Of a stretch of 64,000 nt of DNA, positions 1 through 64,000 are shown one piece after another. Position numbers and translations under genes: made by a program. Numbering within the stretch: the stretch's first letter is position 1; each line of letters opens with the position of its first letter. Origin of the DNA: Pseudarthrobacter siccitolerans (lineage in GTDB: Bacteria > Actinomycetota > Actinomycetes > Actinomycetales > Micrococcaceae); contig NZ_JAUSXB010000001.1 of NCBI RefSeq assembly GCF_030823375.1, positions 2,108,001 through 2,172,000 on the forward strand, in the 5' to 3' direction. A model generated the notes under the pieces. It was not told the DNA's origin. It did no database searches and saw only the letters and a program-made list of their open reading frames with translations.

Positions 1-248
1 CCTTTGCATCCATCGAGGACGCCGCCGTCACGCTGGACAAGAACGGCAACGTCACCATGCGTATCTACCTCGACCGCTCCTCCGTGGAGGTGTTCGCCCA
101 GAACGGCCTGAAGACCATTACCGATCAGGTATTCCCCAACCCGGGAGCCGACAAGATGGCCCTCTTCGCCGAAGGCGGTACCGCCCAGCTCAAATCACTC
201 ACCGTGACACCGCTGGAAGAGGCAATGTTCCTCCCCGAAAAGAACTAA
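1..248 (+). CDS. GH32 fructan/sucrose hydrolase, C-terminal end (partial)
   Basis: The window opens inside this gene; the reading frame starts at base 3 and stops with TAA at 246-248. The roughly 81 visible residues match the C-terminal beta-sandwich module of GH32 enzymes (levanase, inulinase, sucrose-6-phosphate hydrolase): an alternating-strand segment around IYLDRSSVEVFAQNG followed by TITDQVFP is the hallmark of this module, which packs against the catalytic propeller. The catalytic domain lies upstream and is not visible, so substrate (levan, inulin or sucrose) and any signal peptide cannot be judged. A strong intrinsic terminator follows 38 bases after the stop, so this is the last gene of its transcript. 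Confidence 0.85.
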   Translation, partial: FASIEDAAVTLDKNGNVTMRIYLDRSSVEVFAQNGLKTITDQVFPNPGADKMALFAEGGTAQLKSLTVTPLEEAMFLPEKN

Positions 249-285
249 CACACCCACGAAAAGACAGGCTAACCTGCGAGCTGGA

Positions 286-336
286 GCTGAAGGGACTGGG
301 TTCGGTGATACACCGGGCCCAGTCCCTTCAGCTTTT
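286..336 (+). terminator. Rho-independent terminator of the GH32 gene
   Basis: Perfect 15-bp stem: GCTGAAGGGACTGGG (286-300) pairs with CCCAGTCCCTTCAGC (318-332), loop of 17 bases, followed by TTTT at 333-336. Confidence 0.92.
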
Positions 337-711
337 CCCTTCGAATCAATGATCCATCCATTCCGCATGGTTATCTTCAAAATCTTGCGCTTTTGTTGCA
401 GCTCTTGTGACCCTAGTCTCATCATTACAAGCTCTTCGTCCATCAAATCCATACTTGTCCGATTAAGCGCCGGGCAGGCAGCATCGGGATGCTGTTCCAC
501 TGGAACGGCATCCCCTGACAGCCTTCGCCCATGGGAAGGAGAGCTGTCCCGTGCCCGTGAAGGGTGCTTCGGTGGCCTGAAACCTGGGGAGGTATCCTCA
601 TCGAAGCATCCTTCACGGGCCATGGGGCAGCGCCTGCAACTTTGCCGGACCAGTGCCAGGCCGTCCGAATGGAAGGCCTGGCACCAAATACCCCTACCAA
701 AAGGAGTGTCC
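337..711 (+). promoter_or_regulatory. Hairpin-rich 5' leader of the formaldehyde dehydrogenase gene
   Basis: No convincing gene lies here; an open frame runs into the dehydrogenase from 349 but its translation has no family features. Two inverted repeats stand out. The first has 18-base arms at 554-571 and 602-619 that pair fully if one G-T wobble is allowed. The second has perfect 10-bp arms, GTGCCAGGCC at 653-662 and GGCCTGGCAC at 675-684, ending 17 bases before the AAGGAG ribosome site (701-705). Neither is followed by a T run. They could be an attenuator or regulatory leader, or an operator; no known riboswitch class is recognisable. Confidence 0.45.
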
Positions 712-1929
712 ATGTCAGGAAACAGAGCCGTCGCCTACAAAGAACCCGGCGTCGTCGAAATCATCAACACCGACTACCCGACGTTCGAACTCAAAGATGG
801 GCCCGGCGTCAACCCCGCCAATGTGGGCCGAAAAGTACCCCACGGCGCGATCCTGCGCACGGTGACCACCAACATCTGCGGCTCGGACCAGCACATGGTT
901 AGGGGCCGGACCACTGCCCCTAAGGACCTCGTCCTTGGCCATGAAATCACCGGCGAAGTGGTGGAGGTCGGTCCGGACGTGGAGTTCATCAAGGTGGGAG
1001 ACATTGTCTCTGTACCTTTCAACATCTCCTGCGGCCGTTGCCGGAACTGCAAGGAGCGCAAGACGGGCATCTGCCTGAACGTCAACCCTGACCGCCCGGG
1101 CAGCGCCTATGGTTATGTGGATATGGGCGGCTGGGTGGGCGGCCAAGCCGAATACGTGCTGGTCCCCTACGCTGACTGGAACTTGCTCAGGTTCCCGGAT
1201 CGCGACCAGGCGCTGGAAAAGATCATGGACCTGACCATGCTGTCCGATATCTTCCCCACAGGCTTTCACGGCGCCGTCACCGCCGGAGTGGGCGTCGGAT
1301 CCACCGTCTACATTGCCGGTGCCGGCCCGGTGGGCCTCGCGGCCGCCGTCGGCGCGCAGCTGCTCGGTGCAGCCGTCGTGATTGTCGGCGACATGAACGA
1401 AGACCGCCTGGCTCAGGCCCGCTCCTTCGGCTGCGAAACGGTGAACGTCACCAAGGGCGATCCGAAGGACCAGATCGAGCAAATCCTTGGCGTCCCGGAA
1501 GTGGATTGCGGCGTCGACGCCGTAGGGTTCGAAGCCCGTGGTCACGGGAAGGACGCTTCCCACGAGGCTCCCGCCACCGTGCTGAACTCGCTCATGGACA
1601 TCACCGCTGCAGGCGGGGCTCTTGGCATTCCCGGCCTGTATGTCACCGGCGACCCTGGTGGAATTGACGAAGCAGCAAAGCACGGCTCCCTGTCACTGTC
1701 CCTGGGCACCGGATGGGCAAAGTCCCTGTCGTTTACCACTGGACAGTGCCCCGTCATGTCGTACAACCGCCAGCTGATGATGGCGATCCTGCACGACAAG
1801 GTCCAGATCGCCAAGGCAGTAAACGCCACAGCGATCCCACTTGAGGATGCACCGCGCGGTTACGCCGAATTTGACGCCGGTTCGGCAACGAAATTCGTGC
1901 TGAATCCGAACGGATACGTCAAGGCGTAG
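712..1929 (+). CDS. fdhA: Glutathione-independent, zinc-dependent formaldehyde dehydrogenase
   Basis: 405-aa medium-chain (MDR) dehydrogenase of the Pseudomonas-type formaldehyde dehydrogenase group (family length about 400), oxidising formaldehyde to formate with NAD and no thiol cofactor. Catalytic zinc ligands are visible as Cys56 in CGSDQH and His77-Glu78 in GHE; the structural zinc lobe is Cys107, Cys110, Cys113 and Cys121; the Rossmann motif GAGPVG is at 203-208. The family-specific insert in the coenzyme domain is present. The ATG at 712 was chosen because AAGGAG lies 7 bases upstream and homology begins at MSGNRAVAY; the open frame to 349 is leader. Such enzymes usually serve demethylation pathways (sarcosine, glycine betaine, methylated amines), but no such genes are adjacent. 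A 19-bp hairpin lies 128 bases downstream. Confidence 0.93.
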   Translation: MSGNRAVAYKEPGVVEIINTDYPTFELKDGPGVNPANVGRKVPHGAILRTVTTNICGSDQHMVRGRTTAPKDLVLGHEITGEVVEVGPDVEFIKVGDIVSVPFNISCGRCRNCKERKTGICLNVNPDRPGSAYGYVDMGGWVGGQAEYVLVPYADWNLLRFPDRDQALEKIMDLTMLSDIFPTGFHGAVTAGVGVGSTVYIAGAGPVGLAAAVGAQLLGAAVVIVGDMNEDRLAQARSFGCETVNVTKGDPKDQIEQILGVPEVDCGVDAVGFEARGHGKDASHEAPATVLNSLMDITAAGGALGIPGLYVTGDPGGIDEAAKHGSLSLSLGTGWAKSLSFTTGQCPVMSYNRQLMMAILHDKVQIAKAVNATAIPLEDAPRGYAEFDAGSATKFVLNPNGYVKA

Positions 1930-2057
1930 AACCCCACTCGGTGGGGCCGGAGATTGCGAAGCACACACCACCTGTGCAGGCCTCGCGGTCCGGCCCCACA
2001 GTCACACCCCGGCTGTAGACCGGGACAGTAAGTAGCCGTTCACCGTAAGTAGCAATC

Positions 2058-2100
2058 CGCGCCGGTGGCACGGGCCTTCCTGGCCCGTGCCACCGGCGCG
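2058..2100 (+). terminator. Hairpin terminator downstream of fdhA
   Basis: Perfect 19-bp stem, 2058-2076 pairing with 2082-2100, around a 5-base loop. There is no T tail, a form common in high-GC actinobacteria. Smaller alternative stems lie just before it (1932-1946, and GTGGGGCCGG at 1941-1950 with 1990-1999). Confidence 0.75.
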
Positions 2101-2135
2101 CATCCACTCTCCCTGCATCAGCAAAGGCAAATCAC

Positions 2136-2324
2136 ATGACCCATCGCAACGACCAAGAATCAATTCTCCGCCTTAACAGCAACGGAAAGGAGCATGTTGA
2201 CATCCGGCTCGAATCATCGAGTCCAGTGACCGTTCGGCTGCACCTGGATGGTGGCTGCAATTGCCAGCATGGCACTGAAAACCGCCCGGGTTCGTATGTC
2301 GACAGCGACCTCGGCGTCCGCTGA
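2136..2324 (+). CDS. Small hypothetical protein (62 aa)
   Basis: A 62-codon ORF with no recognised family. It starts at ATG 2136 after a weak AAAGG site and ends 12 bases before a hairpin with 9-bp arms (2336-2344 and 2359-2367). Being bracketed by the fdhA terminator hairpin upstream and its own hairpin downstream is the main reason for listing it. The composition is mixed with a CNCQH segment near the middle and no signal or membrane segment. It sits at the edge of an eroded region and may be a chance frame. Confidence 0.35.
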   Translation: MTHRNDQESILRLNSNGKEHVDIRLESSSPVTVRLHLDGGCNCQHGTENRPGSYVDSDLGVR

Positions 2325-2335
2325 CAGTGGCTGCC

Positions 2336-2367
2336 CCGGCCTTCCGGCATGAGCCCTAAGGCCGGGA
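2336..2367 (+). terminator. Hairpin after the 62-aa ORF
   Basis: CCCGGCCTT (2336-2344) pairs with AAGGCCGGG (2359-2367) around a 14-base loop; no T tail. Confidence 0.45.
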
Positions 2368-2427
2368 CCACATTCAAACAGGCATCTCAGGAACCTTCGC
2401 TGCACAGATGATCGTGAGTGTCATGCC

Positions 2428-2535
2428 CAGCTACAGCCCAACCTGCAGGTGCCGGTCGCGGCGCTGGCGCGGGAACTCGAAGGCAGCCGGTCAGTCTCGG
2501 CCGGACCGCTGAACGACGGCGGGCTGGGACACCCT
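2428..2535 (-). pseudogene. metH relic (fragment of the activation domain)
   Basis: Bases 2449-2475 are identical to 4006-4032 inside metH (27 bases), and similarity continues to about 2530 with substitutions and a one-base deletion. Read on the minus strand, the fragment gives SGPAETDRL, then after the frameshift FEFPRQRRDRHL, followed by a stop; intact metH has GGPIGTDRLRFDFPRQRRDRHL at the same place. Codon-level divergence, as in the Arg codons, shows it is an old or divergent copy rather than a recent duplication. A further short stretch, 2657-2700, resembles the sequence just past the metH stop (3521-3562), including a shared 13-base core, but its order relative to the fragment is rearranged. 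Confidence 0.7.
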
Positions 2536-3013
2536 GCGTGCCGTCACCACGATCATTGGCATCGCTGTGGTGGGGCGGGCGATTCTCGCCGCGTTCCGGC
2601 GGGTGAAGCCCGTCTCCAGCGTGGGCGGAAGCGTCAACGGACACTCCGCCCACGCTCAATCCACTCAGGCCAGGGACCGGCGGCAACTCAAGGTCTGAGG
2701 ACATCCAAAACCCGGTGAATCCGAGGGCTCCCCGGCCGGAAATCGGTGCGTATTTGAAGCGAATAATTGCGCCCGGCTCCTCCCCCGGCCTACGCCCATC
2801 AGGTAATTGCCTCCGCGGGATTCGGGTACCTGGTACGCGGGTGCCCGTTAGCCCGCGGCCGTACCGTGGACAGCGGGGCCGGCGGCGAAGGTGTACGGCT
2901 GAGACCACGTGCATCTCCCCCAGCCGCCGCCGGCCCCACCCGGGTGAGAGGCCTCGCTGCGGTCCCTAGGCGTGGAGGCGCAGTGGCAAGACAATTGAAG
3001 GAGAACGGCCAGG
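2536..3013. other. Eroded intergenic stretch with two long hairpins
   Basis: No supported gene. One hairpin has 12-bp arms, AGCGTGGGCGGA (2618-2629) and TCCGCCCACGCT (2645-2656). A second has 13-bp arms, GGGGCCGGCGGCG (2875-2887) and its exact complement (2925-2937). On the plus strand, frame 2 from 2513 to 2698 reads as a C-terminus with one hydrophobic helix (TTIIGIAVVGRAILAAF) but has no start and follows a stop at 2510, so it may be another relic. The last 30 bases hold the ribosome site of the next gene. Confidence 0.5.
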
Positions 3014-3448
3014 ATGACCCCTCGCGAAGCACCAGCCCACGGGCCGACGCAGTACGAAGCTGGTTGGCGGTTGAAACCGCGCCCATGGCCTGTTGGCCCC
3101 AGTGAGAGCTACGGAAAAGTGGACTTTGATGACGGCGTGGGAAAAGCCATCCTCACCCTCTTCGTTCAGCGCGCGCCCGAAGAAGGTTACGTCCTCCACA
3201 TCGAGCACCTGGCCGCACCGCTGCGGGTAGCTGGTACGCTCCTTCGCCTGAGCCCGGCTCCACATGTGGACAGGGAGGCCCCAGACTTCCGCCGGATCAC
3301 CGCTGCACATACGGCCGCAGCCAAGGCCACGGCTGAGCTGGACGCGGCCGTCAGCGCGGCCCGCGCGAAGGGAGACTCCTGGGAGGTTATCGGTACCGCC
3401 CTCGGCACGTCCGCTCGAACTGCCCGGCAGCGGTTCGGACACCTCTGA
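3014..3448 (+). CDS. Small protein with C-terminal helix-turn-helix
   Basis: 144-aa protein with no signal peptide or membrane segment. The N-terminal half is beta-rich (YGKVDFDDGVGKAILTLFVQ) and of unknown function. The last 30 residues form a helix-turn-helix of the type common in actinobacterial hypothetical proteins (SWEVIGTALGTSARTARQRF), preceded by an Ala-rich helix. That combination suggests a small DNA-binding protein, but the binding site and role are unknown. The start follows a GAAGGAGAA site at 2995-3003. It converges on metH with a gap of about 100 bases. Confidence 0.7.
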   Translation: MTPREAPAHGPTQYEAGWRLKPRPWPVGPSESYGKVDFDDGVGKAILTLFVQRAPEEGYVLHIEHLAAPLRVAGTLLRLSPAPHVDREAPDFRRITAAHTAAAKATAELDAAVSAARAKGDSWEVIGTALGTSARTARQRFGHL

Positions 3449-3552
3449 GACGACCGCGAAGTGTGCGGTTGACGAGGTGACGAACGTGCGTCACCGGCGC
3501 GGGCGGGCAAGCCGCGAAGGCCCACTCCACCCGGCCAGGGACCGGCTTCAAC

Positions 3553-6500
3553 TTACACCTTGAAGTACTTCGCCTCCGGGTGGTGGAACACGAAGGCGTC
3601 GGTGGACTGTTCGGGGTGTAGCATCAGCTCGTCGCTGAGGACCACGCCCATGCGCTCGGGCTTCAGCAGTTCCGTCACCTTGCGGCGGTCCTCCATGTCC
3701 GGGCACGCGGGGTAGCCGAGCGAGAACCGCGCACCGCGGTAGTCGAGCTTGAAATACCCTGCCGTGTCTTTGGGCTCCTCGGCCGCGAAGCCCAGCTCCT
3801 TGCGAATGCGTGCGTGCCAGAACTCTGCCAGCGCCTCGGTGAGCTGCATGACCAGGCCGTTGAGTTCGTAGTAGTCGCGGTACTGGTTGGCGGCGAACAT
3901 CTTGGAAGTGAACTCTTCGATCTTCGAGCCGGCGGTGACCAGCTGGACCGGGAGCACGTCGATCTGCCCGGATTCGCGCGGGCGCACGAAGTCGGCCAGG
4001 CACAAGTGCCGGTCGCGGCGCTGGCGCGGGAAGTCGAACCGCAGCCTATCGGTGCCGATCGGGCCGCCTGAACCGCCGTCGGGGGCGAGCAGTCCCACGG
4101 TGCCGAGGACGCCGTCGCGATCCTCCCCGTGGTGCAGCACCACTACCTGTTCCCCCTCGGAAACCACCGGGAAGTAGCCGTAGGCGACGGACGCGTCCAG
4201 CATGCCCTCGCCGAGGATGCGGTCCAGCCAGTACCGCAGGCGCGGCCGGCCTTCGCGTTCCACCAGTTCCTCGTAGGAGGCGCCGTCCTCGCCGCGGCCG
4301 GGCTTGAGCCCCCACTGCCCCATGAACGTGGCGCGCTCATCGAGGAAGGCCGAGTAGTCGTGAAGCGAGACGCCGCGGACGATGCGCGTGCCCCAGAACG
4401 GCGGCGCGGGCACGAGGTTGTCGGAGACGACGTCGGAACGACCGGGCATCGCTTCCGGCTCGGTCACGGTGAACTTCGCGCCGCCCTTGTGGATGCGCTT
4501 CTTCAGCGGCGGCAGGCCGACGTCGTCCGGGGACGCGCCGCGGGCCACCTTCACCAGCGGCTCCATCAGGGCAAGGCCTTCGAAGGCGTCCTTGGCGTAC
4601 CTGACCACGCCGTCAAACTGCTCCGCCAGGTCCTGCTCCACGTAGGCGCGGGTCAGGGCTGCGCCGCCGAGGATGACCGGCCACTTCTTCGCCAGGCCGC
4701 GGGACTGCAGTTCCGCGAGGTTTTCCTTCATCACCACGGTGGATTTCACGAGCAGCCCAGACATGCCGATCACGTCGGCGTTGTGCTCCTCGGCCGCTGC
4801 CATGATCTCGGCGATGCCCTGCTTGATGCCGATGTTGATGACTTTGTAGCCGTTGTTGGTGAGGATGATGTCCACCAGGTTCTTGCCGATGTCATGCACG
4901 TCGCCGCGCACGGTGGCGATAACCATGGTGCCCTTGCCCGAGGAATCCGACTTCTCCATGTGCGGCTCGAGCAGGGCTACGGCGTTCTTCATCACCTCGG
5001 CGGACTGGAGAACGAACGGCAGCTGCATCTCGCCGGCACCGAAGCGCTCGCCCACCACCTTCATGCCTTCGAGCAGGTGGTCGTTGATGATGCCGAGCGG
5101 GGTCATGCCCTCACTGCGCGCCAGGTCGAGGTCCTCTTCCAGGCCCTTGCCCTCGCCGTCGATGATGCGCCGCTCCAGGCGCTGGCCGGTTGGCAGCGCG
5201 GCGAGTTCAGCGGCGCGCTGGTCCTTGAGTGCTGCGGTGTCGACGCCGGCGAACAGGTCCAGCATGATGGCCAGGGGGTCGTAGGTGGTGTTGCCGTCGG
5301 CGTCGTATTCGCGGCGGTCATAGACGAGGTCCAGGGCCACTTTGCGCTGATCTTCCGGCAGGGAGGCGAGCGGGACGATCTTGGCGGCGTCGATGATGCC
5401 GCTGGTCAAGCCTGCCTGCACGGCCTCGTGCAGGAACACCGAGTTCAGCACCATACGCGCCGCAGGGTTGAGGCCGAAGGACACGTTCGAGACGCCGAGC
5501 GTGGTGTTGATGCCGGGGTACTTGGTGGTGATCTGGCGGATGGCCTCGATGGTTTCGATGCCGTCGCGGCGGGTTTCTTCCTGGCCGGTGGCGACGGGGA
5601 AGGTCAGGGCGTCGACGATGATGTCCTCGACGCGCATCCCCCATTCGCCCACCAGGGCGTCGACGAGGCGGGAGGCGATGGCCACCTTGCCTTCGGTGGT
5701 CCGGGCCTGGCCCTGTTCGTCGATGGTCAGGGCGATCACGGCAGTGCCGTGTTCCTTCACCAGCGGCATGATGCGCGCGAAGCGGCTGTCCGGGCCGTCG
5801 CCGTCCTCATAGTTGACGGAGTTGACCACCGGGCGGCCGCCGATGAGTTCGAGCCCGGCCTGCAGCACGGGCGGTTCCGTTGAGTCGATGACCAGCGGGA
5901 GGGTGGAAGCCGAGGCGAAACGTGAGACGACCTCCTTGATGTCGGCCACGCCGTCGCGCCCCACATAGTCGATGCAGACGTCCAGCAGGTGCGCGCCGAC
6001 GCGGACCTGCTCGCGGGCAATATCCACGCAGTCGTCCCAGCGTTCTTCCAGCATCGCCTGGCGGAACGCCTTCGAACCGTTCGCGTTGGTGCGCTCACCG
6101 ATAGCGAGGTAGGCGGATTCCTGGTCGAAATTCACGTGATGGTAGAGGGAGGCAATGCCGGCTTCGCGCTCGGCGGGGACGCGGGCGGCGCCGTTACCGT
6201 TGCTGGCTGCCGCGGCTTTGGTGCGGAAGGGGGCAAGACGTTCGACGACGGCGGCCATGTGCTCCGGCGTCGTACCGCAGCAGCCGCCCACCAGGCCCAG
6301 GCCGAATTCGCGCACGAACTGCTCGTGCGCGGTGGCGAGTTCGGTGGGTGAGAGCGGGTAATGCGCGCCGTTGGCGCCCAGGACGGGCAGGCCGGCGTTG
6401 GGCATGCAGGCGATGGCGACGGAGGACTGCTTGGAGAGGTGGCGGAGGTGCTCGCTCATCTCGTCCGGGCCGGTGGCGCAGTTCAGGCCGATGGCGTCGA

Positions 6501-7197
6501 CGCCGAGCGGCTCGAGTGCGGTGAGTGCGGCGCCTATTTCGGATCCCATCAGCATGGTTCCGGTGGTCTCGACGGTTACTTCGACGAAGATGGGGAGCCG
6601 GATGCCGCGGGACACGATGGCCTGCTTGCAGCCGTTGACCGCGGCTTTGGTCTGCAGGAGGTCCTGGCTGGTCTCGATGAGGAAGGCGTCCGCTCCCCCG
6701 TCGATGAGACCCTCGGCCTGCAGGGCGAAGGTCTGCTTGAGGTAGTCGTAGCTGGTGTGGCCGAGGCTGGGGAGTTTGGTGCCCGGCCCCATTGAGCCGA
6801 GGACCCAGCGCATCCGTCCGTCTGTTTCTTCTGCCGCTTCTGCGCGTTCGCGGGCGATTTTCGCACCCTTGCGGGCGAGCTCTTCGATGCGGTCGTCGAT
6901 GCCGTAGTCGGAGAGGTTGGACCAGTTGGCACCGAAGGTGTTGGTTTCGACGGCGTCGATGCCCGTGGCGAAGTACGCGTCATGGATGTCCGCGAGGACA
7001 TCCGGGCGCGTGTCATTGAGGATCTCGTTGCAGCCCTCCAGCCCTAGGAAGTCATCCTCGAGCGACAGTTCCCGGCCCTGCAGCATGGTGCCCATCGCGC
7101 CGTCGGCGATGACGACCCGGTGGTTCACCGCGTCCAGGAGTTCCTGTGAACGGACGGGACGGGCGACGGAGTCTATATCAAGAGCAAAACGAGGCAT
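3553..7197 (-). CDS. metH: Cobalamin-dependent methionine synthase
   Basis: Full-length 1214-aa MetH, which transfers the methyl group of 5-methyltetrahydrofolate to homocysteine via methylcobalamin in the cytoplasm. The order of domains is standard: homocysteine-binding barrel (about 20-330, with zinc ligands Cys-Cys near 304-305 in GGCCGTTPEH), pterin-binding barrel (about 350-640, opening with IGERTNANGSKAF), cap and B12-binding domains with the DVHDIGKN motif placing the cobalt-ligating His near 766, and the AdoMet-dependent reactivation domain (about 930-1214). No frameshift or missing motif is seen. The ATG at 7197 matches family N-termini. I found no cobalamin or SAM riboswitch in the short upstream region. 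A degenerate piece of its activation domain lies near 2.5 kb. Confidence 0.97.
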   Translation of the reverse strand: MPRFALDIDSVARPVRSQELLDAVNHRVVIADGAMGTMLQGRELSLEDDFLGLEGCNEILNDTRPDVLADIHDAYFATGIDAVETNTFGANWSNLSDYGIDDRIEELARKGAKIARERAEAAEETDGRMRWVLGSMGPGTKLPSLGHTSYDYLKQTFALQAEGLIDGGADAFLIETSQDLLQTKAAVNGCKQAIVSRGIRLPIFVEVTVETTGTMLMGSEIGAALTALEPLGVDAIGLNCATGPDEMSEHLRHLSKQSSVAIACMPNAGLPVLGANGAHYPLSPTELATAHEQFVREFGLGLVGGCCGTTPEHMAAVVERLAPFRTKAAAASNGNGAARVPAEREAGIASLYHHVNFDQESAYLAIGERTNANGSKAFRQAMLEERWDDCVDIAREQVRVGAHLLDVCIDYVGRDGVADIKEVVSRFASASTLPLVIDSTEPPVLQAGLELIGGRPVVNSVNYEDGDGPDSRFARIMPLVKEHGTAVIALTIDEQGQARTTEGKVAIASRLVDALVGEWGMRVEDIIVDALTFPVATGQEETRRDGIETIEAIRQITTKYPGINTTLGVSNVSFGLNPAARMVLNSVFLHEAVQAGLTSGIIDAAKIVPLASLPEDQRKVALDLVYDRREYDADGNTTYDPLAIMLDLFAGVDTAALKDQRAAELAALPTGQRLERRIIDGEGKGLEEDLDLARSEGMTPLGIINDHLLEGMKVVGERFGAGEMQLPFVLQSAEVMKNAVALLEPHMEKSDSSGKGTMVIATVRGDVHDIGKNLVDIILTNNGYKVINIGIKQGIAEIMAAAEEHNADVIGMSGLLVKSTVVMKENLAELQSRGLAKKWPVILGGAALTRAYVEQDLAEQFDGVVRYAKDAFEGLALMEPLVKVARGASPDDVGLPPLKKRIHKGGAKFTVTEPEAMPGRSDVVSDNLVPAPPFWGTRIVRGVSLHDYSAFLDERATFMGQWGLKPGRGEDGASYEELVEREGRPRLRYWLDRILGEGMLDASVAYGYFPVVSEGEQVVVLHHGEDRDGVLGTVGLLAPDGGSGGPIGTDRLRFDFPRQRRDRHLCLADFVRPRESGQIDVLPVQLVTAGSKIEEFTSKMFAANQYRDYYELNGLVMQLTEALAEFWHARIRKELGFAAEEPKDTAGYFKLDYRGARFSLGYPACPDMEDRRKVTELLKPERMGVVLSDELMLHPEQSTDAFVFHHPEAKYFKV

Positions 7198-7288
7198 CTA
7201 AACAGGTTACGGGCGACACGCCGAAACATTGCTTCGTATGTCCGTGTACTACGACGGGGCTGGTTCTGGCTAGAGCCGGGCCCTGCAG

Positions 7289-8029
7289 TTACTCTCGTTT
7301 GGTTGCGAGAATTTCGAGTATCAGTTGCAGCCGTGTTTTCGCTCTTACACTAGACCCACCCGCGACAACCCACTCCTCAAGCCGATCCGCTTCCAGGGCT
7401 GCCTCAGCGTCTTTAAGTTCTAGAGCAGCCTTCTCGGCATCTTTGCGAATCTTCCTGTAAACAGATTCACGAATAAACGCCCCGGGCACCCAGCTGGGAA
7501 GAATCCAACGACCATCACCTCCTAGTCTCAACAACCCGAGCAAGGGCAAGAGCGTTGGCAAGCCTAGAAGTACAACTTGGTGCAGGATCGCATCGTGCCG
7601 GTCCATTGCGGCTATTACGAAACCCGATGGCACCAGAATCATTAGCAACCCAATAGGGGCAGCGATACGGGAAAACAAACTGCGCTTGTGCCACTGCACA
7701 CCTGCATAGCGCACCAAGGGCAAAAGAAGTGCGGTGATAACCAGACTGCCTAAGATATAGACTGGCGCATTCTCCAACCTCGCAGTCGTCAGGACGACGT
7801 CCATAATCCCTGCAACTGCCCCTAGCGCAAGTGCCTGCCAAAGACATTTTAGAGTACGGCGCCATCGGGAAAGTATAAATTTAGGATAGGGCTTCAGCTT
7901 GTTGTAATGCTGGCTCACATGCCTAGCCTCAATCACCCGAATCGTCGGGTTCTTGAATTCGACTAGCACTATTCGCCGGGCGGCGTCGGCGGCAACCAAT
8001 GAGTTCATGGCTGCTAAGAGAACGACCAC
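7289..8029 (-). CDS. C-terminal part of a multi-pass membrane protein (frameshifted)
   Basis: 246-aa ORF with a GTG start at 8029. It contains about five hydrophobic helices: its very start, around 60-80, 95-115, 125-145 and 150-170. A basic/acidic helical tail rich in Lys, Glu and Ala follows (about 190-246, probably coiled coil). No ribosome site precedes the GTG. The frame continues upstream as SLSYLLVVVLLAAMN, which would complete a transmembrane helix, so the ORF is better read as the second half of a gene whose first half is 8014-8451. Function unknown. Base composition is clearly less GC-rich than metH or the ABC genes on either side. Confidence 0.6.
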   Translation of the reverse strand: MVVLLAAMNSLVAADAARRIVLVEFKNPTIRVIEARHVSQHYNKLKPYPKFILSRWRRTLKCLWQALALGAVAGIMDVVLTTARLENAPVYILGSLVITALLLPLVRYAGVQWHKRSLFSRIAAPIGLLMILVPSGFVIAAMDRHDAILHQVVLLGLPTLLPLLGLLRLGGDGRWILPSWVPGAFIRESVYRKIRKDAEKAALELKDAEAALEADRLEEWVVAGGSSVRAKTRLQLILEILATKRE

Positions 8030-8451
8030 GAGAAGGTAACTGAGAGATTCCGCTCAACACCGTCAAGAAGTACCGCTACCAAAGAGGACAGGGCCAGGGT
8101 GCAACTTGCTGCTGTACCCCCAACAGCAAGGTATGCGATGAGCATCCGATGGTTGTAGTCCGCCATAGTGGCTGCTCGAGACGAAGTGCTACTTTGTGCC
8201 ATCACCTGAAGGGCAATAGTCCCAGCGGCAACGGCAGCCAATGCAGCTAGGACATCAGATTCCTTGAGATCCATCGGAACGAACGGCCGTGCGTAATCGC
8301 CCTCGGTCCAGTACAACAGAAGTTCAACGGCAACCATGTACGTGGCCAAGAACGATCCCAGGCCAATTATGGACCAAAAAGACATTCTCGGCACGACATC
8401 TCGATCCTCAACGGATCTCCTGGTTACTGATTCCCTCACCACATTTACCAA
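8014..8451 (-). CDS. N-terminal part of a multi-pass membrane protein (frameshifted)
   Basis: 145-aa ORF with three hydrophobic helices (near 27-50, 68-86 and 103-128). It ends in a short hydrophilic tail (VTFSWSFS) instead of the expected fourth helix, which appears in the overlapping frame of 7289-8029. The shift must lie between about 8016 and 8050. Joined, the two would make a protein of roughly 387 aa with seven or eight membrane helices and a charged C-terminal tail. Either the gene is broken, the sequence has an indel error, or expression uses programmed frameshifting. It lies 277 bases downstream of the deoxyribosyltransferase-like gene on the same strand, so the two may act together. 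Confidence 0.6.
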   Translation of the reverse strand: MVNVVRESVTRRSVEDRDVVPRMSFWSIIGLGSFLATYMVAVELLLYWTEGDYARPFVPMDLKESDVLAALAAVAAGTIALQVMAQSSTSSRAATMADYNHRMLIAYLAVGGTAASCTLALSSLVAVLLDGVERNLSVTFSWSFS

Positions 8452-8728
8452 ATCGCCTTCCCCAATATGCAGTCGTTTTCACGTCTGAATATAAGCACAC
8501 AAGGGAAAGCCGTTGATGTGTGTCAACGTCAACCCGTCCAAGGACCAAGGCTTTGTCACCCTCCTGCGAGACGGCCTACCGGGCAGATGGCTCAATGGAG
8601 CTGCTTTTAGGTCCCCGGATACTTTGCTCAAGTGCGTCGAAGATCGGGAGGGCATGCTCATAGTCTGTGATACCACGACCGCTGCGGATGAACCTGCACA
8701 GGCTGCGGTACATCCACCTGCCGTTGCT
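8452..8728. other. Spacer between the two island genes
   Basis: No supported gene. A plus-strand frame (TTG 8513 or ATG 8516 to 8791) would encode 92 residues, but it runs into the end of the opposite gene, has no ribosome site and no recognisable features. Bases 8513-8530 contain a short imperfect GTTGA/TCAAC dyad. Confidence 0.4.
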
Positions 8729-9559
8729 TCATGCTTGTTTGGCGTCGTTCGCATGTTCCACGAGCTTCGCAAACTCCTCACTACGCCCTAGGAGGGCCGC
8801 CATCTCATTTTCAACCTTGTATAGCTCAAGCGTGTCCTGTTTAGATCGATTATCAAGAGCCCTTAGGGTTTCGGCGTAGATCTGCAGCTTTTTGTACTGG
8901 TTCTGCAGTCCGGCACTTGCTCCCGTTCGTTCCGGCCGCTGCACCTGAGAAGCGCCCACTAGGGTCGCTTCAATTCTGGAAAGCCGGTCTAAGACCTGCT
9001 CTAACACGTCGGCTACGGCGTCGGCACTGTCAGAAGTATCCGCCCTGATCTGGCTGAACATTTCAAAACTGGTTAGAGGGGTTACGAGGTCTTGGGTGTT
9101 ACTAATGGCATATTCTGCGTACTCGCGGAGTTGCTTCACCGCTTCCTCAACAGAGGCAAGGTCGGTGATATCGTAAAAAATAGTTCTCTGATCGACGATG
9201 TCGAATGGCACCGTTTCACCTTTACTGATCAAATGAACTACCGGTTTTCGCCAGCCGTGAGCAATAGCTAACTCATAAAAAACGTTCGGATTGTGTCCCG
9301 TCAGATCCGCTACAACAAGATCCGCTTCATACAGCTTTCTAATAACGTGCTGGCCAATGGAGTCCGGGCTTTTGCCTTCATCAGCACGATGAACCTCCCA
9401 CTCATCACCCTTCAAGGCCTCCCGAAATATGTACTTCAAGGCGTACATTGCCTTTCGATAGACCTCTGAACCTGGAACTCCGATCGGCGAAACTATGAAT
9501 ACCGATTTGCGTACCGGCTGAACCTTCTCAGGGTTCGTTACTCGGGCGTAATTGGGCAT
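8729..9559 (-). CDS. Nucleoside 2-deoxyribosyltransferase-like / TIR-like protein with C-terminal coiled coil
   Basis: 276-aa soluble protein. Residues about 18-150 carry the deoxyribosyltransferase-like fold signature: strand VFIVSPIGVPGSE, helix, then ADLVVADLTGHNPNVFYELAIAHGW with the probable catalytic Glu in FYELA, then KPVVHLI. This fold occurs in nucleotide-centred conflict systems, where it may cleave nucleosides or NAD-like molecules or sense a nucleotide signal. Residues about 165-276 are helical and charged, with heptad-like stretches and no membrane helix. The start ATG at 9559 matches the beginning of the first basic segment. Lower GC than its surroundings and a membrane-protein neighbour point to a horizontally acquired, possibly anti-phage, module. 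Catalytic activity is inferred from fold only. Confidence 0.75.
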   Translation of the reverse strand: MPNYARVTNPEKVQPVRKSVFIVSPIGVPGSEVYRKAMYALKYIFREALKGDEWEVHRADEGKSPDSIGQHVIRKLYEADLVVADLTGHNPNVFYELAIAHGWRKPVVHLISKGETVPFDIVDQRTIFYDITDLASVEEAVKQLREYAEYAISNTQDLVTPLTSFEMFSQIRADTSDSADAVADVLEQVLDRLSRIEATLVGASQVQRPERTGASAGLQNQYKKLQIYAETLRALDNRSKQDTLELYKVENEMAALLGRSEEFAKLVEHANDAKQA

Positions 9560-9783
9560 GGTCCGATGTTACGGCAACTCCAAAGCTTGTTTGACTATAG
9601 GTCCCACATTGCCCCGCACCACCTTGCGGAACCGCGCGTGACAGTATCTCCGCTCAGGAGCAGCATGCCACCGCTGATAGCGCATGCTTCAGTGCTAAAG
9701 CGACTAAGATCCCTGGCTTCGCCCCTCCAGAGTGGGCCTAGCAAATTGCCGGGCACTGGACAGTTCCAATTTCGCCGGGAAAC

Positions 9784-9818
9784 CACAAGGAGGGGAAAGG
9801 CGGTCTCCCCTCCTTGTG
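9784..9818 (-). terminator. Hairpin terminator after the 106-aa ORF
   Basis: Perfect 13-bp stem: CACAAGGAGGGGA (9784-9796) with TCCCCTCCTTGTG (9806-9818). It lies 10 bases past the stop of the minus-strand ORF 9829-10149. The adjoining 9560-9783 stretch shows no gene. Confidence 0.65.
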
Positions 9819-9828
9819 CCTCGTTGGC

Positions 9829-10149
9829 TCAGGGTGGCCAGTGGGCTGCCATTACCCCAGCGCCGCACGTCCATATAGTTTCCAACATGTAGTGGTAGTA
9901 ACTTCTAGACTTGACCTCTATGGCTTGAACTTGCCTGTGCTCACCTCTCGGCATACACCACCTCTTTCCTGACCGACGCTCCGCCCACATTCCGAATCCG
10001 AAGAATCTTTCACTGAGCAGACGTACGACCGCTAGGAGGAGCAACCCAACGAGGACACCCGTGATGACGCCCCAAGATCCGAGTCCTGGGACCACTGGCA
10101 CCCTCAACCAACGATGTATTGAATATATAAGAATGCGAAAAGTCATCAA
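9829..10149 (-). CDS. Small single-helix membrane protein (hypothetical)
   Basis: 106-aa ORF with one strong hydrophobic helix (about 22-44, WGVITGVLVGLLLLAVVRLL), a short basic segment before it and a basic, aromatic cytoplasmic-type tail. No family is recognised. The start (ATG-ATG at 10149) has only a distant AGGAAG site. Support comes mainly from the hairpin terminator directly behind the stop. It is AT-richer than the flanking core genes and shares their minus-strand orientation, so it probably belongs to the same acquired block. Confidence 0.45.
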   Translation of the reverse strand: MMTFRILIYSIHRWLRVPVVPGLGSWGVITGVLVGLLLLAVVRLLSERFFGFGMWAERRSGKRWCMPRGEHRQVQAIEVKSRSYYHYMLETIWTCGAGVMAAHWPP

Positions 10150-10347
10150 AATTGATAACTAGTTGCTTCCTGACGAACTGAAACCCCCTTTATCAAGTCA
10201 AATCGCAGGAACCCGCCCTTCGGCTTTCGCTAGTAATTAAGCTGCACTCCACTGGCATCACCCCCGCAACAACAGCTTGCGTTTCCGATAGGGGTCCATC
10301 CAACGGAGATAAGCAATGCCTGAAACAGCTGCGCCTAATCCGTACCC

Positions 10348-12366
10348 CTAAACCTCCGCCACAGGAGCTGCGAACTGGGCCTCATACAGCCGCGCGTACG
10401 CACCGCCCGCAGCCAGCAGCGAGGCGTGCGTGCCCTGCTCCACGATCTGGCCAGCCTCCATCACCAGGATGAGGTCGGCGTCGCGGATGGTGGACAGACG
10501 GTGCGCGATCACGAACGAAGTCCGGTCCGACCGCAGGGCACTCATCGCCTTCTGCACCAGCACCTCAGTCCGGGTGTCCACGGAAGAGGTCGCCTCGTCG
10601 AGAATCAGCACAGACGGCCGCGCCAGGAACGCCCGCGCAATCGTTAGCAGCTGCTTCTCCCCCGCGGACACATTGGAGCCCTCGTCATCCAGCACGGTGT
10701 CGTACCCCTCAGGCAAGGACCGCACGAACCGGTCCACATACGTCGCCTGGGCCGCCTCGAGGATCTCGGATTCAGTAGCCCCAGTCCGCCCATACGCGAT
10801 GTTGTCCCGGATGGTCCCGCCGAAAAGCCACGTATCCTGCAGCACCATCCCCAGCCGCGAGCGCAGCTCGCGCCGGGGCACCGAGGTGACGTCCACCCCG
10901 TCGAGCGTTATCCGCCCCGCATCCAGTTCGTAGAACCGCATCATCAGGTTCACCAGCGTGGTCTTGCCCGCACCCGTCGGGCCCACAATCGCCACCGTCT
11001 GCCCCGGCTCCGCCACCAGAGAAAGCCCACTAATGAGCGGCTTGTCCGGCGAATACGAGAAGGAAACGTCCTCGAACACCAGCCGCCCCCGCCCAAAAAC
11101 CGGCGAAGCAGAAGCAGCAGGCTCAGCAGACTCCTCCGCCTCGTCCAACAACGAGAACACCCGCTCCGCCGAGGCCACCCCGGACTGCAGCAGGTTCGCC
11201 ATGGACCCCAGCTGCGCCAGCGGCATGGTGAACTGCCGCGAGTACTGGATGAACGCCTGCACGTCGCCCAGCTGCATCGCCCCGGACGCCACCTGCAGGC
11301 CGCCCACCACGGCGATTCCCACGTACACCAGGTTCCCGATAAACGTCATGGCCGGCATGATCAGCCCGGAAATGAACTGCGCCCCGAAGCTCGCCTCATA
11401 CAGCTCCACGTTCTTCTGCCGGAACCGCTCCCCCACCTCCTGCTGCCGGCCGAACACCTTCACCAGCGCATGCCCGGTGTACGTCTCCTCGATCTGCCCG
11501 TTCAGCTCCCCCGTATGCTTCCACTGCGCCACGAACAGCTTCTGCGAGCGCTTGGCAATCAGCGCGGTGATCCCCAGCGTCAGCGGAATGGTCACCAGCG
11601 CAATCAGCGCCAGCGTGGGCGAGAGGATCACCATCATCACCAGCACGCCCACCACGGACAGCACCGACGTGACCGCCTGGCTGATGCTCTGCTGCAGGCT
11701 TTGCGAGATGTTGTCCACGTCGTTGGTGACCCGGCTCAGCAGCTCACCGCGCTGGATCGAGTCGAAATACCGCAGCGGCAGCCGGTGGATCTTCGCCTCG
11801 ATCTCCTCGCGCAGCCCGGACACCGTCCGCTGCACCACCCCGTTCAGCACATACGCCTGCACCCACATAAACCCCGACGCCAGCACATACAGCACCAGCG
11901 CCCACATCAGCACACTGCCCAGCGCGGCGAAGTCGATCCCCTGCCCCGGCGTCAGCGCCATCGGCGTCAGCATGTCCGCCTTCTGGTTCTCCCCCGCGGC
12001 CCGCAGCTGCGCGATCAGCTGCTCCTTGCTCACCCCCGCGGGCAGCTGCCTGGACACCACCCCGGAGAAGATCAGGTTGGTGCCCTCCCCCAGCAGCCGC
12101 GGCCCGATCACCTGCAGCGCCACGCTGGCCACCGCCGTGGCGAGCACCAGCATCAGCCATGCCCGTTCCGGCCGCAGTTTGCCCAGCAGCCGCTTGGCCG
12201 ACGGCCCGAAGTTCATCGCCTTCTCCACCGGGACATTCATCCCTGCAAAGGGCCCGCCGCGCCCCGGCCCGCCTGCCGGACGCGGAATGCGTACGACGTC
12301 GGCACTTGCAGTTTTGGAGGCGGGTGCAGCCTTGGTGCCGGCTTCGGAGGTGGGTTCCGGGCTCAT
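10348..12366 (-). CDS. ABC exporter half-transporter (canonical ATP site subunit)
   Basis: 672-aa type I ABC exporter with an unusual N-terminal extension of about 70 residues, six membrane helices (about 75-400) and a nucleotide-binding domain (about 430-665). Walker A GPTGAGKTT, signature VSAGEKQLL and Walker B LILDEATSSVD with the catalytic Glu are all present. Its start overlaps the stop of the partner gene by 4 bases (ATGA), indicating translational coupling. The partner has Asp in place of the catalytic Glu, so the pair should form an asymmetric heterodimer of the BmrCD or TM287/288 type. Probable substrate: drugs or lipids; not deducible here. Confidence 0.92.
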   Translation of the reverse strand: MSPEPTSEAGTKAAPASKTASADVVRIPRPAGGPGRGGPFAGMNVPVEKAMNFGPSAKRLLGKLRPERAWLMLVLATAVASVALQVIGPRLLGEGTNLIFSGVVSRQLPAGVSKEQLIAQLRAAGENQKADMLTPMALTPGQGIDFAALGSVLMWALVLYVLASGFMWVQAYVLNGVVQRTVSGLREEIEAKIHRLPLRYFDSIQRGELLSRVTNDVDNISQSLQQSISQAVTSVLSVVGVLVMMVILSPTLALIALVTIPLTLGITALIAKRSQKLFVAQWKHTGELNGQIEETYTGHALVKVFGRQQEVGERFRQKNVELYEASFGAQFISGLIMPAMTFIGNLVYVGIAVVGGLQVASGAMQLGDVQAFIQYSRQFTMPLAQLGSMANLLQSGVASAERVFSLLDEAEESAEPAASASPVFGRGRLVFEDVSFSYSPDKPLISGLSLVAEPGQTVAIVGPTGAGKTTLVNLMMRFYELDAGRITLDGVDVTSVPRRELRSRLGMVLQDTWLFGGTIRDNIAYGRTGATESEILEAAQATYVDRFVRSLPEGYDTVLDDEGSNVSAGEKQLLTIARAFLARPSVLILDEATSSVDTRTEVLVQKAMSALRSDRTSFVIAHRLSTIRDADLILVMEAGQIVEQGTHASLLAAGGAYARLYEAQFAAPVAEV

Positions 12367-14123
12367 ACCGTCTCCTCCGCTGCCAGCTGTGAGGACACAA
12401 TCTCGCGGTACGTCTCCGACGTCTCCAGCAGCTCACGGTGCGTTCCGCGCCCCACGATCCTGCCGTCGTCGAGCACTAGAATCTGGTCCGCATCCATGAT
12501 GCTGGAGACGCGCTGGCCGATGATCACCTGCGTGGCCCCGGCGGTGCTGCGCTTGAGCGCCTGCCGCAAGCGGGCATCGGTGCCGGTGTCCAGGGACGAG
12601 AACGAGTCGTCAAAGATGTATAGCTCAGGCTGTTTCACCAGCGCCCGGGCGATGGCCAGCCGCTGCCGCTGCCCGCCGGACACGTTCGTGCCGCCCTGGG
12701 AGATGGGTGCATCCAGCCCGCCCTCCATTTCCTCCACGAAGTCCCGGGCCTGGGCGATCTCCAGCGCCTCCCAGCACTCGTCGTCGGTGGCATCCGGCTT
12801 GCCGTACTGCAGGTTGCTGCGGACGGTCCCGCTGAACAGGTACGGGCGCTGCGGGACCAAACCGATGTGCCCCCAGAGCAGGTCCGGGTGCAGCTCCCGC
12901 ACGTCCACTCCGTCGATCCGGACCGAGCCGGTGGTGGCGTCGAACAGCCGGGGCATGAGGTTCACCAGGGTGGTCTTGCCGGCGCCGGTGCTGCCGATGA
13001 TCGCCGTCGTCTGCCCCGCCCTGGCGGTGAAGCTGATCCCGGAGAGGACCGGCTGGTCGGCACCCGGGTAGGCGAATCCGGCGTCGGCCATCTCCAGCTC
13101 GCCGCGCCGCACGCTGCTGCTCAGGGGCTTCCCCGGCAGCCGCACGCTCGACTCCGTCCCCAGCACCTCCCCGATCCGGTCCGCGGAGACGGAGGCACGC
13201 GGGATCATCACGGCCATGAAGGTGGCCATCATGACGGACATCAGGATCTGCATGAGGTAGCTCAGGAACGCTATCAGGGTGCCCACCTGCATGGACCCGT
13301 CCTCAATCCGGAACGAGCCGAACCAGATCACCGCCACGCTGGATACGTTCAGCACCAGCATCACCACGGGGAACGCGAGCGCCATCAGCCGGCCGGCCCG
13401 CAGCGCGGTGTCCGTGACATCCTCGTTGGCCTGGGCGAAGCGCGCGCTCTCGATGTCCTCGCGGACGAACGCGCGGACCACCCGGATGCCGGTGAGCTGC
13501 TCGCGGAGGACCCGGTTCACCGTGTCGATCCGCTTCTGCATCTTCCGGAACAGCGGCACCATCCGGATGATGATGAGTCCCACGCTAATGAGCAGCACGG
13601 GCACGGCGACGGCGATCAGCCAAGACAGCTGCACATCCTGCTGGATGGCCATGATCACCCCGCCGATGGCCAGCATGGGCGCGGCCACCATCATGGTGGC
13701 GCCCATCAGCACCAGCTGCTGGACCTGCTGGACGTCATTCGTGGACCGGGTGATCAGGCTGGGCGCGCCGAACTTGGTGACTTCCTGCTCCGAGAACTCC
13801 CCCACCCTGGCGAAGATGGCACCCCGAAGGTCCCGGCCGGTGCCCATGGCCGCCTTCGCCCCGAAGTACACGGCGATCACGGCGCAGGCGATCTGCAGCA
13901 GCGTGATCCCCAGCATCAGGCCCCCGAGGTTGAGGATGACACCGGTATCCCCCTTGGCCACGCCCTCATCGATGATGTCCGCGTTCAGCGTGGGCAGGTA
14001 CAGCGACGCGATGGACTGCGCCAGCTGGAAAATGACGACGGCGATCAGCAGCTGCCGGTGCGGCCGCAGGTATTCAACAAGGAGTTTCCAGAGCAATGCC
14101 GGCTCCAACCTGACAGTGTCCAC
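12363..14123 (-). CDS. ABC exporter half-transporter (degenerate ATP site subunit)
   Basis: 586-aa half-transporter: six membrane helices in about 1-310, nucleotide-binding domain in about 340-580. Walker A is GSTGAGKTT and the signature VSGGQRQRL, but Walker B reads YIFDDSFSSLD, with Asp where the catalytic Glu normally stands. This is typical of one member of a heterodimeric exporter. The GTG start at 14123 has no clear ribosome site; nothing better is seen nearby. It is the first gene of a two-gene operon. Confidence 0.92.
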   Translation of the reverse strand: MDTVRLEPALLWKLLVEYLRPHRQLLIAVVIFQLAQSIASLYLPTLNADIIDEGVAKGDTGVILNLGGLMLGITLLQIACAVIAVYFGAKAAMGTGRDLRGAIFARVGEFSEQEVTKFGAPSLITRSTNDVQQVQQLVLMGATMMVAAPMLAIGGVIMAIQQDVQLSWLIAVAVPVLLISVGLIIIRMVPLFRKMQKRIDTVNRVLREQLTGIRVVRAFVREDIESARFAQANEDVTDTALRAGRLMALAFPVVMLVLNVSSVAVIWFGSFRIEDGSMQVGTLIAFLSYLMQILMSVMMATFMAVMIPRASVSADRIGEVLGTESSVRLPGKPLSSSVRRGELEMADAGFAYPGADQPVLSGISFTARAGQTTAIIGSTGAGKTTLVNLMPRLFDATTGSVRIDGVDVRELHPDLLWGHIGLVPQRPYLFSGTVRSNLQYGKPDATDDECWEALEIAQARDFVEEMEGGLDAPISQGGTNVSGGQRQRLAIARALVKQPELYIFDDSFSSLDTGTDARLRQALKRSTAGATQVIIGQRVSSIMDADQILVLDDGRIVGRGTHRELLETSETYREIVSSQLAAEETV

Positions 14124-14195
14124 AAGAGGTGGTGCGAAGGTCAGTTTACGTCCGGAGGCTGGGAAATGGGCGGGCGAACTCGTGGGGCTACACTA

Positions 14196-15110
14196 CTAAG
14201 CGCCCGGCCGCGTGATGCTTGTGTAGTGCTCCGGGCGTCGATGTTGAGAGAAGTTGAACACGTCTCGCCGATACCGAATTACCATGTCGAGGTCAATTTC
14301 GGCTGTCACAATTTCATCATCGAGTGTTCTGGCGACAGCGACAATTTCCCCGGACGGAGCGATGATGGCGCTGCCACCTATCTGGCTCACCCCTTCCTCA
14401 GTTCCCGCTTTGGCCGTTCCGATGACCCACATCGAGTTTTGGTAGGCTCCGGCCTGCATGGACAGATGGTTGTGAAAATCGGTCAGGTTGTCACTTTCCG
14501 GAAGATGAGGGTTGGATGCAGGCGTGTTGTAGCCCAAGCAGACAACTTCAGCGCCGGCCAGGGCCAGCACCCGGTACGTTTCCGCCCACCGCCGGTCATT
14601 GCAAATAGCGAGCCCAATTCTGGTATTGCGCCACGCTTGCACTCCAAACCCGAGGTCACCAACCTCGAAGTATTTCTTTTCCAGGTTTTGGAAAGGGGTT
14701 CCTGGCTGAAAGTCACGAAACCCCGGCAGATGAACTTTGCGGTAGCGATGGATCACGCGGCCATTCTCGTCCACGAACGCTGCAGTGTTGAACTGCCGCT
14801 CATCCCTGGTTCGTTCTGCATAGCCCAAAACGAATGCAACTCCCAGTGTGCGGGCAGCGTCAAACAACGCCTGCGTGCCGGTTCCGGGGATATCCTCCTC
14901 GAAATAGCTGCGAAGTTCCACTTCATCCTTGACAAGCCAGTGCGGAAAAAAGGGAGTCAAAGCAGCTTCCGGAAAAACCACCAGCTCCGCCCCTTCCGCT
15001 GCGGCTGCTTCAAGGAGCCGGATAAGGCGGGCCAAGGTCTCCGCTCGCGTCGCCGAACGCGGTACTGGCCCCAGCTGGGCGGCTGAAACGGTCAAAGTCC
15101 GGGTACTCAT
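14196..15110 (-). CDS. N-carbamoyl-D-amino-acid hydrolase-like nitrilase-superfamily amidase
   Basis: 304 aa, exactly the usual length of N-carbamoyl-D-amino-acid amidohydrolases (D-carbamoylase). The nitrilase-superfamily triad is visible: Glu in VVFPEAALT (about 47), Lys in HRYRKVHLPG (about 127) and Cys in GLAICNDRRW (about 172). The CNDRRWAE context and the YNTPASNP segment are characteristic of D-carbamoylases rather than of general nitrilases or beta-ureidopropionases. It would release D-amino acids, ammonia and CO2 from N-carbamoyl compounds in the cytoplasm. No hydantoinase is adjacent, so the source of substrate is unclear. It diverges from the rhodanese gene. Confidence 0.85.
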   Translation of the reverse strand: MSTRTLTVSAAQLGPVPRSATRAETLARLIRLLEAAAAEGAELVVFPEAALTPFFPHWLVKDEVELRSYFEEDIPGTGTQALFDAARTLGVAFVLGYAERTRDERQFNTAAFVDENGRVIHRYRKVHLPGFRDFQPGTPFQNLEKKYFEVGDLGFGVQAWRNTRIGLAICNDRRWAETYRVLALAGAEVVCLGYNTPASNPHLPESDNLTDFHNHLSMQAGAYQNSMWVIGTAKAGTEEGVSQIGGSAIIAPSGEIVAVARTLDDEIVTAEIDLDMVIRYRRDVFNFSQHRRPEHYTSITRPGA

Positions 15111-15253
15111 CAGCGGCTTTCAGAAGTAGGGGAGCCTGCCGGTATCGGCTGGCGGAAAGGGCTGCTTCCGCACCTGGATCCGCCGGTGCGCAGAAGCCCC
15201 AGTATAGAGAGAGATTGCCCATGCCGGCGAAGCGGCTCCGGTAAGTTGACCAT

Positions 15254-15661
15254 ATGGCTACCCCTTTCGAATTCTTCAAATCCAAGCTCCAGTATGAGAT
15301 CGATGTGATGGATGTGGCAGACGGCCTGCGTGCCGGGGAGTTCGTGCTGGTTGATACTCGGCGGCGCGCATCCTGGGACCACGCTCATATTCCCGGGTCC
15401 CTGCACTTGCCCTCGGCAGAAATAACTACCGCTGCGCCGCATCACATACCTCTGGGGAGCCGGGTGGTGGTCTACTCCTGGGGCCCTGGTTGCAACGGCA
15501 GCACAGTAGGGGCGTTGGCTTTTGCTGAACTCAAATATCCTGTGCGTGAAATGATCGGCGGGATCGAATACTGGATCCGGAATGGGCTTCCTGTAGAAAC
15601 CGCGGACGGCCTGATTTCACGGGAAGTCGACCCGCTGGTGCGCGCAGACCGCCGACCTTGA
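15254..15661 (+). CDS. Single-domain rhodanese-like protein
   Basis: 135-aa single rhodanese domain. The fold is recognisable from FVLVDTRRRASWDHAHIPGSLHLP and the active-site loop YSWGPGCNGS, with Cys at about position 80. Some relatives act as sulfurtransferases and others only bind persulfide or regulate. No signal peptide. The ATG at 15254 has a weak ribosome site. It is divergent from the carbamoylase gene and convergent with the KDPG aldolase gene; neither neighbour explains its role. Confidence 0.85.
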   Translation: MATPFEFFKSKLQYEIDVMDVADGLRAGEFVLVDTRRRASWDHAHIPGSLHLPSAEITTAAPHHIPLGSRVVVYSWGPGCNGSTVGALAFAELKYPVREMIGGIEYWIRNGLPVETADGLISREVDPLVRADRRP

Positions 15662-15700
15662 CGGCCCTGTGCCCGGTCATCCCCACTTGGCAGTTCCCCG

Positions 15701-16321
15701 CTATACCTGCCCTGGAGTGCCCCGGGTGGCGATTATTTCTGCGAGCAGGTCGAGTTGGCGGCTGTCGTCCAGTGCTGAACCGATCGCGATCGTTGCCGCC
15801 CCTGCCTGAAGGAAGTCGATCGCGTTGGAAGCGTCGATCCCGCCTGTGGCGACAAAGGAGACCCCGGGGAAGGGTCCGCGCATTGCCTTGAACCATTCTG
15901 GGCCAAGAATGGATGCCGGGAATGCTTTGAGGACCGTGCAGCCCAGGCGTGCTGCTGACTGTATCTCGCTGGGGGTGGCCACTCCTGGGAGGTGCGGCAG
16001 TCCCAGGTCCCGGCAGAGGTTGACGACTCCCGGGTCCAGGCCCGGAGCGACCGTAAAGGCGGCACCCATCTTGGCGCTTTGCCGGACCTGTTCTTCTGTT
16101 ACAACGGTTCCCGAGCCGACCGGTTTTTCACGTTCAGCCCCCGCTTCAATCACGGCCGCCAGCGACGGCACGGCGTCCGGGGATTGGATTGGAACCTCGA
16201 CCAGGTCTATGCCGAGATCCCATGCTTTTGAGGCCAGTTCAACGGAACGCTTGGGATCCATGTTGCGCAGAATCGCCATCACGGGCTGTCCTCGAAGCAG
16301 ATTGGTGACGTCAGTGGACAC
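15701..16321 (-). CDS. eda: KDPG aldolase (2-dehydro-3-deoxy-phosphogluconate aldolase)
   Basis: 206-aa class I aldolase cleaving 2-keto-3-deoxy-6-phosphogluconate to pyruvate and glyceraldehyde 3-phosphate. Catalytic features: Glu in LVEVPIQSP, Schiff-base Lys in CTVLKAFPA, and the phosphate loop GGIDASNA. The GTG at 16321 is preferred over upstream in-frame starts because AAAGGAAA precedes it and homology begins at about that point; it overlaps the kinase stop by 11 bases. It is the last gene of the importer-kinase operon, directly completing the KDG route. Confidence 0.93.
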   Translation of the reverse strand: MSTDVTNLLRGQPVMAILRNMDPKRSVELASKAWDLGIDLVEVPIQSPDAVPSLAAVIEAGAEREKPVGSGTVVTEEQVRQSAKMGAAFTVAPGLDPGVVNLCRDLGLPHLPGVATPSEIQSAARLGCTVLKAFPASILGPEWFKAMRGPFPGVSFVATGGIDASNAIDFLQAGAATIAIGSALDDSRQLDLLAEIIATRGTPGQV

Positions 16322-17345
16322 GGGTGTTTCCTTTCGGAGAGAGGGAATGCAGATCGTCAAGGTGCGAGGCGTTGAGCCGGATCCCGGACCAGTCTTCCCC
16401 GTCAAGTTCGCTGACGGCCAGGATGTCCTCGGCGGCAGGCAGCACTGGCAGGTCGCTGACGTGCTGCAGCGTCAGTCCGGCCATGAGATGCCCAAGGCGG
16501 AGTGCCCTCGGGGTGTCAAAACCCCGCAGGAATCCCGAGAGGTACCCGGCAGCGAAGGCATCGCCGGCCCCCACTGGTTCCACAACCTCCGCGGCCAGGG
16601 CGGGTTGACGGGTAACAGTCCCGCCTGCGAAGTGAACAGCTTCGATGCCCGCGTCCTTGACCACCAAATGGGGCACGTCGGGAAGGATTGCTCGTACGTC
16701 TTCCGCACTCTCAGTACCCCATAGTCCTTGCGCCTCATCCCTGCCGACCACCACGATGTCTGCATGGCGTGCCAGCTCGAGCAGTCGCTCGGCGGCTGCC
16801 TCGAGCGGCCAGAGGGCGGGACGGTAGTTGACATCAAAACTTATAAGGACATCGGGGACCCTGTGGTCAATGAGGATGTGCTGAAGCAGGCTGTTGGCCG
16901 AGGACGAAAGCGCTGCGGTTATCCCCGAAACATGGCAAAGGGTCCGTTGTTCAAGGGCCAGCAATGCGGAGTCGACGGGGCTGAGTGCAGAGGCGGCCGA
17001 GCCCGCGCGGTAGTAGTACACACGGCTTGCTCCCGGCTCGCGGTCTTTGAAGTAGACCCCCGTCGGACGCCCCGGATCCACCTGCACCCTGTCCAGTCGG
17101 ACTCCCCTGCCTCGAAGGAAGTCGGCAATGATGTGTCCGAAAGGATCATTGCCAAGCCTGCTGATCCACTCGACCTCGTGGCCCAGATGCGCGATCCCAG
17201 CCGCAACGTTGCTTTCCGCCCCTCCCACGTGGATGCCCAAGTGGGAGTTTTTGGCCAGGCGCCCCTCATCGGGTGTCAGCAGCACCATGGTTTCGCCCAG
17301 GCATAATATCGGCGGCGTGCCGCCCGCCGCTCTTTCTGTGCTCAT
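16311..17345 (-). CDS. kdgK: 2-dehydro-3-deoxygluconokinase (PfkB family)
   Basis: 344-aa PfkB-fold sugar kinase. Visible motifs are the N-terminal GGAESNVAAGIAHLG and the C-terminal PVGAGDAFAAGYLSG, whose Asp is the catalytic base. Overall pattern and position beside the KDPG aldolase favour KDG as substrate over fructose or ribose. I place the start at ATG 17345, preceded by GGAAA; a GTG at 17369 that abuts the ATPase stop is possible and would add 8 residues. It sits between the ATPase and aldolase genes, overlapping the aldolase gene. Confidence 0.9.
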   Translation of the reverse strand: MSTERAAGGTPPILCLGETMVLLTPDEGRLAKNSHLGIHVGGAESNVAAGIAHLGHEVEWISRLGNDPFGHIIADFLRGRGVRLDRVQVDPGRPTGVYFKDREPGASRVYYYRAGSAASALSPVDSALLALEQRTLCHVSGITAALSSSANSLLQHILIDHRVPDVLISFDVNYRPALWPLEAAAERLLELARHADIVVVGRDEAQGLWGTESAEDVRAILPDVPHLVVKDAGIEAVHFAGGTVTRQPALAAEVVEPVGAGDAFAAGYLSGFLRGFDTPRALRLGHLMAGLTLQHVSDLPVLPAAEDILAVSELDGEDWSGIRLNASHLDDLHSLSPKGNTRVH

Positions 17346-17369
17346 GGTTTTTCCAGCGGGAGCCGTCAC

Positions 17370-18539
<1,170 letters not shown>

Positions 18540-18543
18540 GGAG

Positions 18544-19380
18544 CTATCCCTTTACTGATCCGGCGGTGAGCCCGGAGACGATCTTGCGCTGCATGAGGAG
18601 GAAAAAGACCACGGCCGGGACAGTAAAGACCAGGGCCGCGCTGAACACAGTATCCAGTGGCGTCGAGAACTCCCCGATGAAAGAGGCCAGGCCAGTGGAA
18701 GCGACCCAGGACGACCGGTCGCGGATGAACGTCGTGGCGAACAGGTATTCGTTCCACCCGTCGAAGAACGTGATGACTGCGGCGGCGGCCATGGACGGTG
18801 CCACGAGCGGTACTACCATGACCTGGAGAATGCTCAGCGGGCTGCAGCCGTCCACGCGGGCCGATTCCTCCAGCTCAAAGGGAATGTTATCGATGGCGGA
18901 CTTCAGGATGAACAGGGCCACCGGCATCGCGAATGCGGTGTTGACGAGCACCAGGCCACCGAGCTGGTTCAGCAGGCCGAGAGCCGCAAACAGCGAGTAC
19001 AACGGCACCACCAGCAGGGCCTCGGGCAGCATCTGCGTGGCGAAGAACAGGAAACCCATCGGCCCTTTGCCGACGAACTTATAGCGCGAAAGCGCATATG
19101 CCGCCATGGTCGCCAGAATCAGGCTGAGGAAAGTGGTGCCAAAAGCGACGACGGCGGAATTGGCCATCCAGTGCAGGAACGGTGTGTCCGTGGTCAGGAC
19201 AGAGAAAAGGCCGAAGGTCCTCGATATGTCGGGAATGATTCTTTGTTGCCCCTGGTACAAGTCATTGGTGGGCGTCATCGCCGTATTGATGATCCAGAAG
19301 AGCGGGAACCCGGCAAGGCAGGTCAAGAGCAACGCCAGAAAGGCCCTCACTCCGACGCTTAAACGTCTGTGCGCAATCAT
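18544..19380 (-). CDS. Carbohydrate ABC importer permease (MalG type)
   Basis: 278 aa with six membrane helices and the cytoplasmic EAA loop (about 183-200, ESARVDGCSPLSILQVMVVP) that docks to the ATPase. MalG-type proteins form the second half of the CUT1 membrane channel. It overlaps its partner permease gene by a single base and is followed 4 bases later by the ATPase gene. Confidence 0.94.
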   Translation of the reverse strand: MIAHRRLSVGVRAFLALLLTCLAGFPLFWIINTAMTPTNDLYQGQQRIIPDISRTFGLFSVLTTDTPFLHWMANSAVVAFGTTFLSLILATMAAYALSRYKFVGKGPMGFLFFATQMLPEALLVVPLYSLFAALGLLNQLGGLVLVNTAFAMPVALFILKSAIDNIPFELEESARVDGCSPLSILQVMVVPLVAPSMAAAAVITFFDGWNEYLFATTFIRDRSSWVASTGLASFIGEFSTPLDTVFSAALVFTVPAVVFFLLMQRKIVSGLTAGSVKG

Positions 19381-20309
19381 TAGTCCAGTCCGTTCTGCTT
19401 ATTGGCCCGCTGTTCGACAACGAAATAGATCGCGGTGACCACGAGGGAGAGCACGAGGCCCAGCATTCCGGCCGCGGCCGCCAGTCCCAGCTGGCTGTTG
19501 TTAAAGGCCTCCCGGTAGACGTCGATGACAATGGTGTTCGTCGCGTCCACGGGCCCGCCCCCGGTCAGCAGCCAGATGATCTCGAAGCGCCTGAAAGACC
19601 AAATGGTCATCAGCAGTGCAACAACGCGAAGGGTGGGCAGCAAGAAGGGGAGGACTACCAGCTTGAAGGTGCTGTAGCTGTCTGCTCCGTCAATCCTGGT
19701 TGCCTCGTAGAGGTCCTCGGGAACCGACTGCAAGGCGGCCAGTACCACCAGCATCACGAAGGGAGTGACCTTCCAGACCGTGGAAATGACTACCGAGGGC
19801 ATTCCGTAGGCCGGATCAGTCAGCCAGCCACGTTCGCCCAGGCCCAAGGCGCTGCTGGCAGCATTGGCGATGCCGGTCGAGTCGTTGTAGATCCATCGAA
19901 ACACCAGCGCTACAGCGACCGTGGGAACAGCCCACGGCATCACCATGAGGGCACGAGCCAGCGTTCGTGCCGGAAAGTACCGGTTGATGACAAAGGCTGA
20001 GACGGTGCCGAGCGTCAGCGACAGGACAACGGTGAAGGCAGTGTAGATGAGCGTGGTGACCACTGATTTGAAGAAGGCCCCTCCGCCCAGCAGGTGGTCA
20101 TAATTGTCGACGCCGATGTACCGTCCCGCCGTCGGGTTGAGAAGGCGTGTGTTGGTGAAGCTCAGGTCGAGCCCCTTCAGCAGCGGGACGACAGCGAACA
20201 GGAGCAAGTACAGGACGGCGAGTCCGATAAAAAGATATGGAGTCCAACTGAAGCGCCTGCGCGGGGTTGCCGGTGCCGAACGGGTGGTAGCGGTGGTGGT
20301 CGCGGTCAT
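19380..20309 (-). CDS. Carbohydrate ABC importer permease (MalF type)
   Basis: 309-aa permease of the CUT1 family: a Thr/Ala/Arg-rich cytoplasmic N-terminus, six membrane helices and an EAA loop (about 205-225, YEATRIDGADSYSTFKLVVLP). It pairs with the MalG-type protein. The gap to the binding-protein gene upstream is about 60 bases, so all are likely co-transcribed. Confidence 0.94.
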   Translation of the reverse strand: MTATTTATTRSAPATPRRRFSWTPYLFIGLAVLYLLLFAVVPLLKGLDLSFTNTRLLNPTAGRYIGVDNYDHLLGGGAFFKSVVTTLIYTAFTVVLSLTLGTVSAFVINRYFPARTLARALMVMPWAVPTVAVALVFRWIYNDSTGIANAASSALGLGERGWLTDPAYGMPSVVISTVWKVTPFVMLVVLAALQSVPEDLYEATRIDGADSYSTFKLVVLPFLLPTLRVVALLMTIWSFRRFEIIWLLTGGGPVDATNTIVIDVYREAFNNSQLGLAAAAGMLGLVLSLVVTAIYFVVEQRANKQNGLD

Positions 20310-20372
20310 CGATGGGTTCTCTCGATAGGGTCGACTGCCCGGGCGGTAGCCGCCCGGGCAGGCCTGCGATTG

Positions 20373-21653
20373 CTAGGGAGCCAGGCTGGAGGCCTGTTGC
20401 TGCGCGGCGTCCATCGCTTCCTTGGCCGATATGCCGGTGGTGAGCATTCGTGCAACTTGCGTAAGGACGATGGTCCGCACCTGCGGCGTCTTGGTTTCAA
20501 AGCCCGGAATCACCACCGAGGAGGAGTTTTCCAATTGCTTGTAGAACGCGTCGATCCATGGATTGGCTTTGATCTTGGCGTCCGGGGCGGACACGCCAGT
20601 GGCGATACCGGAGGGGAACAGTGCATCCACGAACTTGGACTGGGCATCGGCCGTCATCATCCACTTGAGGAAATCCTTGGCAAGCGCCTTGTTCTTAGAG
20701 TGGGCGTTGATTCCTATGGAGAAGCCCGCATAGGCAGATCCGCCCTCTGGGAACGGCAATGGTGACGCCGACACCTGGGTGGACTTCACGCCGTCCTGGC
20801 TGGAGACCATGGTGAGCAGGGCGGAGGAGTTGTCGATGACCATTCCGACTTCCCCGGCGGAGAACTTGCTCCGGTACGTTGAGGCATCGTCGCCTACACC
20901 GAATCCCCCGGACTTGTAAGCCTTGAGGAAAGCATCCGCAGCAGCAACGTTTTCGTCACTGTTCAAGGTGAGCTTCTTGCCGTCCGACCACTTTCCGCCG
21001 TATCCGTAGACCCAGTTGCTGTAATCCGTGAACCAAGGCGCTTCCTCATTGAGCTGGTGCCGGACAACGAAACCGGTTTTTCCGGTCTTGTCCTTGATTG
21101 TCTTGGCGGCCGTAACAAGTTCATCTGCGGTTGTTGGCGGCTTCACGCCGGCTGTCGACATGATGTCGTTGTTGTAGAACAGGGCGTAAGGCACTGCCTC
21201 CCAAATCAAGCCGAGCTGCTGGCCGTCGAACTTGTAGTTTTCATTGGTCTTGCGAAGGGCTTTTTCACTGTTCGAATCCAGGATGCCGTCCAAGGGCTCA
21301 AGGGCACCGCTGGAGGCCAGCTCCGGGAAGAAGGGATCCGGAATGATCAGGATGTCCGGTCCGGCACCCGAGCCAATCTGGGTGCTGATGGTTTTCTCGT
21401 AATCGGCGCGGGTGATTTCCTGCTTCTCAATCTTCGCCTTGGTATTGACCTTTTCGTACTCCTTGACCGCGGCCAGGATGTTGTCGCCACGGCCCTTCTC
21501 CAACCACTGCCAGTTGGCGAAAGTAAGCGTCCCTCCCTCCGAGGCGGCGGGACCCGTCTCTGTTGTGCCGCCGCCCCCACCGCTGCAACCAGATAGTGCC
21601 AGGCTCAGGGCAACCGCCGCGGCTCCGCTCTTCATCACTGTTCGAATCTTCAC
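20373..21653 (-). CDS. Sugar-binding lipoprotein of the ABC importer
   Basis: 426-aa extracellular solute-binding protein (SBP family 1). A short basic N-terminus and hydrophobic stretch lead to the lipobox LSGC (Cys about 24), followed by a Gly-rich linker GGGGG, so it is membrane-anchored after lipid modification. The GTG at 21653 is selected because GGGAG lies 7 bases upstream and gives a proper signal peptide; an open frame extends further but over the promoter region. Its ligand is inferred from the locus as an amino sugar acid or related compound. Confidence 0.92.
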   Translation of the reverse strand: MKIRTVMKSGAAAVALSLALSGCSGGGGGTTETGPAASEGGTLTFANWQWLEKGRGDNILAAVKEYEKVNTKAKIEKQEITRADYEKTISTQIGSGAGPDILIIPDPFFPELASSGALEPLDGILDSNSEKALRKTNENYKFDGQQLGLIWEAVPYALFYNNDIMSTAGVKPPTTADELVTAAKTIKDKTGKTGFVVRHQLNEEAPWFTDYSNWVYGYGGKWSDGKKLTLNSDENVAAADAFLKAYKSGGFGVGDDASTYRSKFSAGEVGMVIDNSSALLTMVSSQDGVKSTQVSASPLPFPEGGSAYAGFSIGINAHSKNKALAKDFLKWMMTADAQSKFVDALFPSGIATGVSAPDAKIKANPWIDAFYKQLENSSSVVIPGFETKTPQVRTIVLTQVARMLTTGISAKEAMDAAQQQASSLAP

Positions 21654-21679
21654 AAGGACTCCCGAATTGTGCATATGTT

Positions 21680-21693
21680 GCAACAGCTGTTGC
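21680..21693. promoter_or_regulatory. Palindromic operator upstream of the binding-protein gene
   Basis: Perfect 14-base palindrome GCAACAGCTGTTGC within a longer dyad TTGC-N12-GCAA (21678-21697). It lies about 27 bases before the GTG of the binding-protein gene. A related dyad is found before the deacylase and iclR genes, making an IclR-type binding site likely. Confidence 0.6.
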
Positions 21694-21741
21694 GCAATTG
21701 CTATATTGTCAGTTGCGGCTCGTACTGTAAATAGGAATTTG

Positions 21742-23331
21742 CTATTTCTGTATGCGGCGCACTGCCCGTCCTGGTTTTGCGGAAGTGCGGGTTCCCTGGC
21801 GGATGGTTGCTTCGCCGTTGACAAACACGTGATGGATCCCATCGGGCAGCACTTTGGGGTTGTCGTACGTGGCACGGGATCCTACTGCCTGGGCGTCAAA
21901 GACGACCAGGTCTGCCCAATTGCCCACCTTGACCACTCCGCGGTCAGCCAAACCCAGCCGGCGGGCTGGCCGCGATGTCGCGTGCAGGACGGCTTCTTCC
22001 AAGCTCATAACGCCAAGCTCCCGGACGTAGTGGCCCAGGAAGCGTGGAAAAGTTCCCCAACCGCGCGGGTGGGGCCGGTCACCTACGAGGATTCCGTCGC
22101 TGCCCACCGTGTGGGCTCGATGGCGCATGACCGCTTGCACATTCTCCTCGTTGCCAACCTGCACCAGGCATCCTGCACCGAAATCGTCAGCAACAAGCAG
22201 GTCCAGGAAGGCAGCGCCGGCGGAAGCCCCCCGCTCCCCTGCCATTTCCGTCACGGTCTTACCAACGGCCCAGGCGTTGTCGGTCCGTTGGGTGGAGGCG
22301 ATAACGATCGTGGTCCAGTCCATCGGCACGCCGTGATGTCCGTCGGACCCTTCCACCTCAATCTCGCGAAGGATCCGCTGCCGAACCGTCGGGTCAGCCA
22401 GCCGCTGGCCCATCGCGTCCTTTCCGCCCTCGTGGACCCAGCTGGGGAGCAGGGCCGCCAGATAGGTCGCCCCGGCCAGGTAGGGGTAGGAATCAAGGGT
22501 GACGTCGAGGCCCGCACCCATGGCTTCGTCAATCGCGGCCAGCACTTCAACAGCCCTTCCCTTGTTCTGCGGAAAATTGACGTGGCAGTGAGCAAGATGC
22601 AGCGGGACCCCGGCAGCGCCGGCGATCTTCAAACAGGCCTGGTAACCCTCCACCACGTCCGCCCCGTAGTTCCGGTGATGGGGGCAGTAGTAACCACCGA
22701 TCTCCTTGACGGCGGCCAGGGCATGAACCAGCTCCTCATCGGAGGCGTACATTCCCGGTGTGTACGTCAGGCCTGTCGACATTCCCATGGCGCCATCCCG
22801 GAGCCCCTGGGCAACAATGTCCCGGATCCTGCCCAGCTCGTCTGCAGTGGCGGCACGCGATTCAGTGCCCATCACCATCATTCTCGCCGTGCCGTGGGGT
22901 ACGAGCACTGCAACGTTAGCGGCCGCTCCCTCATCTACCTTTGCCAGGTAGTCCGCGATGCTTCGCCAGGAGTAGTCCAATTCAGGAGTGCCATTCCAAC
23001 CTGCGATTTGCTCCCGGGTGGCCGCCATCACTTCGTCGTTGACTGGCGCATATCCCAAACCGTCCTGGCCAACCACCTCCAAGGTGATCCCTTGGGCCAC
23101 CTTGGAAACATGTTCCGGATCAGCAAGGACGGCGAGGTCGGAGTGTGCGTGCATGTCAATGAACCCGGGCGACACCACCAAGCCCCGGACGTCCAACTCC
23201 TCACCGCTGAAGTCCTGCCCTGGAGGGAGGATGCCGCTAATCCGGCCGTCGCTGACTGCAAGGTCAGCCGTAAACGCCGGCCTGCCCGTACCGTCAATGA
23301 TCGAACCGCCCCGCAAAACTAAGTCACCCAT
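21742..23331 (-). CDS. N-acyl-D-amino-acid deacylase (amidohydrolase superfamily)
   Basis: 529-aa zinc amidohydrolase of the D-aminoacylase family (usual length about 480-530). The metal-binding motif in GFIDMHAHSD (about 60), the HHRNYG and HCH segments and the final VGNWADLVVFD beta-sandwich are all in place. It hydrolyses N-acyl groups from D-configured amino acids; in this locus a likely substrate is an N-acetylated 2-amino sugar acid whose C2 centre could be recognised similarly. The ATG at 23331 has GGAGG upstream; the open frame beyond it reads through the iclR region and is not used. The gene precedes the importer operon by 88 bases. Confidence 0.9.
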   Translation of the reverse strand: MGDLVLRGGSIIDGTGRPAFTADLAVSDGRISGILPPGQDFSGEELDVRGLVVSPGFIDMHAHSDLAVLADPEHVSKVAQGITLEVVGQDGLGYAPVNDEVMAATREQIAGWNGTPELDYSWRSIADYLAKVDEGAAANVAVLVPHGTARMMVMGTESRAATADELGRIRDIVAQGLRDGAMGMSTGLTYTPGMYASDEELVHALAAVKEIGGYYCPHHRNYGADVVEGYQACLKIAGAAGVPLHLAHCHVNFPQNKGRAVEVLAAIDEAMGAGLDVTLDSYPYLAGATYLAALLPSWVHEGGKDAMGQRLADPTVRQRILREIEVEGSDGHHGVPMDWTTIVIASTQRTDNAWAVGKTVTEMAGERGASAGAAFLDLLVADDFGAGCLVQVGNEENVQAVMRHRAHTVGSDGILVGDRPHPRGWGTFPRFLGHYVRELGVMSLEEAVLHATSRPARRLGLADRGVVKVGNWADLVVFDAQAVGSRATYDNPKVLPDGIHHVFVNGEATIRQGTRTSAKPGRAVRRIQK

Positions 23332-23367
23332 TGCAGCCTCCGCTGAAGCATAAAAATGTTGCACTCT

Positions 23368-23385
23368 TTGCACAGGGGTGTGCAA
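23368..23385. promoter_or_regulatory. Operator dyad between the deacylase and iclR genes
   Basis: TTGCAC-AGGGGT-GTGCAA, exact 6-base arms, in the 90-base divergent promoter region; an extra TGTTGCAC half-site sits at 23358-23365. It shares the TTGC...GCAA architecture with 21680-21693. Confidence 0.6.
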
Positions 23386-23421
23386 GACTGTTGGAACACT
23401 GCGAGTATATAAGGGGAGTGA

Positions 23422-24156
23422 ATGTCTCAAGCCGTGCAGCGGGCAACCGAAATCCTGGAATTCCTGGGTGAGGGCCCCCGGAGCCTGAGCGAGACGGCCA
23501 AGCGCTTCAATGTGCACCGCTCGACTGTCCTGCGGCAGCTGCAGACACTGGAAGAAGCTGGTTTTGTGCTGCGTCGGGGGAACGGCCACTACAGCATCGG
23601 GCCAACGATGATCGCGATCGCCCAGCAGGCCCTGGACAGCCTCGACCTGCGCTCCGTCGCCCACGACGAGATCCGGAGCCTGCATGCACGCACCGGCCAG
23701 ACGATCCACTTGGCGCAGCTTGTCGAATCAACGGTCATGTACGTGGACAAAGTCGAGGGACAGGACAGTGTCCGGATGTACTCCCGCATTGGAAAGACTG
23801 TGTTGCCGCACGTCACCGGGGTAGGGAAGGCAATACTCAGCCAGCTTTCAGAGAGCCGCCGTGATTCCACCCTGGCAGGTGTGGAGTGGAAAGCATTCAC
23901 GCCAAACACGCTTGCCACACGGGAGGCACTTGATGAGCAGTTGGCCGTCATAAAAGACCAGGGGTGGGCGATCGACAACGGAGAGTTCGAGGACTTCGTC
24001 AACTGCATCGCCGTGCCCATCACCAACTCCAGCGCAAGCACTGTAGGCGCCATCTCCCTCACGGCAATCAAGGCCGTGGCCACCGTGGAGGACCTCATGG
24101 TGCATCTGGACGACATCCGCAGCACCGCCCAGACCATTTCCCGCCACCTCGGCTAG
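23422..24156 (+). CDS. IclR-family transcriptional regulator
   Basis: 244 aa, standard IclR length. An N-terminal winged HTH (about 5-60, SLSETAKRFNVHRSTVLRQLQTLEEAGFVLR) is followed by the effector-binding GAF-like domain with GKAILSQL and the C-terminal VGAISLTAIK pattern. Divergent from the deacylase gene and followed 18 bases later by the PLP-enzyme gene, it is the obvious local regulator, probably responding to a pathway intermediate and acting at the TTGC...GCAA dyads. Start ATG at 23422 with GGGGAG upstream. Confidence 0.93.
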   Translation: MSQAVQRATEILEFLGEGPRSLSETAKRFNVHRSTVLRQLQTLEEAGFVLRRGNGHYSIGPTMIAIAQQALDSLDLRSVAHDEIRSLHARTGQTIHLAQLVESTVMYVDKVEGQDSVRMYSRIGKTVLPHVTGVGKAILSQLSESRRDSTLAGVEWKAFTPNTLATREALDEQLAVIKDQGWAIDNGEFEDFVNCIAVPITNSSASTVGAISLTAIKAVATVEDLMVHLDDIRSTAQTISRHLG

Positions 24157-24174
24157 TCACCAACGAAAGGCAGC

Positions 24175-25296
24175 ATGAACTTCTATTCCGGCTTGGGCCT
24201 AAAACCCGTCGTAAACGCCGCCACAACCTTCACCGCGCTCGGTGGCTCCCTGATGCCCGAGGAGGTGCTGGAAGCGATGAAGGAGGCGGCGGGCTCTTTT
24301 GTCGACATGCACGAACTGCATCTGGCAGCCGGGAAGCGGCTGGCCGAAATCACCCGCAATGACGCCGCCTACGTCACCTCCGGCTGCGCGGCGGCCCTAA
24401 TCCTTGCGCTCCTGGGCATCCGCACAAACGGAGACCCCCGGATCCTTACCGAATTCCCCGGCCGGGACCTTGCCCCCAGCGAAGTCATTATGCACGCGGC
24501 CCATCGCATTCCCTATGACGCAGCGATAGCAATGTCCGGCGTCACTATCCGCCAGATTGGCAACATCCAGCAGACGTTTGACTGGGAGCTGGAGGCAGCG
24601 ATCACGGAAAAAACGGCGGCCGTCCTGTACGTGGCAGGAACGCATCTTCCACAGGTCGCCTTGCCCCTGCCCGAAGTTGTACGAATTGCCAGAAAAAAAG
24701 GCATACCGGTGATTGTCGATGCGGCAGCGCAGCTTCCGCCAGCCGAGAACCTTTGGCACTTCACCAAGAACTTGGGCGCGGACATTGCTGTATTTTCCGG
24801 GGGAAAGGCGCTGCGCGGGCCGCAAGCCAGCGGACTAATGGTGGGAAGCCCCGACATCATCGAAGCAGCCCGCCAAAACGGAGCACCCTTCCAGCGCTGG
24901 GCACGGGCCATGAAAGCCGGCAAGGAAGAGATAGCGGGGCTCCTGACCGCCGTGGAACGCTTTGTCAACCTTGATCACGCTTCGCTTCATAGCCAATGGC
25001 TCGCAACAGTGGAGGCCTGGCATCAGGGACTCATGAACCTCGACGGTATTTTCCTCCGCCCTGAAGCCCTCAATGAAGCCGGCCAGCCAGTCCCTCGCCT
25101 CTACGTCGGCATCAACGATGCCGCCCGGGCGGCCCGTTCCCTGTCCGCCCTCACGGCAGCAAACCCGCGAATCGCGGTCCACCCGGACGTACGAAACGGT
25201 ACGCCGCACGGATTCTGGATCGGACCGGACCTGCTTCAGGACGGCGAAGCAGAGGTCGTGGCCGAGGCGGTACGCACAGCAGTCGCCAGTTCGTAA
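24175..25296 (+). CDS. PLP-dependent SelA/DgaE-family lyase (D-glucosaminate dehydratase-like)
   Basis: 373 aa, near the length of DgaE (D-glucosaminate-6-phosphate ammonia-lyase) and related SelA-fold PLP enzymes. The PLP lysine is in FSGGKALRGPQASG (about 212), Asp-212-type ring contact in PVIVDAAAQLPP, and the N-terminal YVTSGCAAAL phosphate-binding loop is clear. Members remove ammonia and water from 2-amino-3-hydroxy acids to give 2-keto-3-deoxy acids. With KDG kinase and KDPG aldolase in the locus, conversion of D-glucosaminate to KDG is the simplest reading. It follows iclR and precedes ridA in one operon. Close relatives annotated as selenocysteine synthase act on tRNA, which nothing here supports. 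Confidence 0.82.
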   Translation: MNFYSGLGLKPVVNAATTFTALGGSLMPEEVLEAMKEAAGSFVDMHELHLAAGKRLAEITRNDAAYVTSGCAAALILALLGIRTNGDPRILTEFPGRDLAPSEVIMHAAHRIPYDAAIAMSGVTIRQIGNIQQTFDWELEAAITEKTAAVLYVAGTHLPQVALPLPEVVRIARKKGIPVIVDAAAQLPPAENLWHFTKNLGADIAVFSGGKALRGPQASGLMVGSPDIIEAARQNGAPFQRWARAMKAGKEEIAGLLTAVERFVNLDHASLHSQWLATVEAWHQGLMNLDGIFLRPEALNEAGQPVPRLYVGINDAARAARSLSALTAANPRIAVHPDVRNGTPHGFWIGPDLLQDGEAEVVAEAVRTAVASS

Positions 25297-25327
25297 GACA
25301 ACACCCACCATCCACACAAGGAGAACC

Positions 25328-25708
25328 ATGACCAAGCAGGCCATCACCATTCCCAACGCCCCGGCCCCGGCTGGACCATACAGCCAGGGGATCGTCGCCA
25401 ACGGCTTTCTGTACACCGCAGGGTTCGGCCCCCAGGATCCTGCCACGGGAGAAGTCCCCGAAGGCGTCGCAGACCAGACCCGCCAGGTGCTTCGAAACAT
25501 CGAAGCGGTTCTTCGCGAGGCGGGCGCCACCTTTGCCGACGTCGTCAAGGTAACCGCGCATCTCCAGCACCTCAAGAGGGATTTTGACGAATACAACCAG
25601 GCATACGTGGAATTCTTTCCCGCCCCTTTTCCCGTCCGCACAACCGTCGGTTCGGACCTCTATGACATCCTCGTCGAAATAGACGTTGTGGCCGCCCTGC
25701 CCCAGTAG
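25328..25708 (+). CDS. RidA-family enamine/imine deaminase
   Basis: 126-aa Rid protein of the YjgF/YER057c/UK114 family. The segment PAPAGPYSQG, the Arg in FPVRTTVG (about 105, carboxylate-binding) and the Glu near the end (ILVEIDVVA) are conserved. RidA speeds hydrolysis of the reactive enamine or imine released by PLP lyases, so its place 31 bases behind the PLP-enzyme gene is functionally coherent. Start ATG at 25328 has AAGGAG upstream; the long frame extending back inside the lyase gene is a shadow. Confidence 0.92.
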   Translation: MTKQAITIPNAPAPAGPYSQGIVANGFLYTAGFGPQDPATGEVPEGVADQTRQVLRNIEAVLREAGATFADVVKVTAHLQHLKRDFDEYNQAYVEFFPAPFPVRTTVGSDLYDILVEIDVVAALPQ

Positions 25709-25742
25709 CAGCGGCGACACCATGCCCCGGAGGCCCGCCGGC

Positions 25743-25765
25743 CCGCCGTCTTCGAACGACGGCGG
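25743..25765 (+). terminator. Hairpin after ridA
   Basis: CCGCCGTC (25743-25750) pairs with GACGGCGG (25758-25765) around a 7-base loop, 35 bases past the ridA stop. Confidence 0.6.
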
Positions 25766-25814
25766 CTCCTGACGGGGTGAGATTATCTTGAAGAAAACGA
25801 GGACCACAGGGGGC

Positions 25815-25958
25815 GGTACCCTGGAGAACACCGTGTTAGCGAATGCTTCTGTTGTCGTCATTCCATCTTCGATGGCTTTGCGGACGTCGTTCTTGGTGCT
25901 TGCTTTTAACGGTGGCTTGAGGATCTCGTCCTCTATGCCGGCTGCTACGGCAAAGACT
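25815..25958 (-). pseudogene. C-terminal relic resembling an RraA-family aldolase
   Basis: On the minus strand this stretch encodes about 45 sensible codons after an in-frame TGA: GIEDEILKPPLKASTK, then NDVRKAIEDGMTTTEAFAN. Such a tail (charged helix ending VRxAIxxGMTTTEAF) is typical of RraA-like proteins, which include 4-hydroxy-2-oxo-acid aldolases and are often encoded in sugar-acid loci. The rest of the gene is missing. The assignment rests on pattern memory, not on a search. Confidence 0.45.
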
Positions 25959-25985
25959 CAGCCGCAGTCGGGTGAGCGGAAATTG

Positions 25986-26936
25986 CTATCCCAGCCGCGC
26001 ATCAAACCGCCGCCTGTACTCCGTTGGTGTCGTGGAAAAGGCGGCCGCGAAGTTCTGCCGCAGGGTGACGGCGTTGCCGAATCCGCACTCAGCGGAGATC
26101 TGGTCGATTGACAGGTCTGTGGTCTCGAGCAGCCGGCGGGCAGCGTCAAGGCGGCGGGCCCGGATCCAGGCTGCCGGCGTTGTACCGGTTGCTGCCCGGA
26201 AGGACCGGACGAAGGTGCGGCGGCTCAGGTGCGCCTGGGCAGCGAGCCGGTCGATGGTGAGGGGCTCACCCAGGCGGCCCAGGGCCCATTCGAGCAGGCG
26301 CGAGATCGGGTCATCCGTGGAGCGCTCCGGCACCGGATGCTCGATGTACTGCGCCTGCCCGCCCTCCCGGTGCGGAGCAATGACCAGGCTGCGCGCCACC
26401 TGGTTCGCGGCTTCCGCTCCCAGCTTGGCGCGCACCAGGTGCAGGCAGGCATCCAGGGCGGAGGCCGTGCCGGCCGAGGTCAGGACGTCACCGTGGTCGA
26501 TGTACAGCACAGAGCGGTCGAGCGGGACATCTGGATGCCGAACAGCCAGGGAATCAAACGCCTGCCAGTGTGTGACCGCCCGCCGCCCCGCAAGCAGGCC
26601 GGCGTCGGCTACGGGGATCGCCCCAAGGCACAACCCCAGAATTGGCGCCCCGCGACCGTGTGCCCTTTGAAGCACCTGCCGCAGCGACTCGCTGGGGACG
26701 CGCCCGTCGTCGAACCATGAAGGCACCACCACAACGTCCGCTTCTTCGGCGGCCGCCGGCCCTTTCACCTCGCCCAGCCCATAGCCCTCAGCGGTTGCAA
26801 TTCCGCCTTCCTGGTCAGAGAAAAGGACCGTCTTCCACGCGGCAAGGCCTTGGCGGGCCACCTCGTCAAAAACCATCTGCGGAACAGCGAGGTGAAACAT
26901 CGTTGCGCCATCGAAGGCGTACACGGCGATCCTCAT
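25986..26936 (-). CDS. GlxA-type AraC-family transcriptional regulator with DJ-1/PfpI domain
   Basis: 316 aa. Residues about 1-180 form a DJ-1/PfpI-like domain with the nucleophile-elbow segment GLCLGAIPV, where Cys is kept; residues about 215-312 are a double-HTH AraC domain (LSRRTFVRSFRAATGTTPAAWI and ISAECGFGNAVTLRQNF). GlxA-type regulators usually control a divergent or adjacent catabolic gene. Here the divergent neighbour is the isochorismatase-family gene, 137 bases away, which is interrupted by a stop codon. Confidence 0.92.
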   Translation of the reverse strand: MRIAVYAFDGATMFHLAVPQMVFDEVARQGLAAWKTVLFSDQEGGIATAEGYGLGEVKGPAAAEEADVVVVPSWFDDGRVPSESLRQVLQRAHGRGAPILGLCLGAIPVADAGLLAGRRAVTHWQAFDSLAVRHPDVPLDRSVLYIDHGDVLTSAGTASALDACLHLVRAKLGAEAANQVARSLVIAPHREGGQAQYIEHPVPERSTDDPISRLLEWALGRLGEPLTIDRLAAQAHLSRRTFVRSFRAATGTTPAAWIRARRLDAARRLLETTDLSIDQISAECGFGNAVTLRQNFAAAFSTTPTEYRRRFDARLG

Positions 26937-27073
26937 CCAGCTCCCTTCCTCTACTTTGGCCCGAACCCATCGTATATGCGCCTTCGTGCCACTGTTGGTG
27001 CGCCTCGCTCGCGGGAAGACTGGAAAGGTCGCCAGAAAAGGCAGTCAAGCAACCATCAGGGAGAAACAAGAAC

Positions 27074-27865
27074 ATGAGCACCCCCCGCCGCGCACTCATC
27101 CTCATCGACGTCCAGCAGCAATACTTTGATGGCCCCCTCGAAATCCAGTACCCGCCCCACTAGGAATCCCTTCCCACCATTGCCAAGGCAGTTGACGCTG
27201 CCACCGCCGCCGGCATTCCCATCGCCGTGATCCAGCATTCTGCCGGTGTTGGCGCGCCCGTCTTTGCCCCCGGCACACCCGCCTTCGAGCTCCACCCCGA
27301 AATCGAACGCCGCAAAACCGGTGAATGGAAGTCGCTGGTTAAGCAGTACGGCTCTGTCTACGCCGGTACGGACCTCGCCGAATGGCTGCGGAAGCACGAC
27401 GTTGACACGGTCACCTTGGTTGGCTACATGACCAACAACTGCGTGCTCGCCTCCGCCGTTGAGGCAGAGTTCCTTGGCTTCACTACCGAAGTCCTCTCAG
27501 ACGCCACGGGCGCCATCAACCTTGCCAACGACGCAGGCTCCGCCGACGCGAAGACCGTGCACACAACACTCCTCACGCTGCTGAACTCCAACTGGGCAGC
27601 GGTGGCCGATTCGGATACGTGGATCAACGCGCTGGGCGCCCGGCAGGCACTCTCAAGGAGTGACCTCGGCAGCTCCGCAACCGCGGGCCTGGAGCTCGTC
27701 CCCAGGCGTAAACAGACGCCCCGGCTTCCCGCCCTTCTCCGCCCGGCGGGAAGCCAGGGAACATCGCCGGCGATCGCGCCGTTGCAAACACGGGGACCAA
27801 GCCCCACCGAATCTCAAGGACTGTTACATGAAGTGGATTCTTCTCGCCGGCGCGATCCTGAGTGA
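27074..27865 (+). pseudogene. Isochorismatase-family cysteine hydrolase with in-frame amber codon
   Basis: Start ATG 27074 follows AGGGAG. The first 29 codons give the family opening (ALILIDVQQQYFDGP with the catalytic Asp), then TAG at 27161-27163, after which the same frame continues intact: TIAKAVDAATAAGIPIAVIQ, the Lys region, and MTNNCVLASAVEA with the catalytic Cys. Nothing is missing across the stop, so one base change explains the break. The frame runs on past the usual family end (about residue 190-200) to 27865, overlapping the next gene by 38 bases, so the original stop may also be lost. It could be dead, a sequencing error, or readthrough; no start suits an internal second protein except ATG 27227 deep inside the fold. 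Confidence 0.75.
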
Positions 27866-28184
27866 GGTGACGGCGTCCCTCTCCCTGAAAGCCGCCCTGG
27901 ATAATCCCGCCTTCTTCGTCGTGGTTGTTGCCGGCTACACCGCCTCCTTCGGCTTCCTCGCAGGAGTCCTCCGCAAAGGCCTCGGCCTCGGCGTCGCCTA
28001 CGGCATCTGGGCCGCGCTAGGAGTAACGCTCACCGTGCTGCTGGCAGCCCTCATCTTTGGCGAAGCGCTGACCCCCATGATGCTGGTCGGCGTCGCCATG
28101 GTCATCGGCGGCGTGCTGTGCGTTGAACTCGGGTCACACAAAGAATCCGCAAAAGAGCCGGCACGAGAAATGGTGGGCTCATGA
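27828..28184 (+). CDS. Small multidrug resistance (SMR) family subunit 1
   Basis: 118 aa with four membrane helices. EmrE-like features are Glu14 in helix 1 (LSEVTASLSLKAA) and the helix-3 GLGLGVAYGIWAALG pattern. The basic C-terminal tail of about 15 residues is longer than in EmrE. Overlap with the following SMR gene (ATGA) implies a hetero-oligomeric pair of the YkkCD or EbrAB kind. Ribosome site AAGGA precedes ATG 27828. Confidence 0.92.
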   Translation: MKWILLAGAILSEVTASLSLKAALDNPAFFVVVVAGYTASFGFLAGVLRKGLGLGVAYGIWAALGVTLTVLLAALIFGEALTPMMLVGVAMVIGGVLCVELGSHKESAKEPAREMVGS

Positions 28185-28501
28185 TGTGGCTGCTGCTGGC
28201 AGCAGCCATCCTCACCGAGGTGACCGCCACCTTGTTCCTGCGTGTCGCTTCCACCGGCAAGCGCCGCTGGTACATACCTGTCGGCGTCGGGTACTTCCTG
28301 GCGTTCACCCTCCTCACCCTGACCCTGGACCAGGGAATGAGCCTCGGGGTTGCCTACGGCATCTGGGCGGCTGCCGGCGTCGCACTGACCGCCCTTGCCA
28401 GCCGAATCTTCTTCAAAGAGACCATCACCCCCGTCATGATGCTGGGGCTCGGCCTCATCATCGGCGGCGTCCTGCTCATCGAACTCGGCGCAGCGCACTA
28501 A
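28181..28501 (+). CDS. SMR family subunit 2
   Basis: 106 aa, four membrane helices, with Glu13 (LTEVTATLFLRVA) and GMSLGVAYGIWAAAG conserved. It begins inside the stop of the first SMR gene with a 4-base overlap. A paired SMR usually works as an antiparallel heterodimer exporting cationic compounds; guanidinium export is another known role of the superfamily. Confidence 0.92.
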   Translation: MMWLLLAAAILTEVTATLFLRVASTGKRRWYIPVGVGYFLAFTLLTLTLDQGMSLGVAYGIWAAAGVALTALASRIFFKETITPVMMLGLGLIIGGVLLIELGAAH

Positions 28502-28561
28502 GGCAGTAGATACGCCTTCCCTCCTCACGTTGACGTAACGGGCGTCACCTTCTATGATTAA

Positions 28562-28573
28562 TGAATCGATTCA
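28562..28573. promoter_or_regulatory. LacI-type palindrome upstream of the MFS gene
   Basis: Perfect palindrome TGAATCGATTCA 102 bases before the MFS start. It shares the central ATCGAT with the dyad at 53770-53785. Confidence 0.5.
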
Positions 28574-28675
28574 AGGGAAAGGGCTTTCCAAGCCCTGGAA
28601 CCGTCAAGATCACCTTGACCATCCGGAACAGAACAGATCCGGTTCCTTGCCAATGACGACGAAGGAATTCATCGA

Positions 28676-30079
28676 ATGAGCACCATCCCCGGTGAAAGCC
28701 GCTCCATCCCGGAAGTAAGCACCGGCCGGCGGGACCCGAAGAAGGCCGCCATGAGCGGCTGGATCGGCAGCGCACTTGAGTACTACGACTTCGCGCTGTA
28801 CTCCCTGGCCGCGACGCTGATCTTCCCGGCCATCTTCTTCCCGTCCGAGAACAAGACCGTGGCCATCATCGCCTCGCTGGCCACGTACGCCGTCGGCTAC
28901 GTTTCCCGTCCTGTAGGCGCGGTTGTCCTGGGCGCCTACGGTGACCGGCACGGCCGCAAGAAGGTGCTCGTCTTTGCCATGTTGCTGATGGGCTTCGCGA
29001 CCTTCGCCGTCGGACTCCTGCCCACGTACGGACAGGTCGGTGCCCTGGCTCCGATCCTTTTGGTGATCCTCCGCCTGATCCAGGGGTTCGCCGTCGCCGG
29101 TGAACTGGGCGGAGCCAGCGCGATGATCGTGGAGCACTCCCCCGATGCCAAGCGCGGCTTCTTCGCAAGCTTCAGCCTGCAGGGCACGCAGGTGGGCTCC
29201 ATCCTGGCCACCGCCGTCCTGCTTCCCCTGTCGGCCATTCTCCCCGCCGACCAGTTCCAGGCCTGGGGCTGGCGCATCCCGTTCCTGCTCAGCGCCTTCG
29301 TGATCCTGGCCGGCTACCTTATCCGCCGCCGCGTGCAGGAGCCGCCCGCATACCTGGCGGGGACGGAAAAGGGTAAGGCGAAGCCCCGGTTCCCGATCGT
29401 TGACCTCGTACGCAGCCACCCCTGGGTCATGGTCCGCTGCGTCATCATGACGTTCACCAACGTGGTGGGCATGGCAACACTCATCTTCGGTGTCTCCTAC
29501 GCCACCCAGAAGGGCTACGGCAACGGCTTCACCAGCAGCGAATTCCTCTGGGTGACCCTCGTGGCCAACGTGGCCGCCGTCCTGACCATCCCGCTGTTCG
29601 GCGCACTGTCCGACAGGATCGGCCGGCGGATGCTGATGGTGGCTGGCGGCATCGGCGGCGGTGTGCTCGCCGGCGGGTACCTGTGGGCCATCGAGCAGGG
29701 AAGCCTCGCACTGGTCTTCGTCTGCATCGTGATCGTCCAGGGCATCTTCTTCCAGATGTGGAACGCCACCTTCGCAACGTTCTTCCAGGAGCAGTTCCCC
29801 ATGCGGATCCGCGTCACCGGGTTCGCGGTGTCGCAGAATCTCGGCCTCATGATCGCATCGTTCTTCCCCAGCATCTTCACCGCGATCGCCCCGCCGGGAT
29901 CCACCAACGTCCCCATGGTCATCGGGCTGACCACGTTCGGCATCTGCGCCGTCGCGGCGCTGGCCACCCTCCTGTCCCCCGACACCAAGGGCAAGTCCCT
30001 TGATGACCTCGAAGCGAACAAGGCTGGCGCGGAATCGCCAAAGCCCGCGATCGCCCGCGAGAGCGTGACGGCGAGCTAA
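28676..30079 (+). CDS. MFS metabolite:H+ symporter (MHS family)
   Basis: 467-aa MFS protein with 12 predicted helices. The MHS marks are present: SALEYYDFALYS in helix 1, GDRHGRKKVL in the first cytoplasmic loop, the LRLIQGFAVAGELGGA helix-4 motif and SDRIGRRML in the second half. Relatives carry shikimate, alpha-ketoglutarate, citrate, proline/betaine or aromatic acids; the substrate cannot be chosen from sequence. It has its own promoter region and a strong terminator downstream, so it is monocistronic. Confidence 0.92.
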   Translation: MSTIPGESRSIPEVSTGRRDPKKAAMSGWIGSALEYYDFALYSLAATLIFPAIFFPSENKTVAIIASLATYAVGYVSRPVGAVVLGAYGDRHGRKKVLVFAMLLMGFATFAVGLLPTYGQVGALAPILLVILRLIQGFAVAGELGGASAMIVEHSPDAKRGFFASFSLQGTQVGSILATAVLLPLSAILPADQFQAWGWRIPFLLSAFVILAGYLIRRRVQEPPAYLAGTEKGKAKPRFPIVDLVRSHPWVMVRCVIMTFTNVVGMATLIFGVSYATQKGYGNGFTSSEFLWVTLVANVAAVLTIPLFGALSDRIGRRMLMVAGGIGGGVLAGGYLWAIEQGSLALVFVCIVIVQGIFFQMWNATFATFFQEQFPMRIRVTGFAVSQNLGLMIASFFPSIFTAIAPPGSTNVPMVIGLTTFGICAVAALATLLSPDTKGKSLDDLEANKAGAESPKPAIARESVTAS

Positions 30080-30101
30080 CTCATACCGTCCTGGGGGCTG
30101 A

Positions 30102-32576
<2,475 letters not shown>

Positions 32577-32598
32577 GTTCGATTTACTGAAGACTGCG

Positions 32599-32631
32599 TC
32601 CGGGCCGGCTGCTTCCTGCGGCCGGCCCGGA
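32599..32631 (+). terminator. katG terminator
   Basis: TCCGGGCCGGCTGC (32599-32612) pairs with GCGGCCGGCCCGGA (32618-32631) with one G-T pair; loop TTCCT. A near-copy ends the downstream operon. Confidence 0.85.
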
Positions 32632-32654
32632 TTGCTCATCATGCCGTTTTCAAG

Positions 32655-32736
32655 TAGGGTGATTGCCCGCAAAATAGGGGAGGTTGCCCGAATTGTGGGG
32701 GGTTCTTGCCCTTTAATAGGGGTGATTCTCCGTTGA
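32655..32736. promoter_or_regulatory. Four phased GGG-N-CCC repeats before the glucan operon
   Basis: Four consecutive imperfect units of 20, 20, 22 and 20 bases, starting at 32655, 32675, 32695 and 32717. Each begins TAGGG or GTGGGG and has a CCC or TCTCC block about 6 bases on, so each is a small dyad spaced by two helical turns. This suits cooperative binding of a dimeric regulator or response regulator. The remainder of 32577-33092 holds the katG terminator and no supported gene. Confidence 0.6.
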
Positions 32737-33092
32737 GGACACACAGTTCCCTATGCCAGAATGGGCGTGGTTTCGCTTGTCCGCGATGGGAAATTCGTCG
32801 AAAAGCAGAGTCGTGTCTGGCCGTGTGACTCAGCTCTTACGCGGCCGGTTCGGTCCCCGCGATACCTGGGGACGTGCCGGGTTGTGGGTGGCAACTCAGC
32901 ATTCTCCTACAGCCATGGCGCCCGTGAGCCTGAACAAGGCCTCCCAGTAATCGGAACTGGCGGTGGAGCCGTTCCGATCAATGATGGGAACGGCGATCAT
33001 GACCCGGTTCCTCCGCCCAGGCTTTTATGTTGGCTCGAAGACGAACCGCACCGGAATAACCGGAGTGATTCTGCGCCCAGGATGCCAGCCCG

Positions 33093-36000
33093 ATGCTTAC
33101 TGATCCGTCTGTCCCCGCCAACGGGACCAGGGACGGGGTCCTCCTCAAGGTGGAACCGCCGGAGGGCGCTTTCACTGCCCCGGCCCTCACGCTGCAACGG
33201 GTGCTCTTCGCCAGCGCCGAGGCGTACCCGTTCATGAAGGTGGGCGGACTGGCTGACGTCAGCAGTGCTCTGCCGAAGAGATTATCCCGGCTGGGCTTTG
33301 ACGTCCGTCTGGTGATTCCGGCTTACAGGGGCCTCGGAGGCAGCCCGGTGCTGACGATCGATGTGCCGTTGGGTCCGATCGCCGAGCGCGTCATTGTTCG
33401 CCGGCTCCCGTCCTTGGGCGGAGTGGACGTAATCGCACTTGACGCTCCGGGGTGGTTCGACCGGGAGTTACCGTACAGCTATCAGGACAACGACGTCATG
33501 CCGTTTGTGCTGTTCTCCAAAGCAGTCACAGCGCTGGCTGCCCAGGGAGAGTGGCTTCCGGACATCATTCACTGCAACGACTGGCATTGCGGGCTCGTGG
33601 CGCAGGAAGTCCGGCAGGGACTGCACAGGCAGGCGCTAGCAGGAACCGGGATCGTCTTCACCATCCACAACATCGCCTATCAGGGGCCTGTAGGGGCCGC
33701 GACCGACCAGCTGATAGGACTGCCGCAGGGCGGAAGCTTGCTCGAACGGGGCATCGCATTCGCAGACCGGATAAACACCGTTAGTCCCCGTTACATGGAG
33801 GAGATCCTCACCCCGGCCCAGGGAGCGGGTTTGGACGGGCTGCTGCGGGCCCGCAGGGGCGCCGCCCGCGGCATCCTTAATGGCGTCGACTACGACGAGT
33901 TCAGCCCCGGGGTGGACCCGTGGATTGACACCCGCTACAACGGCGATTTCATCGCAGGCAAGGGCGCGAACAAGAAAGTCCTGCAGAAGCTCAGCAACCT
34001 GGAGCCCGCTCCAGACCGACCGGTCTTCGGCATGGTGGCCCGGCTGGTATCCCAGAAAGGGATCAGCCTGCTGACTTCCGCTTTGGAGCAGTTCGTCGCC
34101 CGGGGAGCCCAGGTGGTGGTGCTGGGTGAGGGTGCGCCCCGGTACCGGCGCCAACTGCAGTCGGCCACCCGGAGTTACCCCGGAAGCGTGAGCTACCATC
34201 CCACGTCGAGTGAATCCCTGGCCCGGCAGGTCTACGCCGGCAGTGACTTCTTCCTTGCGCCATCCGTTTTCGAGCCGTGCGGGCTGACGCCGCTGATCGC
34301 CCTGAAATACGGCACCATCCCCATCGTGCGCCGCACCGGCGGCCTCGCCGACACCGTGACCGATTACGTCGAGGATCCGGCCGAAGGACTGGGGTTCGTC
34401 TTCGTGCAACGCCGCGTCACGTCCATGCTGTCGGCTGTGGACAACGCACTGGCACTCTACTCACGGACGCCCGAAATGAACCATCTCCAGCGGAGGGCAA
34501 TGAGGGCAGACTTCTCCTGGCGGATGCCTGCGCGTGAGTATGTGGCCGTGTACGAGGAGGCCCTGCACTCACGCAATATCATCGAGGTCAGCCGGGGCAC
34601 CGAACAGACCAGCCAGCCGGGACTCCGGCCGAGGCCGGGTTCCGCTCCGCTTCCCTTGGCGCTCGTCCACCATGCCAATCAGTTCCTGATTACCGACGGC
34701 TATCAGGACCGGGAGGGCCTGACCTCACTGCTTAGGGGGTACAGTGCGCTGCTGCGGCTGCACGAGAAGTACCGCGTCCCGCTGAACCTCCACCTGTCCG
34801 GGACACTGATTGAAGCCGCAGCCTGGCACCACCCTTGGTTCCTGGCGGAGGTCCGCCGGCTTCGCGACGTCGGCCTGGTCTCACTCATGGGCGGGACATA
34901 CTCCGAAAACGTCCTTACCGCCTTCGGCAGGGAATACAACCGGCGGCAACTGCAGGAGTTGTTTTGGCTCTACCGGCACCACCTCGGGTGCGCACCCGGC
35001 GATCTGGAGATCTGCTGGGTTCCTGAGCGGGTGTGGGATACGGACCGCCTTGCCAAGGTCCTGACCGACCCTCGGCTGCCGAATGGCGGATATCGTTACG
35101 TCCTGCTCGATGATCGGCTGCTGTATCCCTCCGATGGTGCCCACGGCGTCAGCGACAGGCTTGAATTTGATGGCGCTGACCCGGCCAGCCCTCCTCCTTC
35201 GGATGCCCTTCGCCCATACCGTATCAAGGGCGGCAAGGGCCTGCAGATCGTGCCGATGTCGACCCGGCTGCGCTACTGGATTCCTCCTGATGACAGGAGC
35301 CACTGGCGTAGCCTGTCCCGGGCTGCCGAGCTTCCAATGGCTCCCGGTGATGACAGCATCCTGGTCTACGCGGACGACATGGAAAAGAGCGCGGGAGTGG
35401 GGCCGTGGCATCCCAGTGCCCTCGGCCGGTATGAGGAGTTCCTGCGCTGGCTTGCCACCCAGCCCAAGCTTTTACCTGTGGACCTGTCATCGTGGCTTCG
35501 CCAGCGCCGGAGGAGCCCGGCTGTCCGGGTTGTGGAACGCGGGACCTTCGTGGAGCTGGCCAAGGACTGGCACGCGGGCGAAGACTACAGCGGCTGGGGC
35601 AAGGACGAAGCGTGGGCCCCTTACCAGGAGCACCTCGCCCGGGCCCGCCGTGTAGTGGCCGACGCAGAGCGGGCGGGCGCAGAACCCCGGCTGACGGCGC
35701 TTGCCTGGAAGCATGTGCTTGCTTCCGGGTATGAGACGGCATGGCACGACATTGACCACCCCGACCGGCTGCCGGCCCCTTGGGCCAAGGCTGTGGCCAG
35801 CCATGTGCGGGCCGCCTGCGTGTTGGCCGCCGCCGCCGGATGGTTCGGCCGGCAGGTCCGCCCGCTGGAGGCCGAAATGATTGACATTGACGACGACGGC
35901 GTCGAGGAGCTGGTGCTGCGAAACGAGCACCTGTTCGCGGTGCTCGCCCCGAAGCATGGCGGCCGGCTGGTCTACCTGGCGTATCGGGGCCCTAACGGGG

Positions 36001-36623
36001 GCGTTTTAGTAATCGGCAACCCTACTGACGACTGGAACCGCCAGGAGGAGCTGAACACTTACATGGACGTGCCAGCCAACCACCCCGGCGGCCTTGCCGA
36101 TGGCGGAGGCGTCCACGACCGATACGACGTCAGCATCCACTGGGGGGACGGAATCATCGTATCGGAGCTGAGGAACGTGCAGGAGGACAGCCCTCTGTTC
36201 GGGTTGTGCAAAACCGCGGTCCTTGATGATGCTGCCCCTGCCCTGCTAGTGGCCTACGACCTGCCTGCGGGGGCAGACGGAATCAGCATCCATACGTGCC
36301 TGTCGCCGGACTACTACCGTTTGCTCCGCCATGGCGTGGCAGAGCTGCAGCGTACTGGAGGAACCAGTTGGCAGGGCGCCTCCAGCAGGGCAACCCAGGT
36401 ATGGGTAGCGCTGGCCGACGACGAAGACAGCGCGTGGTGCGACCCGGAAGCACCGGACCCGGGGCACGGGGTCCTCATCAGCCTGCGTGCGCAAGTAGGC
36501 TCCTTCCACCTGCTCATCGGCCTCGGCGAGATTGACGAGGAGGCCGCCCAGGAAATGGTGAAGTCGGGCCGGGAACGGCTCGCCACCCTGGCCGCAGGCG
36601 AGCTGACGGGAGACCGAGCGTGA
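33093..36623 (+). CDS. Glycogen synthase (GT5) fused to a GH57-like domain
   Basis: 1176-aa fusion. Residues about 35-490 are a GT5 glycogen/starch synthase: ADP-glucose lysine in KVGGLADV (Lys49), HCNDWH, and FEPCGL (Glu394) with TGGLADTV. Residues about 520-900 resemble GH57 alpha-glucan enzymes: HHANQF (His526-527), SGTL, the catalytic-Glu motif WVPERVW (Glu645) and an LLDD segment. Residues about 925-1170 are a beta-rich C-terminal module. A stand-alone glgA would end near 480, so this couples alpha-glucan elongation with a branching, transferase or hydrolytic step. It starts a six-ORF operon, overlapping the next gene by GTGA. The ATG at 33093 has AGGA 14 bases upstream; no signal peptide, so cytoplasmic. 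Confidence 0.9.
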   Translation: MLTDPSVPANGTRDGVLLKVEPPEGAFTAPALTLQRVLFASAEAYPFMKVGGLADVSSALPKRLSRLGFDVRLVIPAYRGLGGSPVLTIDVPLGPIAERVIVRRLPSLGGVDVIALDAPGWFDRELPYSYQDNDVMPFVLFSKAVTALAAQGEWLPDIIHCNDWHCGLVAQEVRQGLHRQALAGTGIVFTIHNIAYQGPVGAATDQLIGLPQGGSLLERGIAFADRINTVSPRYMEEILTPAQGAGLDGLLRARRGAARGILNGVDYDEFSPGVDPWIDTRYNGDFIAGKGANKKVLQKLSNLEPAPDRPVFGMVARLVSQKGISLLTSALEQFVARGAQVVVLGEGAPRYRRQLQSATRSYPGSVSYHPTSSESLARQVYAGSDFFLAPSVFEPCGLTPLIALKYGTIPIVRRTGGLADTVTDYVEDPAEGLGFVFVQRRVTSMLSAVDNALALYSRTPEMNHLQRRAMRADFSWRMPAREYVAVYEEALHSRNIIEVSRGTEQTSQPGLRPRPGSAPLPLALVHHANQFLITDGYQDREGLTSLLRGYSALLRLHEKYRVPLNLHLSGTLIEAAAWHHPWFLAEVRRLRDVGLVSLMGGTYSENVLTAFGREYNRRQLQELFWLYRHHLGCAPGDLEICWVPERVWDTDRLAKVLTDPRLPNGGYRYVLLDDRLLYPSDGAHGVSDRLEFDGADPASPPPSDALRPYRIKGGKGLQIVPMSTRLRYWIPPDDRSHWRSLSRAAELPMAPGDDSILVYADDMEKSAGVGPWHPSALGRYEEFLRWLATQPKLLPVDLSSWLRQRRRSPAVRVVERGTFVELAKDWHAGEDYSGWGKDEAWAPYQEHLARARRVVADAERAGAEPRLTALAWKHVLASGYETAWHDIDHPDRLPAPWAKAVASHVRAACVLAAAAGWFGRQVRPLEAEMIDIDDDGVEELVLRNEHLFAVLAPKHGGRLVYLAYRGPNGGVLVIGNPTDDWNRQEELNTYMDVPANHPGGLADGGGVHDRYDVSIHWGDGIIVSELRNVQEDSPLFGLCKTAVLDDAAPALLVAYDLPAGADGISIHTCLSPDYYRLLRHGVAELQRTGGTSWQGASSRATQVWVALADDEDSAWCDPEAPDPGHGVLISLRAQVGSFHLLIGLGEIDEEAAQEMVKSGRERLATLAAGELTGDRA

Positions 36624-37627
36624 GCGCACCAATCCCTGACATTGATGCACGTGCCCAGCGGCAAGCGATTGCCGAGTCCCTGCTCGCCTCGCCGCCACCG
36701 CTTGATGCCCTTCCTCCGGGACGGGCGCAAGTGCTCACACGCTCGGTTGTGCATGCCTCCCGGAGCCGGCCCGTTGTCCGGTGGACCGTAGCCCTTGACT
36801 CCGGGTCCGGCACCTCCACTCTGCTCGCAGTGATCGGCAAGGGCTACCGTGCCGGCGGCGGCGAGCAGGCATGGCGGTTGCTCAGGAGCCTGCGTCAGGC
36901 CGGCTTCGATGAGGCAGAACTCAGGGTTCCTGCGCCATACGGGTTTGACCCGTCGCGTCAGCTTCTCGCGCAAGAGGAGGCCCCAAGCACCACGCTGCAT
37001 TCACTCTTGGACGGCGACCCACGAACGGCCGCGCCCGAAGCCGGCCGGGCAGGGCGCTGGCTGGCCCGCCTGCACCACGTCAGGGGCGTTCATGCGCCCG
37101 ACCTGGCGGCAGACTTCGAGCGGCTCAAGCTGGCCCAGTATGCCGAGGCGTTGGCCGGGCTCTTGCCCAAGGCGGCCGCGAGAGTGGCAGAGCTCACCGC
37201 AGCCACCATTGAGGAGCTGGCCAGGACCGACGGGCCCCGCGTGCTCACACACGGCGACTTCCAACCCAAGAACATCCACTTGGACCGGTACCGTTTCGTG
37301 GTCATCGACTTCGATCGCGCCGCATGGGCCCCTGCCGGGCGGGACCTCGGCCATTTCATCGGGCAGACCCTGACCATGGGCGCCTCCCGGCACGGAAACC
37401 TGACGGCCGCCGTGCCCTGGGTGGACGCGTTCCTGGAAGACTACTCGGCTGCCGGCGGCGATGAAGGTGCAGTCCGGTCCGTCCCCGCCTACGTTGCCCG
37501 CACCTTCGCCGAGGTCCTTTTCTACCGCCTCGTAGTTCGCCCGGTCAGGGACTCCTCGTTCGTCCCTGACTGGTTGGACGCCTGGGAACGGGCTGTGAGC
37601 GCCGCCGCGGGAGGGAGGTCCCGGTGA
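36620..37627 (+). CDS. APH-fold phosphotransferase (intact catalytic loop)
   Basis: 335 aa with the aminoglycoside/choline-kinase fold. Catalytic loop HGDFQPKN (His211, Asp213) and metal-binding VIDFDRA are intact, so it should phosphorylate a small molecule, plausibly a sugar or glycan precursor given its neighbours (maltokinase is an APH-fold relative). The GTG start overlaps the upstream stop (GTGA) and the end overlaps the ABC gene the same way. Antibiotic resistance is possible but less likely in this context. Confidence 0.85.
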   Translation: MSAPIPDIDARAQRQAIAESLLASPPPLDALPPGRAQVLTRSVVHASRSRPVVRWTVALDSGSGTSTLLAVIGKGYRAGGGEQAWRLLRSLRQAGFDEAELRVPAPYGFDPSRQLLAQEEAPSTTLHSLLDGDPRTAAPEAGRAGRWLARLHHVRGVHAPDLAADFERLKLAQYAEALAGLLPKAAARVAELTAATIEELARTDGPRVLTHGDFQPKNIHLDRYRFVVIDFDRAAWAPAGRDLGHFIGQTLTMGASRHGNLTAAVPWVDAFLEDYSAAGGDEGAVRSVPAYVARTFAEVLFYRLVVRPVRDSSFVPDWLDAWERAVSAAAGGRSR

Positions 37628-39546
37628 GACGAACCAGCCGGCGCCAGACTCCCATCTCTGCGGCAGGCACTCCTATTCCCGTCATGCAGGCCCACATGAT
37701 CCTGCGTACCTTCGGACCGTTCCTGCGCCCGCAATGGCCCGGCTGCCTGCTGGCCGCGCTGCTCGCGGTCGCCGGGACGGGCATCGCGCTGCTCAAGCCA
37801 TGGCCGCTGAAGTATCTCTTCGACGAAGTGCTGTTGCCCACCGGGAACCCCACCAGCCAGGACATCCAGTACATCCTGGTCCTGGTCGTCGCGGCGCTGG
37901 CCGGCATCGCCGTCCTGGACTCCTTGGTCGGCGCAGCCCGAAGCTATATCCTCACCGTGGTCGGCGAACGCGTCTCGGCATCAATCCGTACCAAGCTCTA
38001 CGATCACCTGCAGCGGCTGCCCCTTGCGTATCACGAAGGGACACCAACAGGTGAACTGACCACCCGCCTGACTGGAGACGTCGACAAGGTGCGGGCACTG
38101 CTTACCGTGACGCTCGTTGACGCCTCAACGCACGTGCTCACACTGGCCGGCATGGCCGGGGTGCTGCTGGTCATGGACTGGCAACTGAGCCTGGCGCTGC
38201 TGTTGGTGCTGCCACTGTTGCTCCTCACGGTGTCCAGCTTTCGAGCCCGCATCCGCACAGTGGAGGAAAACGCGCGCGACAGCGAGGGCGACCTGGCAGC
38301 GGTAGCGCAGGAGTCACTGGTAGCGATCAAGCTGGTCAAGGCCGCAGGACGGGAAGATGACGAGTCCAAGCGCTTCCGTCGCCACTCCGATGCCGCAGTC
38401 ACTGCTGTGCTGCGCTCGGCGCGGACAAGCGCCGCATTTGGCGCCGCCGTGGACGCTGTGGTGGCTGTAGCCACCACAGGTCTGATCTGGCTTGGAGCCC
38501 AGCGTGTGCTCAAAGGCGCGCTGACACCAGGAGACCTGGTCATCTTCACCTCCTACCTGCGTGACTTCTTCGGCCCAACACGCGCCCTGTCCAAGCTGCC
38601 CGCCCAGCTGGCCCGAGCCGGCGTGCGCGCGGCCCGCATCGCCGACACCCTCCGGCGCAGCCCTGACATCCAGGACAAACCCGGTGCCCTTCCCGCCGGC
38701 CCACCCCGGAAGCAGCTGAGCCTGCACGGGGTCGGATTTTCCTACACCCACGACCGCCCCGTCCTGCGGGATGTGGACCTGACGGTCCCAGTGGGCAGCA
38801 CCCTGGCAGTTGTCGGACCCACCGGGGCCGGGAAGTCCACAATCGCTGCCCTTATGTGCCGGCTGCAGGACCCCACCAGCGGCCGGGTCCTCCTGGACGG
38901 GACGGACCTGCGTGACCTGACTGGCGCCAGCCTGCACACCCAAGTGGGGCTGGTTACCCAGGACGCCGTGCTGTTCCGGGCATCCGTACGGGAGAACATT
39001 GCGTACGGCCGGCCCGATGCCTCGCTGGAAGAGGTCCAGGACGCAGCCCGCGCGGCCCAGGCCCACAACTTCGTGCAGGCGCTGCCCCGCGGCTACGACA
39101 CCGTGCTGGCTGAGCGCGGGGCAACGCTGTCCGGAGGCCAGAAACAGCGGTTGGCACTGGCGCGCGGATTGCTGCAGGGCTGCCCGGTCCTCGTGCTCGA
39201 CGAACCGACGACGGGTCTGGATGCCCAATCCGAGCACGCGCTGCTGGAGGCCCTCCTGCGCGTGGCATCCGGGCGGACCACAGTGATCATCACGCATCGC
39301 ATGGCCGCGGCCATGGCAGCAGACGAGATCGTCGTCCTTGATGCGGGCCGGGTAGTGGAACGCGGTACCCACCACAGGCTCATCGCCCGCGGCGGCCTGT
39401 ATGCCGAGATGTGCCGTCTGCAGGGCATCACCGGCTTACGCCCCGCATGGAACGGCACCAGCCACGGCAATGGGCGCCACCCCTCACCACAGTCCGAAGT
39501 CGAAGCTGACCAGCCCACTACCTACCTGAGAGGAAGCCGACCATGA
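37624..39546 (+). CDS. ABC exporter (homodimeric type) of the glucan operon
   Basis: 640-aa type I exporter: six membrane helices (about 30-320), Walker A GPTGAGKST, signature LSGGQKQRLA, Walker B VLVLDEPTTGLD with catalytic Glu, H-loop ITHRM. All ATPase residues are canonical, so a homodimer is expected. The last 60 residues are a hydrophilic tail. It starts at GTG 37624 after GGGAGG, overlapping the kinase stop, and its own stop overlaps the 44-codon ORF. Cargo is unknown; a glycan, glycolipid or the product of the neighbouring kinases is possible. Confidence 0.92.
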   Translation: MRRTSRRQTPISAAGTPIPVMQAHMILRTFGPFLRPQWPGCLLAALLAVAGTGIALLKPWPLKYLFDEVLLPTGNPTSQDIQYILVLVVAALAGIAVLDSLVGAARSYILTVVGERVSASIRTKLYDHLQRLPLAYHEGTPTGELTTRLTGDVDKVRALLTVTLVDASTHVLTLAGMAGVLLVMDWQLSLALLLVLPLLLLTVSSFRARIRTVEENARDSEGDLAAVAQESLVAIKLVKAAGREDDESKRFRRHSDAAVTAVLRSARTSAAFGAAVDAVVAVATTGLIWLGAQRVLKGALTPGDLVIFTSYLRDFFGPTRALSKLPAQLARAGVRAARIADTLRRSPDIQDKPGALPAGPPRKQLSLHGVGFSYTHDRPVLRDVDLTVPVGSTLAVVGPTGAGKSTIAALMCRLQDPTSGRVLLDGTDLRDLTGASLHTQVGLVTQDAVLFRASVRENIAYGRPDASLEEVQDAARAAQAHNFVQALPRGYDTVLAERGATLSGGQKQRLALARGLLQGCPVLVLDEPTTGLDAQSEHALLEALLRVASGRTTVIITHRMAAAMAADEIVVLDAGRVVERGTHHRLIARGGLYAEMCRLQGITGLRPAWNGTSHGNGRHPSPQSEVEADQPTTYLRGSRP

Positions 39547-39677
39547 CCGGGCACAGCACCCAGCCGGACCCCACCAACTTGATAGCTGGCGTCACCGGTA
39601 GCAGGACGCATGTACCGTCCGGCGCACGAGTTCACTGGATTACCCATAACCCCTTCCGAGTACAGGAGGACGCATGA
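39543..39677 (+). CDS. 44-aa small protein coupled on both sides in the operon
   Basis: ATG 39543 overlaps the ABC stop by 4 bases (ATGA) and its TGA at 39675-39677 overlaps the ATG of the next kinase gene by 4 bases (ATGA). An AGAGGAAG site precedes the start. The product begins MTGHSTQPDPTNLIAGVTG and ends NPFRVQEDA; it is hydrophilic with no membrane segment. No family is recognised. The ORF may be a functional small protein or a coupling device that carries ribosomes across the gap to the next gene. Confidence 0.6.
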   Translation: MTGHSTQPDPTNLIAGVTGSRTHVPSGARVHWITHNPFRVQEDA

Positions 39678-40705
39678 ACCGCACCCAAATCCCGTCCCAA
39701 CACCGCGATATCAAGGAGCAGCAGGTCAATCGTGCCGAACGGGTCTGTGCACCGGAGTTCCTCAACCGCTATGTCCGCCCACACTTGATTCCGGCTGTTC
39801 CGGGCGCCTCGGACGGAGGCACGTGGACAACAAAGGTGATTCAGCTGGACGGATCGGGGGCCGCCACTGTAGAGATCAATCTCGACGACGGCCCCCCTGT
39901 TTTCGCCAAGCTGTTCCCCTTCGAGGATGGCCCTGCCGTGCACGCAAAATTGCAGGCCATGCGCAACGCCGGGCTGGGGGCCGGCTCCCCGTTCCAGGCT
40001 GTCGAGCCGTTGGCGTGGTGCGGGGACGAAAAGGTCCTGCTGTGCCGGGGAGCCCCGGGCAAAGCACTGTCGGAAGTGCTCGACGACGGCGCTGAACTCA
40101 CCGAGGGCTGCGCCCGCGCGGGATCATGGCTGGCCCACCTGCATAAGGTGGATCTCCGGGTCGGGGCCCCACACTCCCTACTCGTGACAGGGGAACTGAC
40201 GAGCCTGGCCAAACGCCTTGTCAGAGTGGCGACTGACCGTCCTGGCTACGCTGAGGTGGCATTGGGCATGCTCGAACGGTTGGACGACCTCACCCATGAC
40301 ACCGTGGACAGCGTCCATGCCCAAAGCCACGGGCAGTACCGGCCGATCCACGTCTTTCTGACCGAGGAAACCGTTACGGTGATTGACCTCGACCGCAGCG
40401 CCCCGGCGGACCCCGCCCGCGATGTGGCCGAGTTCCTCCACCGGCTCCGCCAAGGCGTTCACTCAGCCACCGGCGACATTTCCCGCGCCGACCAGCCGTG
40501 CGACGCTTTCCTCGGCGCGTATCGGGAGGCAGCCGGCGTCGAACGGCTGCGAAACCTGCGGTTCCACTGGTGCCGGTATATATTCCACAGCCTCAACCGC
40601 GACGTGAAAAACGGGGCCGCCGACTGGCACAACGGTGCAAACGATGTCTTCCGACGTTACCGGGAGGAGTTCTACAGGGTGGCAGAAGGGCGGGCAGGCG
40701 CATGA
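39674..40705 (+). CDS. APH-fold protein with altered catalytic loop (probable pseudokinase)
   Basis: 343 aa of APH fold. The loop corresponding to HGDxxxxN reads HGQYRPIHV (His219, Gln221), so the catalytic Asp is Gln and the metal-binding Asn is lost; the DLD metal motif (Asp238, Asp240) is kept. Activity as a kinase is doubtful; a binding or regulatory role toward the intact kinase or the glucan is possible. A strong AGGAGG at 39664-39669 precedes the ATG. It overlaps the next gene by ATGA. Confidence 0.8.
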   Translation: MNRTQIPSQHRDIKEQQVNRAERVCAPEFLNRYVRPHLIPAVPGASDGGTWTTKVIQLDGSGAATVEINLDDGPPVFAKLFPFEDGPAVHAKLQAMRNAGLGAGSPFQAVEPLAWCGDEKVLLCRGAPGKALSEVLDDGAELTEGCARAGSWLAHLHKVDLRVGAPHSLLVTGELTSLAKRLVRVATDRPGYAEVALGMLERLDDLTHDTVDSVHAQSHGQYRPIHVFLTEETVTVIDLDRSAPADPARDVAEFLHRLRQGVHSATGDISRADQPCDAFLGAYREAAGVERLRNLRFHWCRYIFHSLNRDVKNGAADWHNGANDVFRRYREEFYRVAEGRAGA

Positions 40706-41697
40706 CGTCGACCATGGGCGTCCTGCTGGACCGTGCCGGGGCGGAGCTCCCGCTGTCCGAGCTCGCGAGTCTGTGGCCACTGGGTGGTTGGAACTCAGTT
40801 GCCCCGGTGGCAGGCGGCAAAAACGAGCACCTGCGCGTTGAAGCCACGGATGGTGTCCACTACCTGCGCCGCTCGTACCGGTCCAAACCGCATGAGGAAC
40901 TCGCCCGCCAACTCCGCCTCATGCGGCTGCTCCGGGAGCGGGGATTCCCCGCACCGGAGGTGGCCCCGGCCACCTCCGGCAAGGACCATGCCGAGCTGGA
41001 CGGCCGGTTATGGATCGCAACGCGGGGAGTCGAAGGGACACCGTTCATCGATGCATCGCCGGCGCATGTGCAGGCTATGGGACGAACACTTGCCCGGTAC
41101 CACCAGACCGTGGCCGACCTTCCAGCGGCAGTGGCCGAACCCGCCGTGCTGCTTGAGTTGCGCACGCGGGCAAATGACGAAGGGGTAGAGCCGGCCCTGA
41201 GAAACCGGACCGCGCACCTGGTCGCACAATTAACCGCAGTCCTGCCGCACCTGCCCCGGATGGTGGTGCACGGCGGCGCCCGACGAGGCAGCCTGGTATT
41301 CAACGGCAGCGAGGTAGCGGGCGTCCTGGACTTCGACAGTGCCCACGCGGACGTGCGGGTCCTGGACCTCGCCGTCGCCGTGCACGACGTCGGCAAGGTC
41401 TACACCCGACCAGGCGAAGCCGACAATAAGGTCGCCCTCGACCTCGGCCGGGTCACTGACCTGCTGGCCGCATACAGCCGGGACTTGCGGCCCACCGAGG
41501 CAGAGATCGAGGCGCTGCCGCTGCTGCTGGAGGCCAAACGGTTGAAGCGCGGCCTGGGACGGCTCAGCCGGTCACGGCACGGCGAGAGGCTCTCCGACAA
41601 TGACTACACGAAGATCCGGTTGGAAGACCAGCGGATCGCTTGGCTGGAGGAGCACCGCAGCGCATTGGCGGCCGCTTTCCGGAAAGCCCTGGCGTAG
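40702..41697 (+). CDS. Second APH-fold protein lacking the catalytic Asp
   Basis: 331 aa. The catalytic loop is VHGGARRGSLVF (His190, Gly192): Gly replaces the catalytic Asp, whereas VLDFDSAHAD retains the metal-binding Asp pair. The C-terminal 80 residues are helical and basic. It is the last ORF of the operon, starting at ATG 40702 in an ATGA overlap; a longer frame to 40498 is a shadow. The gene is followed by a katG-like tail and terminator. Confidence 0.8.
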   Translation: MTSTMGVLLDRAGAELPLSELASLWPLGGWNSVAPVAGGKNEHLRVEATDGVHYLRRSYRSKPHEELARQLRLMRLLRERGFPAPEVAPATSGKDHAELDGRLWIATRGVEGTPFIDASPAHVQAMGRTLARYHQTVADLPAAVAEPAVLLELRTRANDEGVEPALRNRTAHLVAQLTAVLPHLPRMVVHGGARRGSLVFNGSEVAGVLDFDSAHADVRVLDLAVAVHDVGKVYTRPGEADNKVALDLGRVTDLLAAYSRDLRPTEAEIEALPLLLEAKRLKRGLGRLSRSRHGERLSDNDYTKIRLEDQRIAWLEEHRSALAAAFRKALA

Positions 41698-41709
41698 CTG
41701 TGAACCCTG

Positions 41710-41796
41710 AAGGTTGGAGCCGGACCGCTTCGACCTGAGCTAAGTTCATCTGATGCAGACGCGTCCGGGCCGGCTGCGGTTTGCGGCCGGCCCGGA
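41710..41796 (+). pseudogene. Degenerate copy of the katG 3' end
   Basis: Matches katG 32541-32631: the last codons DRFDL(G/S) and TAA, the AGTTC that follows, and the terminator stem. There are about a dozen substitutions and small indels. In the copy the final sense codons read GACCGCTTCGACCTGAGC then TAA. With katG itself it forms a direct repeat flanking the 9.1-kb glucan operon. Confidence 0.8.
41764..41796. terminator. Terminator between the glucan operon and the SnoaL-like gene
   Basis: TCCGGGCCGGCTGC (41764-41777) with GCGGCCGGCCCGGA (41783-41796), the same stem as the katG terminator but with a different loop. It lies between convergent genes. Confidence 0.85.
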
Positions 41797-41808
41797 GCGC
41801 TGCTCGTG

Positions 41809-42201
41809 TCAGGCCCAGAAGTCGGCGGCCACGGCGGTGTCCTCCTGGAACTCGCTGACTTCCGTGACTTTCCCGTCTCTCAGCGTGAACACGAGGACGC
41901 CGTTCTGTTTCATCGACTTCCCGTTCCGCTCTGCTTGAGCGGTTTGCAGGGCCACCGTGTGACGCTCCCCGGGGATAACGTCCTGCAGGTCAACTTTGAC
42001 CGTGCCGTCTGACCGGGAAAACAATTCACCGAAATAGCCCATGATGGCCTGTTGGCCCTGTTTATCGCCGGAGAGGCCGCTGGTGCCGCCCACACGGTAG
42101 ACCGCATCGTCGGCGAAGAGGCCCAGAAGGCCCTCCACATCGCCGGCGTTGAAGGCCTCATAACCGCGCCGCACCACTGCGGCGTCTTCCTGAATTCCCA
42201 T
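41809..42201 (-). CDS. SnoaL-like / NTF2-fold protein
   Basis: 130 aa, one NTF2-like domain of the SnoaL or limonene-epoxide-hydrolase type (VVRRGYEAFNAGDVEGLLGLFADDAVYRVGG near the N-terminus, then a curved sheet). Such proteins bind small hydrophobic ligands, and some are enzymes; no active-site set identifies a reaction. The ATG at 42201 has GGAAAGGG upstream; a longer frame to 42249 is unlikely. Confidence 0.82.
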   Translation of the reverse strand: MGIQEDAAVVRRGYEAFNAGDVEGLLGLFADDAVYRVGGTSGLSGDKQGQQAIMGYFGELFSRSDGTVKVDLQDVIPGERHTVALQTAQAERNGKSMKQNGVLVFTLRDGKVTEVSEFQEDTAVAADFWA

Positions 42202-42362
42202 CTCGAACCCTTTCCGTCGTTGTCGTCCGGGTCCCAGCGCAGTCAGCATAGGCCTGCCCGCTGCGGTTGTCCACGGGTGCGAGTAAGCCTCGAATTACCC
42301 CGCCGGTGGCAAGGTTTTGGGGTCTTAGGGAGGCAGCTGGATCGGCGCCTTTGTGCAGTTGA

Positions 42363-42818
42363 TTACTCGGCGATGTCCTCCGCCCACAGTTCAGGGTGTT
42401 CATTCTGGAACGTGCGCATCATGTCAACGCACCGGTCATCGTTCAAGACCACTACTTCGACCCCACGTGATCGCAGAAGGTCGAATTCGCCGGGGAACGT
42501 CTCTGCCTCGCCCACCACCACGCGCGGAATCTTGAACTGGATGATGGTCCCGGTACACATCGCACAAGGTGCCAGGGTGGTGTAAAGGGTCATGTCCCGG
42601 TAGCTCTTCTGGCGGCCGGCAACGCGCAGTGCAGACATCTCGCCGTGGGCGATCGGGTCACCATTCTGGACACGCTCGTTGTGCCCGCTGGCTATCACTT
42701 CTCCGCCGCGGGCCAAGGCAGCGCCGATCGGGATGCCGCCCTCCCGGAGGCTCTTTTGCGCGGCTTCGTAGGCAGCTTCGAAAACCGGATCTACGGTGAC
42801 TCGTTCAGTTTCAGTCAT
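42363..42818 (-). CDS. Cytosine deaminase-like nucleoside deaminase (yeast FCY1 type)
   Basis: 151-aa zinc deaminase. Zinc ligands and proton shuttle are in AHGEMSAL (His, Glu) and APCAMCTG (two Cys). The C-terminal half (IPRVVVGE, RSRGVEVVVLNDDRC, WAEDIAE) closely follows yeast cytosine deaminase, unlike tRNA-adenosine deaminases, so free cytosine or a related pyrimidine is a reasonable substrate. No transporter is adjacent. Length fits the single-domain family. Confidence 0.88.
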   Translation of the reverse strand: MTETERVTVDPVFEAAYEAAQKSLREGGIPIGAALARGGEVIASGHNERVQNGDPIAHGEMSALRVAGRQKSYRDMTLYTTLAPCAMCTGTIIQFKIPRVVVGEAETFPGEFDLLRSRGVEVVVLNDDRCVDMMRTFQNEHPELWAEDIAE

Positions 42819-42980
42819 GGGTGCAGTCTAAGTGGCCGAGTTTAGTTGTGTTGATGGCTGGGAGGACAAGCGCTGAGCCCTCGCAAGCATCCCGTTAAAG
42901 CCTGCGGAACCGGGCCGTTGACCACATGCAACGGCGTGAGTACTGTGGGTCAACTATCGAACCTTGCCCTGGAGGCAACA

Positions 42981-43553
42981 ATGGCCGGCAAGTCGAAAAG
43001 CAGCAACGACTACGAATTCCTGACCGTCTGGCGCGTGGCCGGTACCCCGCACGAGGTGGTGGACATTCTTGGTGATGCCGGAACCTTGGCCCGTTGGTGG
43101 CCCTCCGTGTATTTGGACGTTGTGCCGCTGGATCCCGGCAACCCGGATGGGACTGGCAAGGCGTTCTCCCTGCGCACCAAGGGCTGGCTGCCCTACACCC
43201 TCAAATGGCAGCTCACTGTCACCGAGCCCGTCACGGAACAAGCGCTCGCCCTCTCGGCCCACGGTGACCTCAACGGCACCGGACGCTGGACGTTCGAACA
43301 GGACGGGCCGGAAACGGTGGTCACCTACGACTGGCGGGTCAGTACGTCGAAACCGCTGCTGCGCCGGCTGAGCTGGCTGCTCAAGCCCGCTTTCTCCGCG
43401 AACCACCGTTGGGCCATGGCCCGCGGGCAGGAAGCACTCGCCCTGGAACTACGACGACGACGTCCCGGCGCGGATCCCGCCAAAATCCCCCAGCCTGCGC
43501 CTCCCACGTTTGCAGGCCGGCACCGCCGGCCCACGAGTACAACGCACGCCTGA
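42981..43553 (+). CDS. SRPBCC-family protein
   Basis: 190 aa. Residues about 10-150 form a START/Bet v 1-like fold (VWRVAGTPHEVVDILGDAGTLARWWPSVYLDV, then GDLNGTGRWTFEQDG). A basic Arg-rich tail of about 30 residues follows. These proteins bind lipophilic ligands; no reaction can be assigned. The ATG at 42981 has GGAGG 7 bases upstream, better than the in-frame ATG at 42918. Confidence 0.82.
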   Translation: MAGKSKSSNDYEFLTVWRVAGTPHEVVDILGDAGTLARWWPSVYLDVVPLDPGNPDGTGKAFSLRTKGWLPYTLKWQLTVTEPVTEQALALSAHGDLNGTGRWTFEQDGPETVVTYDWRVSTSKPLLRRLSWLLKPAFSANHRWAMARGQEALALELRRRRPGADPAKIPQPAPPTFAGRHRRPTSTTHA

Positions 43554-43634
43554 CAAGAACTGCGGGGAACTCTGCGGGTTGCCCAACCCGGGCTGACTGC
43601 CCCAAAGGGAGCAGCTTGGGCTAGCCTGACGTTC

Positions 43635-43712
43635 ATGGCCCGGTCAGGCTCTCCCGCACGCGCATGGATCGGAACGATCGTGTTCCTGTTCCTCGCGCCG
43701 GCGGCTTACTGA
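43635..43712 (+). pseudogene. Truncated N-terminus of a membrane methyltransferase-like gene
   Basis: 25 codons from ATG 43635 to TGA 43710, reading MARSGSPARAWIGTIVF then LFLAPAAY. The pattern resembles the first helix of isoprenylcysteine carboxyl-methyltransferase-like proteins. It stops as it runs into the end of the convergent TetR gene, with which it overlaps by 7 bases. Probably a remnant left by a deletion. Confidence 0.4.
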
Positions 43713-44281
43713 GACGCTTTTGGTGAAGCGCTCAGGACCATCGAAGCGAGTTCCTTGGCCAGTCGGACCGCGTCCGTATGCGCATCAAGCTGTGAGTTGG
43801 CCACCGCTCCGTCGTAGAGGAGCTCCAGGCGGGCGGCTACGCCAGCGGGATCATCGAACCCCGCTTCCTGGCACAGCGCCAGGATCATGGTGCTGAGCCA
43901 GTCGCGGAAAGTACGCAGCGCCCTGGCCTCCATGCTGTCCGGGAGTGCTTCCGCATTCGCATTCGCAAATGCGCAGCCTTTGTAGCCGGGCTCAGTGACG
44001 GCTTCCTGCAGGCTGTCAAACATGGCCAGCAGTTTCTCGACGGGGTCTTCCAGCCCTTGCTGGTACCGTGCGATTCGGTCGCGCCGGCGCTGGTCGCGGC
44101 CAGCGAGATAGGCGGCGACGAGCTCTTCCTTGCCCGAAAAGTTGTAGAAGAGCGAACCTTTGGCAACGCCCGCCTCTTCGATGACCCTGTCGATGCCGAC
44201 CGTGTGGACACCCTCGGCATAAAACAACCTGTCTGCCGCCTCAAGGAGGCGTTGACGTGCCGGGACCCGGGTGGAAGTCAT
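43706..44281 (-). CDS. TetR-family repressor of the adjacent MFS pump
   Basis: 191 aa. N-terminal HTH (about 8-55: RLLEAADRLFYAEGVHTVGIDRVIEEAGVAKGSLFYNF) and an all-helical ligand domain of the TetR_C type seen in YxaF/LmrA-like repressors. Divergent from the MFS gene, with two copies of TYAGAC-N6-GTCTAA in the 105-base gap, so autoregulation and repression of the pump are likely. Confidence 0.92.
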   Translation of the reverse strand: MTSTRVPARQRLLEAADRLFYAEGVHTVGIDRVIEEAGVAKGSLFYNFSGKEELVAAYLAGRDQRRRDRIARYQQGLEDPVEKLLAMFDSLQEAVTEPGYKGCAFANANAEALPDSMEARALRTFRDWLSTMILALCQEAGFDDPAGVAARLELLYDGAVANSQLDAHTDAVRLAKELASMVLSASPKASQ

Positions 44282-44294
44282 AACACAAAGCGTA

Positions 44295-44312
44295 TCAGAC
44301 AGACCTGTCTAA
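44295..44312. promoter_or_regulatory. TetR operator copy 1
   Basis: TCAGACAGACCTGTCTAA: 6-base arms with one mismatch and a 6-base spacer, 14 bases before the tetR start. An extra half-site CTGTCTAA lies at 44338-44345. Confidence 0.75.
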
Positions 44313-44355
44313 AAAAGCTTGACTTCATTGAACCGATCTGTCTAACTGATTTGTG

Positions 44356-44373
44356 TTAGACCGTTCTGTCTAA
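44356..44373. promoter_or_regulatory. TetR operator copy 2
   Basis: TTAGACCGTTCTGTCTAA: perfect arms TTAGAC/GTCTAA, 6-base spacer. It ends at the AAGGAG site of the MFS gene, so binding would block translation initiation region and promoter clearance. Confidence 0.8.
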
Positions 44374-44386
44374 GGAGACTTCAATC

Positions 44387-45607
44387 TTGGCCTGTGTACT
44401 CTCACCCCGCTTTTCCTTTGCCGGACTCGCCGCAGTCTTTGGGGCATTCTTTTTCGCCGCCGGGGCCCCGACGCCCCTCCTCTCGCTCCGCCAGCAGGAG
44501 TGGGGCTTCTCGGCGGGAACCCTCACCATCGCCTTCTCCGTCTACGCCTTAGGACTGCTGGCCGCGCTGTTGGTGGGCGGCTCGCTCTCTGACCACATTG
44601 GCCGCCGCCCGGTAATGCTCGCCGCCTTGTATGGCGAGCTGGGTTCCATGATTGTGTTCGTGTTTGCGCCGAGCATCACCTGGGTCATCGTCGCCCGCGC
44701 CCTCCAGGGCCTCGCCACGGGATTGGCCACCAGCGCCTTCAACGCGGCCATTGCCGAGCAGGCACCGGCCCACCTGAAGAAATTCGCCGGCGCCCTGGCA
44801 GGAGCGTCGGTGGCAGGCGGCCTCGGCATCGGTGCACTTGCGGCCGGGGCGGCAGTCCAGTTCACCCCTGACGCCAACACGCTCATTTTCGTGGTCCTCA
44901 GCGCCGTCATGGTGCTCGCCATCGCCTTTGTAAGCCTTACTTCCGAGACAGCCCCAAAGCGGCCCGGCGCGCTCCGCTCGCTCACCCCCCGCGTTGAGCT
45001 CCCTGCCCCTATCCGCGGCGAATTCCTGGCCGGTATTCCCGTACATATCGCCGGCTGGATGTTCCCAGCCCTCTTCCTTGGGCTTTCACCGGCGGTGCTC
45101 CGGCTCCACTTTGCCCTGGACGGCGGCCTCGTTGCGGGTTTCACCTCATTTCTGGGCCCTTTCGCTGCGGCCGTTTCAAGTTTCGCCTTCGCGCGGCACT
45201 CCGCACGGCGCAGCACCCTCCTGGGCGTGATCCTCATCCTCGCCGGCATAGTGATGGTCCTTCTCGGAGTCCATGAAACCTGGCTGCCCGCTGTCTGGAT
45301 CGGCGCGGTGCTCGGAGGTGTTGGCTTTGGTGGCTCATTCGGCGGGCAGCTTCGGCTGATCGCCCCGCACATCCAGCCGCACCAACGCGCCGGCCTCTTC
45401 TCAGGTATCTATGCCGCCGCGTATCTGGCGTTCAGCGTCCCCGTGATCATCGCGGGCCAACTCGTGCCCCTCCTCGGACTGGTCCCCACCCTGCAGTCCT
45501 ACGCAGGCGCCATCATCGCCTTTGCCGCTTTGGCCATCGTCATCCAGGCGGCACGGCTGCGGCAGGACATCGCGCTTAAGCCAGCAACCGCCAGTTCTGC
45601 CGCCTGA
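44387..45607 (+). CDS. MFS drug-efflux-type transporter
   Basis: 406 aa, 12 helices; motif A in GGSLSDHIGRRPVML, typical of drug:H+ antiporters or sugar efflux proteins. The TTG at 44387 is the only usable start: AAGGAG sits about 9 bases upstream and no ATG or GTG occurs before helix 3. Regulated by the divergent TetR repressor through the two operators, so it is probably induced by its own substrate. Confidence 0.88.
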   Translation: MACVLSPRFSFAGLAAVFGAFFFAAGAPTPLLSLRQQEWGFSAGTLTIAFSVYALGLLAALLVGGSLSDHIGRRPVMLAALYGELGSMIVFVFAPSITWVIVARALQGLATGLATSAFNAAIAEQAPAHLKKFAGALAGASVAGGLGIGALAAGAAVQFTPDANTLIFVVLSAVMVLAIAFVSLTSETAPKRPGALRSLTPRVELPAPIRGEFLAGIPVHIAGWMFPALFLGLSPAVLRLHFALDGGLVAGFTSFLGPFAAAVSSFAFARHSARRSTLLGVILILAGIVMVLLGVHETWLPAVWIGAVLGGVGFGGSFGGQLRLIAPHIQPHQRAGLFSGIYAAAYLAFSVPVIIAGQLVPLLGLVPTLQSYAGAIIAFAALAIVIQAARLRQDIALKPATASSAA

Positions 45608-45691
45608 CACGAAGTCCCGGCTTTCATTGACAGTCTCCTGCTCCCTCTTTAGGCTCCTGCCATCGCGGATACGGAACCGAAGGAGCAGTGC

Positions 45692-46678
45692 GTGGACCAG
45701 GACAGCAGGCAGTTACGGGAGCAGCTTGGCCGGCTCGGCTTTGGCGGTACGGGAGTAGGCAACCTGTACCGCGCCATCTCCGACGAGCAGGCGGCGGATA
45801 CCTTGGAGGCAGCCTGGGACGCGGGCATCCGCTACTTCGACACCGCACCGCACTACGGGCTGGGCCTCTCGGAGCGGCGGATGGGCGAAGTCCTGGCCAA
45901 GAAACCCCGGCAAGAATTTGTCCTCTCCACCAAGGTGGGCAGGGTCCTGGTGCCGTCGCCTGCAACGGAGGATGCCCGGGACCCGGAGGGATTTGACGTG
46001 CCCGCTGCGCTGCGGCGCGAGTGGGACCCCTCCGAGGCCGGGGTAAGGCGAAGCATCGAAGACTCGCTGGAACGGTTGGGCCTGGACTACATCGATATCG
46101 CCTACCTGCACGATCCCGATGTCTACAGCATGGAAGATGCGGTGAGTTCCGCCCTTCCCGCCCTGGAGAAAGTCCGGGCGGAAGGACTGGTGCGGGCCAT
46201 CGGCGTCGGGACCAACACCGCCGGAGCCGCCCTCCAGTGCGTCGAGGCGGCAAACCTGGATTTCCTCATGCTGGCCGGCAGGTTCACCATGCTGGAACAG
46301 CCCGGCTCGGACGGCCGCCCAGGCGAGGGGCTGCTGGACCGATGCCTTGAGCTGGGCACAGGGGTGGTGAGCGTCGGCGTTTACAACTCCGGCATCCTCG
46401 CCAAACCCGAACTGCCTTCCGATGCCCATTACAACTACTCCCAAGCCAGCGAAGAGATCCTGGAACGGGCCAGGCTGCTGGCCGGGATCTGCAAAGAACA
46501 CGGCGTCGAGCTTCCCACGGCCGCCATCCAGTTCCCCTTCCGCCACCCCGCCGTCATCAACGTCACCGTGGGAGCCAGCAAACCGGAACAGATCAGCCAA
46601 AGCGCCGAGCGCATGTCCACTGAGGTCCCCGGGGAATTGTGGCAGGACCTGCAGGAGCGCGGACTGATCCCGGCCTGA
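45692..46678 (+). CDS. Aldo/keto reductase (D-threo-aldose 1-dehydrogenase-like)
   Basis: 328-aa TIM-barrel oxidoreductase. The catalytic tetrad is visible: Asp in YFDTAPHYG, Tyr in the same segment, Lys in LSTKVGRVL and His in YLHDPDV. The sequence follows the L-fucose/D-threo-aldose dehydrogenase subgroup (PHYGLGLSERRMGEVL, VGVYNSGIL). It would oxidise aldoses such as L-fucose or D-arabinose with NAD(P). Start GTG 45692 has AAGGAG upstream. It appears monocistronic. Confidence 0.88.
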   Translation: MDQDSRQLREQLGRLGFGGTGVGNLYRAISDEQAADTLEAAWDAGIRYFDTAPHYGLGLSERRMGEVLAKKPRQEFVLSTKVGRVLVPSPATEDARDPEGFDVPAALRREWDPSEAGVRRSIEDSLERLGLDYIDIAYLHDPDVYSMEDAVSSALPALEKVRAEGLVRAIGVGTNTAGAALQCVEAANLDFLMLAGRFTMLEQPGSDGRPGEGLLDRCLELGTGVVSVGVYNSGILAKPELPSDAHYNYSQASEEILERARLLAGICKEHGVELPTAAIQFPFRHPAVINVTVGASKPEQISQSAERMSTEVPGELWQDLQERGLIPA

Positions 46679-46827
46679 CCCGAAATCCAGCCCGCGCGTT
46701 ACTGAAGCTGGTCCTGCCCTTTACTGGATCCGTCCGAATCTTGTCGAATCCCTCCAAAATGGGGCCGCCAAGGGAGAACTAGCGTCTGCTGTGAAGAACT
46801 TCCACGGCAAGCGCAAAGGACCAATCA

Positions 46828-47892
46828 ATGACGATCCAGGAAAATGTACGGACAAGCCCGAAGTCCGCGAGCGTCGGCAAGGACTATCAGAGCAAGGGCC
46901 ATCACATCCTGGAGATCGCCCGCCAGCAGGTTCTCGAGGACGGCATCGGCCTGGCCCAGGCTCAGCTCGAAGAGGTCCTTCGCCTCCCGGACGAGACGCT
47001 TCCCGCCGCTTTGGAGTTGGCGCACCAGGTCCGGCTCCGGCACTGCGGCGAGGACGTGGAGGTGGAAGGCATCATCTCCATCAAAACGGGCGGCTGCCCT
47101 GAAGACTGCCATTTCTGCAGCCAGTCCGGGCTCTTCGACTCCCCCGTCCGCGGCGTCTGGCTGGACATCCCGGAACTGGTCAAGGCCGCCAAGGAAACCG
47201 CCGCCACCGGAGCCACCGAGTTCTGCATCGTTGCCGCCGTCCGCGGACCCGACATCAAGCTGATGAACCAGATCAAGTTCGCCATTGACCGCATCAACGA
47301 AGAAGTGGACATCAACATCGCCTGCTCGCTGGGCATGCTGACCCAGCGCCAGGTGGACCAGCTCAAGGACTGGGGCGTCCACCGCTACAACCACAACCTC
47401 GAAACAGCGCGCAGCTACTTCCCCGAAGTCGTCACCACCCACACCTATGAGGAACGGCTGGAGACCTGCAATATGGTCAAGGACGCCGGCATGGAACTGT
47501 GCTGCGGCGCCCTGATCGGCATGGGCGAAACCGTGGAGCAGCGGGCAGAACTCGCCGCCCAGCTCGCAGCCCTGGAACCCCACGAAGTCCCGCTGAACTT
47601 CCTCAACCCCCGGCCCGGAACCCCACTGGAAAACCAGGGCATTATGGACGGCAAGGACGCCCTCCGCGCCATCGCCGCCTTCCGCCTTGCCATGCCCAAA
47701 ACCGTCCTCCGTTACGCCGGCGGACGCGAACTCACCCTGGGCGACCTCGGCACGCGCGACGGCCTGCTCGGCGGAATCAACGCCGTCATCGTCGGCAACT
47801 ACCTCACCACCCTCGGCCGCCCCGCCACCGCGGACCTGAACCTGCTCGTGGACCTCAACATGCCCATCAAGGAACTCCAGAAGACGCTATGA
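46828..47892 (+). CDS. bioB: Biotin synthase
   Basis: 354-aa radical SAM enzyme inserting sulfur into dethiobiotin. The [4Fe-4S] motif is [22 protein letters not shown] and the auxiliary-cluster cysteine and Arg regions are conserved. It is followed by an overlapping bsaP gene, as in other actinobacteria whose BioB needs the auxiliary protein. bioA, bioD and bioF are not in the window. I found no clear BioQ- or BirA-type operator in the 149-base upstream gap. Confidence 0.95.
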
Positions 47893-48251
47893 AGCTGGTT
47901 TCGCTCCCCAACGGGGTTTCGACGGGCTCAACCAACGGGGTTTCGACAGGCTCAACCACCGGGGTTTCGCTCGGGGTTTCGCTCCCCAACCGCCCCCTCC
48001 CCTCGCAAGCTCGGCCAGGGAACCCGGCGGTCGTGGGCCCCGGCTCAACCACCGGGGACTATTGCGGGCACTGCGGGGAGCCGTCCGACGGCGGCGGCGG
48101 TCCGCCGTCGGACGTTCACCAACGCTGCGGCGAGCGCCTGGCGATGGAGCCGCCACGGTATTGCGCCACGTGCCGGCGCCGGATGAAAGTCCAGGTGGCA
48201 CCGCTGGGCTGGACGGCAGAGTGCTCCAGGCACGGGGTGATTGCCTCGTGA
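47889..48251 (+). CDS. bsaP: Biotin synthase auxiliary protein with repeat-derived N-terminus
   Basis: 120 aa, translationally coupled to bioB (ATGA). The C-terminal 65 residues hold the BsaP-like core with paired cysteines: [27 protein letters not shown]. BsaP proteins are reported to support BioB turnover in mycobacteria, probably through the iron-sulfur cluster. The first 55 residues are low complexity ([20 protein letters not shown]) and come from tandem copies of a dispersed intergenic-type repeat, so they are likely dispensable. Bases 48083-48094 and 48102-48113 form a perfect 12-bp hairpin inside the coding region. Confidence 0.82.
47915..47957 (+). repeat. Tandem copies of GGTTTCGACRGGCTCAACC
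   Basis: GGTTTCGACGGGCTCAACC (47915-47933) and GGTTTCGACAGGCTCAACC (47939-47957), spaced by 5 bases; partial copies follow to about 48056. This sequence type is a familiar dispersed repeat of Arthrobacter-like genomes, normally intergenic, but here it lies inside bsaP. Confidence 0.8.
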
Positions 48252-48279
48252 CGGATGGCAGGGACCGTAGGATCTTGTG

Positions 48280-48475
48280 ATGGCCCAACTCGTGCGCCCG
48301 AACAAACTTCCACTCGTCCTGGCTGGAAGCATCCGCCGAGTTCGCCGGTGCCCGCCAGGACGGACCGGGGGGCAGACGGCTGGTCCCCCGACGAGCTTAA
48401 AGACCCGCAGGCGGCGGCGTGTATGAGGACACCCGCAACCGCAAGCGCCACTATTGGATCAAGACGGCGCCGTAA
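48280..48475 (+). pseudogene. Internally deleted GNAT acetyltransferase relic
   Basis: From ATG 48280, MAQLVRPNKL is followed after a frameshift by FHSSWLEASAEFAGARQDG, then after another shift by DGWSPDELKDPQAA, and finally by VYEDTRNRKRHYWIKTAP and TAA. These are the start and end patterns of a common GNAT acetyltransferase, with most of the middle (the acetyl-CoA site) deleted. The remainder of 48252-48547 shows no other gene. Confidence 0.6.
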
Positions 48476-48547
48476 ACGCCTGGGCGTGGCCCGCTGACGC
48501 TGGATACACCTCTCTAAAACGACTTTGCTTGTTTAAAAGCCTTGCGC

Positions 48548-48578
48548 CTTCTAAAATTAGAAAATCTACTTTTAGAAG
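48548..48578. promoter_or_regulatory. Inverted repeat over the ribosome site of the 48.6-kb operon
   Basis: CTTCTAAAA (48548-48556) and TTTTAGAAG (48570-48578), perfect arms separated by 13 bases in a locally AT-rich region. The right arm overlaps AGAAGGAG, the ribosome site of the 21-codon ORF. It may be a repressor site or an RNA hairpin that hides the ribosome site. Confidence 0.55.
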
Positions 48579-48587
48579 GAGTCCACA

Positions 48588-48653
48588 ATGCAGTGGCGGG
48601 ATCCGGCGCTGATGTTCCGGCGCTTCCAGCACCTAGGCGCCAGGACCAGGTGA
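48588..48653 (+). CDS. 21-aa leader-type ORF
   Basis: ATG 48588 stands 7 bases after a strong AGAAGGAG site; 21 codons (MQWRDPALMFRRFQHLGARTR) and TGA at 48651. The next gene begins 6 bases later with no good ribosome site of its own, so the leader ORF may couple translation. A functional small peptide is also possible. Confidence 0.4.
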   Translation: MQWRDPALMFRRFQHLGARTR

Positions 48654-48659
48654 CGTGGA

Positions 48660-49136
48660 ATGGACTGGCAAGGCTGGGCCGTGTTCGGGCTGCTGGCAAC
48701 CTCCGCGCTGACCGCGGTGATGATCGCCGCCCAGATGGCGGGGCTGACCAGGCTGGACCTCCCGCTGGTGCTGGGAACTTTGGTAACGCCTGACCCGGAC
48801 AAGGCCAGGGTGGCGGGATTCTTTATCCATCTCGCCGCGGGGCAGGGTTTCGCCCTGGGCTACGCCGCCGTGTTCGCGCTCCTGGGGCAGGCAACCTGGT
48901 GGCTCGGTGCCCTGCTGGGACTGCTCCACGTTGCGGTGGCACTCACGGTCATCCTGCCCCTGCTGCCGGGCGTCCACCCGAGAATGGCAACCACCAGGGC
49001 GGGGCTCAGTACGACGGCGGCGCTGGAGCCACCCGGGCTGCTCGGCCTGAACTACGGCATCCAGACGCCGGCCGTGGCCGTGGTGGCCCACGTAATCTAT
49101 GGTGCAGTGCTTGGGCTGCTTCTGGGGCCACGATGA
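48660..49136 (+). CDS. Four-helix membrane protein (hypothetical)
   Basis: 158 aa with four hydrophobic stretches (about 5-27, 52-75, 79-100 and 133-155). No known family recognised. Its stop overlaps the start of the GH15 gene (ATGA), so it is made together with that enzyme and the DUF2231 protein. It lacks a good ribosome site, consistent with coupling to the 21-codon ORF. Confidence 0.75.
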   Translation: MDWQGWAVFGLLATSALTAVMIAAQMAGLTRLDLPLVLGTLVTPDPDKARVAGFFIHLAAGQGFALGYAAVFALLGQATWWLGALLGLLHVAVALTVILPLLPGVHPRMATTRAGLSTTAALEPPGLLGLNYGIQTPAVAVVAHVIYGAVLGLLLGPR

Positions 49137-51019
49137 GCGTTAATCACCTGGACCCCGTCCCCCGCCAGCTTGACCGTACCGTCCCCTTCCGGGCGCAGGA
49201 AAGGCCCACCCCCATCGCGGACTATGGGCTCCTTGGCGATACGCGGACCGCCGCACTTGTCTCCGCTGGCGGGTCAGTGGATTGGCTCTGCGCTCCCGCG
49301 TTCGACGGCGAGCCCCTCTTTGGTGCCTTGCTGGGAGGACCGGAGGCGGGCAGGTTCCTCGCAGGGCCGGCAGGTCCCGCCACGGTGGTTTCCCGCAAAT
49401 ACCGCGAGAATACGGCGACGCTGGAAACGGTGTGGGCGGCCGGGAAGGACCGGCTCGTTCTCACCGAGGCCATGATCGCCGAAGTGGCCGGCGAGCTGCT
49501 GCCCACCACCATCCTGGTCAGGCGCCTGTCCGCGGAAGGGTCACCGGTACCCGTCACGGTACTTTTCGACCCGCGGGTCGGCGAAAACCACCGCCTGCCG
49601 CGGGTGCGGCGGGGGCACGACGTCGTCTGCAACTGGGGTCCCCTGGCAGCTTCCCTTGGAGCGAGCCCCCGCCTCGGACTCGAGCCCGGGCGTCCCCTTA
49701 CCTTCGACGTCACTCCGGGAAAACCCCTGACACTTGTCCTGGCATTGGCCTTCGGCGAACCCCTGATCCACGTGGATCCGGCGGCAGCGTGGGACCTCGT
49801 TGCAAGGGACGAAGCCAGCTGGCGGGCATGGACCGAGGAGATTGACGAAACCATCCCGTACCGCCAGGAGGTGGTGCGGAGCCTGCTCACGCTCCGGCTC
49901 CTCACCTACTCCCCCTCGGGAGCTCCAGTGGCCGCCCCCACCACGTCCCTGCCCGAGGACCCTGGCGGCATACGCAACTGGGACTACAGGTACGCCTGGC
50001 CCCGGGACGCCAGCATCGGCGTCGGTGCTTTCCTCCGCGCTGGCAAGACGCAGGAAGCAGAGAACTTCCTTGGCTGGCTCCTCCATGCCAGCCGCCTGCA
50101 GCGGCCCCACCTGCCTGCCCTCCTCACGCTGACTGGAGGACTCGTTCCGGCGGAGCGGCAGCTGGCCCACTGGTCCGGCTACGGCGGCAGCAGCCCGGTG
50201 CGGACCGGCAACCTCGCTGCCTCACAGCACCAGCTCGACGGTTACGGCTGGGTCATTGACGCCGCCTGGGCGTTCGTGGAGAGCGGCCGCAGGCTGACAT
50301 CGGAAACGTGGCGGGCCATGAGGGGCTTCGCGGATCTGGTGGCCGCCACGTGGGAGAAGCCCGACGCCGGCATCTGGGAAGTACGCGGTGAGCCTGCCCA
50401 GCATGTCCATTCCAAAGTCATGGCCTGGCTCGCGCTGGACCGTGCCCTGCGCATCGCGGCCACGCACCGGCTCAGCACGCGGCGCCGGCTCCGCTGGGAA
50501 ACTGAACGGACCCGGATCGCGGCGGAGCTCCGCACCAACGGCTACAACGAAGCCATGAACTCGTACACCCGCACTTACGGTTCCCAGGACATTGACGCAG
50601 CCCTGCTGGTCCTGCCGCTCACGGGCCTGGAAAAGCCGGATTCGCCCCGCCTAACGGGGACCATCGACGCAGTCCGCAGGGAGTTGTCCGCAGGCTTCCC
50701 GTTGCTCTACCGCTATCCGCCGGGACAGGATGGCCTCCCGGGGACGGAGGGGGCGTTCCTGCCCTGTTCCTTCTGGCTGGTGCAGGCCCTGGCCAATACC
50801 GCCCAGCACGAGGAAGCCTCCGCCCTGTTCGAGGCGCTGCTGGAGAAGGGCTCACCGCTGGGACTCTTCAGCGAGGAGATGGACCCGACCTCCGGCTTGT
50901 TTCTCGGCAACTTTCCGCAAGCCCTCACGCATTCCGCGCTGGCGCAGGCCGCACTTGCCCTCCGCGACAACCCGCCCGTCCTCAACCCAACGAACAACCC
51001 CCGAAATAAGGAGCAATGA
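49133..51019 (+). CDS. GH15 glucoamylase/trehalase-like hydrolase
   Basis: 628 aa with an N-terminal trehalase-like beta domain (about 28-250: PIADYGLLGDTRTAALVSAGGSVDWLC) and an (alpha/alpha)6 barrel (about 270-620). Segments NWDYRYAWPRDAS and YGWVID are GH15 signatures; catalytic Glu candidates lie in the barrel loops (for example near LFSEEMDP). Actinobacterial members hydrolyse trehalose or alpha-glucosidic bonds in the cytoplasm. No signal peptide. ATGA overlaps on both sides. Confidence 0.9.
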   Translation: MSVNHLDPVPRQLDRTVPFRAQERPTPIADYGLLGDTRTAALVSAGGSVDWLCAPAFDGEPLFGALLGGPEAGRFLAGPAGPATVVSRKYRENTATLETVWAAGKDRLVLTEAMIAEVAGELLPTTILVRRLSAEGSPVPVTVLFDPRVGENHRLPRVRRGHDVVCNWGPLAASLGASPRLGLEPGRPLTFDVTPGKPLTLVLALAFGEPLIHVDPAAAWDLVARDEASWRAWTEEIDETIPYRQEVVRSLLTLRLLTYSPSGAPVAAPTTSLPEDPGGIRNWDYRYAWPRDASIGVGAFLRAGKTQEAENFLGWLLHASRLQRPHLPALLTLTGGLVPAERQLAHWSGYGGSSPVRTGNLAASQHQLDGYGWVIDAAWAFVESGRRLTSETWRAMRGFADLVAATWEKPDAGIWEVRGEPAQHVHSKVMAWLALDRALRIAATHRLSTRRRLRWETERTRIAAELRTNGYNEAMNSYTRTYGSQDIDAALLVLPLTGLEKPDSPRLTGTIDAVRRELSAGFPLLYRYPPGQDGLPGTEGAFLPCSFWLVQALANTAQHEEASALFEALLEKGSPLGLFSEEMDPTSGLFLGNFPQALTHSALAQAALALRDNPPVLNPTNNPRNKEQ

Positions 51020-51555
51020 TGGAAAATCCCACCGCCCACCAATTGTCCAAGCACCCCAAGACCCCACTGGCGGGACCCTACGGGCACCCGCTCCACCCCA
51101 CCCTGGTAACCATCCCCATCGGGGCGTGGACGGCGAGCCTTGTTTTCGACGTCGTGGCTCTGCTGGGAAGCGACGACGCACCCTTCCTGACCGGTGCGCA
51201 GTGGCTGGTGGGAATCGGCATCCTCGGGGCACTTGCCGCCGCCGTCTTTGGCCTCATGGATTTCATGACGCTCACGGGCGGAACAACCGCCCACCGCACA
51301 GCACTCGTCCACATGTCGCTGAACCTGACCGCCGTCGCCCTCTTTGCCATCAGCTTTTTCCTCCGGCTCGGGAGCGACAAGCAGGACTTCAGCTTCCTTC
51401 CCTTCGTTCTCAGCGTGGTGGGCTACCTGATCGTCGGGGCGTCCGGCTACCTCGGCGGGAAACTTGCTTATCACTACGGGGTGAGGGTTGCCGATGAGAA
51501 AACGCAGAGCGAAGGGTTCAGGCAAGGGTCGGAGAAGAACCTGAACTCACGGTGA
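51016..51555 (+). CDS. DUF2231-family membrane protein
   Basis: 179 aa with four membrane helices; the GHPLHPTLVTIPIGAW segment is the DUF2231 signature, with histidines that could bind haem or metal. Function unknown. It overlaps the GH15 gene and ends the operon. Confidence 0.85.
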   Translation: MMENPTAHQLSKHPKTPLAGPYGHPLHPTLVTIPIGAWTASLVFDVVALLGSDDAPFLTGAQWLVGIGILGALAAAVFGLMDFMTLTGGTTAHRTALVHMSLNLTAVALFAISFFLRLGSDKQDFSFLPFVLSVVGYLIVGASGYLGGKLAYHYGVRVADEKTQSEGFRQGSEKNLNSR

Positions 51556-51583
51556 TGGCGAGGCGACGTGCCAGCTTCCTGAA

Positions 51584-51970
51584 TCAGCCAGCGACGAGGA
51601 ACGCGACGATCCCGATGAGAGGCAGCGATGCTTGACCGATCGCACTCCGCCACAGGCGGTGCTCGGTCACCCACAGCCACGGGCCGAGGATGAGGTGTGC
51701 GGCGAGCGCGACGAGGACGATGCCAATTCCTGCAGCCCGGGCCTCACCGCCCGAGTTGGCAAGCCAGATCCCGACCCCGATCCCAAGCGCGGTCAGGATG
51801 TTGTACATGCCAACATTCATCGCCCACATGCGGACGGCACCTTCGGTTCCCGGTTTCACGTAGAAGATGGAACGGAATCGTTGATCCCCGTGGAAGAAGA
51901 TTTCCAGCGTCCCGACGGCTACGAGGCTAACAGCGTAGACCCCTGCCGCTATTTGAGTGACAAGGTTCAT
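51584..51970 (-). CDS. DUF1304-family membrane protein
   Basis: 128 aa, four helices, with EIFFHG near the N-terminus typical of DUF1304. It begins 9 bases after the C45 gene stop, with AGGAGG at the junction, so the two are one transcript. Function unknown. Confidence 0.85.
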   Translation of the reverse strand: MNLVTQIAAGVYAVSLVAVGTLEIFFHGDQRFRSIFYVKPGTEGAVRMWAMNVGMYNILTALGIGVGIWLANSGGEARAAGIGIVLVALAAHLILGPWLWVTEHRLWRSAIGQASLPLIGIVAFLVAG

Positions 51971-51979
51971 GCCGGCCTC

Positions 51980-53125
51980 CTAGTTAGCGCCACCGCGCAG
52001 ATAACCCGCGTCATTCCACTCGATGGTGTGCCATCGCGTTTGGTCCGGCCGTCCCGGTGCGATCCGGACCACCGGGGGCGCAGTCAGCAGGAACTCGGCT
52101 GCGCAAAAGGTCTCGGCCGGCCGCGCGGGCGTGGGCAGCACGCAGAGACCGTTATCGGTCGCGCTGAGAAGCCTCTGCATGTCGCCCAAGCTTCTGATCT
52201 GGTCCAGGCCGCCCTGCAGGCCGGACATCCGGGTATGGGTCCCATGGGCTTCAAAAGCGTGCAGGCCCTGGTTGGCATCGTCCTCATACGGCGACCACAG
52301 AATATGGTTCGTGTGGAGAAGGTTCCTGCTGGCGGGGCCGGCAACACATCCTTCTGAGGAGCACTCGTAACCCCGGATGCCCATAGGGTCCCCCAGGGCG
52401 TAATGCTGGCCAGAGGCGTGCGGAATCGATGCAAGATAATCCGAAGCAGCCGCAGCATCCCGGCGTAACAGCAGTTCCCGGATGACAAATGCGACAGGAA
52501 GGCCTTCTGTGGCTGCCGGAAGTGCCCGCAAGGTGTTAACGCAGACTCCCAGGCCTGCAGCATTCACGCCCAGAAGTCCGATCATGCCTGCGCCTGAAAG
52601 GACAATCTGGTCCGGGCCGTCCCCACTTTCAATCTGCAGAACAATCTGTGATCCACCCATCGCGGCAGGCAGGTCCATGTTCTGTCCCAGCACGGCAGTG
52701 GCAGTGTTCTTGCCGCCGTCCTGAATGAATGTGCCGATGGTGCTGCACCCGATGTTGGGATCCCTCTCGTAGCGCCATTCCTCATCCATCAGGTTGTACA
52801 CAAGAACATCGTCGACAGGCTGGCCGCTGCCTGCCGCAATTCCTTCGACCTCCGCGAAGAGATCAGGGCTTAACTCCTTGGCGCTGGCCGCGAATCCGGT
52901 GGAGGACAGAAAATCCTCGATGTACTCTTTGGCCGCCATGTTCTCGCGGAGGGCCAGAGATTCCCGCCACCGCTCCATCGCGTCACCGATGAGATCCCGG
53001 AACTCCTCTCCATGGGCGTTTCCACGGGCAACCCCGTCACCCTCCACGCGGAGGAGGCGCAGGCCGCCGGCGCTGCCCGGGCCTGAATCAGGTTTGGGAG
53101 GGCCGCTGAAATTGCGTGAATCCAT
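51980..53125 (-). CDS. C45-family autoproteolytic acyltransferase/hydrolase
   Basis: 381 aa, similar to acyl-CoA:6-aminopenicillanate acyltransferase and related Ntn hydrolases. The nucleophile is the Cys in NIGCSTIG (about 127): cleavage before it would give the alpha and beta subunits. GQNMDLP and HTNH segments fit the substrate pocket. Probable role: hydrolysis of amide bonds in small N-acyl compounds; true substrate unknown. Operon with DUF1304. Confidence 0.85.
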   Translation of the reverse strand: MDSRNFSGPPKPDSGPGSAGGLRLLRVEGDGVARGNAHGEEFRDLIGDAMERWRESLALRENMAAKEYIEDFLSSTGFAASAKELSPDLFAEVEGIAAGSGQPVDDVLVYNLMDEEWRYERDPNIGCSTIGTFIQDGGKNTATAVLGQNMDLPAAMGGSQIVLQIESGDGPDQIVLSGAGMIGLLGVNAAGLGVCVNTLRALPAATEGLPVAFVIRELLLRRDAAAASDYLASIPHASGQHYALGDPMGIRGYECSSEGCVAGPASRNLLHTNHILWSPYEDDANQGLHAFEAHGTHTRMSGLQGGLDQIRSLGDMQRLLSATDNGLCVLPTPARPAETFCAAEFLLTAPPVVRIAPGRPDQTRWHTIEWNDAGYLRGGAN

Positions 53126-53151
53126 GCTCTCTTCCAGTGGTGAATGACGGA

Positions 53152-53188
53152 AAGCCCCCGCGCGAGTCGCGCTCCAGCGCGGGGGCTT
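53152..53188 (-). terminator. Terminator of the 62-aa acidic protein gene
   Basis: AAGCCCCCGCGC (53152-53163) pairs with GCGCGGGGGCTT (53177-53188), 148 bases past its stop and before the C45 gene. Confidence 0.75.
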
Positions 53189-53336
53189 CCCTTGTGCTTC
53201 CGCTTTGGGGAAAAACTGGAAGCAGACAGAAATCTACCGGCTGGTAACCTGGCCGGCGGTAAATATTGCCACTATCGGCCGATTCTTGATTGAACCTTGA
53301 GCCGGGACCGTTTCCGGCAGCTGGAATGGCGCTGGT

Positions 53337-53525
53337 TCAGTCGGCCTCGGGGTCGCTGGTTGCGTCCGGATCCTCTTCGGGCTCGAAGGTGTTGGGTTCC
53401 CCATCGGCGCCGATGCCCACGCCATCCGCGCCGCCGGGAACACCGCCGTCGTTCTTGCCTTTGGAACCCTGTTCACCGCCCTGCAGCTCGTCGTCAGGAA
53501 GGGAGTCGGGTGAGTTGATCGTCAT
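53337..53525 (-). CDS. 62-aa acidic, Gly/Asp-rich small protein
   Basis: 62 codons from ATG 53525, preceded by an excellent AAGGAGG. The product is acidic and disordered-looking (Gly, Asp, Glu, Pro; ends EEDPDATSDPEAD), with no membrane segment. Similar small acidic proteins of unknown function are common in this group. It differs from the 54-aa protein at 57.5 kb but shares its character. Confidence 0.65.
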   Translation of the reverse strand: MTINSPDSLPDDELQGGEQGSKGKNDGGVPGGADGVGIGADGEPNTFEPEEDPDATSDPEAD

Positions 53526-53666
53526 TGTTCCTCCTTCAATGGCTGGGCCTCCACGCTAACAGCCCCCGGCGCGAAAGGCGCCGGGACAGCACGAAAATTT
53601 GTTCCGTCGGCAGGAAATCCGGGCTACATTCTGGAACAAAAAGGCAGATGGAACTACCAAAATCTC

Positions 53667-53705
53667 TTGACTTCCCCTGTTTCAAGCTGTTACAAATTTT
53701 GTAAC
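53667..53705 (+). promoter_or_regulatory. Promoter with operator for the SGNH esterase gene
   Basis: TTGACT (53667-53672), 18-base spacer, TACAAA (53691-53696). The -10 lies within the near-perfect palindrome GTTACAAA-T-TTTGTAAC (53689-53705). This makes a repressor-controlled sigma-70-type promoter likely. The rest of 53526-53833 shows no gene. Confidence 0.6.
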
Positions 53706-53769
53706 GCAGGTATGAATGACTCCGATATCCGCGCCCCCCATTCCAACGCAACGGGCGGCTTGCCCCCTC

Positions 53770-53785
53770 TTTGAATCGATACAAA
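53770..53785. promoter_or_regulatory. LacI-type dyad upstream of the SGNH esterase gene
   Basis: TTTGAATCGATACAAA, a 16-base dyad with one mismatched pair, 48 bases before the GTG start. Its core matches TGAATCGATTCA at 28562-28573. Confidence 0.5.
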
Positions 53786-53833
53786 AACACGACGTCGGGG
53801 CCTCGCTTCCACCCGTCATCAAAGGAGATGAAC

Positions 53834-55018
53834 GTGACCGAACCCAATTCGCCCCACCCCTCCCATCAACCGCTCCTGAAGGTTCTGGCCTGCTGCCTCG
53901 CCACCGCCGCCCTGGCCACCGGCGCAGGCCTGACCCTCAACGCGCCCGCTGCCTACGCGGAGCCGAGCAACTACAAATTCGATTTCGGCGGCGGTCCGGT
54001 GGAACCGGGCTACATCGGCGTCAGCGCGACAGACTCGTACAGCCCGGAAATCCGCTACGGCTTCAACACTCCCGAGCACATGGCGAACGTACCGGCGAAA
54101 GGCACCGGAGCCGGGAGCGACGCCGTCCGCTTCCTTGAGTTCGGCACCAAGAGCACCAACACGTTCAACGTGGACCTCAAGGAGGGCCTGTACAAGGTAT
54201 CGGTCACACTGGGCGACACTTCACGGGCCAGCATCGCGGCCGAGGGCGTGTTCCAGGAGATGAACCTGACGGGCAACGGGGCCACGGCTTCCTTCGAGAT
54301 TCCCGTGACGGATGGCCAGTTGAACCTGCTGGTCACCGAAGGCAAGGTTGGCACGGCCTTTACGCTGAGCTCGGTGGAGATCGAGAAGGTTTCGCGCCAT
54401 CCTGAAATGGACCCAACTATCTGGGTTGGCGGTGACTCCACGGTCGCCAGCTACTACCCGCTGGAAACAAGCGCCCAGGGCGGCTGGGGCCAGACGCTGC
54501 CGCAGTTTGTGGATCCTGAAGCTTTCAACGTCCGGAACATCGCGACCGGCGGACAGATCGCCCGCGGCTTCCGTAACGACGGCCAGCTTGAGGCGATCCT
54601 GCAGTACAGCAAGCCAGGCGACCTGTTCCTGCTGGAAATGGGCATCAACGACACCGCCGCCAAGAACGCCACCACCGAGGCGGAGTTCAAGGAGATCATG
54701 CGGGACATGATCCGGCAGGTTGCAGCCACCGGGGCCACTCCCGTCCTGGTCACGCCGCAGGGCCGGGCCACCGACTTTGTAGACGGCGTCCACTCCTCCG
54801 TGGACCGCTGGTACCGCCACTCCATCGTGGCCTTGGCCCAGGAGGAAGGCGTGCATCTGGTGGACCTTAATGTCCTGGCCTCCGAGTACTTCACCGGGAT
54901 CGGTCCGGAGGCAACACTGGCCCTGTTCATGACCGGCGATACGCTGCACCCCAACCGCGCCGGCGCCACCGAACTGGCACGCCTCGTGGCGGAGGACCTG
55001 GCCCGGCAGGGCCTCTGA
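53834..55018 (+). CDS. Secreted SGNH esterase (rhamnogalacturonan acetylesterase-like)
   Basis: 394 aa. A signal peptide (hydrophobic run about 14-38, ending PAAYA) is followed by a beta-sandwich of about 140 residues that resembles carbohydrate-binding modules of these esterases, and then the SGNH domain: GGDSTVASYY (Ser), GINDTA (Asn) and DTLHPN (Asp, His). It should remove acetyl groups from rhamnogalacturonan outside the cell. GTG 53834 lies 6 bases after AAAGGAG; ATG 53828 abuts that site too closely. Fits with the lyases at 57.8 and 61.8 kb. Confidence 0.9.
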   Translation: MTEPNSPHPSHQPLLKVLACCLATAALATGAGLTLNAPAAYAEPSNYKFDFGGGPVEPGYIGVSATDSYSPEIRYGFNTPEHMANVPAKGTGAGSDAVRFLEFGTKSTNTFNVDLKEGLYKVSVTLGDTSRASIAAEGVFQEMNLTGNGATASFEIPVTDGQLNLLVTEGKVGTAFTLSSVEIEKVSRHPEMDPTIWVGGDSTVASYYPLETSAQGGWGQTLPQFVDPEAFNVRNIATGGQIARGFRNDGQLEAILQYSKPGDLFLLEMGINDTAAKNATTEAEFKEIMRDMIRQVAATGATPVLVTPQGRATDFVDGVHSSVDRWYRHSIVALAQEEGVHLVDLNVLASEYFTGIGPEATLALFMTGDTLHPNRAGATELARLVAEDLARQGL

Positions 55019-55029
55019 CCAAAGCACTG

Positions 55030-55070
55030 ACGACGGCGGGACGCGGCAGTGTGCCGCGTCCCGCCGTCGT
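55030..55070. terminator. Bidirectional terminator between the esterase and ZIP genes
   Basis: 18-bp perfect stem, 55030-55047 with 55053-55070, loop AGTGT; stops of the convergent genes lie at 55018 and 55072. Confidence 0.85.
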
Positions 55071-55071
55071 C

Positions 55072-55827
55072 CTATCCCCCGAGGTGGTGAACGGTGAAGG
55101 CGGTCAGGAAGCCTACCGACGCCGTGAGCCCTGTGAGGTTATGGTGTTCCTCGAAAGCCTCCGGGATCATGGTGTCCGCCAGCATGGCCAGGATTCCCCC
55201 GGCAGCCACAGCGGTAATGAACGCCACCAGCTCGCCCGGCGCGTTCTCCAGGGCTGTGTAGCCAATGAGTGAGGCCACCCCGCTGAGCAGGGCGATGCCT
55301 CCCCAGAGGCCGAAGACGTAACCGGCGCCCCTGCCGGCTTTCTTCATTCCCGCGGTTCCGGACAGCCCCTCGGGGACGTTGGAGATGAACACGGCCACCA
55401 TCATTGCCGGGCTCACCGCGCCGCCCGCCAGCATCCCCACGCCAAGAACCACCGATTCCGGTACCCCATCCAGCAGTGCGCCCACCGCAATGGCAGTGCC
55501 GCTGCCGGGATCATCGGCCTCGGACGGCTGCTGGTCCCCGGAGCGTTTGCGGTGCTTGGCGCCTGCCCGCGCCAGCAGCATGTTGGCCCCGACGTACACC
55601 ACTGCTCCCGCCAGGAAGCCCACGGCCGTCGGCCAGAGTCCGCCGCCCTGCACGGCCTCGTCCACCAGTTCGAAGGCAAGGGCGGAAATCAGCACCCCGG
55701 CGCCGAACGACATGATCGAGGACACCAGCTTGGGCGGCAGCTTCCACCGCCAGGACAACGCCGCGCCCAGGACCAGTGCAGCCCCGGCGGCCGTGCCCCA
55801 TAACAGTGCCTGCACCCATACCGGCAT
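55072..55827 (-). CDS. ZIP-family metal transporter
   Basis: 251 aa with eight helices. Metal-binding helices show GALLDGVPESVVLG and AVFISNVPEGLSG; a histidine pair occurs near the end (FEEHHN). A cytoplasmic loop rich in Lys, Arg, Ser and Asp (about 90-110) is typical. Likely imports zinc or another divalent metal. Monocistronic. Confidence 0.9.
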   Translation of the reverse strand: MPVWVQALLWGTAAGAALVLGAALSWRWKLPPKLVSSIMSFGAGVLISALAFELVDEAVQGGGLWPTAVGFLAGAVVYVGANMLLARAGAKHRKRSGDQQPSEADDPGSGTAIAVGALLDGVPESVVLGVGMLAGGAVSPAMMVAVFISNVPEGLSGTAGMKKAGRGAGYVFGLWGGIALLSGVASLIGYTALENAPGELVAFITAVAAGGILAMLADTMIPEAFEEHHNLTGLTASVGFLTAFTVHHLGG

Positions 55828-56157
55828 GTTCCCGCTTCCCGGCCCCAGCAGGGGTCTGTCTCGTCACGGCTGCCGGCACCCCAAGCCGGCCAACCCTCAA
55901 AAAGCCCAGCGTAGTACAGGCTCCGGCCCGGAACGGCAGGCGGCCGAGTTGAGGCAGGACCCGTTGAAAACGACAACCGGAGCCACGGCCGGCCATCGGA
56001 AGCGGGAATGGCCCCGCTTGCAATGGTGCACACAATCCGTGCGACCCGTCCGCCGCGCAGAATTGATGCGATCTTGAGGGAAACCTTGCTGCCCATTGAC
56101 CTTGCAGGTCCACGCTGGAGGCATCGGACCAAATCAGCTTGTGGGGAGCAGGGAGTC
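55828..56157. other. Intergenic, no gene seen
   Basis: 330 bases between divergent genes. The plus-strand frame from 56008 continues into the HATPase gene but lacks family features before 56158. No strong hairpin or palindrome noticed. Confidence 0.5.
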
Positions 56158-56631
56158 ATGGGAAACGAAGTAGATTCTGATCAAGTAACCGCCGAGGGAG
56201 GCTTGCTCACGGATCAGCATCCGCTCGACTTCTACGCTTTGGGGCTGGCCGGCTGCATCGACCGGCTCACCGGGCCCCTCCGCCAGCGCGGGACCGCCAT
56301 CCGCTGGGATACCCCGCACTGGGGCATCGAGATCCCGTCAGATTGCGCCACCCTTCTCTACCAGTCGGCCCGCGAAGCGCTCAGCAACGCCTTCAAATAT
56401 GCCCAGGCCTCGCAGCTCAACCTGCAGCTCGCCGCTGTGGACCACGGAATCCGCCTGGTGGTGTCCGACGACGGCAACGGCTTTGACAGCGACCTCGCCA
56501 AATGCGGCCGGCACCACGGCTACGGCCTGCGGCTGATGTCCGTGGCCGTTCATGAGGCCGGCGGAACCATAGACATCTGCTCCGCCCCCGGGCAGGGCAC
56601 CAGCGTCACGGTAACCATGCCGCTGGACTAA
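56158..56631 (+). CDS. Orphan histidine-kinase-type ATPase domain protein
   Basis: 157 aa comprising a single HATPase_c domain of NarL-type kinases: N-box REALSNAFKYAQ, G1 SDDGNGFD, G2 GYGLRLM. The dimerisation/phosphoacceptor helix and its His are absent, as is any sensor region. It cannot autophosphorylate by itself; it may be an anti-sigma-like or accessory ATPase. The start at ATG 56158 follows GGGAG. No response regulator adjacent. Confidence 0.8.
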   Translation: MGNEVDSDQVTAEGGLLTDQHPLDFYALGLAGCIDRLTGPLRQRGTAIRWDTPHWGIEIPSDCATLLYQSAREALSNAFKYAQASQLNLQLAAVDHGIRLVVSDDGNGFDSDLAKCGRHHGYGLRLMSVAVHEAGGTIDICSAPGQGTSVTVTMPLD

Positions 56632-56636
56632 AAGCT

Positions 56637-56671
56637 CGGATGCCCGCCGTTGCTGGGACGGCGGGCATCCG
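56637..56671. terminator. Bidirectional terminator between the HATPase and FMN reductase genes
   Basis: CGGATGCCCGCCGT (56637-56650) pairs exactly with ACGGCGGGCATCCG (56658-56671). Confidence 0.85.
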
Positions 56672-56704
56672 TACGCCTGGCTCCCTGAGACAGGAACCCC
56701 CGAC

Positions 56705-57316
56705 TTACCGGGAAAGCTTCTCCGCGTCGGGTTCGAGGTCGCCGATGTGGCCGGGTGCGTTGGCGGCCAGGACGCGGGCCACGAAGGCGCCGTATTCGTC
56801 CATGAAGTGGCGCAGGAACTTCGCGGTCCCCTCGTCCTTGACCTCGCCGTTGTCGCCGAACACCTCAGGGTTGAAGTGGATATAGGCTTCCGGGGCGTTC
56901 AACTGCGGAGCGTCCAGGAAGCTGAGGACGCTGCGGAACGAGGACTGCATCACTGCGGTGCCGATGCTGCCCACCGAGGCACCAATAATGCCGGTGGGCT
57001 TGCGGGCGAACGAATTGCTCCCCCACGGACGTGAGGCCCAGTCGATAGCGTTTTTGAGGGCGCCGGGAATGGAACGGTTGTACTCCGGGGACACGATCAG
57101 GATTCCGTCGGAAGCTTCAATTGCCTCCTTGAGGGCGCGGCCTGCCGGCGGAAAGTCGGCGTCGTAGTCGTAGCTGTAGAGGGGTAGGTCCTTGATGGGG
57201 ATCTCCGTGAACTCCAGGTCCTCGGGAGCCAGTTTGATCAATGCCTGGGAGAGGACCCGGTTGATGGAGCCGGTAGCGAGGCTCCCCACGAAGTATCCGA
57301 TCTTGAACGGTGCCAT
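56705..57316 (-). CDS. NADPH-dependent FMN reductase-family protein
   Basis: 203-aa flavodoxin-fold protein: phosphate loop GSLATGSINRVL, SPEYNRSIPGALKNAIDW typical of the azoreductase/FMN-reductase family, and GASVGSIGTAVMQ. A C-terminal extension of about 25 residues ends DLEPDAEKLSR. Probable quinone or flavin reductase protecting from redox stress. ATG 57316 with AAGGAA upstream. Confidence 0.9.
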   Translation of the reverse strand: MAPFKIGYFVGSLATGSINRVLSQALIKLAPEDLEFTEIPIKDLPLYSYDYDADFPPAGRALKEAIEASDGILIVSPEYNRSIPGALKNAIDWASRPWGSNSFARKPTGIIGASVGSIGTAVMQSSFRSVLSFLDAPQLNAPEAYIHFNPEVFGDNGEVKDEGTAKFLRHFMDEYGAFVARVLAANAPGHIGDLEPDAEKLSR

Positions 57317-57528
57317 GAGTGTTCCTTCCAAGGGCCGGGCAGCGCCCGGCCGTCCATGTTCTGTTTGGAAAAGGTGCCGCCCGTGGCTGGACGGCGCTTG
57401 GTGCCACTGCACCACCAGTCCAGCACAGAAGAGGGGGCCCCGGCCAGAGCAGGGAAGATCCTTGACAGGCCGGGCCGGGGAGCGCTGAATGATCTGTAGC
57501 GGAGTTCACGGCCCGGTCAGGAGCAGTC

Positions 57529-57693
57529 ATGAGCGAGAATCCAATGCAGGATGAGCGGGTCCATACGGAGGCACCCGCCGAGGGCGACCCGGATGCGGAC
57601 GTCTCGGAAATCAGGGTCCACACCCAGGATCCGGCCGAAGGGGCAGATTTGCCGGACGTGCCGGACATTCCGGCTGCAGGCAAGACCGAATAG
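57529..57693 (+). CDS. 54-aa acidic small protein with internal duplication
   Basis: ATG 57529 follows AGGAG (57519-57523) by a proper 5 bases; TAG at 57691. The product is acidic and contains two similar blocks, RVHTEAPAEGDPDADV and RVHTQDPAEGADLPDV. No membrane segment and no known family. Clear ribosome site and codon use support a real gene. It precedes the LacI-type site of the exo-lyase gene. Confidence 0.6.
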   Translation: MSENPMQDERVHTEAPAEGDPDADVSEIRVHTQDPAEGADLPDVPDIPAAGKTE

Positions 57694-57789
57694 CCGCGCG
57701 CCCATAGCGGCACCGCCCGTACATTTGCCACATCCCGGCTACCCCTTGCCTGCGCACCGTCGCGCACACTAGGTTTTAACCCGCACTGA

Positions 57790-57801
57790 GAAAGCGCTTT
57801 C
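57790..57801. promoter_or_regulatory. LacI-type operator of the exo-lyase gene
   Basis: Perfect 12-base palindrome GAAAGCGCTTTC, 52 bases before ATG 57854. The identical palindrome lies upstream of the PL11 lyase (63883-63894). Confidence 0.75.
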
Positions 57802-57853
57802 CCGCCACGGGCGGCGATTACTGGCGCATCAATCACCAGCGGAATTGGATCAC

Positions 57854-60499
57854 ATGACGGACAAGACCCTCATCAGGTGGATCGACGGCGAGGCACCTGC
57901 GGAGATCAGCGGCGGAACGACGTGGGGCATGCCTTTTGCCCGAGGAACGGTAACGGATTCAGGCGGGATTTCGGTCCGGGACGCCGGCGGAGAAATTGTG
58001 GCCAGCCAGGCCTGGCCCCTGGCCACCTGGCCTGACGGCTCCCTGAAGTGGGCCGGGATCGCCCTCCCTGCCACGGATGCACCCTCCCGGGCCTACGGGG
58101 TGACCGCCGACGGCGGTGCGTCAGCCCGCGAAGCCAGCCTCCCGCCGTCGGGCGCCACCAGAGTCACCGTCACCGAAACCGCCGAGGCGCTCACCGTGGA
58201 CACCGGCACACTGCAGATGGTGATCGACCGCGGCGGCTCGCACCTCTTTACCAGCCTCACCCGCGGCGGCATCGAGGTAGCACGGAACGCGCGCCTGGTC
58301 AGCCTCCTGCAGGACAACGTTACGGAGGGCGCCGGGACGGCAAGCCGCGAGGCCTTCACCGGCGAGGTCACCGCCGTTGTGCTTGAACAGGACGGTCCCG
58401 TACGCGCCGTGGTGCGGCTGGAGGGGCACCACCGCCCGGACGCAGCGGGCAGCGGCAAACAGAGCTGGCTGCCGTTCGTGGTCCGGTTCTATTTCTACGC
58501 CAACGCCCGCAGCGTCAGGATGGTGCATTCGTTCATCTGGGATGGCGATGCGGAGCAGGACTTCCTGGCCGGGCTCGGCGTCCGGTTCAGCGTGCCGCTT
58601 GAGGCTGAGCTCCATGACCGGCACGTCCGGATTGCCGGTGCGGACGGCGGATTCCTGCTCGAAGGTGTCCGCGGGCTGACAGGCCTCCGCCGGGACCCGG
58701 GCGGGGAGGTCCGCCGCGCGCAGCTGGACGGCCGTGCCACCCCTCCCCTGGCCGAGTGGAACCCCGAGGTGTCAGAACGCCTGCACCTGATCCCCGCCTG
58801 GAACGACTACACGCTAACCCAGCTCAGCGCGGACGGCTTCGAACTGCGCAAACGCACCGCAACGGGCCATGCCTGGGTGGGCATCTCCGGCGGGACCAGG
58901 TCGGCCGGATTCTGTTCCCTGACGGATGCCCGCGGCGGGTTCGGGGTGGGCGTCAAGGACTTCTGGCAATCCCATCCGGGCCAGCTGGACATCCGCAACG
59001 CGGCCACGGCGGAAGCTTCCCTTACGGCCTGGCTGTACTCCCCGGAGGCGCAGCCAATGGACCTGCGCTTCTACCACGACGGGCTGGGCCAGGACACCTT
59101 CGAGGAACAGCTCGAGGGGCTTGAGATCACCTACGAGGACTACGAGCCGGGCTTCGGCAACGCAACCGGCATCGCCCGCACACATGAGTTGACCCTCTTC
59201 GCGTACGAATCCACCCCGGCCACGGAAAGCCTCGCCGCCGACGCCGCCGCGGCTTCCGCCCCCGCCCTGCTGCAGGCCACCCCCGGGTACCTGCATTCCG
59301 TGGGCGTCTTCGGCGACTGGGACCCTGTGGACCGCAGCACACCTGCCCGCGCCGGGCTGGAAGACCATCTGGATTTCCTCTTCGACTTCTATGCCGGCCA
59401 AGTGGAGCAGCGGCGCTGGTACGGCTTCTGGAACTACGGCGACGTGATGCACACCTACGACCACGACCGCCACGTGTGGCGGTACGACGTAGGGGGCTAC
59501 GCATGGGACAACTCCGAGCTCTCCCCGGACCTTTGGCTTTGGTACTCGTACCTGCGCTCGGGCCGGGCGGACATCTTCCGCTTTGCCGAGGCCATGACCC
59601 GGCACACCGGCGAGGTGGACGTCTACCATCTCGGACCGTGGCGCGGCCTCGGCTCCCGGCACAACGTCCAGCACTGGGGCTGCAGCGCCAAGCAGCTCCG
59701 GATCAGCACGCCCGCCTACCGCCGCTTCTACTACTACCTGACGGCGGACGAGCGCACGGGAGACCTGCTCACCGAACTGGTGGACAGCGACCAGAACTTC
59801 CTGGGGCTGGATCCCGTACGGAAGGTTCGGCCGGACGCTGACACCTACCGGCCGAACCGGAACGCCCTGGGCGTGGGGCTCGGCACGGACTGGGGATCTC
59901 TTGCAGCCACCTGGCTCACAGACTGGGAGCGCACCGGGAACCCGCGCTCCCGCGACCGGCTCCTGGGCACCATGGCAGACATCGGCGCCCTCAAGTACGG
60001 CTTCCTCACGGGCGAGGCCCTGTACGACCTGGACATGGGACGGTTCGATACCGGCCGCGAACTGATCCAGGTGTCCCATCTGAGCGCCGTGTTCGGCCTG
60101 GTGGAAATCTGCAGCGAACTGGTGGACCTGGTCCCGGACCCGGACTTTGAACGGGCGTGGCTGCAGTACTGCCGGATCTTCCTGGCTACAAAGGAGGAGC
60201 AGGTGGAGGCAGTGGGCCAGCCGCTGGCGGGCGTCTACCTCACCCAGGCGCACAGCCGGCTGACTGCGTATGCGGCCGCTCGGCTGGACGATCCGGACCT
60301 GGCCGCCCGGGCATGGGAAAGCTTTGCCGAGGGCGGGGAGCACCTGAACCACGAGTCGGCCTTCACGCTGCGGACCATTGAACCGCCGCATGTGCTGCTG
60401 CCCGTGGACGAGGCACCCACCGTATCCACGAACGACACGTCCCAGTTCGGCCTCGCCGTGATCCAGAACCTGGCGCTGATCGGCAAGCACCTGCGCTAG
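57854..60499 (+). CDS. Exo-rhamnogalacturonan lyase-like protein (PL26 / YetA type)
   Basis: 881 aa without a signal peptide, hence cytoplasmic. N-terminal RIFT-type barrel domain (about 1-90), central beta sandwich (about 100-430), and a C-terminal (alpha/alpha) toroid (about 480-870) with YGFWNYGDVMHTYDHDRH and HVQHWGCSAKQL, matching PcRGLX/YetA-like exo-lyases. It would release unsaturated galacturonosyl-rhamnose from imported rhamnogalacturonan oligosaccharides. ATG 57854 is preferred to the in-frame TTG 57845. The LacI-type palindrome upstream links it to the PL11 gene. Confidence 0.85.
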   Translation: MTDKTLIRWIDGEAPAEISGGTTWGMPFARGTVTDSGGISVRDAGGEIVASQAWPLATWPDGSLKWAGIALPATDAPSRAYGVTADGGASAREASLPPSGATRVTVTETAEALTVDTGTLQMVIDRGGSHLFTSLTRGGIEVARNARLVSLLQDNVTEGAGTASREAFTGEVTAVVLEQDGPVRAVVRLEGHHRPDAAGSGKQSWLPFVVRFYFYANARSVRMVHSFIWDGDAEQDFLAGLGVRFSVPLEAELHDRHVRIAGADGGFLLEGVRGLTGLRRDPGGEVRRAQLDGRATPPLAEWNPEVSERLHLIPAWNDYTLTQLSADGFELRKRTATGHAWVGISGGTRSAGFCSLTDARGGFGVGVKDFWQSHPGQLDIRNAATAEASLTAWLYSPEAQPMDLRFYHDGLGQDTFEEQLEGLEITYEDYEPGFGNATGIARTHELTLFAYESTPATESLAADAAAASAPALLQATPGYLHSVGVFGDWDPVDRSTPARAGLEDHLDFLFDFYAGQVEQRRWYGFWNYGDVMHTYDHDRHVWRYDVGGYAWDNSELSPDLWLWYSYLRSGRADIFRFAEAMTRHTGEVDVYHLGPWRGLGSRHNVQHWGCSAKQLRISTPAYRRFYYYLTADERTGDLLTELVDSDQNFLGLDPVRKVRPDADTYRPNRNALGVGLGTDWGSLAATWLTDWERTGNPRSRDRLLGTMADIGALKYGFLTGEALYDLDMGRFDTGRELIQVSHLSAVFGLVEICSELVDLVPDPDFERAWLQYCRIFLATKEEQVEAVGQPLAGVYLTQAHSRLTAYAAARLDDPDLAARAWESFAEGGEHLNHESAFTLRTIEPPHVLLPVDEAPTVSTNDTSQFGLAVIQNLALIGKHLR

Positions 60500-60641
60500 C
60501 TCTAACATCCGCATTCCGCCGCCAAGTTCCGCCGTCCTACTTTCGACTCTGGAAACCCGCCCGCCCAAAAGGTATGTTGGTAAGCATGCTGATGATTTTT
60601 ACCGACTCATCAGCTTCCGGTAAGAAAGCGAAGGAGACGTT

Positions 60642-61625
60642 ATGAGCACGAAGGTGGAAAAACGCATTCTGGTGAACGTACCGGTAAGCACCGCTTACAA
60701 CCAGTGGACCCAGTTCGAGGAATTCCCGCACTTTATGGGTGGCGTCAAGAGCGTTACGCAGCTCAGTGACGACCGGTTGCAGTGGGTGGCCGAGATCGGC
60801 GGCGTCCGCAGGGAGTGGGAAGCCAGGATTTTGGAACAGATTCCGGACCGCAAAGTAGCTTGGGCGGCCACGGAAGGCGCCACGAACGCAGGCGCCGTGG
60901 ACTTCGAGGACGTGGGCGGCGGCCAGACCTCCATCCAACTGACGCTCGAATACGAGCCCGAAGGACTGATCGAAAAGGTGGGCGACAAGCTCAACGTGGT
61001 GGACCGCCAGGCCGAGGCAGACCTGAAGCGGTTCAAGGAATTCATTGAGGACGAGGGCTATGCCAGCGGCGCGTGGCGCGGCAGCGTCAGCTCCGGAGCC
61101 CCCGTCGGCACGCCGGGCGTCGAGGATGCGGCAGGATCACGCGGCGACTCCGGCAAGGCCGGCGTATCCGGCAAGGTTGCTGCAGGCGTTGGCGTTGCCG
61201 CGGTAGCAGGCGCAGCCGCCGCCATGGCTGCCGGCACCAACAAGGGCACAACGGAGGCGGCCGACGAAACGGTAACTCCCGTGGTTCCCGGAGAACCCGT
61301 CACCGTCACGCCGCTGACGACCGACACAACCACCGATGCCGCAGCCACCGGCACGGGCACGGGCACCTCAACAATGGGCACCGCCGGAGCGGGCATGTCA
61401 GCAACAGGCACGACGGCGGCAGCCGGCTCCACCGGTTCAGTCGCGGACCTGGGCGATGACAGGGTGGGACACGCCTTCGACCAGACGAATGGCCTAGTGG
61501 ACACCACCGGCGAGTCGGACGAGACGCTTGAGGGCGAGAACTTGAGCGCCGGCGAGCGGGCCGAAAATGAGCGCCGGCCCGACGGCGGCCTGCCGCCCCT
61601 CGGTGGCAACCTCGGCCAGCACTGA
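60642..61625 (+). CDS. SRPBCC (polyketide cyclase-like) protein with long low-complexity tail
   Basis: 327 aa. Residues about 1-145 are an SRPBCC domain of the cyclase/dehydrase type (VEKRILVNVPVSTAYNQWTQFEEFPHFMGGVKSV). Residues about 150-327 are Ala/Thr/Gly-rich with repeats (TGTGTGTSTMGTAGAGMSAT) and one short hydrophobic Ala-rich stretch (about 170-197) that could touch the membrane. The acidic end is hydrophilic. Such proteins are common in actinobacteria under stress control; function unknown. ATG follows GAAGGAG. The upstream region has GTAAGCATGCTGATG, whose AGCATGCT core is palindromic. Confidence 0.8.
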   Translation: MSTKVEKRILVNVPVSTAYNQWTQFEEFPHFMGGVKSVTQLSDDRLQWVAEIGGVRREWEARILEQIPDRKVAWAATEGATNAGAVDFEDVGGGQTSIQLTLEYEPEGLIEKVGDKLNVVDRQAEADLKRFKEFIEDEGYASGAWRGSVSSGAPVGTPGVEDAAGSRGDSGKAGVSGKVAAGVGVAAVAGAAAAMAAGTNKGTTEAADETVTPVVPGEPVTVTPLTTDTTTDAAATGTGTGTSTMGTAGAGMSATGTTAAAGSTGSVADLGDDRVGHAFDQTNGLVDTTGESDETLEGENLSAGERAENERRPDGGLPPLGGNLGQH

Positions 61626-61710
61626 CCGGAACCCGACCGCCTGAGGAACATCCCGGCGTCGAACGTTTCGGCGTCGGAGGTTCCCCGATAACCGGATGTT
61701 CCAAGGAAAA

Positions 61711-61754
61711 GCAAAGCGCCGCCCGCCTCTCCCCCGAGGCGGGCGGCGCTTTGC
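61711..61754. terminator. Bidirectional terminator between the SRPBCC and PL11 genes
   Basis: 19-bp perfect stem: 61711-61729 (begins GCAAAGCGCC) with 61736-61754; loop of six bases. It ends the convergent transcripts. A further dyad GGAACATCC (61645-61653) / GGATGTTCC (61694-61702) spans the sequence before it. Confidence 0.9.
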
Positions 61755-61769
61755 CGTTGCTGCTTGTTG

Positions 61770-63767
61770 CTACTTCTCGTCAGCGCCGGCGTAGAAGACT
61801 GACGGCGCGGCCGGCGTCTCCATGCCCTCACCGATGAAGAAGCTCGGGTGCGGCGGCTGGTTGTAGGCAACGCTCTCGCGGGCCACACCCGTCCGGTACA
61901 TGGGATCGTGCATCAGGGTGCGGAGCCGGACCTCAGTGGGCGAGGTGCTGGTGTAGATCCGCAGCTCAGTGCTGTCCGACGACGGGTAGGCCAGCTCCTC
62001 CCGCCAGTCACCCAGGAGGTCCGCCTGCATCGACGGGTTGCCCTTGGTGCCATTGTTGGTCCTTGCACCGGCGGCGGTCAGGAGCCGGTCGCTGGATTCG
62101 GTTTCCCAGTTCCACTTCGAAACGGTGGGAACGCCCACCTGCGTGGCGGCGTCGAAGTCATGGTCAACAATTTCGCGCAGCAGGTCGCCGTCCCACCAGG
62201 CCATAAAGTTGGCGGCCGGGATCTTCTCGGAAATCCGTTCCCCCTTCGCGGACATCAGGTATCCAACCGGGGAGTTCCAGGCAGCGTCGCCGCCAACGGC
62301 CCATGCTTCGGCCCCTGCGTGGCGGGGATCGATGTCACCGACCGCCCCGCGGCCCGTGTCACGGGTGGCAGGAATGCTCCAAAGGATTTCACCCGTGGCG
62401 GCGTCGCGGAAGGTGGCGCCGCGGTTGCCACTCTGGCTCATGCTCTCGTGCACTGCGAAGGTTTCCAGGCCCGGGCGGGACGGATCCCAATCGCTCGTGT
62501 GGATCGCGTCGCCATGGCCGAGCCCGGTGTTGTAGAGGGGCTTGCCGTTGTCGTCGATGGTCATCGAACCAAAGACGAACTCGTCTTTGCCATCCTGGTC
62601 CACGTCAGCCACCGAGAGGTTGTGGTTGCCCTGGCCCTTGTACTGGGCTCCCTCAACGTCCGAGTCAAAGGTCCAGCGCTTCACCAGCTTGCCGTCCACC
62701 AGGTCGTAAGTGACCAGGACCGCGCGGGTGTAGTAGCCGCGGCTGAACATCATGGAGGGGTGTTCGCCGTCGAGGTAGGCGACGCCGGCCAGGAAGCGGT
62801 CCACGCGGTTGCCGTAGTTATCGCCCCAGGCCGCCACCGAACCGCGCGGCGGGTCGTAAGGCACGGTGTCCATAATGGTTCCGGTGGCGCCGTTGAACAC
62901 GGTAAGGAATTCCGGTCCGGACAGGACGTAGCCGGCGCTGTTCCGGTAGTCTGCGGCAGCATCACCGATGACCGTCCCGGATCCGTCCGTGGTGCCGTCC
63001 GCCGTCTTCAGGGACACCTCGGCCTTGCCGTCGCCGTCAAAGTCGTACGCGAGGATCTGGGTGTAGTGGGCGCCGGCGCGGATGTTGCGGCCCAGGTCGA
63101 TGCGCCACAGCTTGTTACCGTCCATCTTGTAGGCGTCCACGTACACGTTGCCGGTGTAGCCGGACTTCGAGTTGTCCTGCGCATTGGTGGGGTTCCAGAG
63201 CTGGATGATTTCGTAGGTGCCGTCGCCGTCCAGGTCTGCGACGCTCGAGTCGTTGGCCGTGTAGCTGTAGGGCTTTCCATCCTTGCTGACGCCGTCGGCC
63301 GGCTTGTCCAGCTTGATGGCCAGGTAGTTCTGGGCGAGCGGCGTGAACTCGGCGCTGAGCTTGTCCTGCCCGTTGCCGTTGCCCACCGTTTTGATGACGT
63401 ACTTCGGCGCTGCCGTACCCGCCGGGTCAACGTAAGTGGTGGTATCGCGGATGGGCTCATCGGTGAGCTGGACGCCGTCGCGGATCACATGGAAGCCAAC
63501 GCTGTCCTTGTCCAGGCCCAGCATCCGCCAGCCCAGGGTAACGCCCTGGTCCGTCAGCACCGCCACAGGAGCGCGGTCCAGGTTCTCCATCTGACGCTTG
63601 AGTTCTGTGCCCGACTGAGCCGGCGCAGTGCCGGGGTTTGCCTGGGCCAGGGGGAGGCCGGTAAAAGCGAGTGCGGCGGCCGTCAGCGATGCTGCTGCGG
63701 CAAGGGGAGCCGCTTTCCAGGCACGGCCGGCCCGGGATGCGGGGGAACATTTCGGGTGATAAAGCAA
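61770..63767 (-). CDS. Secreted rhamnogalacturonan endolyase (PL11)
   Basis: 665 aa. Signal peptide about 1-43 (basic start, long Ala-rich hydrophobic run, cleavage near AQA-NPG). The mature part is a PL11 eight-bladed propeller with repeated calcium-binding motifs: DLDGDGTYEI, DFDGDGKAEV, DVDQDGKDEF, DIDPRHAG, DLLGDWREEL. It cleaves the rhamnogalacturonan I backbone outside the cell. The start is TTG 63767 with AGGAG about 9 bases upstream; an ATG between them is out of frame. Divergent promoter region beyond it carries two LacI-type palindromes. Confidence 0.93.
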   Translation of the reverse strand: MLYHPKCSPASRAGRAWKAAPLAAAASLTAAALAFTGLPLAQANPGTAPAQSGTELKRQMENLDRAPVAVLTDQGVTLGWRMLGLDKDSVGFHVIRDGVQLTDEPIRDTTTYVDPAGTAAPKYVIKTVGNGNGQDKLSAEFTPLAQNYLAIKLDKPADGVSKDGKPYSYTANDSSVADLDGDGTYEIIQLWNPTNAQDNSKSGYTGNVYVDAYKMDGNKLWRIDLGRNIRAGAHYTQILAYDFDGDGKAEVSLKTADGTTDGSGTVIGDAAADYRNSAGYVLSGPEFLTVFNGATGTIMDTVPYDPPRGSVAAWGDNYGNRVDRFLAGVAYLDGEHPSMMFSRGYYTRAVLVTYDLVDGKLVKRWTFDSDVEGAQYKGQGNHNLSVADVDQDGKDEFVFGSMTIDDNGKPLYNTGLGHGDAIHTSDWDPSRPGLETFAVHESMSQSGNRGATFRDAATGEILWSIPATRDTGRGAVGDIDPRHAGAEAWAVGGDAAWNSPVGYLMSAKGERISEKIPAANFMAWWDGDLLREIVDHDFDAATQVGVPTVSKWNWETESSDRLLTAAGARTNNGTKGNPSMQADLLGDWREELAYPSSDSTELRIYTSTSPTEVRLRTLMHDPMYRTGVARESVAYNQPPHPSFFIGEGMETPAAPSVFYAGADEK

Positions 63768-63816
63768 AAGGACATCTCCTTTGATGCGTCGGCAGCTGAG
63801 TCTGCGGCACGACAGT

Positions 63817-63828
63817 TGAAACGTTTCA
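63817..63828. promoter_or_regulatory. LacI-type palindrome, PL11 promoter (proximal)
   Basis: TGAAACGTTTCA, perfect 12-base palindrome, 50 bases upstream of the TTG start. Confidence 0.7.
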
Positions 63829-63882
63829 CTCCCCGTCGCAATCGAACCTTTCTGGGTGGTTCGGGCGGTGTGAAGCAGGAGG

Positions 63883-63894
63883 GAAAGCGCTTTC
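63883..63894. promoter_or_regulatory. LacI-type palindrome, PL11 promoter (distal)
   Basis: GAAAGCGCTTTC, identical to the palindrome before the exo-lyase gene. The last 106 bases of the window hold no visible gene and are probably the promoter of a divergent gene beyond it. Confidence 0.7.
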
Positions 63895-64000
63895 TGCCCT
63901 TTAGGTTTATCAGCGTGCTGAGCTTCGGGTCAAGGCCTTTCCGTTCCTAACTGGGAGTATTTGTTCTATTGCGTTTCGTTATTGGCAGGTCACCGCGACA

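Follow-up and report, generated by a model that had tools for sequence, protein, structure and literature searches.

The closest described counterparts of the locus reported here include the classical and GlgE alpha-glucan pathways (GlgA, GlgE, Mak/Pep2), which share with it an ADP-glucose-type GT5 synthase and an APH-fold kinase beside glucan enzymes. Single components recall other systems, among them the GH57 4-alpha-glucanotransferase of T. litoralis (1k1w), the exporters of the MsbA and NdvA/ChvA type, and the LxmK/RosK systems, in which an intact APH-fold kinase stands beside RosX or TvaE, described in PMC12291118 as kinase-fold proteins that lack the kinase residues and are active in class V-type pathways. 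The locus lies within a 64,000-nucleotide stretch of Pseudarthrobacter siccitolerans DNA, hereafter called the window. Unlike the glucan pathways, it carries a GT5 fused to a GH57, a kinase (APH1) that retrieved no maltokinase (Mak/Pep2) model among its matches to E 0.1, and both pseudoenzymes and an exporter inside the operon. A sequence-only reading had called this a coherent but unfamiliar set; the genes indeed prove to be co-transferred, and no description of the set was found in the open-licence PMC literature.

The six ORFs of the locus (Table 1) form one coupled operon. As the sequence-only reading had claimed, consecutive ORFs overlap by four bases at every junction (5/5 by ORF coordinates; GTGA, GTGA, ATGA, ATGA and ATGA), since the start of APH3, whose ORF is listed from 40498, was set at the coupled ATGA at 40702. 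Recurrence speaks against a chance arrangement: relatives keep the order, and the operon copies of loci L005 and L046 possess identical 4-base overlaps. The composition proposed at the outset, a GT5-GH57 fusion with three APH-fold proteins, one of them intact and two without the catalytic Asp, and an ABC exporter, was confirmed at the level of domains and motifs as detailed below.

Table 1. Features of the operon and of its surroundings in the window.
Feature	Position	Strand	Remarks
katG	30180..32576	+	insertion neighbour, outside the system
Direct repeat, left copy, 91 bp	32541..32631	+	katG 3' end and terminator hairpin
Array of four imperfect copies (GGGNNNTTGCCC-like), spacing 20-22 bp	32652-32732	+	upstream of the operon
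GT5-GH57 fusion, 1176 aa	33093..36623	+	GT5 (starch/glycogen synthase) followed by a GH57 domain resembling 4-alpha-glucanotransferases, including its C-terminal domain
APH1, 335 aa	36620..37627	+	APH-fold kinase; HGDxxPKN and DFD motifs intact
ABCB/MsbA-type exporter, 640 aa	37624..39546	+	membrane and ATPase domains fused
44-codon ORF	39543..39677	+	APH4 deletion scar; both 4-base overlaps retained
APH2, 343 aa	39674..40705	+	degenerate APH-fold protein, HGQYRPIH
APH3, 331 aa	40702..41697	+	degenerate homoserine-kinase-like APH-fold protein, HGGARRGS
Direct repeat, right copy, 87 bp, 85% identical	41710..41796	+	adjoins SnoaL-like gene

Both halves of the first protein exceed their family cut-offs (GT5, TIGR02095, 442.1 bits against 328.45, NCBIfam; GH57, PF03065, 48.3 bits against 21.2, Pfam). 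In the GT5 part, KVGGL (49-53) and FEPCGL (393-398) occur in 14/14 aligned GT5-containing sequences, and we take KxGGL and FEPCGL to be the motifs of GT5 glycogen/starch synthases. Glu645, within W[VI]PERVW, and D761-D762-x-E764 are likewise present in all 15 aligned GH57 sequences; L008, L017 and L046, which have frameshifts in this gene, stand outside both counts. The frameshifts are apparent ones and were left unedited (L008 and L046 in GT5-GH57, L017 in several genes of a genome that is ~79% complete). Glu645 aligns with Glu123 of 1k1w, the catalytic nucleophile, and the C-terminal domain of the T. litoralis enzyme is matched in part. The window GH57, however, sits behind a GT5 and is a distant relative only (34.6 bits).

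APH1 possesses the motif HGDFQPKN and matches PF01636 above its cut-off (Pfam), and its residues H211, G212, D213, P216, K217, N218, D230 and D232 are invariant in 16/16 aligned sequences, which points to an intact kinase. Its AlphaFold2 model (pLDDT 88.3) and that of APH2 (pLDDT 90.3) are predicted to share the fold of solved APH/ChoK-type kinases. The modelled APH1 fold is comparable to maltokinase and to many other kinases, and it fits kinases of the drug and the sugar type equally well; assigning the substrate from the fold was given up, as many kinases tie. The kinase can be tied to the glucan enzyme through P0246, a natural GH57-kinase fusion protein whose GH57 part is 46% identical to that of the window, and whose kinase part is nearer to APH1 (27%, E 9e-23) than to APH2 (24%, E 3e-12).

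The operon might alternatively be a variant of the glycogen/GlgE route, in which APH1 would be the maltokinase and GT5-GH57 an extra glycogen synthase, the outcome that the sequence-only reading had named as fatal to its proposal. The host genome encodes a GlgE-type protein (PF11896 above cut-off, on which the name rests, as NCBIfam gave no GlgE model for that protein), a GlgC and a GT4 GlgM, all sited elsewhere, with the GlgE-type protein ~1.5 Mb from the operon, and Pfam and NCBIfam found no GlgE, TreS or GlgB among the six ORFs. The operon is therefore not the host's glycogen route. Together with the missing maltokinase match of APH1, and with an exporter and pseudoenzymes that have no place in that route, this makes a GlgE variant very unlikely. 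That one genome combines a GlgE-type protein with a synthase of the GT5 type runs against a published rule for Gram-positives.

APH2 and APH3 also match PF01636 above its cut-off, and both lack the catalytic Asp: APH2 has Gln in its place and His for the metal-binding Asn (HGQYRPIH), and APH3 has Gly (HGGARRGS). Q221, R223, H226, D238 and D240 of APH2 are invariant in 24/24 sequences (the query and 23 hand-picked ones of 202 matches), and the Gln is present in genome G621 too; among the motifs listed, copies from Chloroflexi and Acidobacteria have Gln, Arg or Thr. HGG is found in APH3 of 17/18 loci, the remaining one, L019, having Ser. A fourth APH-fold gene of relatives, APH4, encodes Ser for the catalytic Asp in 10/10 cases. 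Rather than decaying, each of the degenerate kinases conserves its own replacement motif (HGQ...H in APH2, HGGxRR in APH3, mostly HGSYG in APH4) and is under purifying selection, with dN/dS of 0.12-0.37 in 49/49 comparisons of six genes across up to five close loci (GT5-GH57 compared without L046, and APH4 across just three loci).

The 44-aa protein listed as an operon component in the sequence-only reading turned out to be a remnant of APH4. Its ORF consists of the first and last codons of that gene joined by a 1,065-bp in-frame deletion: window positions 38001-39624 align with 13659-12036 of L046, and 39622-41000 with 10973-9595 of the same locus, where APH4 is intact (399 aa). Among 16 loci APH4 is intact in 10 and lost or decayed in 6, in at least four events. 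A functional peptide or RiPP precursor was accordingly rejected for the 44-aa ORF.

A class V lanthipeptide-like system, in which APH1 would be LanK, the degenerate APH proteins would act as LanX-like cyclases and the 44-aa ORF would encode the precursor, is thereby largely refuted, and we regard it as the least probable of the explanations considered. LxmK is the best NCBIfam match of both APH1 and APH2, but at 40.4 and 30.5 of 315 bits, far under the cut-off, and RosX and TvaE (PMC12291118) offer a precedent for kinase-fold partners without kinase residues. The deletion scar, however, takes away the precursor, and with every junction coupled no further gene fits between the ORFs. The remaining genes encode glucan enzymes and an exporter where the LxmK/RosK systems have a precursor and a lyase, no lyase was matched by Pfam or NCBIfam, and no small ORF recurs in the flanks, though the clustering is insensitive to such short peptides. 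RosX is moreover said (PMC12291118) to lack the second metal-binding Asp, which the pseudoenzymes of the operon keep.

The predicted ABCB/MsbA-type exporter matches PF00664 and PF00005 above their cut-offs (Pfam), the membrane and ATPase domains being fused in one half transporter as in the MsbA and NdvA/ChvA types. NCBIfam returned TIGR02204 (472 bits) and the chvA glucan-exporter model (253.6 bits); unlike members of those families, however, the protein scores below cut-off in all 25 families listed of 192 matched. A drug-resistance or anti-phage module made of an antibiotic kinase and an efflux pump would fit the frequent occurrence of APH and ABC efflux families in resistance. This we consider highly improbable, since none of 72,556 plasmid records matched APH2, and the glucan synthase and the pseudoenzymes would have no role. 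PADLOC matched the ABC protein (ATPase part) and 0/5 of the others, on which ground a defence system was rejected.

The operon is a conserved, horizontally moving unit. Gene order is identical in 15/15 other actinomycete loci, so that with the window the set is kept together in 16/16 compared; genes scattered among relatives in unrelated roles, which the sequence-only reading had named as a refutation of its proposal, were not seen in what was searched. Looser sets occur beyond: in another actinobacterial class GT5-GH57 is split into two ORFs and accompanied by ABC, APH1, APH2, APH3, two alkaline-phosphatase-superfamily proteins and one unassigned protein, and a Chloroflexi MAG possesses APH1, a stand-alone GH57, three APH2-like proteins, an APH3-like protein and ABC. 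Distribution is patchy, with the operon in 12/150 genomes of the genus (collections sampled at one genome per species, and in some searches only the best few candidates per genome scored), and it reaches several families in a tree that omits L016, L017, L018 and L020 and in which the outgroups sit on long branches and five forks are open. L016 is a MAG contig of 3.5 kb, and its assignment to Verrucomicrobia is not trusted. In G803 the GH57 and APH2/ABC genes lie at the ends of two different contigs and are not joined.

The patchy occurrence in several families would also suit an acarbose-like secondary metabolite, in which the glucan enzymes would provide maltosyl units for a small bioactive compound, the kinase would serve self-protection or activation and the ABC protein would be the exporter of that compound. 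The acarbose cluster likewise combines a kinase, an exporter and glucan-transfer enzymes, and the equal fit of the APH1 model to drug-type kinases would agree with it. Pfam and NCBIfam, however, identified no enzyme for a non-sugar core in the six-gene unit, and no gene family of the flanks occurs in more than 5 of 20 clustered loci (flanks elsewhere were clustered, not annotated, and genes <40 codons were not called, so that a core pathway that is unlinked or varies between loci may still exist). As the conserved pseudoenzymes would also be left unexplained, we judge this explanation unlikely.

Our preferred reading is a phosphorylated or exported glucan, and we give a probability of about one half to a self-contained, horizontally transferred operon that makes and exports an alpha-1,4-glucan-derived product of malto-oligosaccharide type. 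GT5 would elongate an alpha-1,4-glucan from host ADP-glucose, as suggested by its intact motifs and the host GlgC, and GH57, as a remote relative of the T. litoralis enzyme, may trim, transfer or cyclise the chain. APH1 would phosphorylate the GH57 product or its acceptor, consistent with the intact kinase motif and the natural fusion, and the transporter, going by its family, probably exports the product. APH2, APH3 and, where present, APH4 would be no standard kinases but retained partners in a structural or repurposed role, which may be to hold the substrate, to control APH1 or to carry out some other chemistry, perhaps within a hetero-complex. A more specific version is possible yet doubtful: a four-APH hetero-complex of one kinase and up to three pseudoenzymes would act on the GT5-GH57 glucan, at least one pseudoenzyme would perform non-kinase chemistry, and a phosphorylated, possibly cyclic product would be exported. 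If the preferred reading is true, the operon represents a new route by which bacteria make an alpha-glucan product and export it, one that occurs in soil actinomycetes and extends to other phyla. With up to three distinct degenerate APH paralogues beside one intact kinase, and with APH4 lost several times while the other genes stayed under selection, the operon further offers a natural setting in which to study why pseudokinases are retained.

A role in stress had been proposed from the adjacent katG and the repeat array. Although katG is present as described, it is an insertion neighbour and its relevance to the operon incidental: an empty insertion site is seen in two relatives, and in the window the operon is bracketed by two copies of the katG 3' end, so the stress link falls. 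A SnoaL-like gene lies directly 3' of katG in genomes G015 and G109. katG matches occur in 70/150 genus genomes against 12/150 for the operon, katG is found in the fetched flank in only 5/20 clustered loci (the window, L004, L005, L045 and L046), and the L006 genome, G143, has it ~12 kb from the operon. The repeat array does exist, as four imperfect copies that Tandem Repeats Finder does not report at its default score. A genome-wide search for the repeat was little informative, as the pattern used does not match any of the degenerate copies in the window itself. By eye, similar repeats are visible upstream of the operon in L005, L045 and L046.

Six consecutive reading frames occupy 33093-41697 of the window (G000:C1:2108001-2172000, in a host genome of 4.5 Mb), and all five junctions between them are 4-base overlaps; the sixth frame, APH3, has its coupled start inside a longer ORF. 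The closest relatives of this operon lie in Arthrobacter and Pseudarthrobacter. The sequence-only reading had described this gene set with its overlaps as one candidate system, and every part of that observation stands except the 44-aa protein, which is a deletion scar rather than a component.

Features of the operon and its left and right flanks in the window
Feature	Position	Description	Source
GT5-GH57	begins 33093	GT5 glycogen/starch synthase fused to GH57 domain, 1176 aa	family searches
APH1		APH-fold protein, HGDFQPKN motif intact	family searches
Exporter		ABCB/MsbA-type	family searches
44-codon ORF		without family match	family searches
APH2		HGQYRPIH motif	family searches
APH3	coupled start 40702, in ORF listed from 40498	HGGARRGS motif; homoserine kinase the nearest family	family searches
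Direct repeat	32541-32631 and 41710-41796	katG 3' end and terminator, either side of operon, 85% identical	
Short repeats	32652-32732	four imperfect GGGNNNTTGCCC-like copies, 20-22 bp apart, between katG and operon	

Co-occurrence of the families across actinobacteria had been proposed as a check. The genes form one unit: the order GT5-GH57, APH1, ABC, (APH4), APH2, APH3 recurs in 15/15 other actinomycete loci (L004-L015, L017, L045 and L046; Arthrobacter, Pseudarthrobacter, Pseudonocardia, Geodermatophilus and Nocardioides). Flanking genes vary: among families present in at least 3 of 20 clustered loci, katG is the widest with 5, and the others occur in 3 or 4 loci each, mainly close relatives. 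L047, L048 and L050, second copies of L015, L013 and L010, were left out of the counts.

Of the 16 actinomycete loci, 10 (L004, L005, L006, L008, L009, L011, L013, L014, L015 and L046) carry APH4, a further APH-fold gene 381-412 codons long, at the exact position of the 44-codon ORF; in L005 and L046 it overlaps each of its two neighbours by 4 bases. DNA comparison of the window with L046 (92-93% identity in the operon region) revealed an alignment unbroken to 39624 that resumes from 39622, with 1,065 bp (355 codons) absent between; what remains as 44 codons is the start and the end of a 399-codon APH4, joined in frame. The APH4 remnant of L045 differs from that of the window and is out of frame, L007 carries a decayed pseudogene, and L010, L012 and L017 keep the final codons only. 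A tree built on APH1, ABC, APH2 and APH3 (L017 left out) pairs L045 with the intact L046 (support 95/93) and L010 with L012 (99/99), so the gene was lost on four or more occasions: in the window, in L045, in L007 and in the line of L010 and L012.

Judged from more distant gene sets, the recurring core consists of the APH-fold proteins and the exporter, in most cases together with GH57, and GT5 is less constant. G621, from another actinobacterial class, has GT5-GH57 in two ORFs, ABC, two alkaline-phosphatase-superfamily proteins, a 556-aa protein without assignment, APH1, APH2 and APH3; the pair (L053 13419-16655), one sulfatase-like and one phosphodiesterase-like, lies between exporter and APH1 and shows no clear signal peptide on visual inspection. 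In L019, from a Chloroflexi MAG, one row of genes comprises APH1, a stand-alone GH57, three APH2-like genes, one APH3-like gene and the exporter, interrupted by two small ORFs. The ABC exporter adjoins APH2-like genes in Acidobacteria MAGs, of which G803 has a GH57 of the operon's family at the end of a different contig, and a search of G804 for this GH57 found none. A GT28 C-terminal domain protein (L055 5288-6349) shares a contig with APH2-like genes in G804 (C727), and a 666-aa protein (L018 449-2449) in which two motifs, HGQYTPAN and HGRFHHDH, are APH2-like adjoins an ABC exporter. In the metagenomic protein P0246 an operon-type GH57 (46% identity over 642 columns) is fused to a kinase that carries HGDFHPEN and resembles APH1 (27%, E 9e-23) more than APH2 (24%, E 3e-12), which suggests joint action of the kinase and the glucan enzyme.

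GT5 motifs are intact in 14/14 aligned sequences, and GH57 Glu645 and D-D-x-E in 15/15, the frameshifted L008, L017 and L046 being left out of these alignments. Glu645 aligns with Glu123, the nucleophile of T. litoralis 4-alpha-glucanotransferase. The host can make ADP-glucose, having a GlgC (406739), whose gene adjoins that of a GT4 GlgM; its GlgE-type protein (G000:C1:3630279) scored over the PF11896 cut-off, and an NCBIfam search of it matched no GlgE model. Since the host has these three proteins, the operon is neither its sole nor its ordinary glycogen route. That a single Gram-positive genome encodes both the GT5-type synthase (33093-34600) and a GlgE-type protein runs counter to a rule set out in PMC11046441.

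In G015 (L081) and G109 (L082), neither among the 12 genomes of the genus with an APH2 match, a SnoaL-like gene directly follows katG, leaving an empty site; in the window the operon separates the two genes. We infer that it arrived by recombination at katG, which is therefore uninformative on operon function, and the stress role once guessed from this neighbour falls away given the empty sites and the flanking direct repeat. L004, L005, L045 and L046 also have katG at left, with right flanks differing from the window's. Visual inspection of L005, L045 and L046 showed repeats similar to the window's short ones upstream of the operon. A second katG of the host (G000:C1:2417281-2419617) encodes a protein 91% identical to that of the window.

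On the best-supported reading, the operon is a mobile unit that makes and exports an alpha-glucan-derived product, involving one kinase and several kinase-fold pseudoenzymes. The open-access literature searched yielded no account of this gene set. In class V lanthipeptides, according to PMC12291118, the kinase-fold proteins RosX/TvaE lack kinase residues and perform other chemistry beside an intact kinase, a precedent for what the pseudoenzymes of the operon may do; however, the operon has no precursor, no lyase match and an LxmK score far under cut-off, which makes a class V lanthipeptide system very unlikely.

The operon is rare. Within the genus 12/150 genomes gave an APH2 match, among them that of the window (G053 is frameshifted, G061 a remnant). 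The other samples gave 1/296 for the class (the window's own), 2/396 for the phylum (the window's own plus G621) and 1/39 for the class of G621 (itself), and 202 APH2 relatives came from a predicted-protein collection. In G061 exporter and APH2 remnants only persist (L049, 10008-10486). L049 has flanking families in common with L010, L012 and L017, which suggests that the unit decayed at the site it occupies in these three loci.
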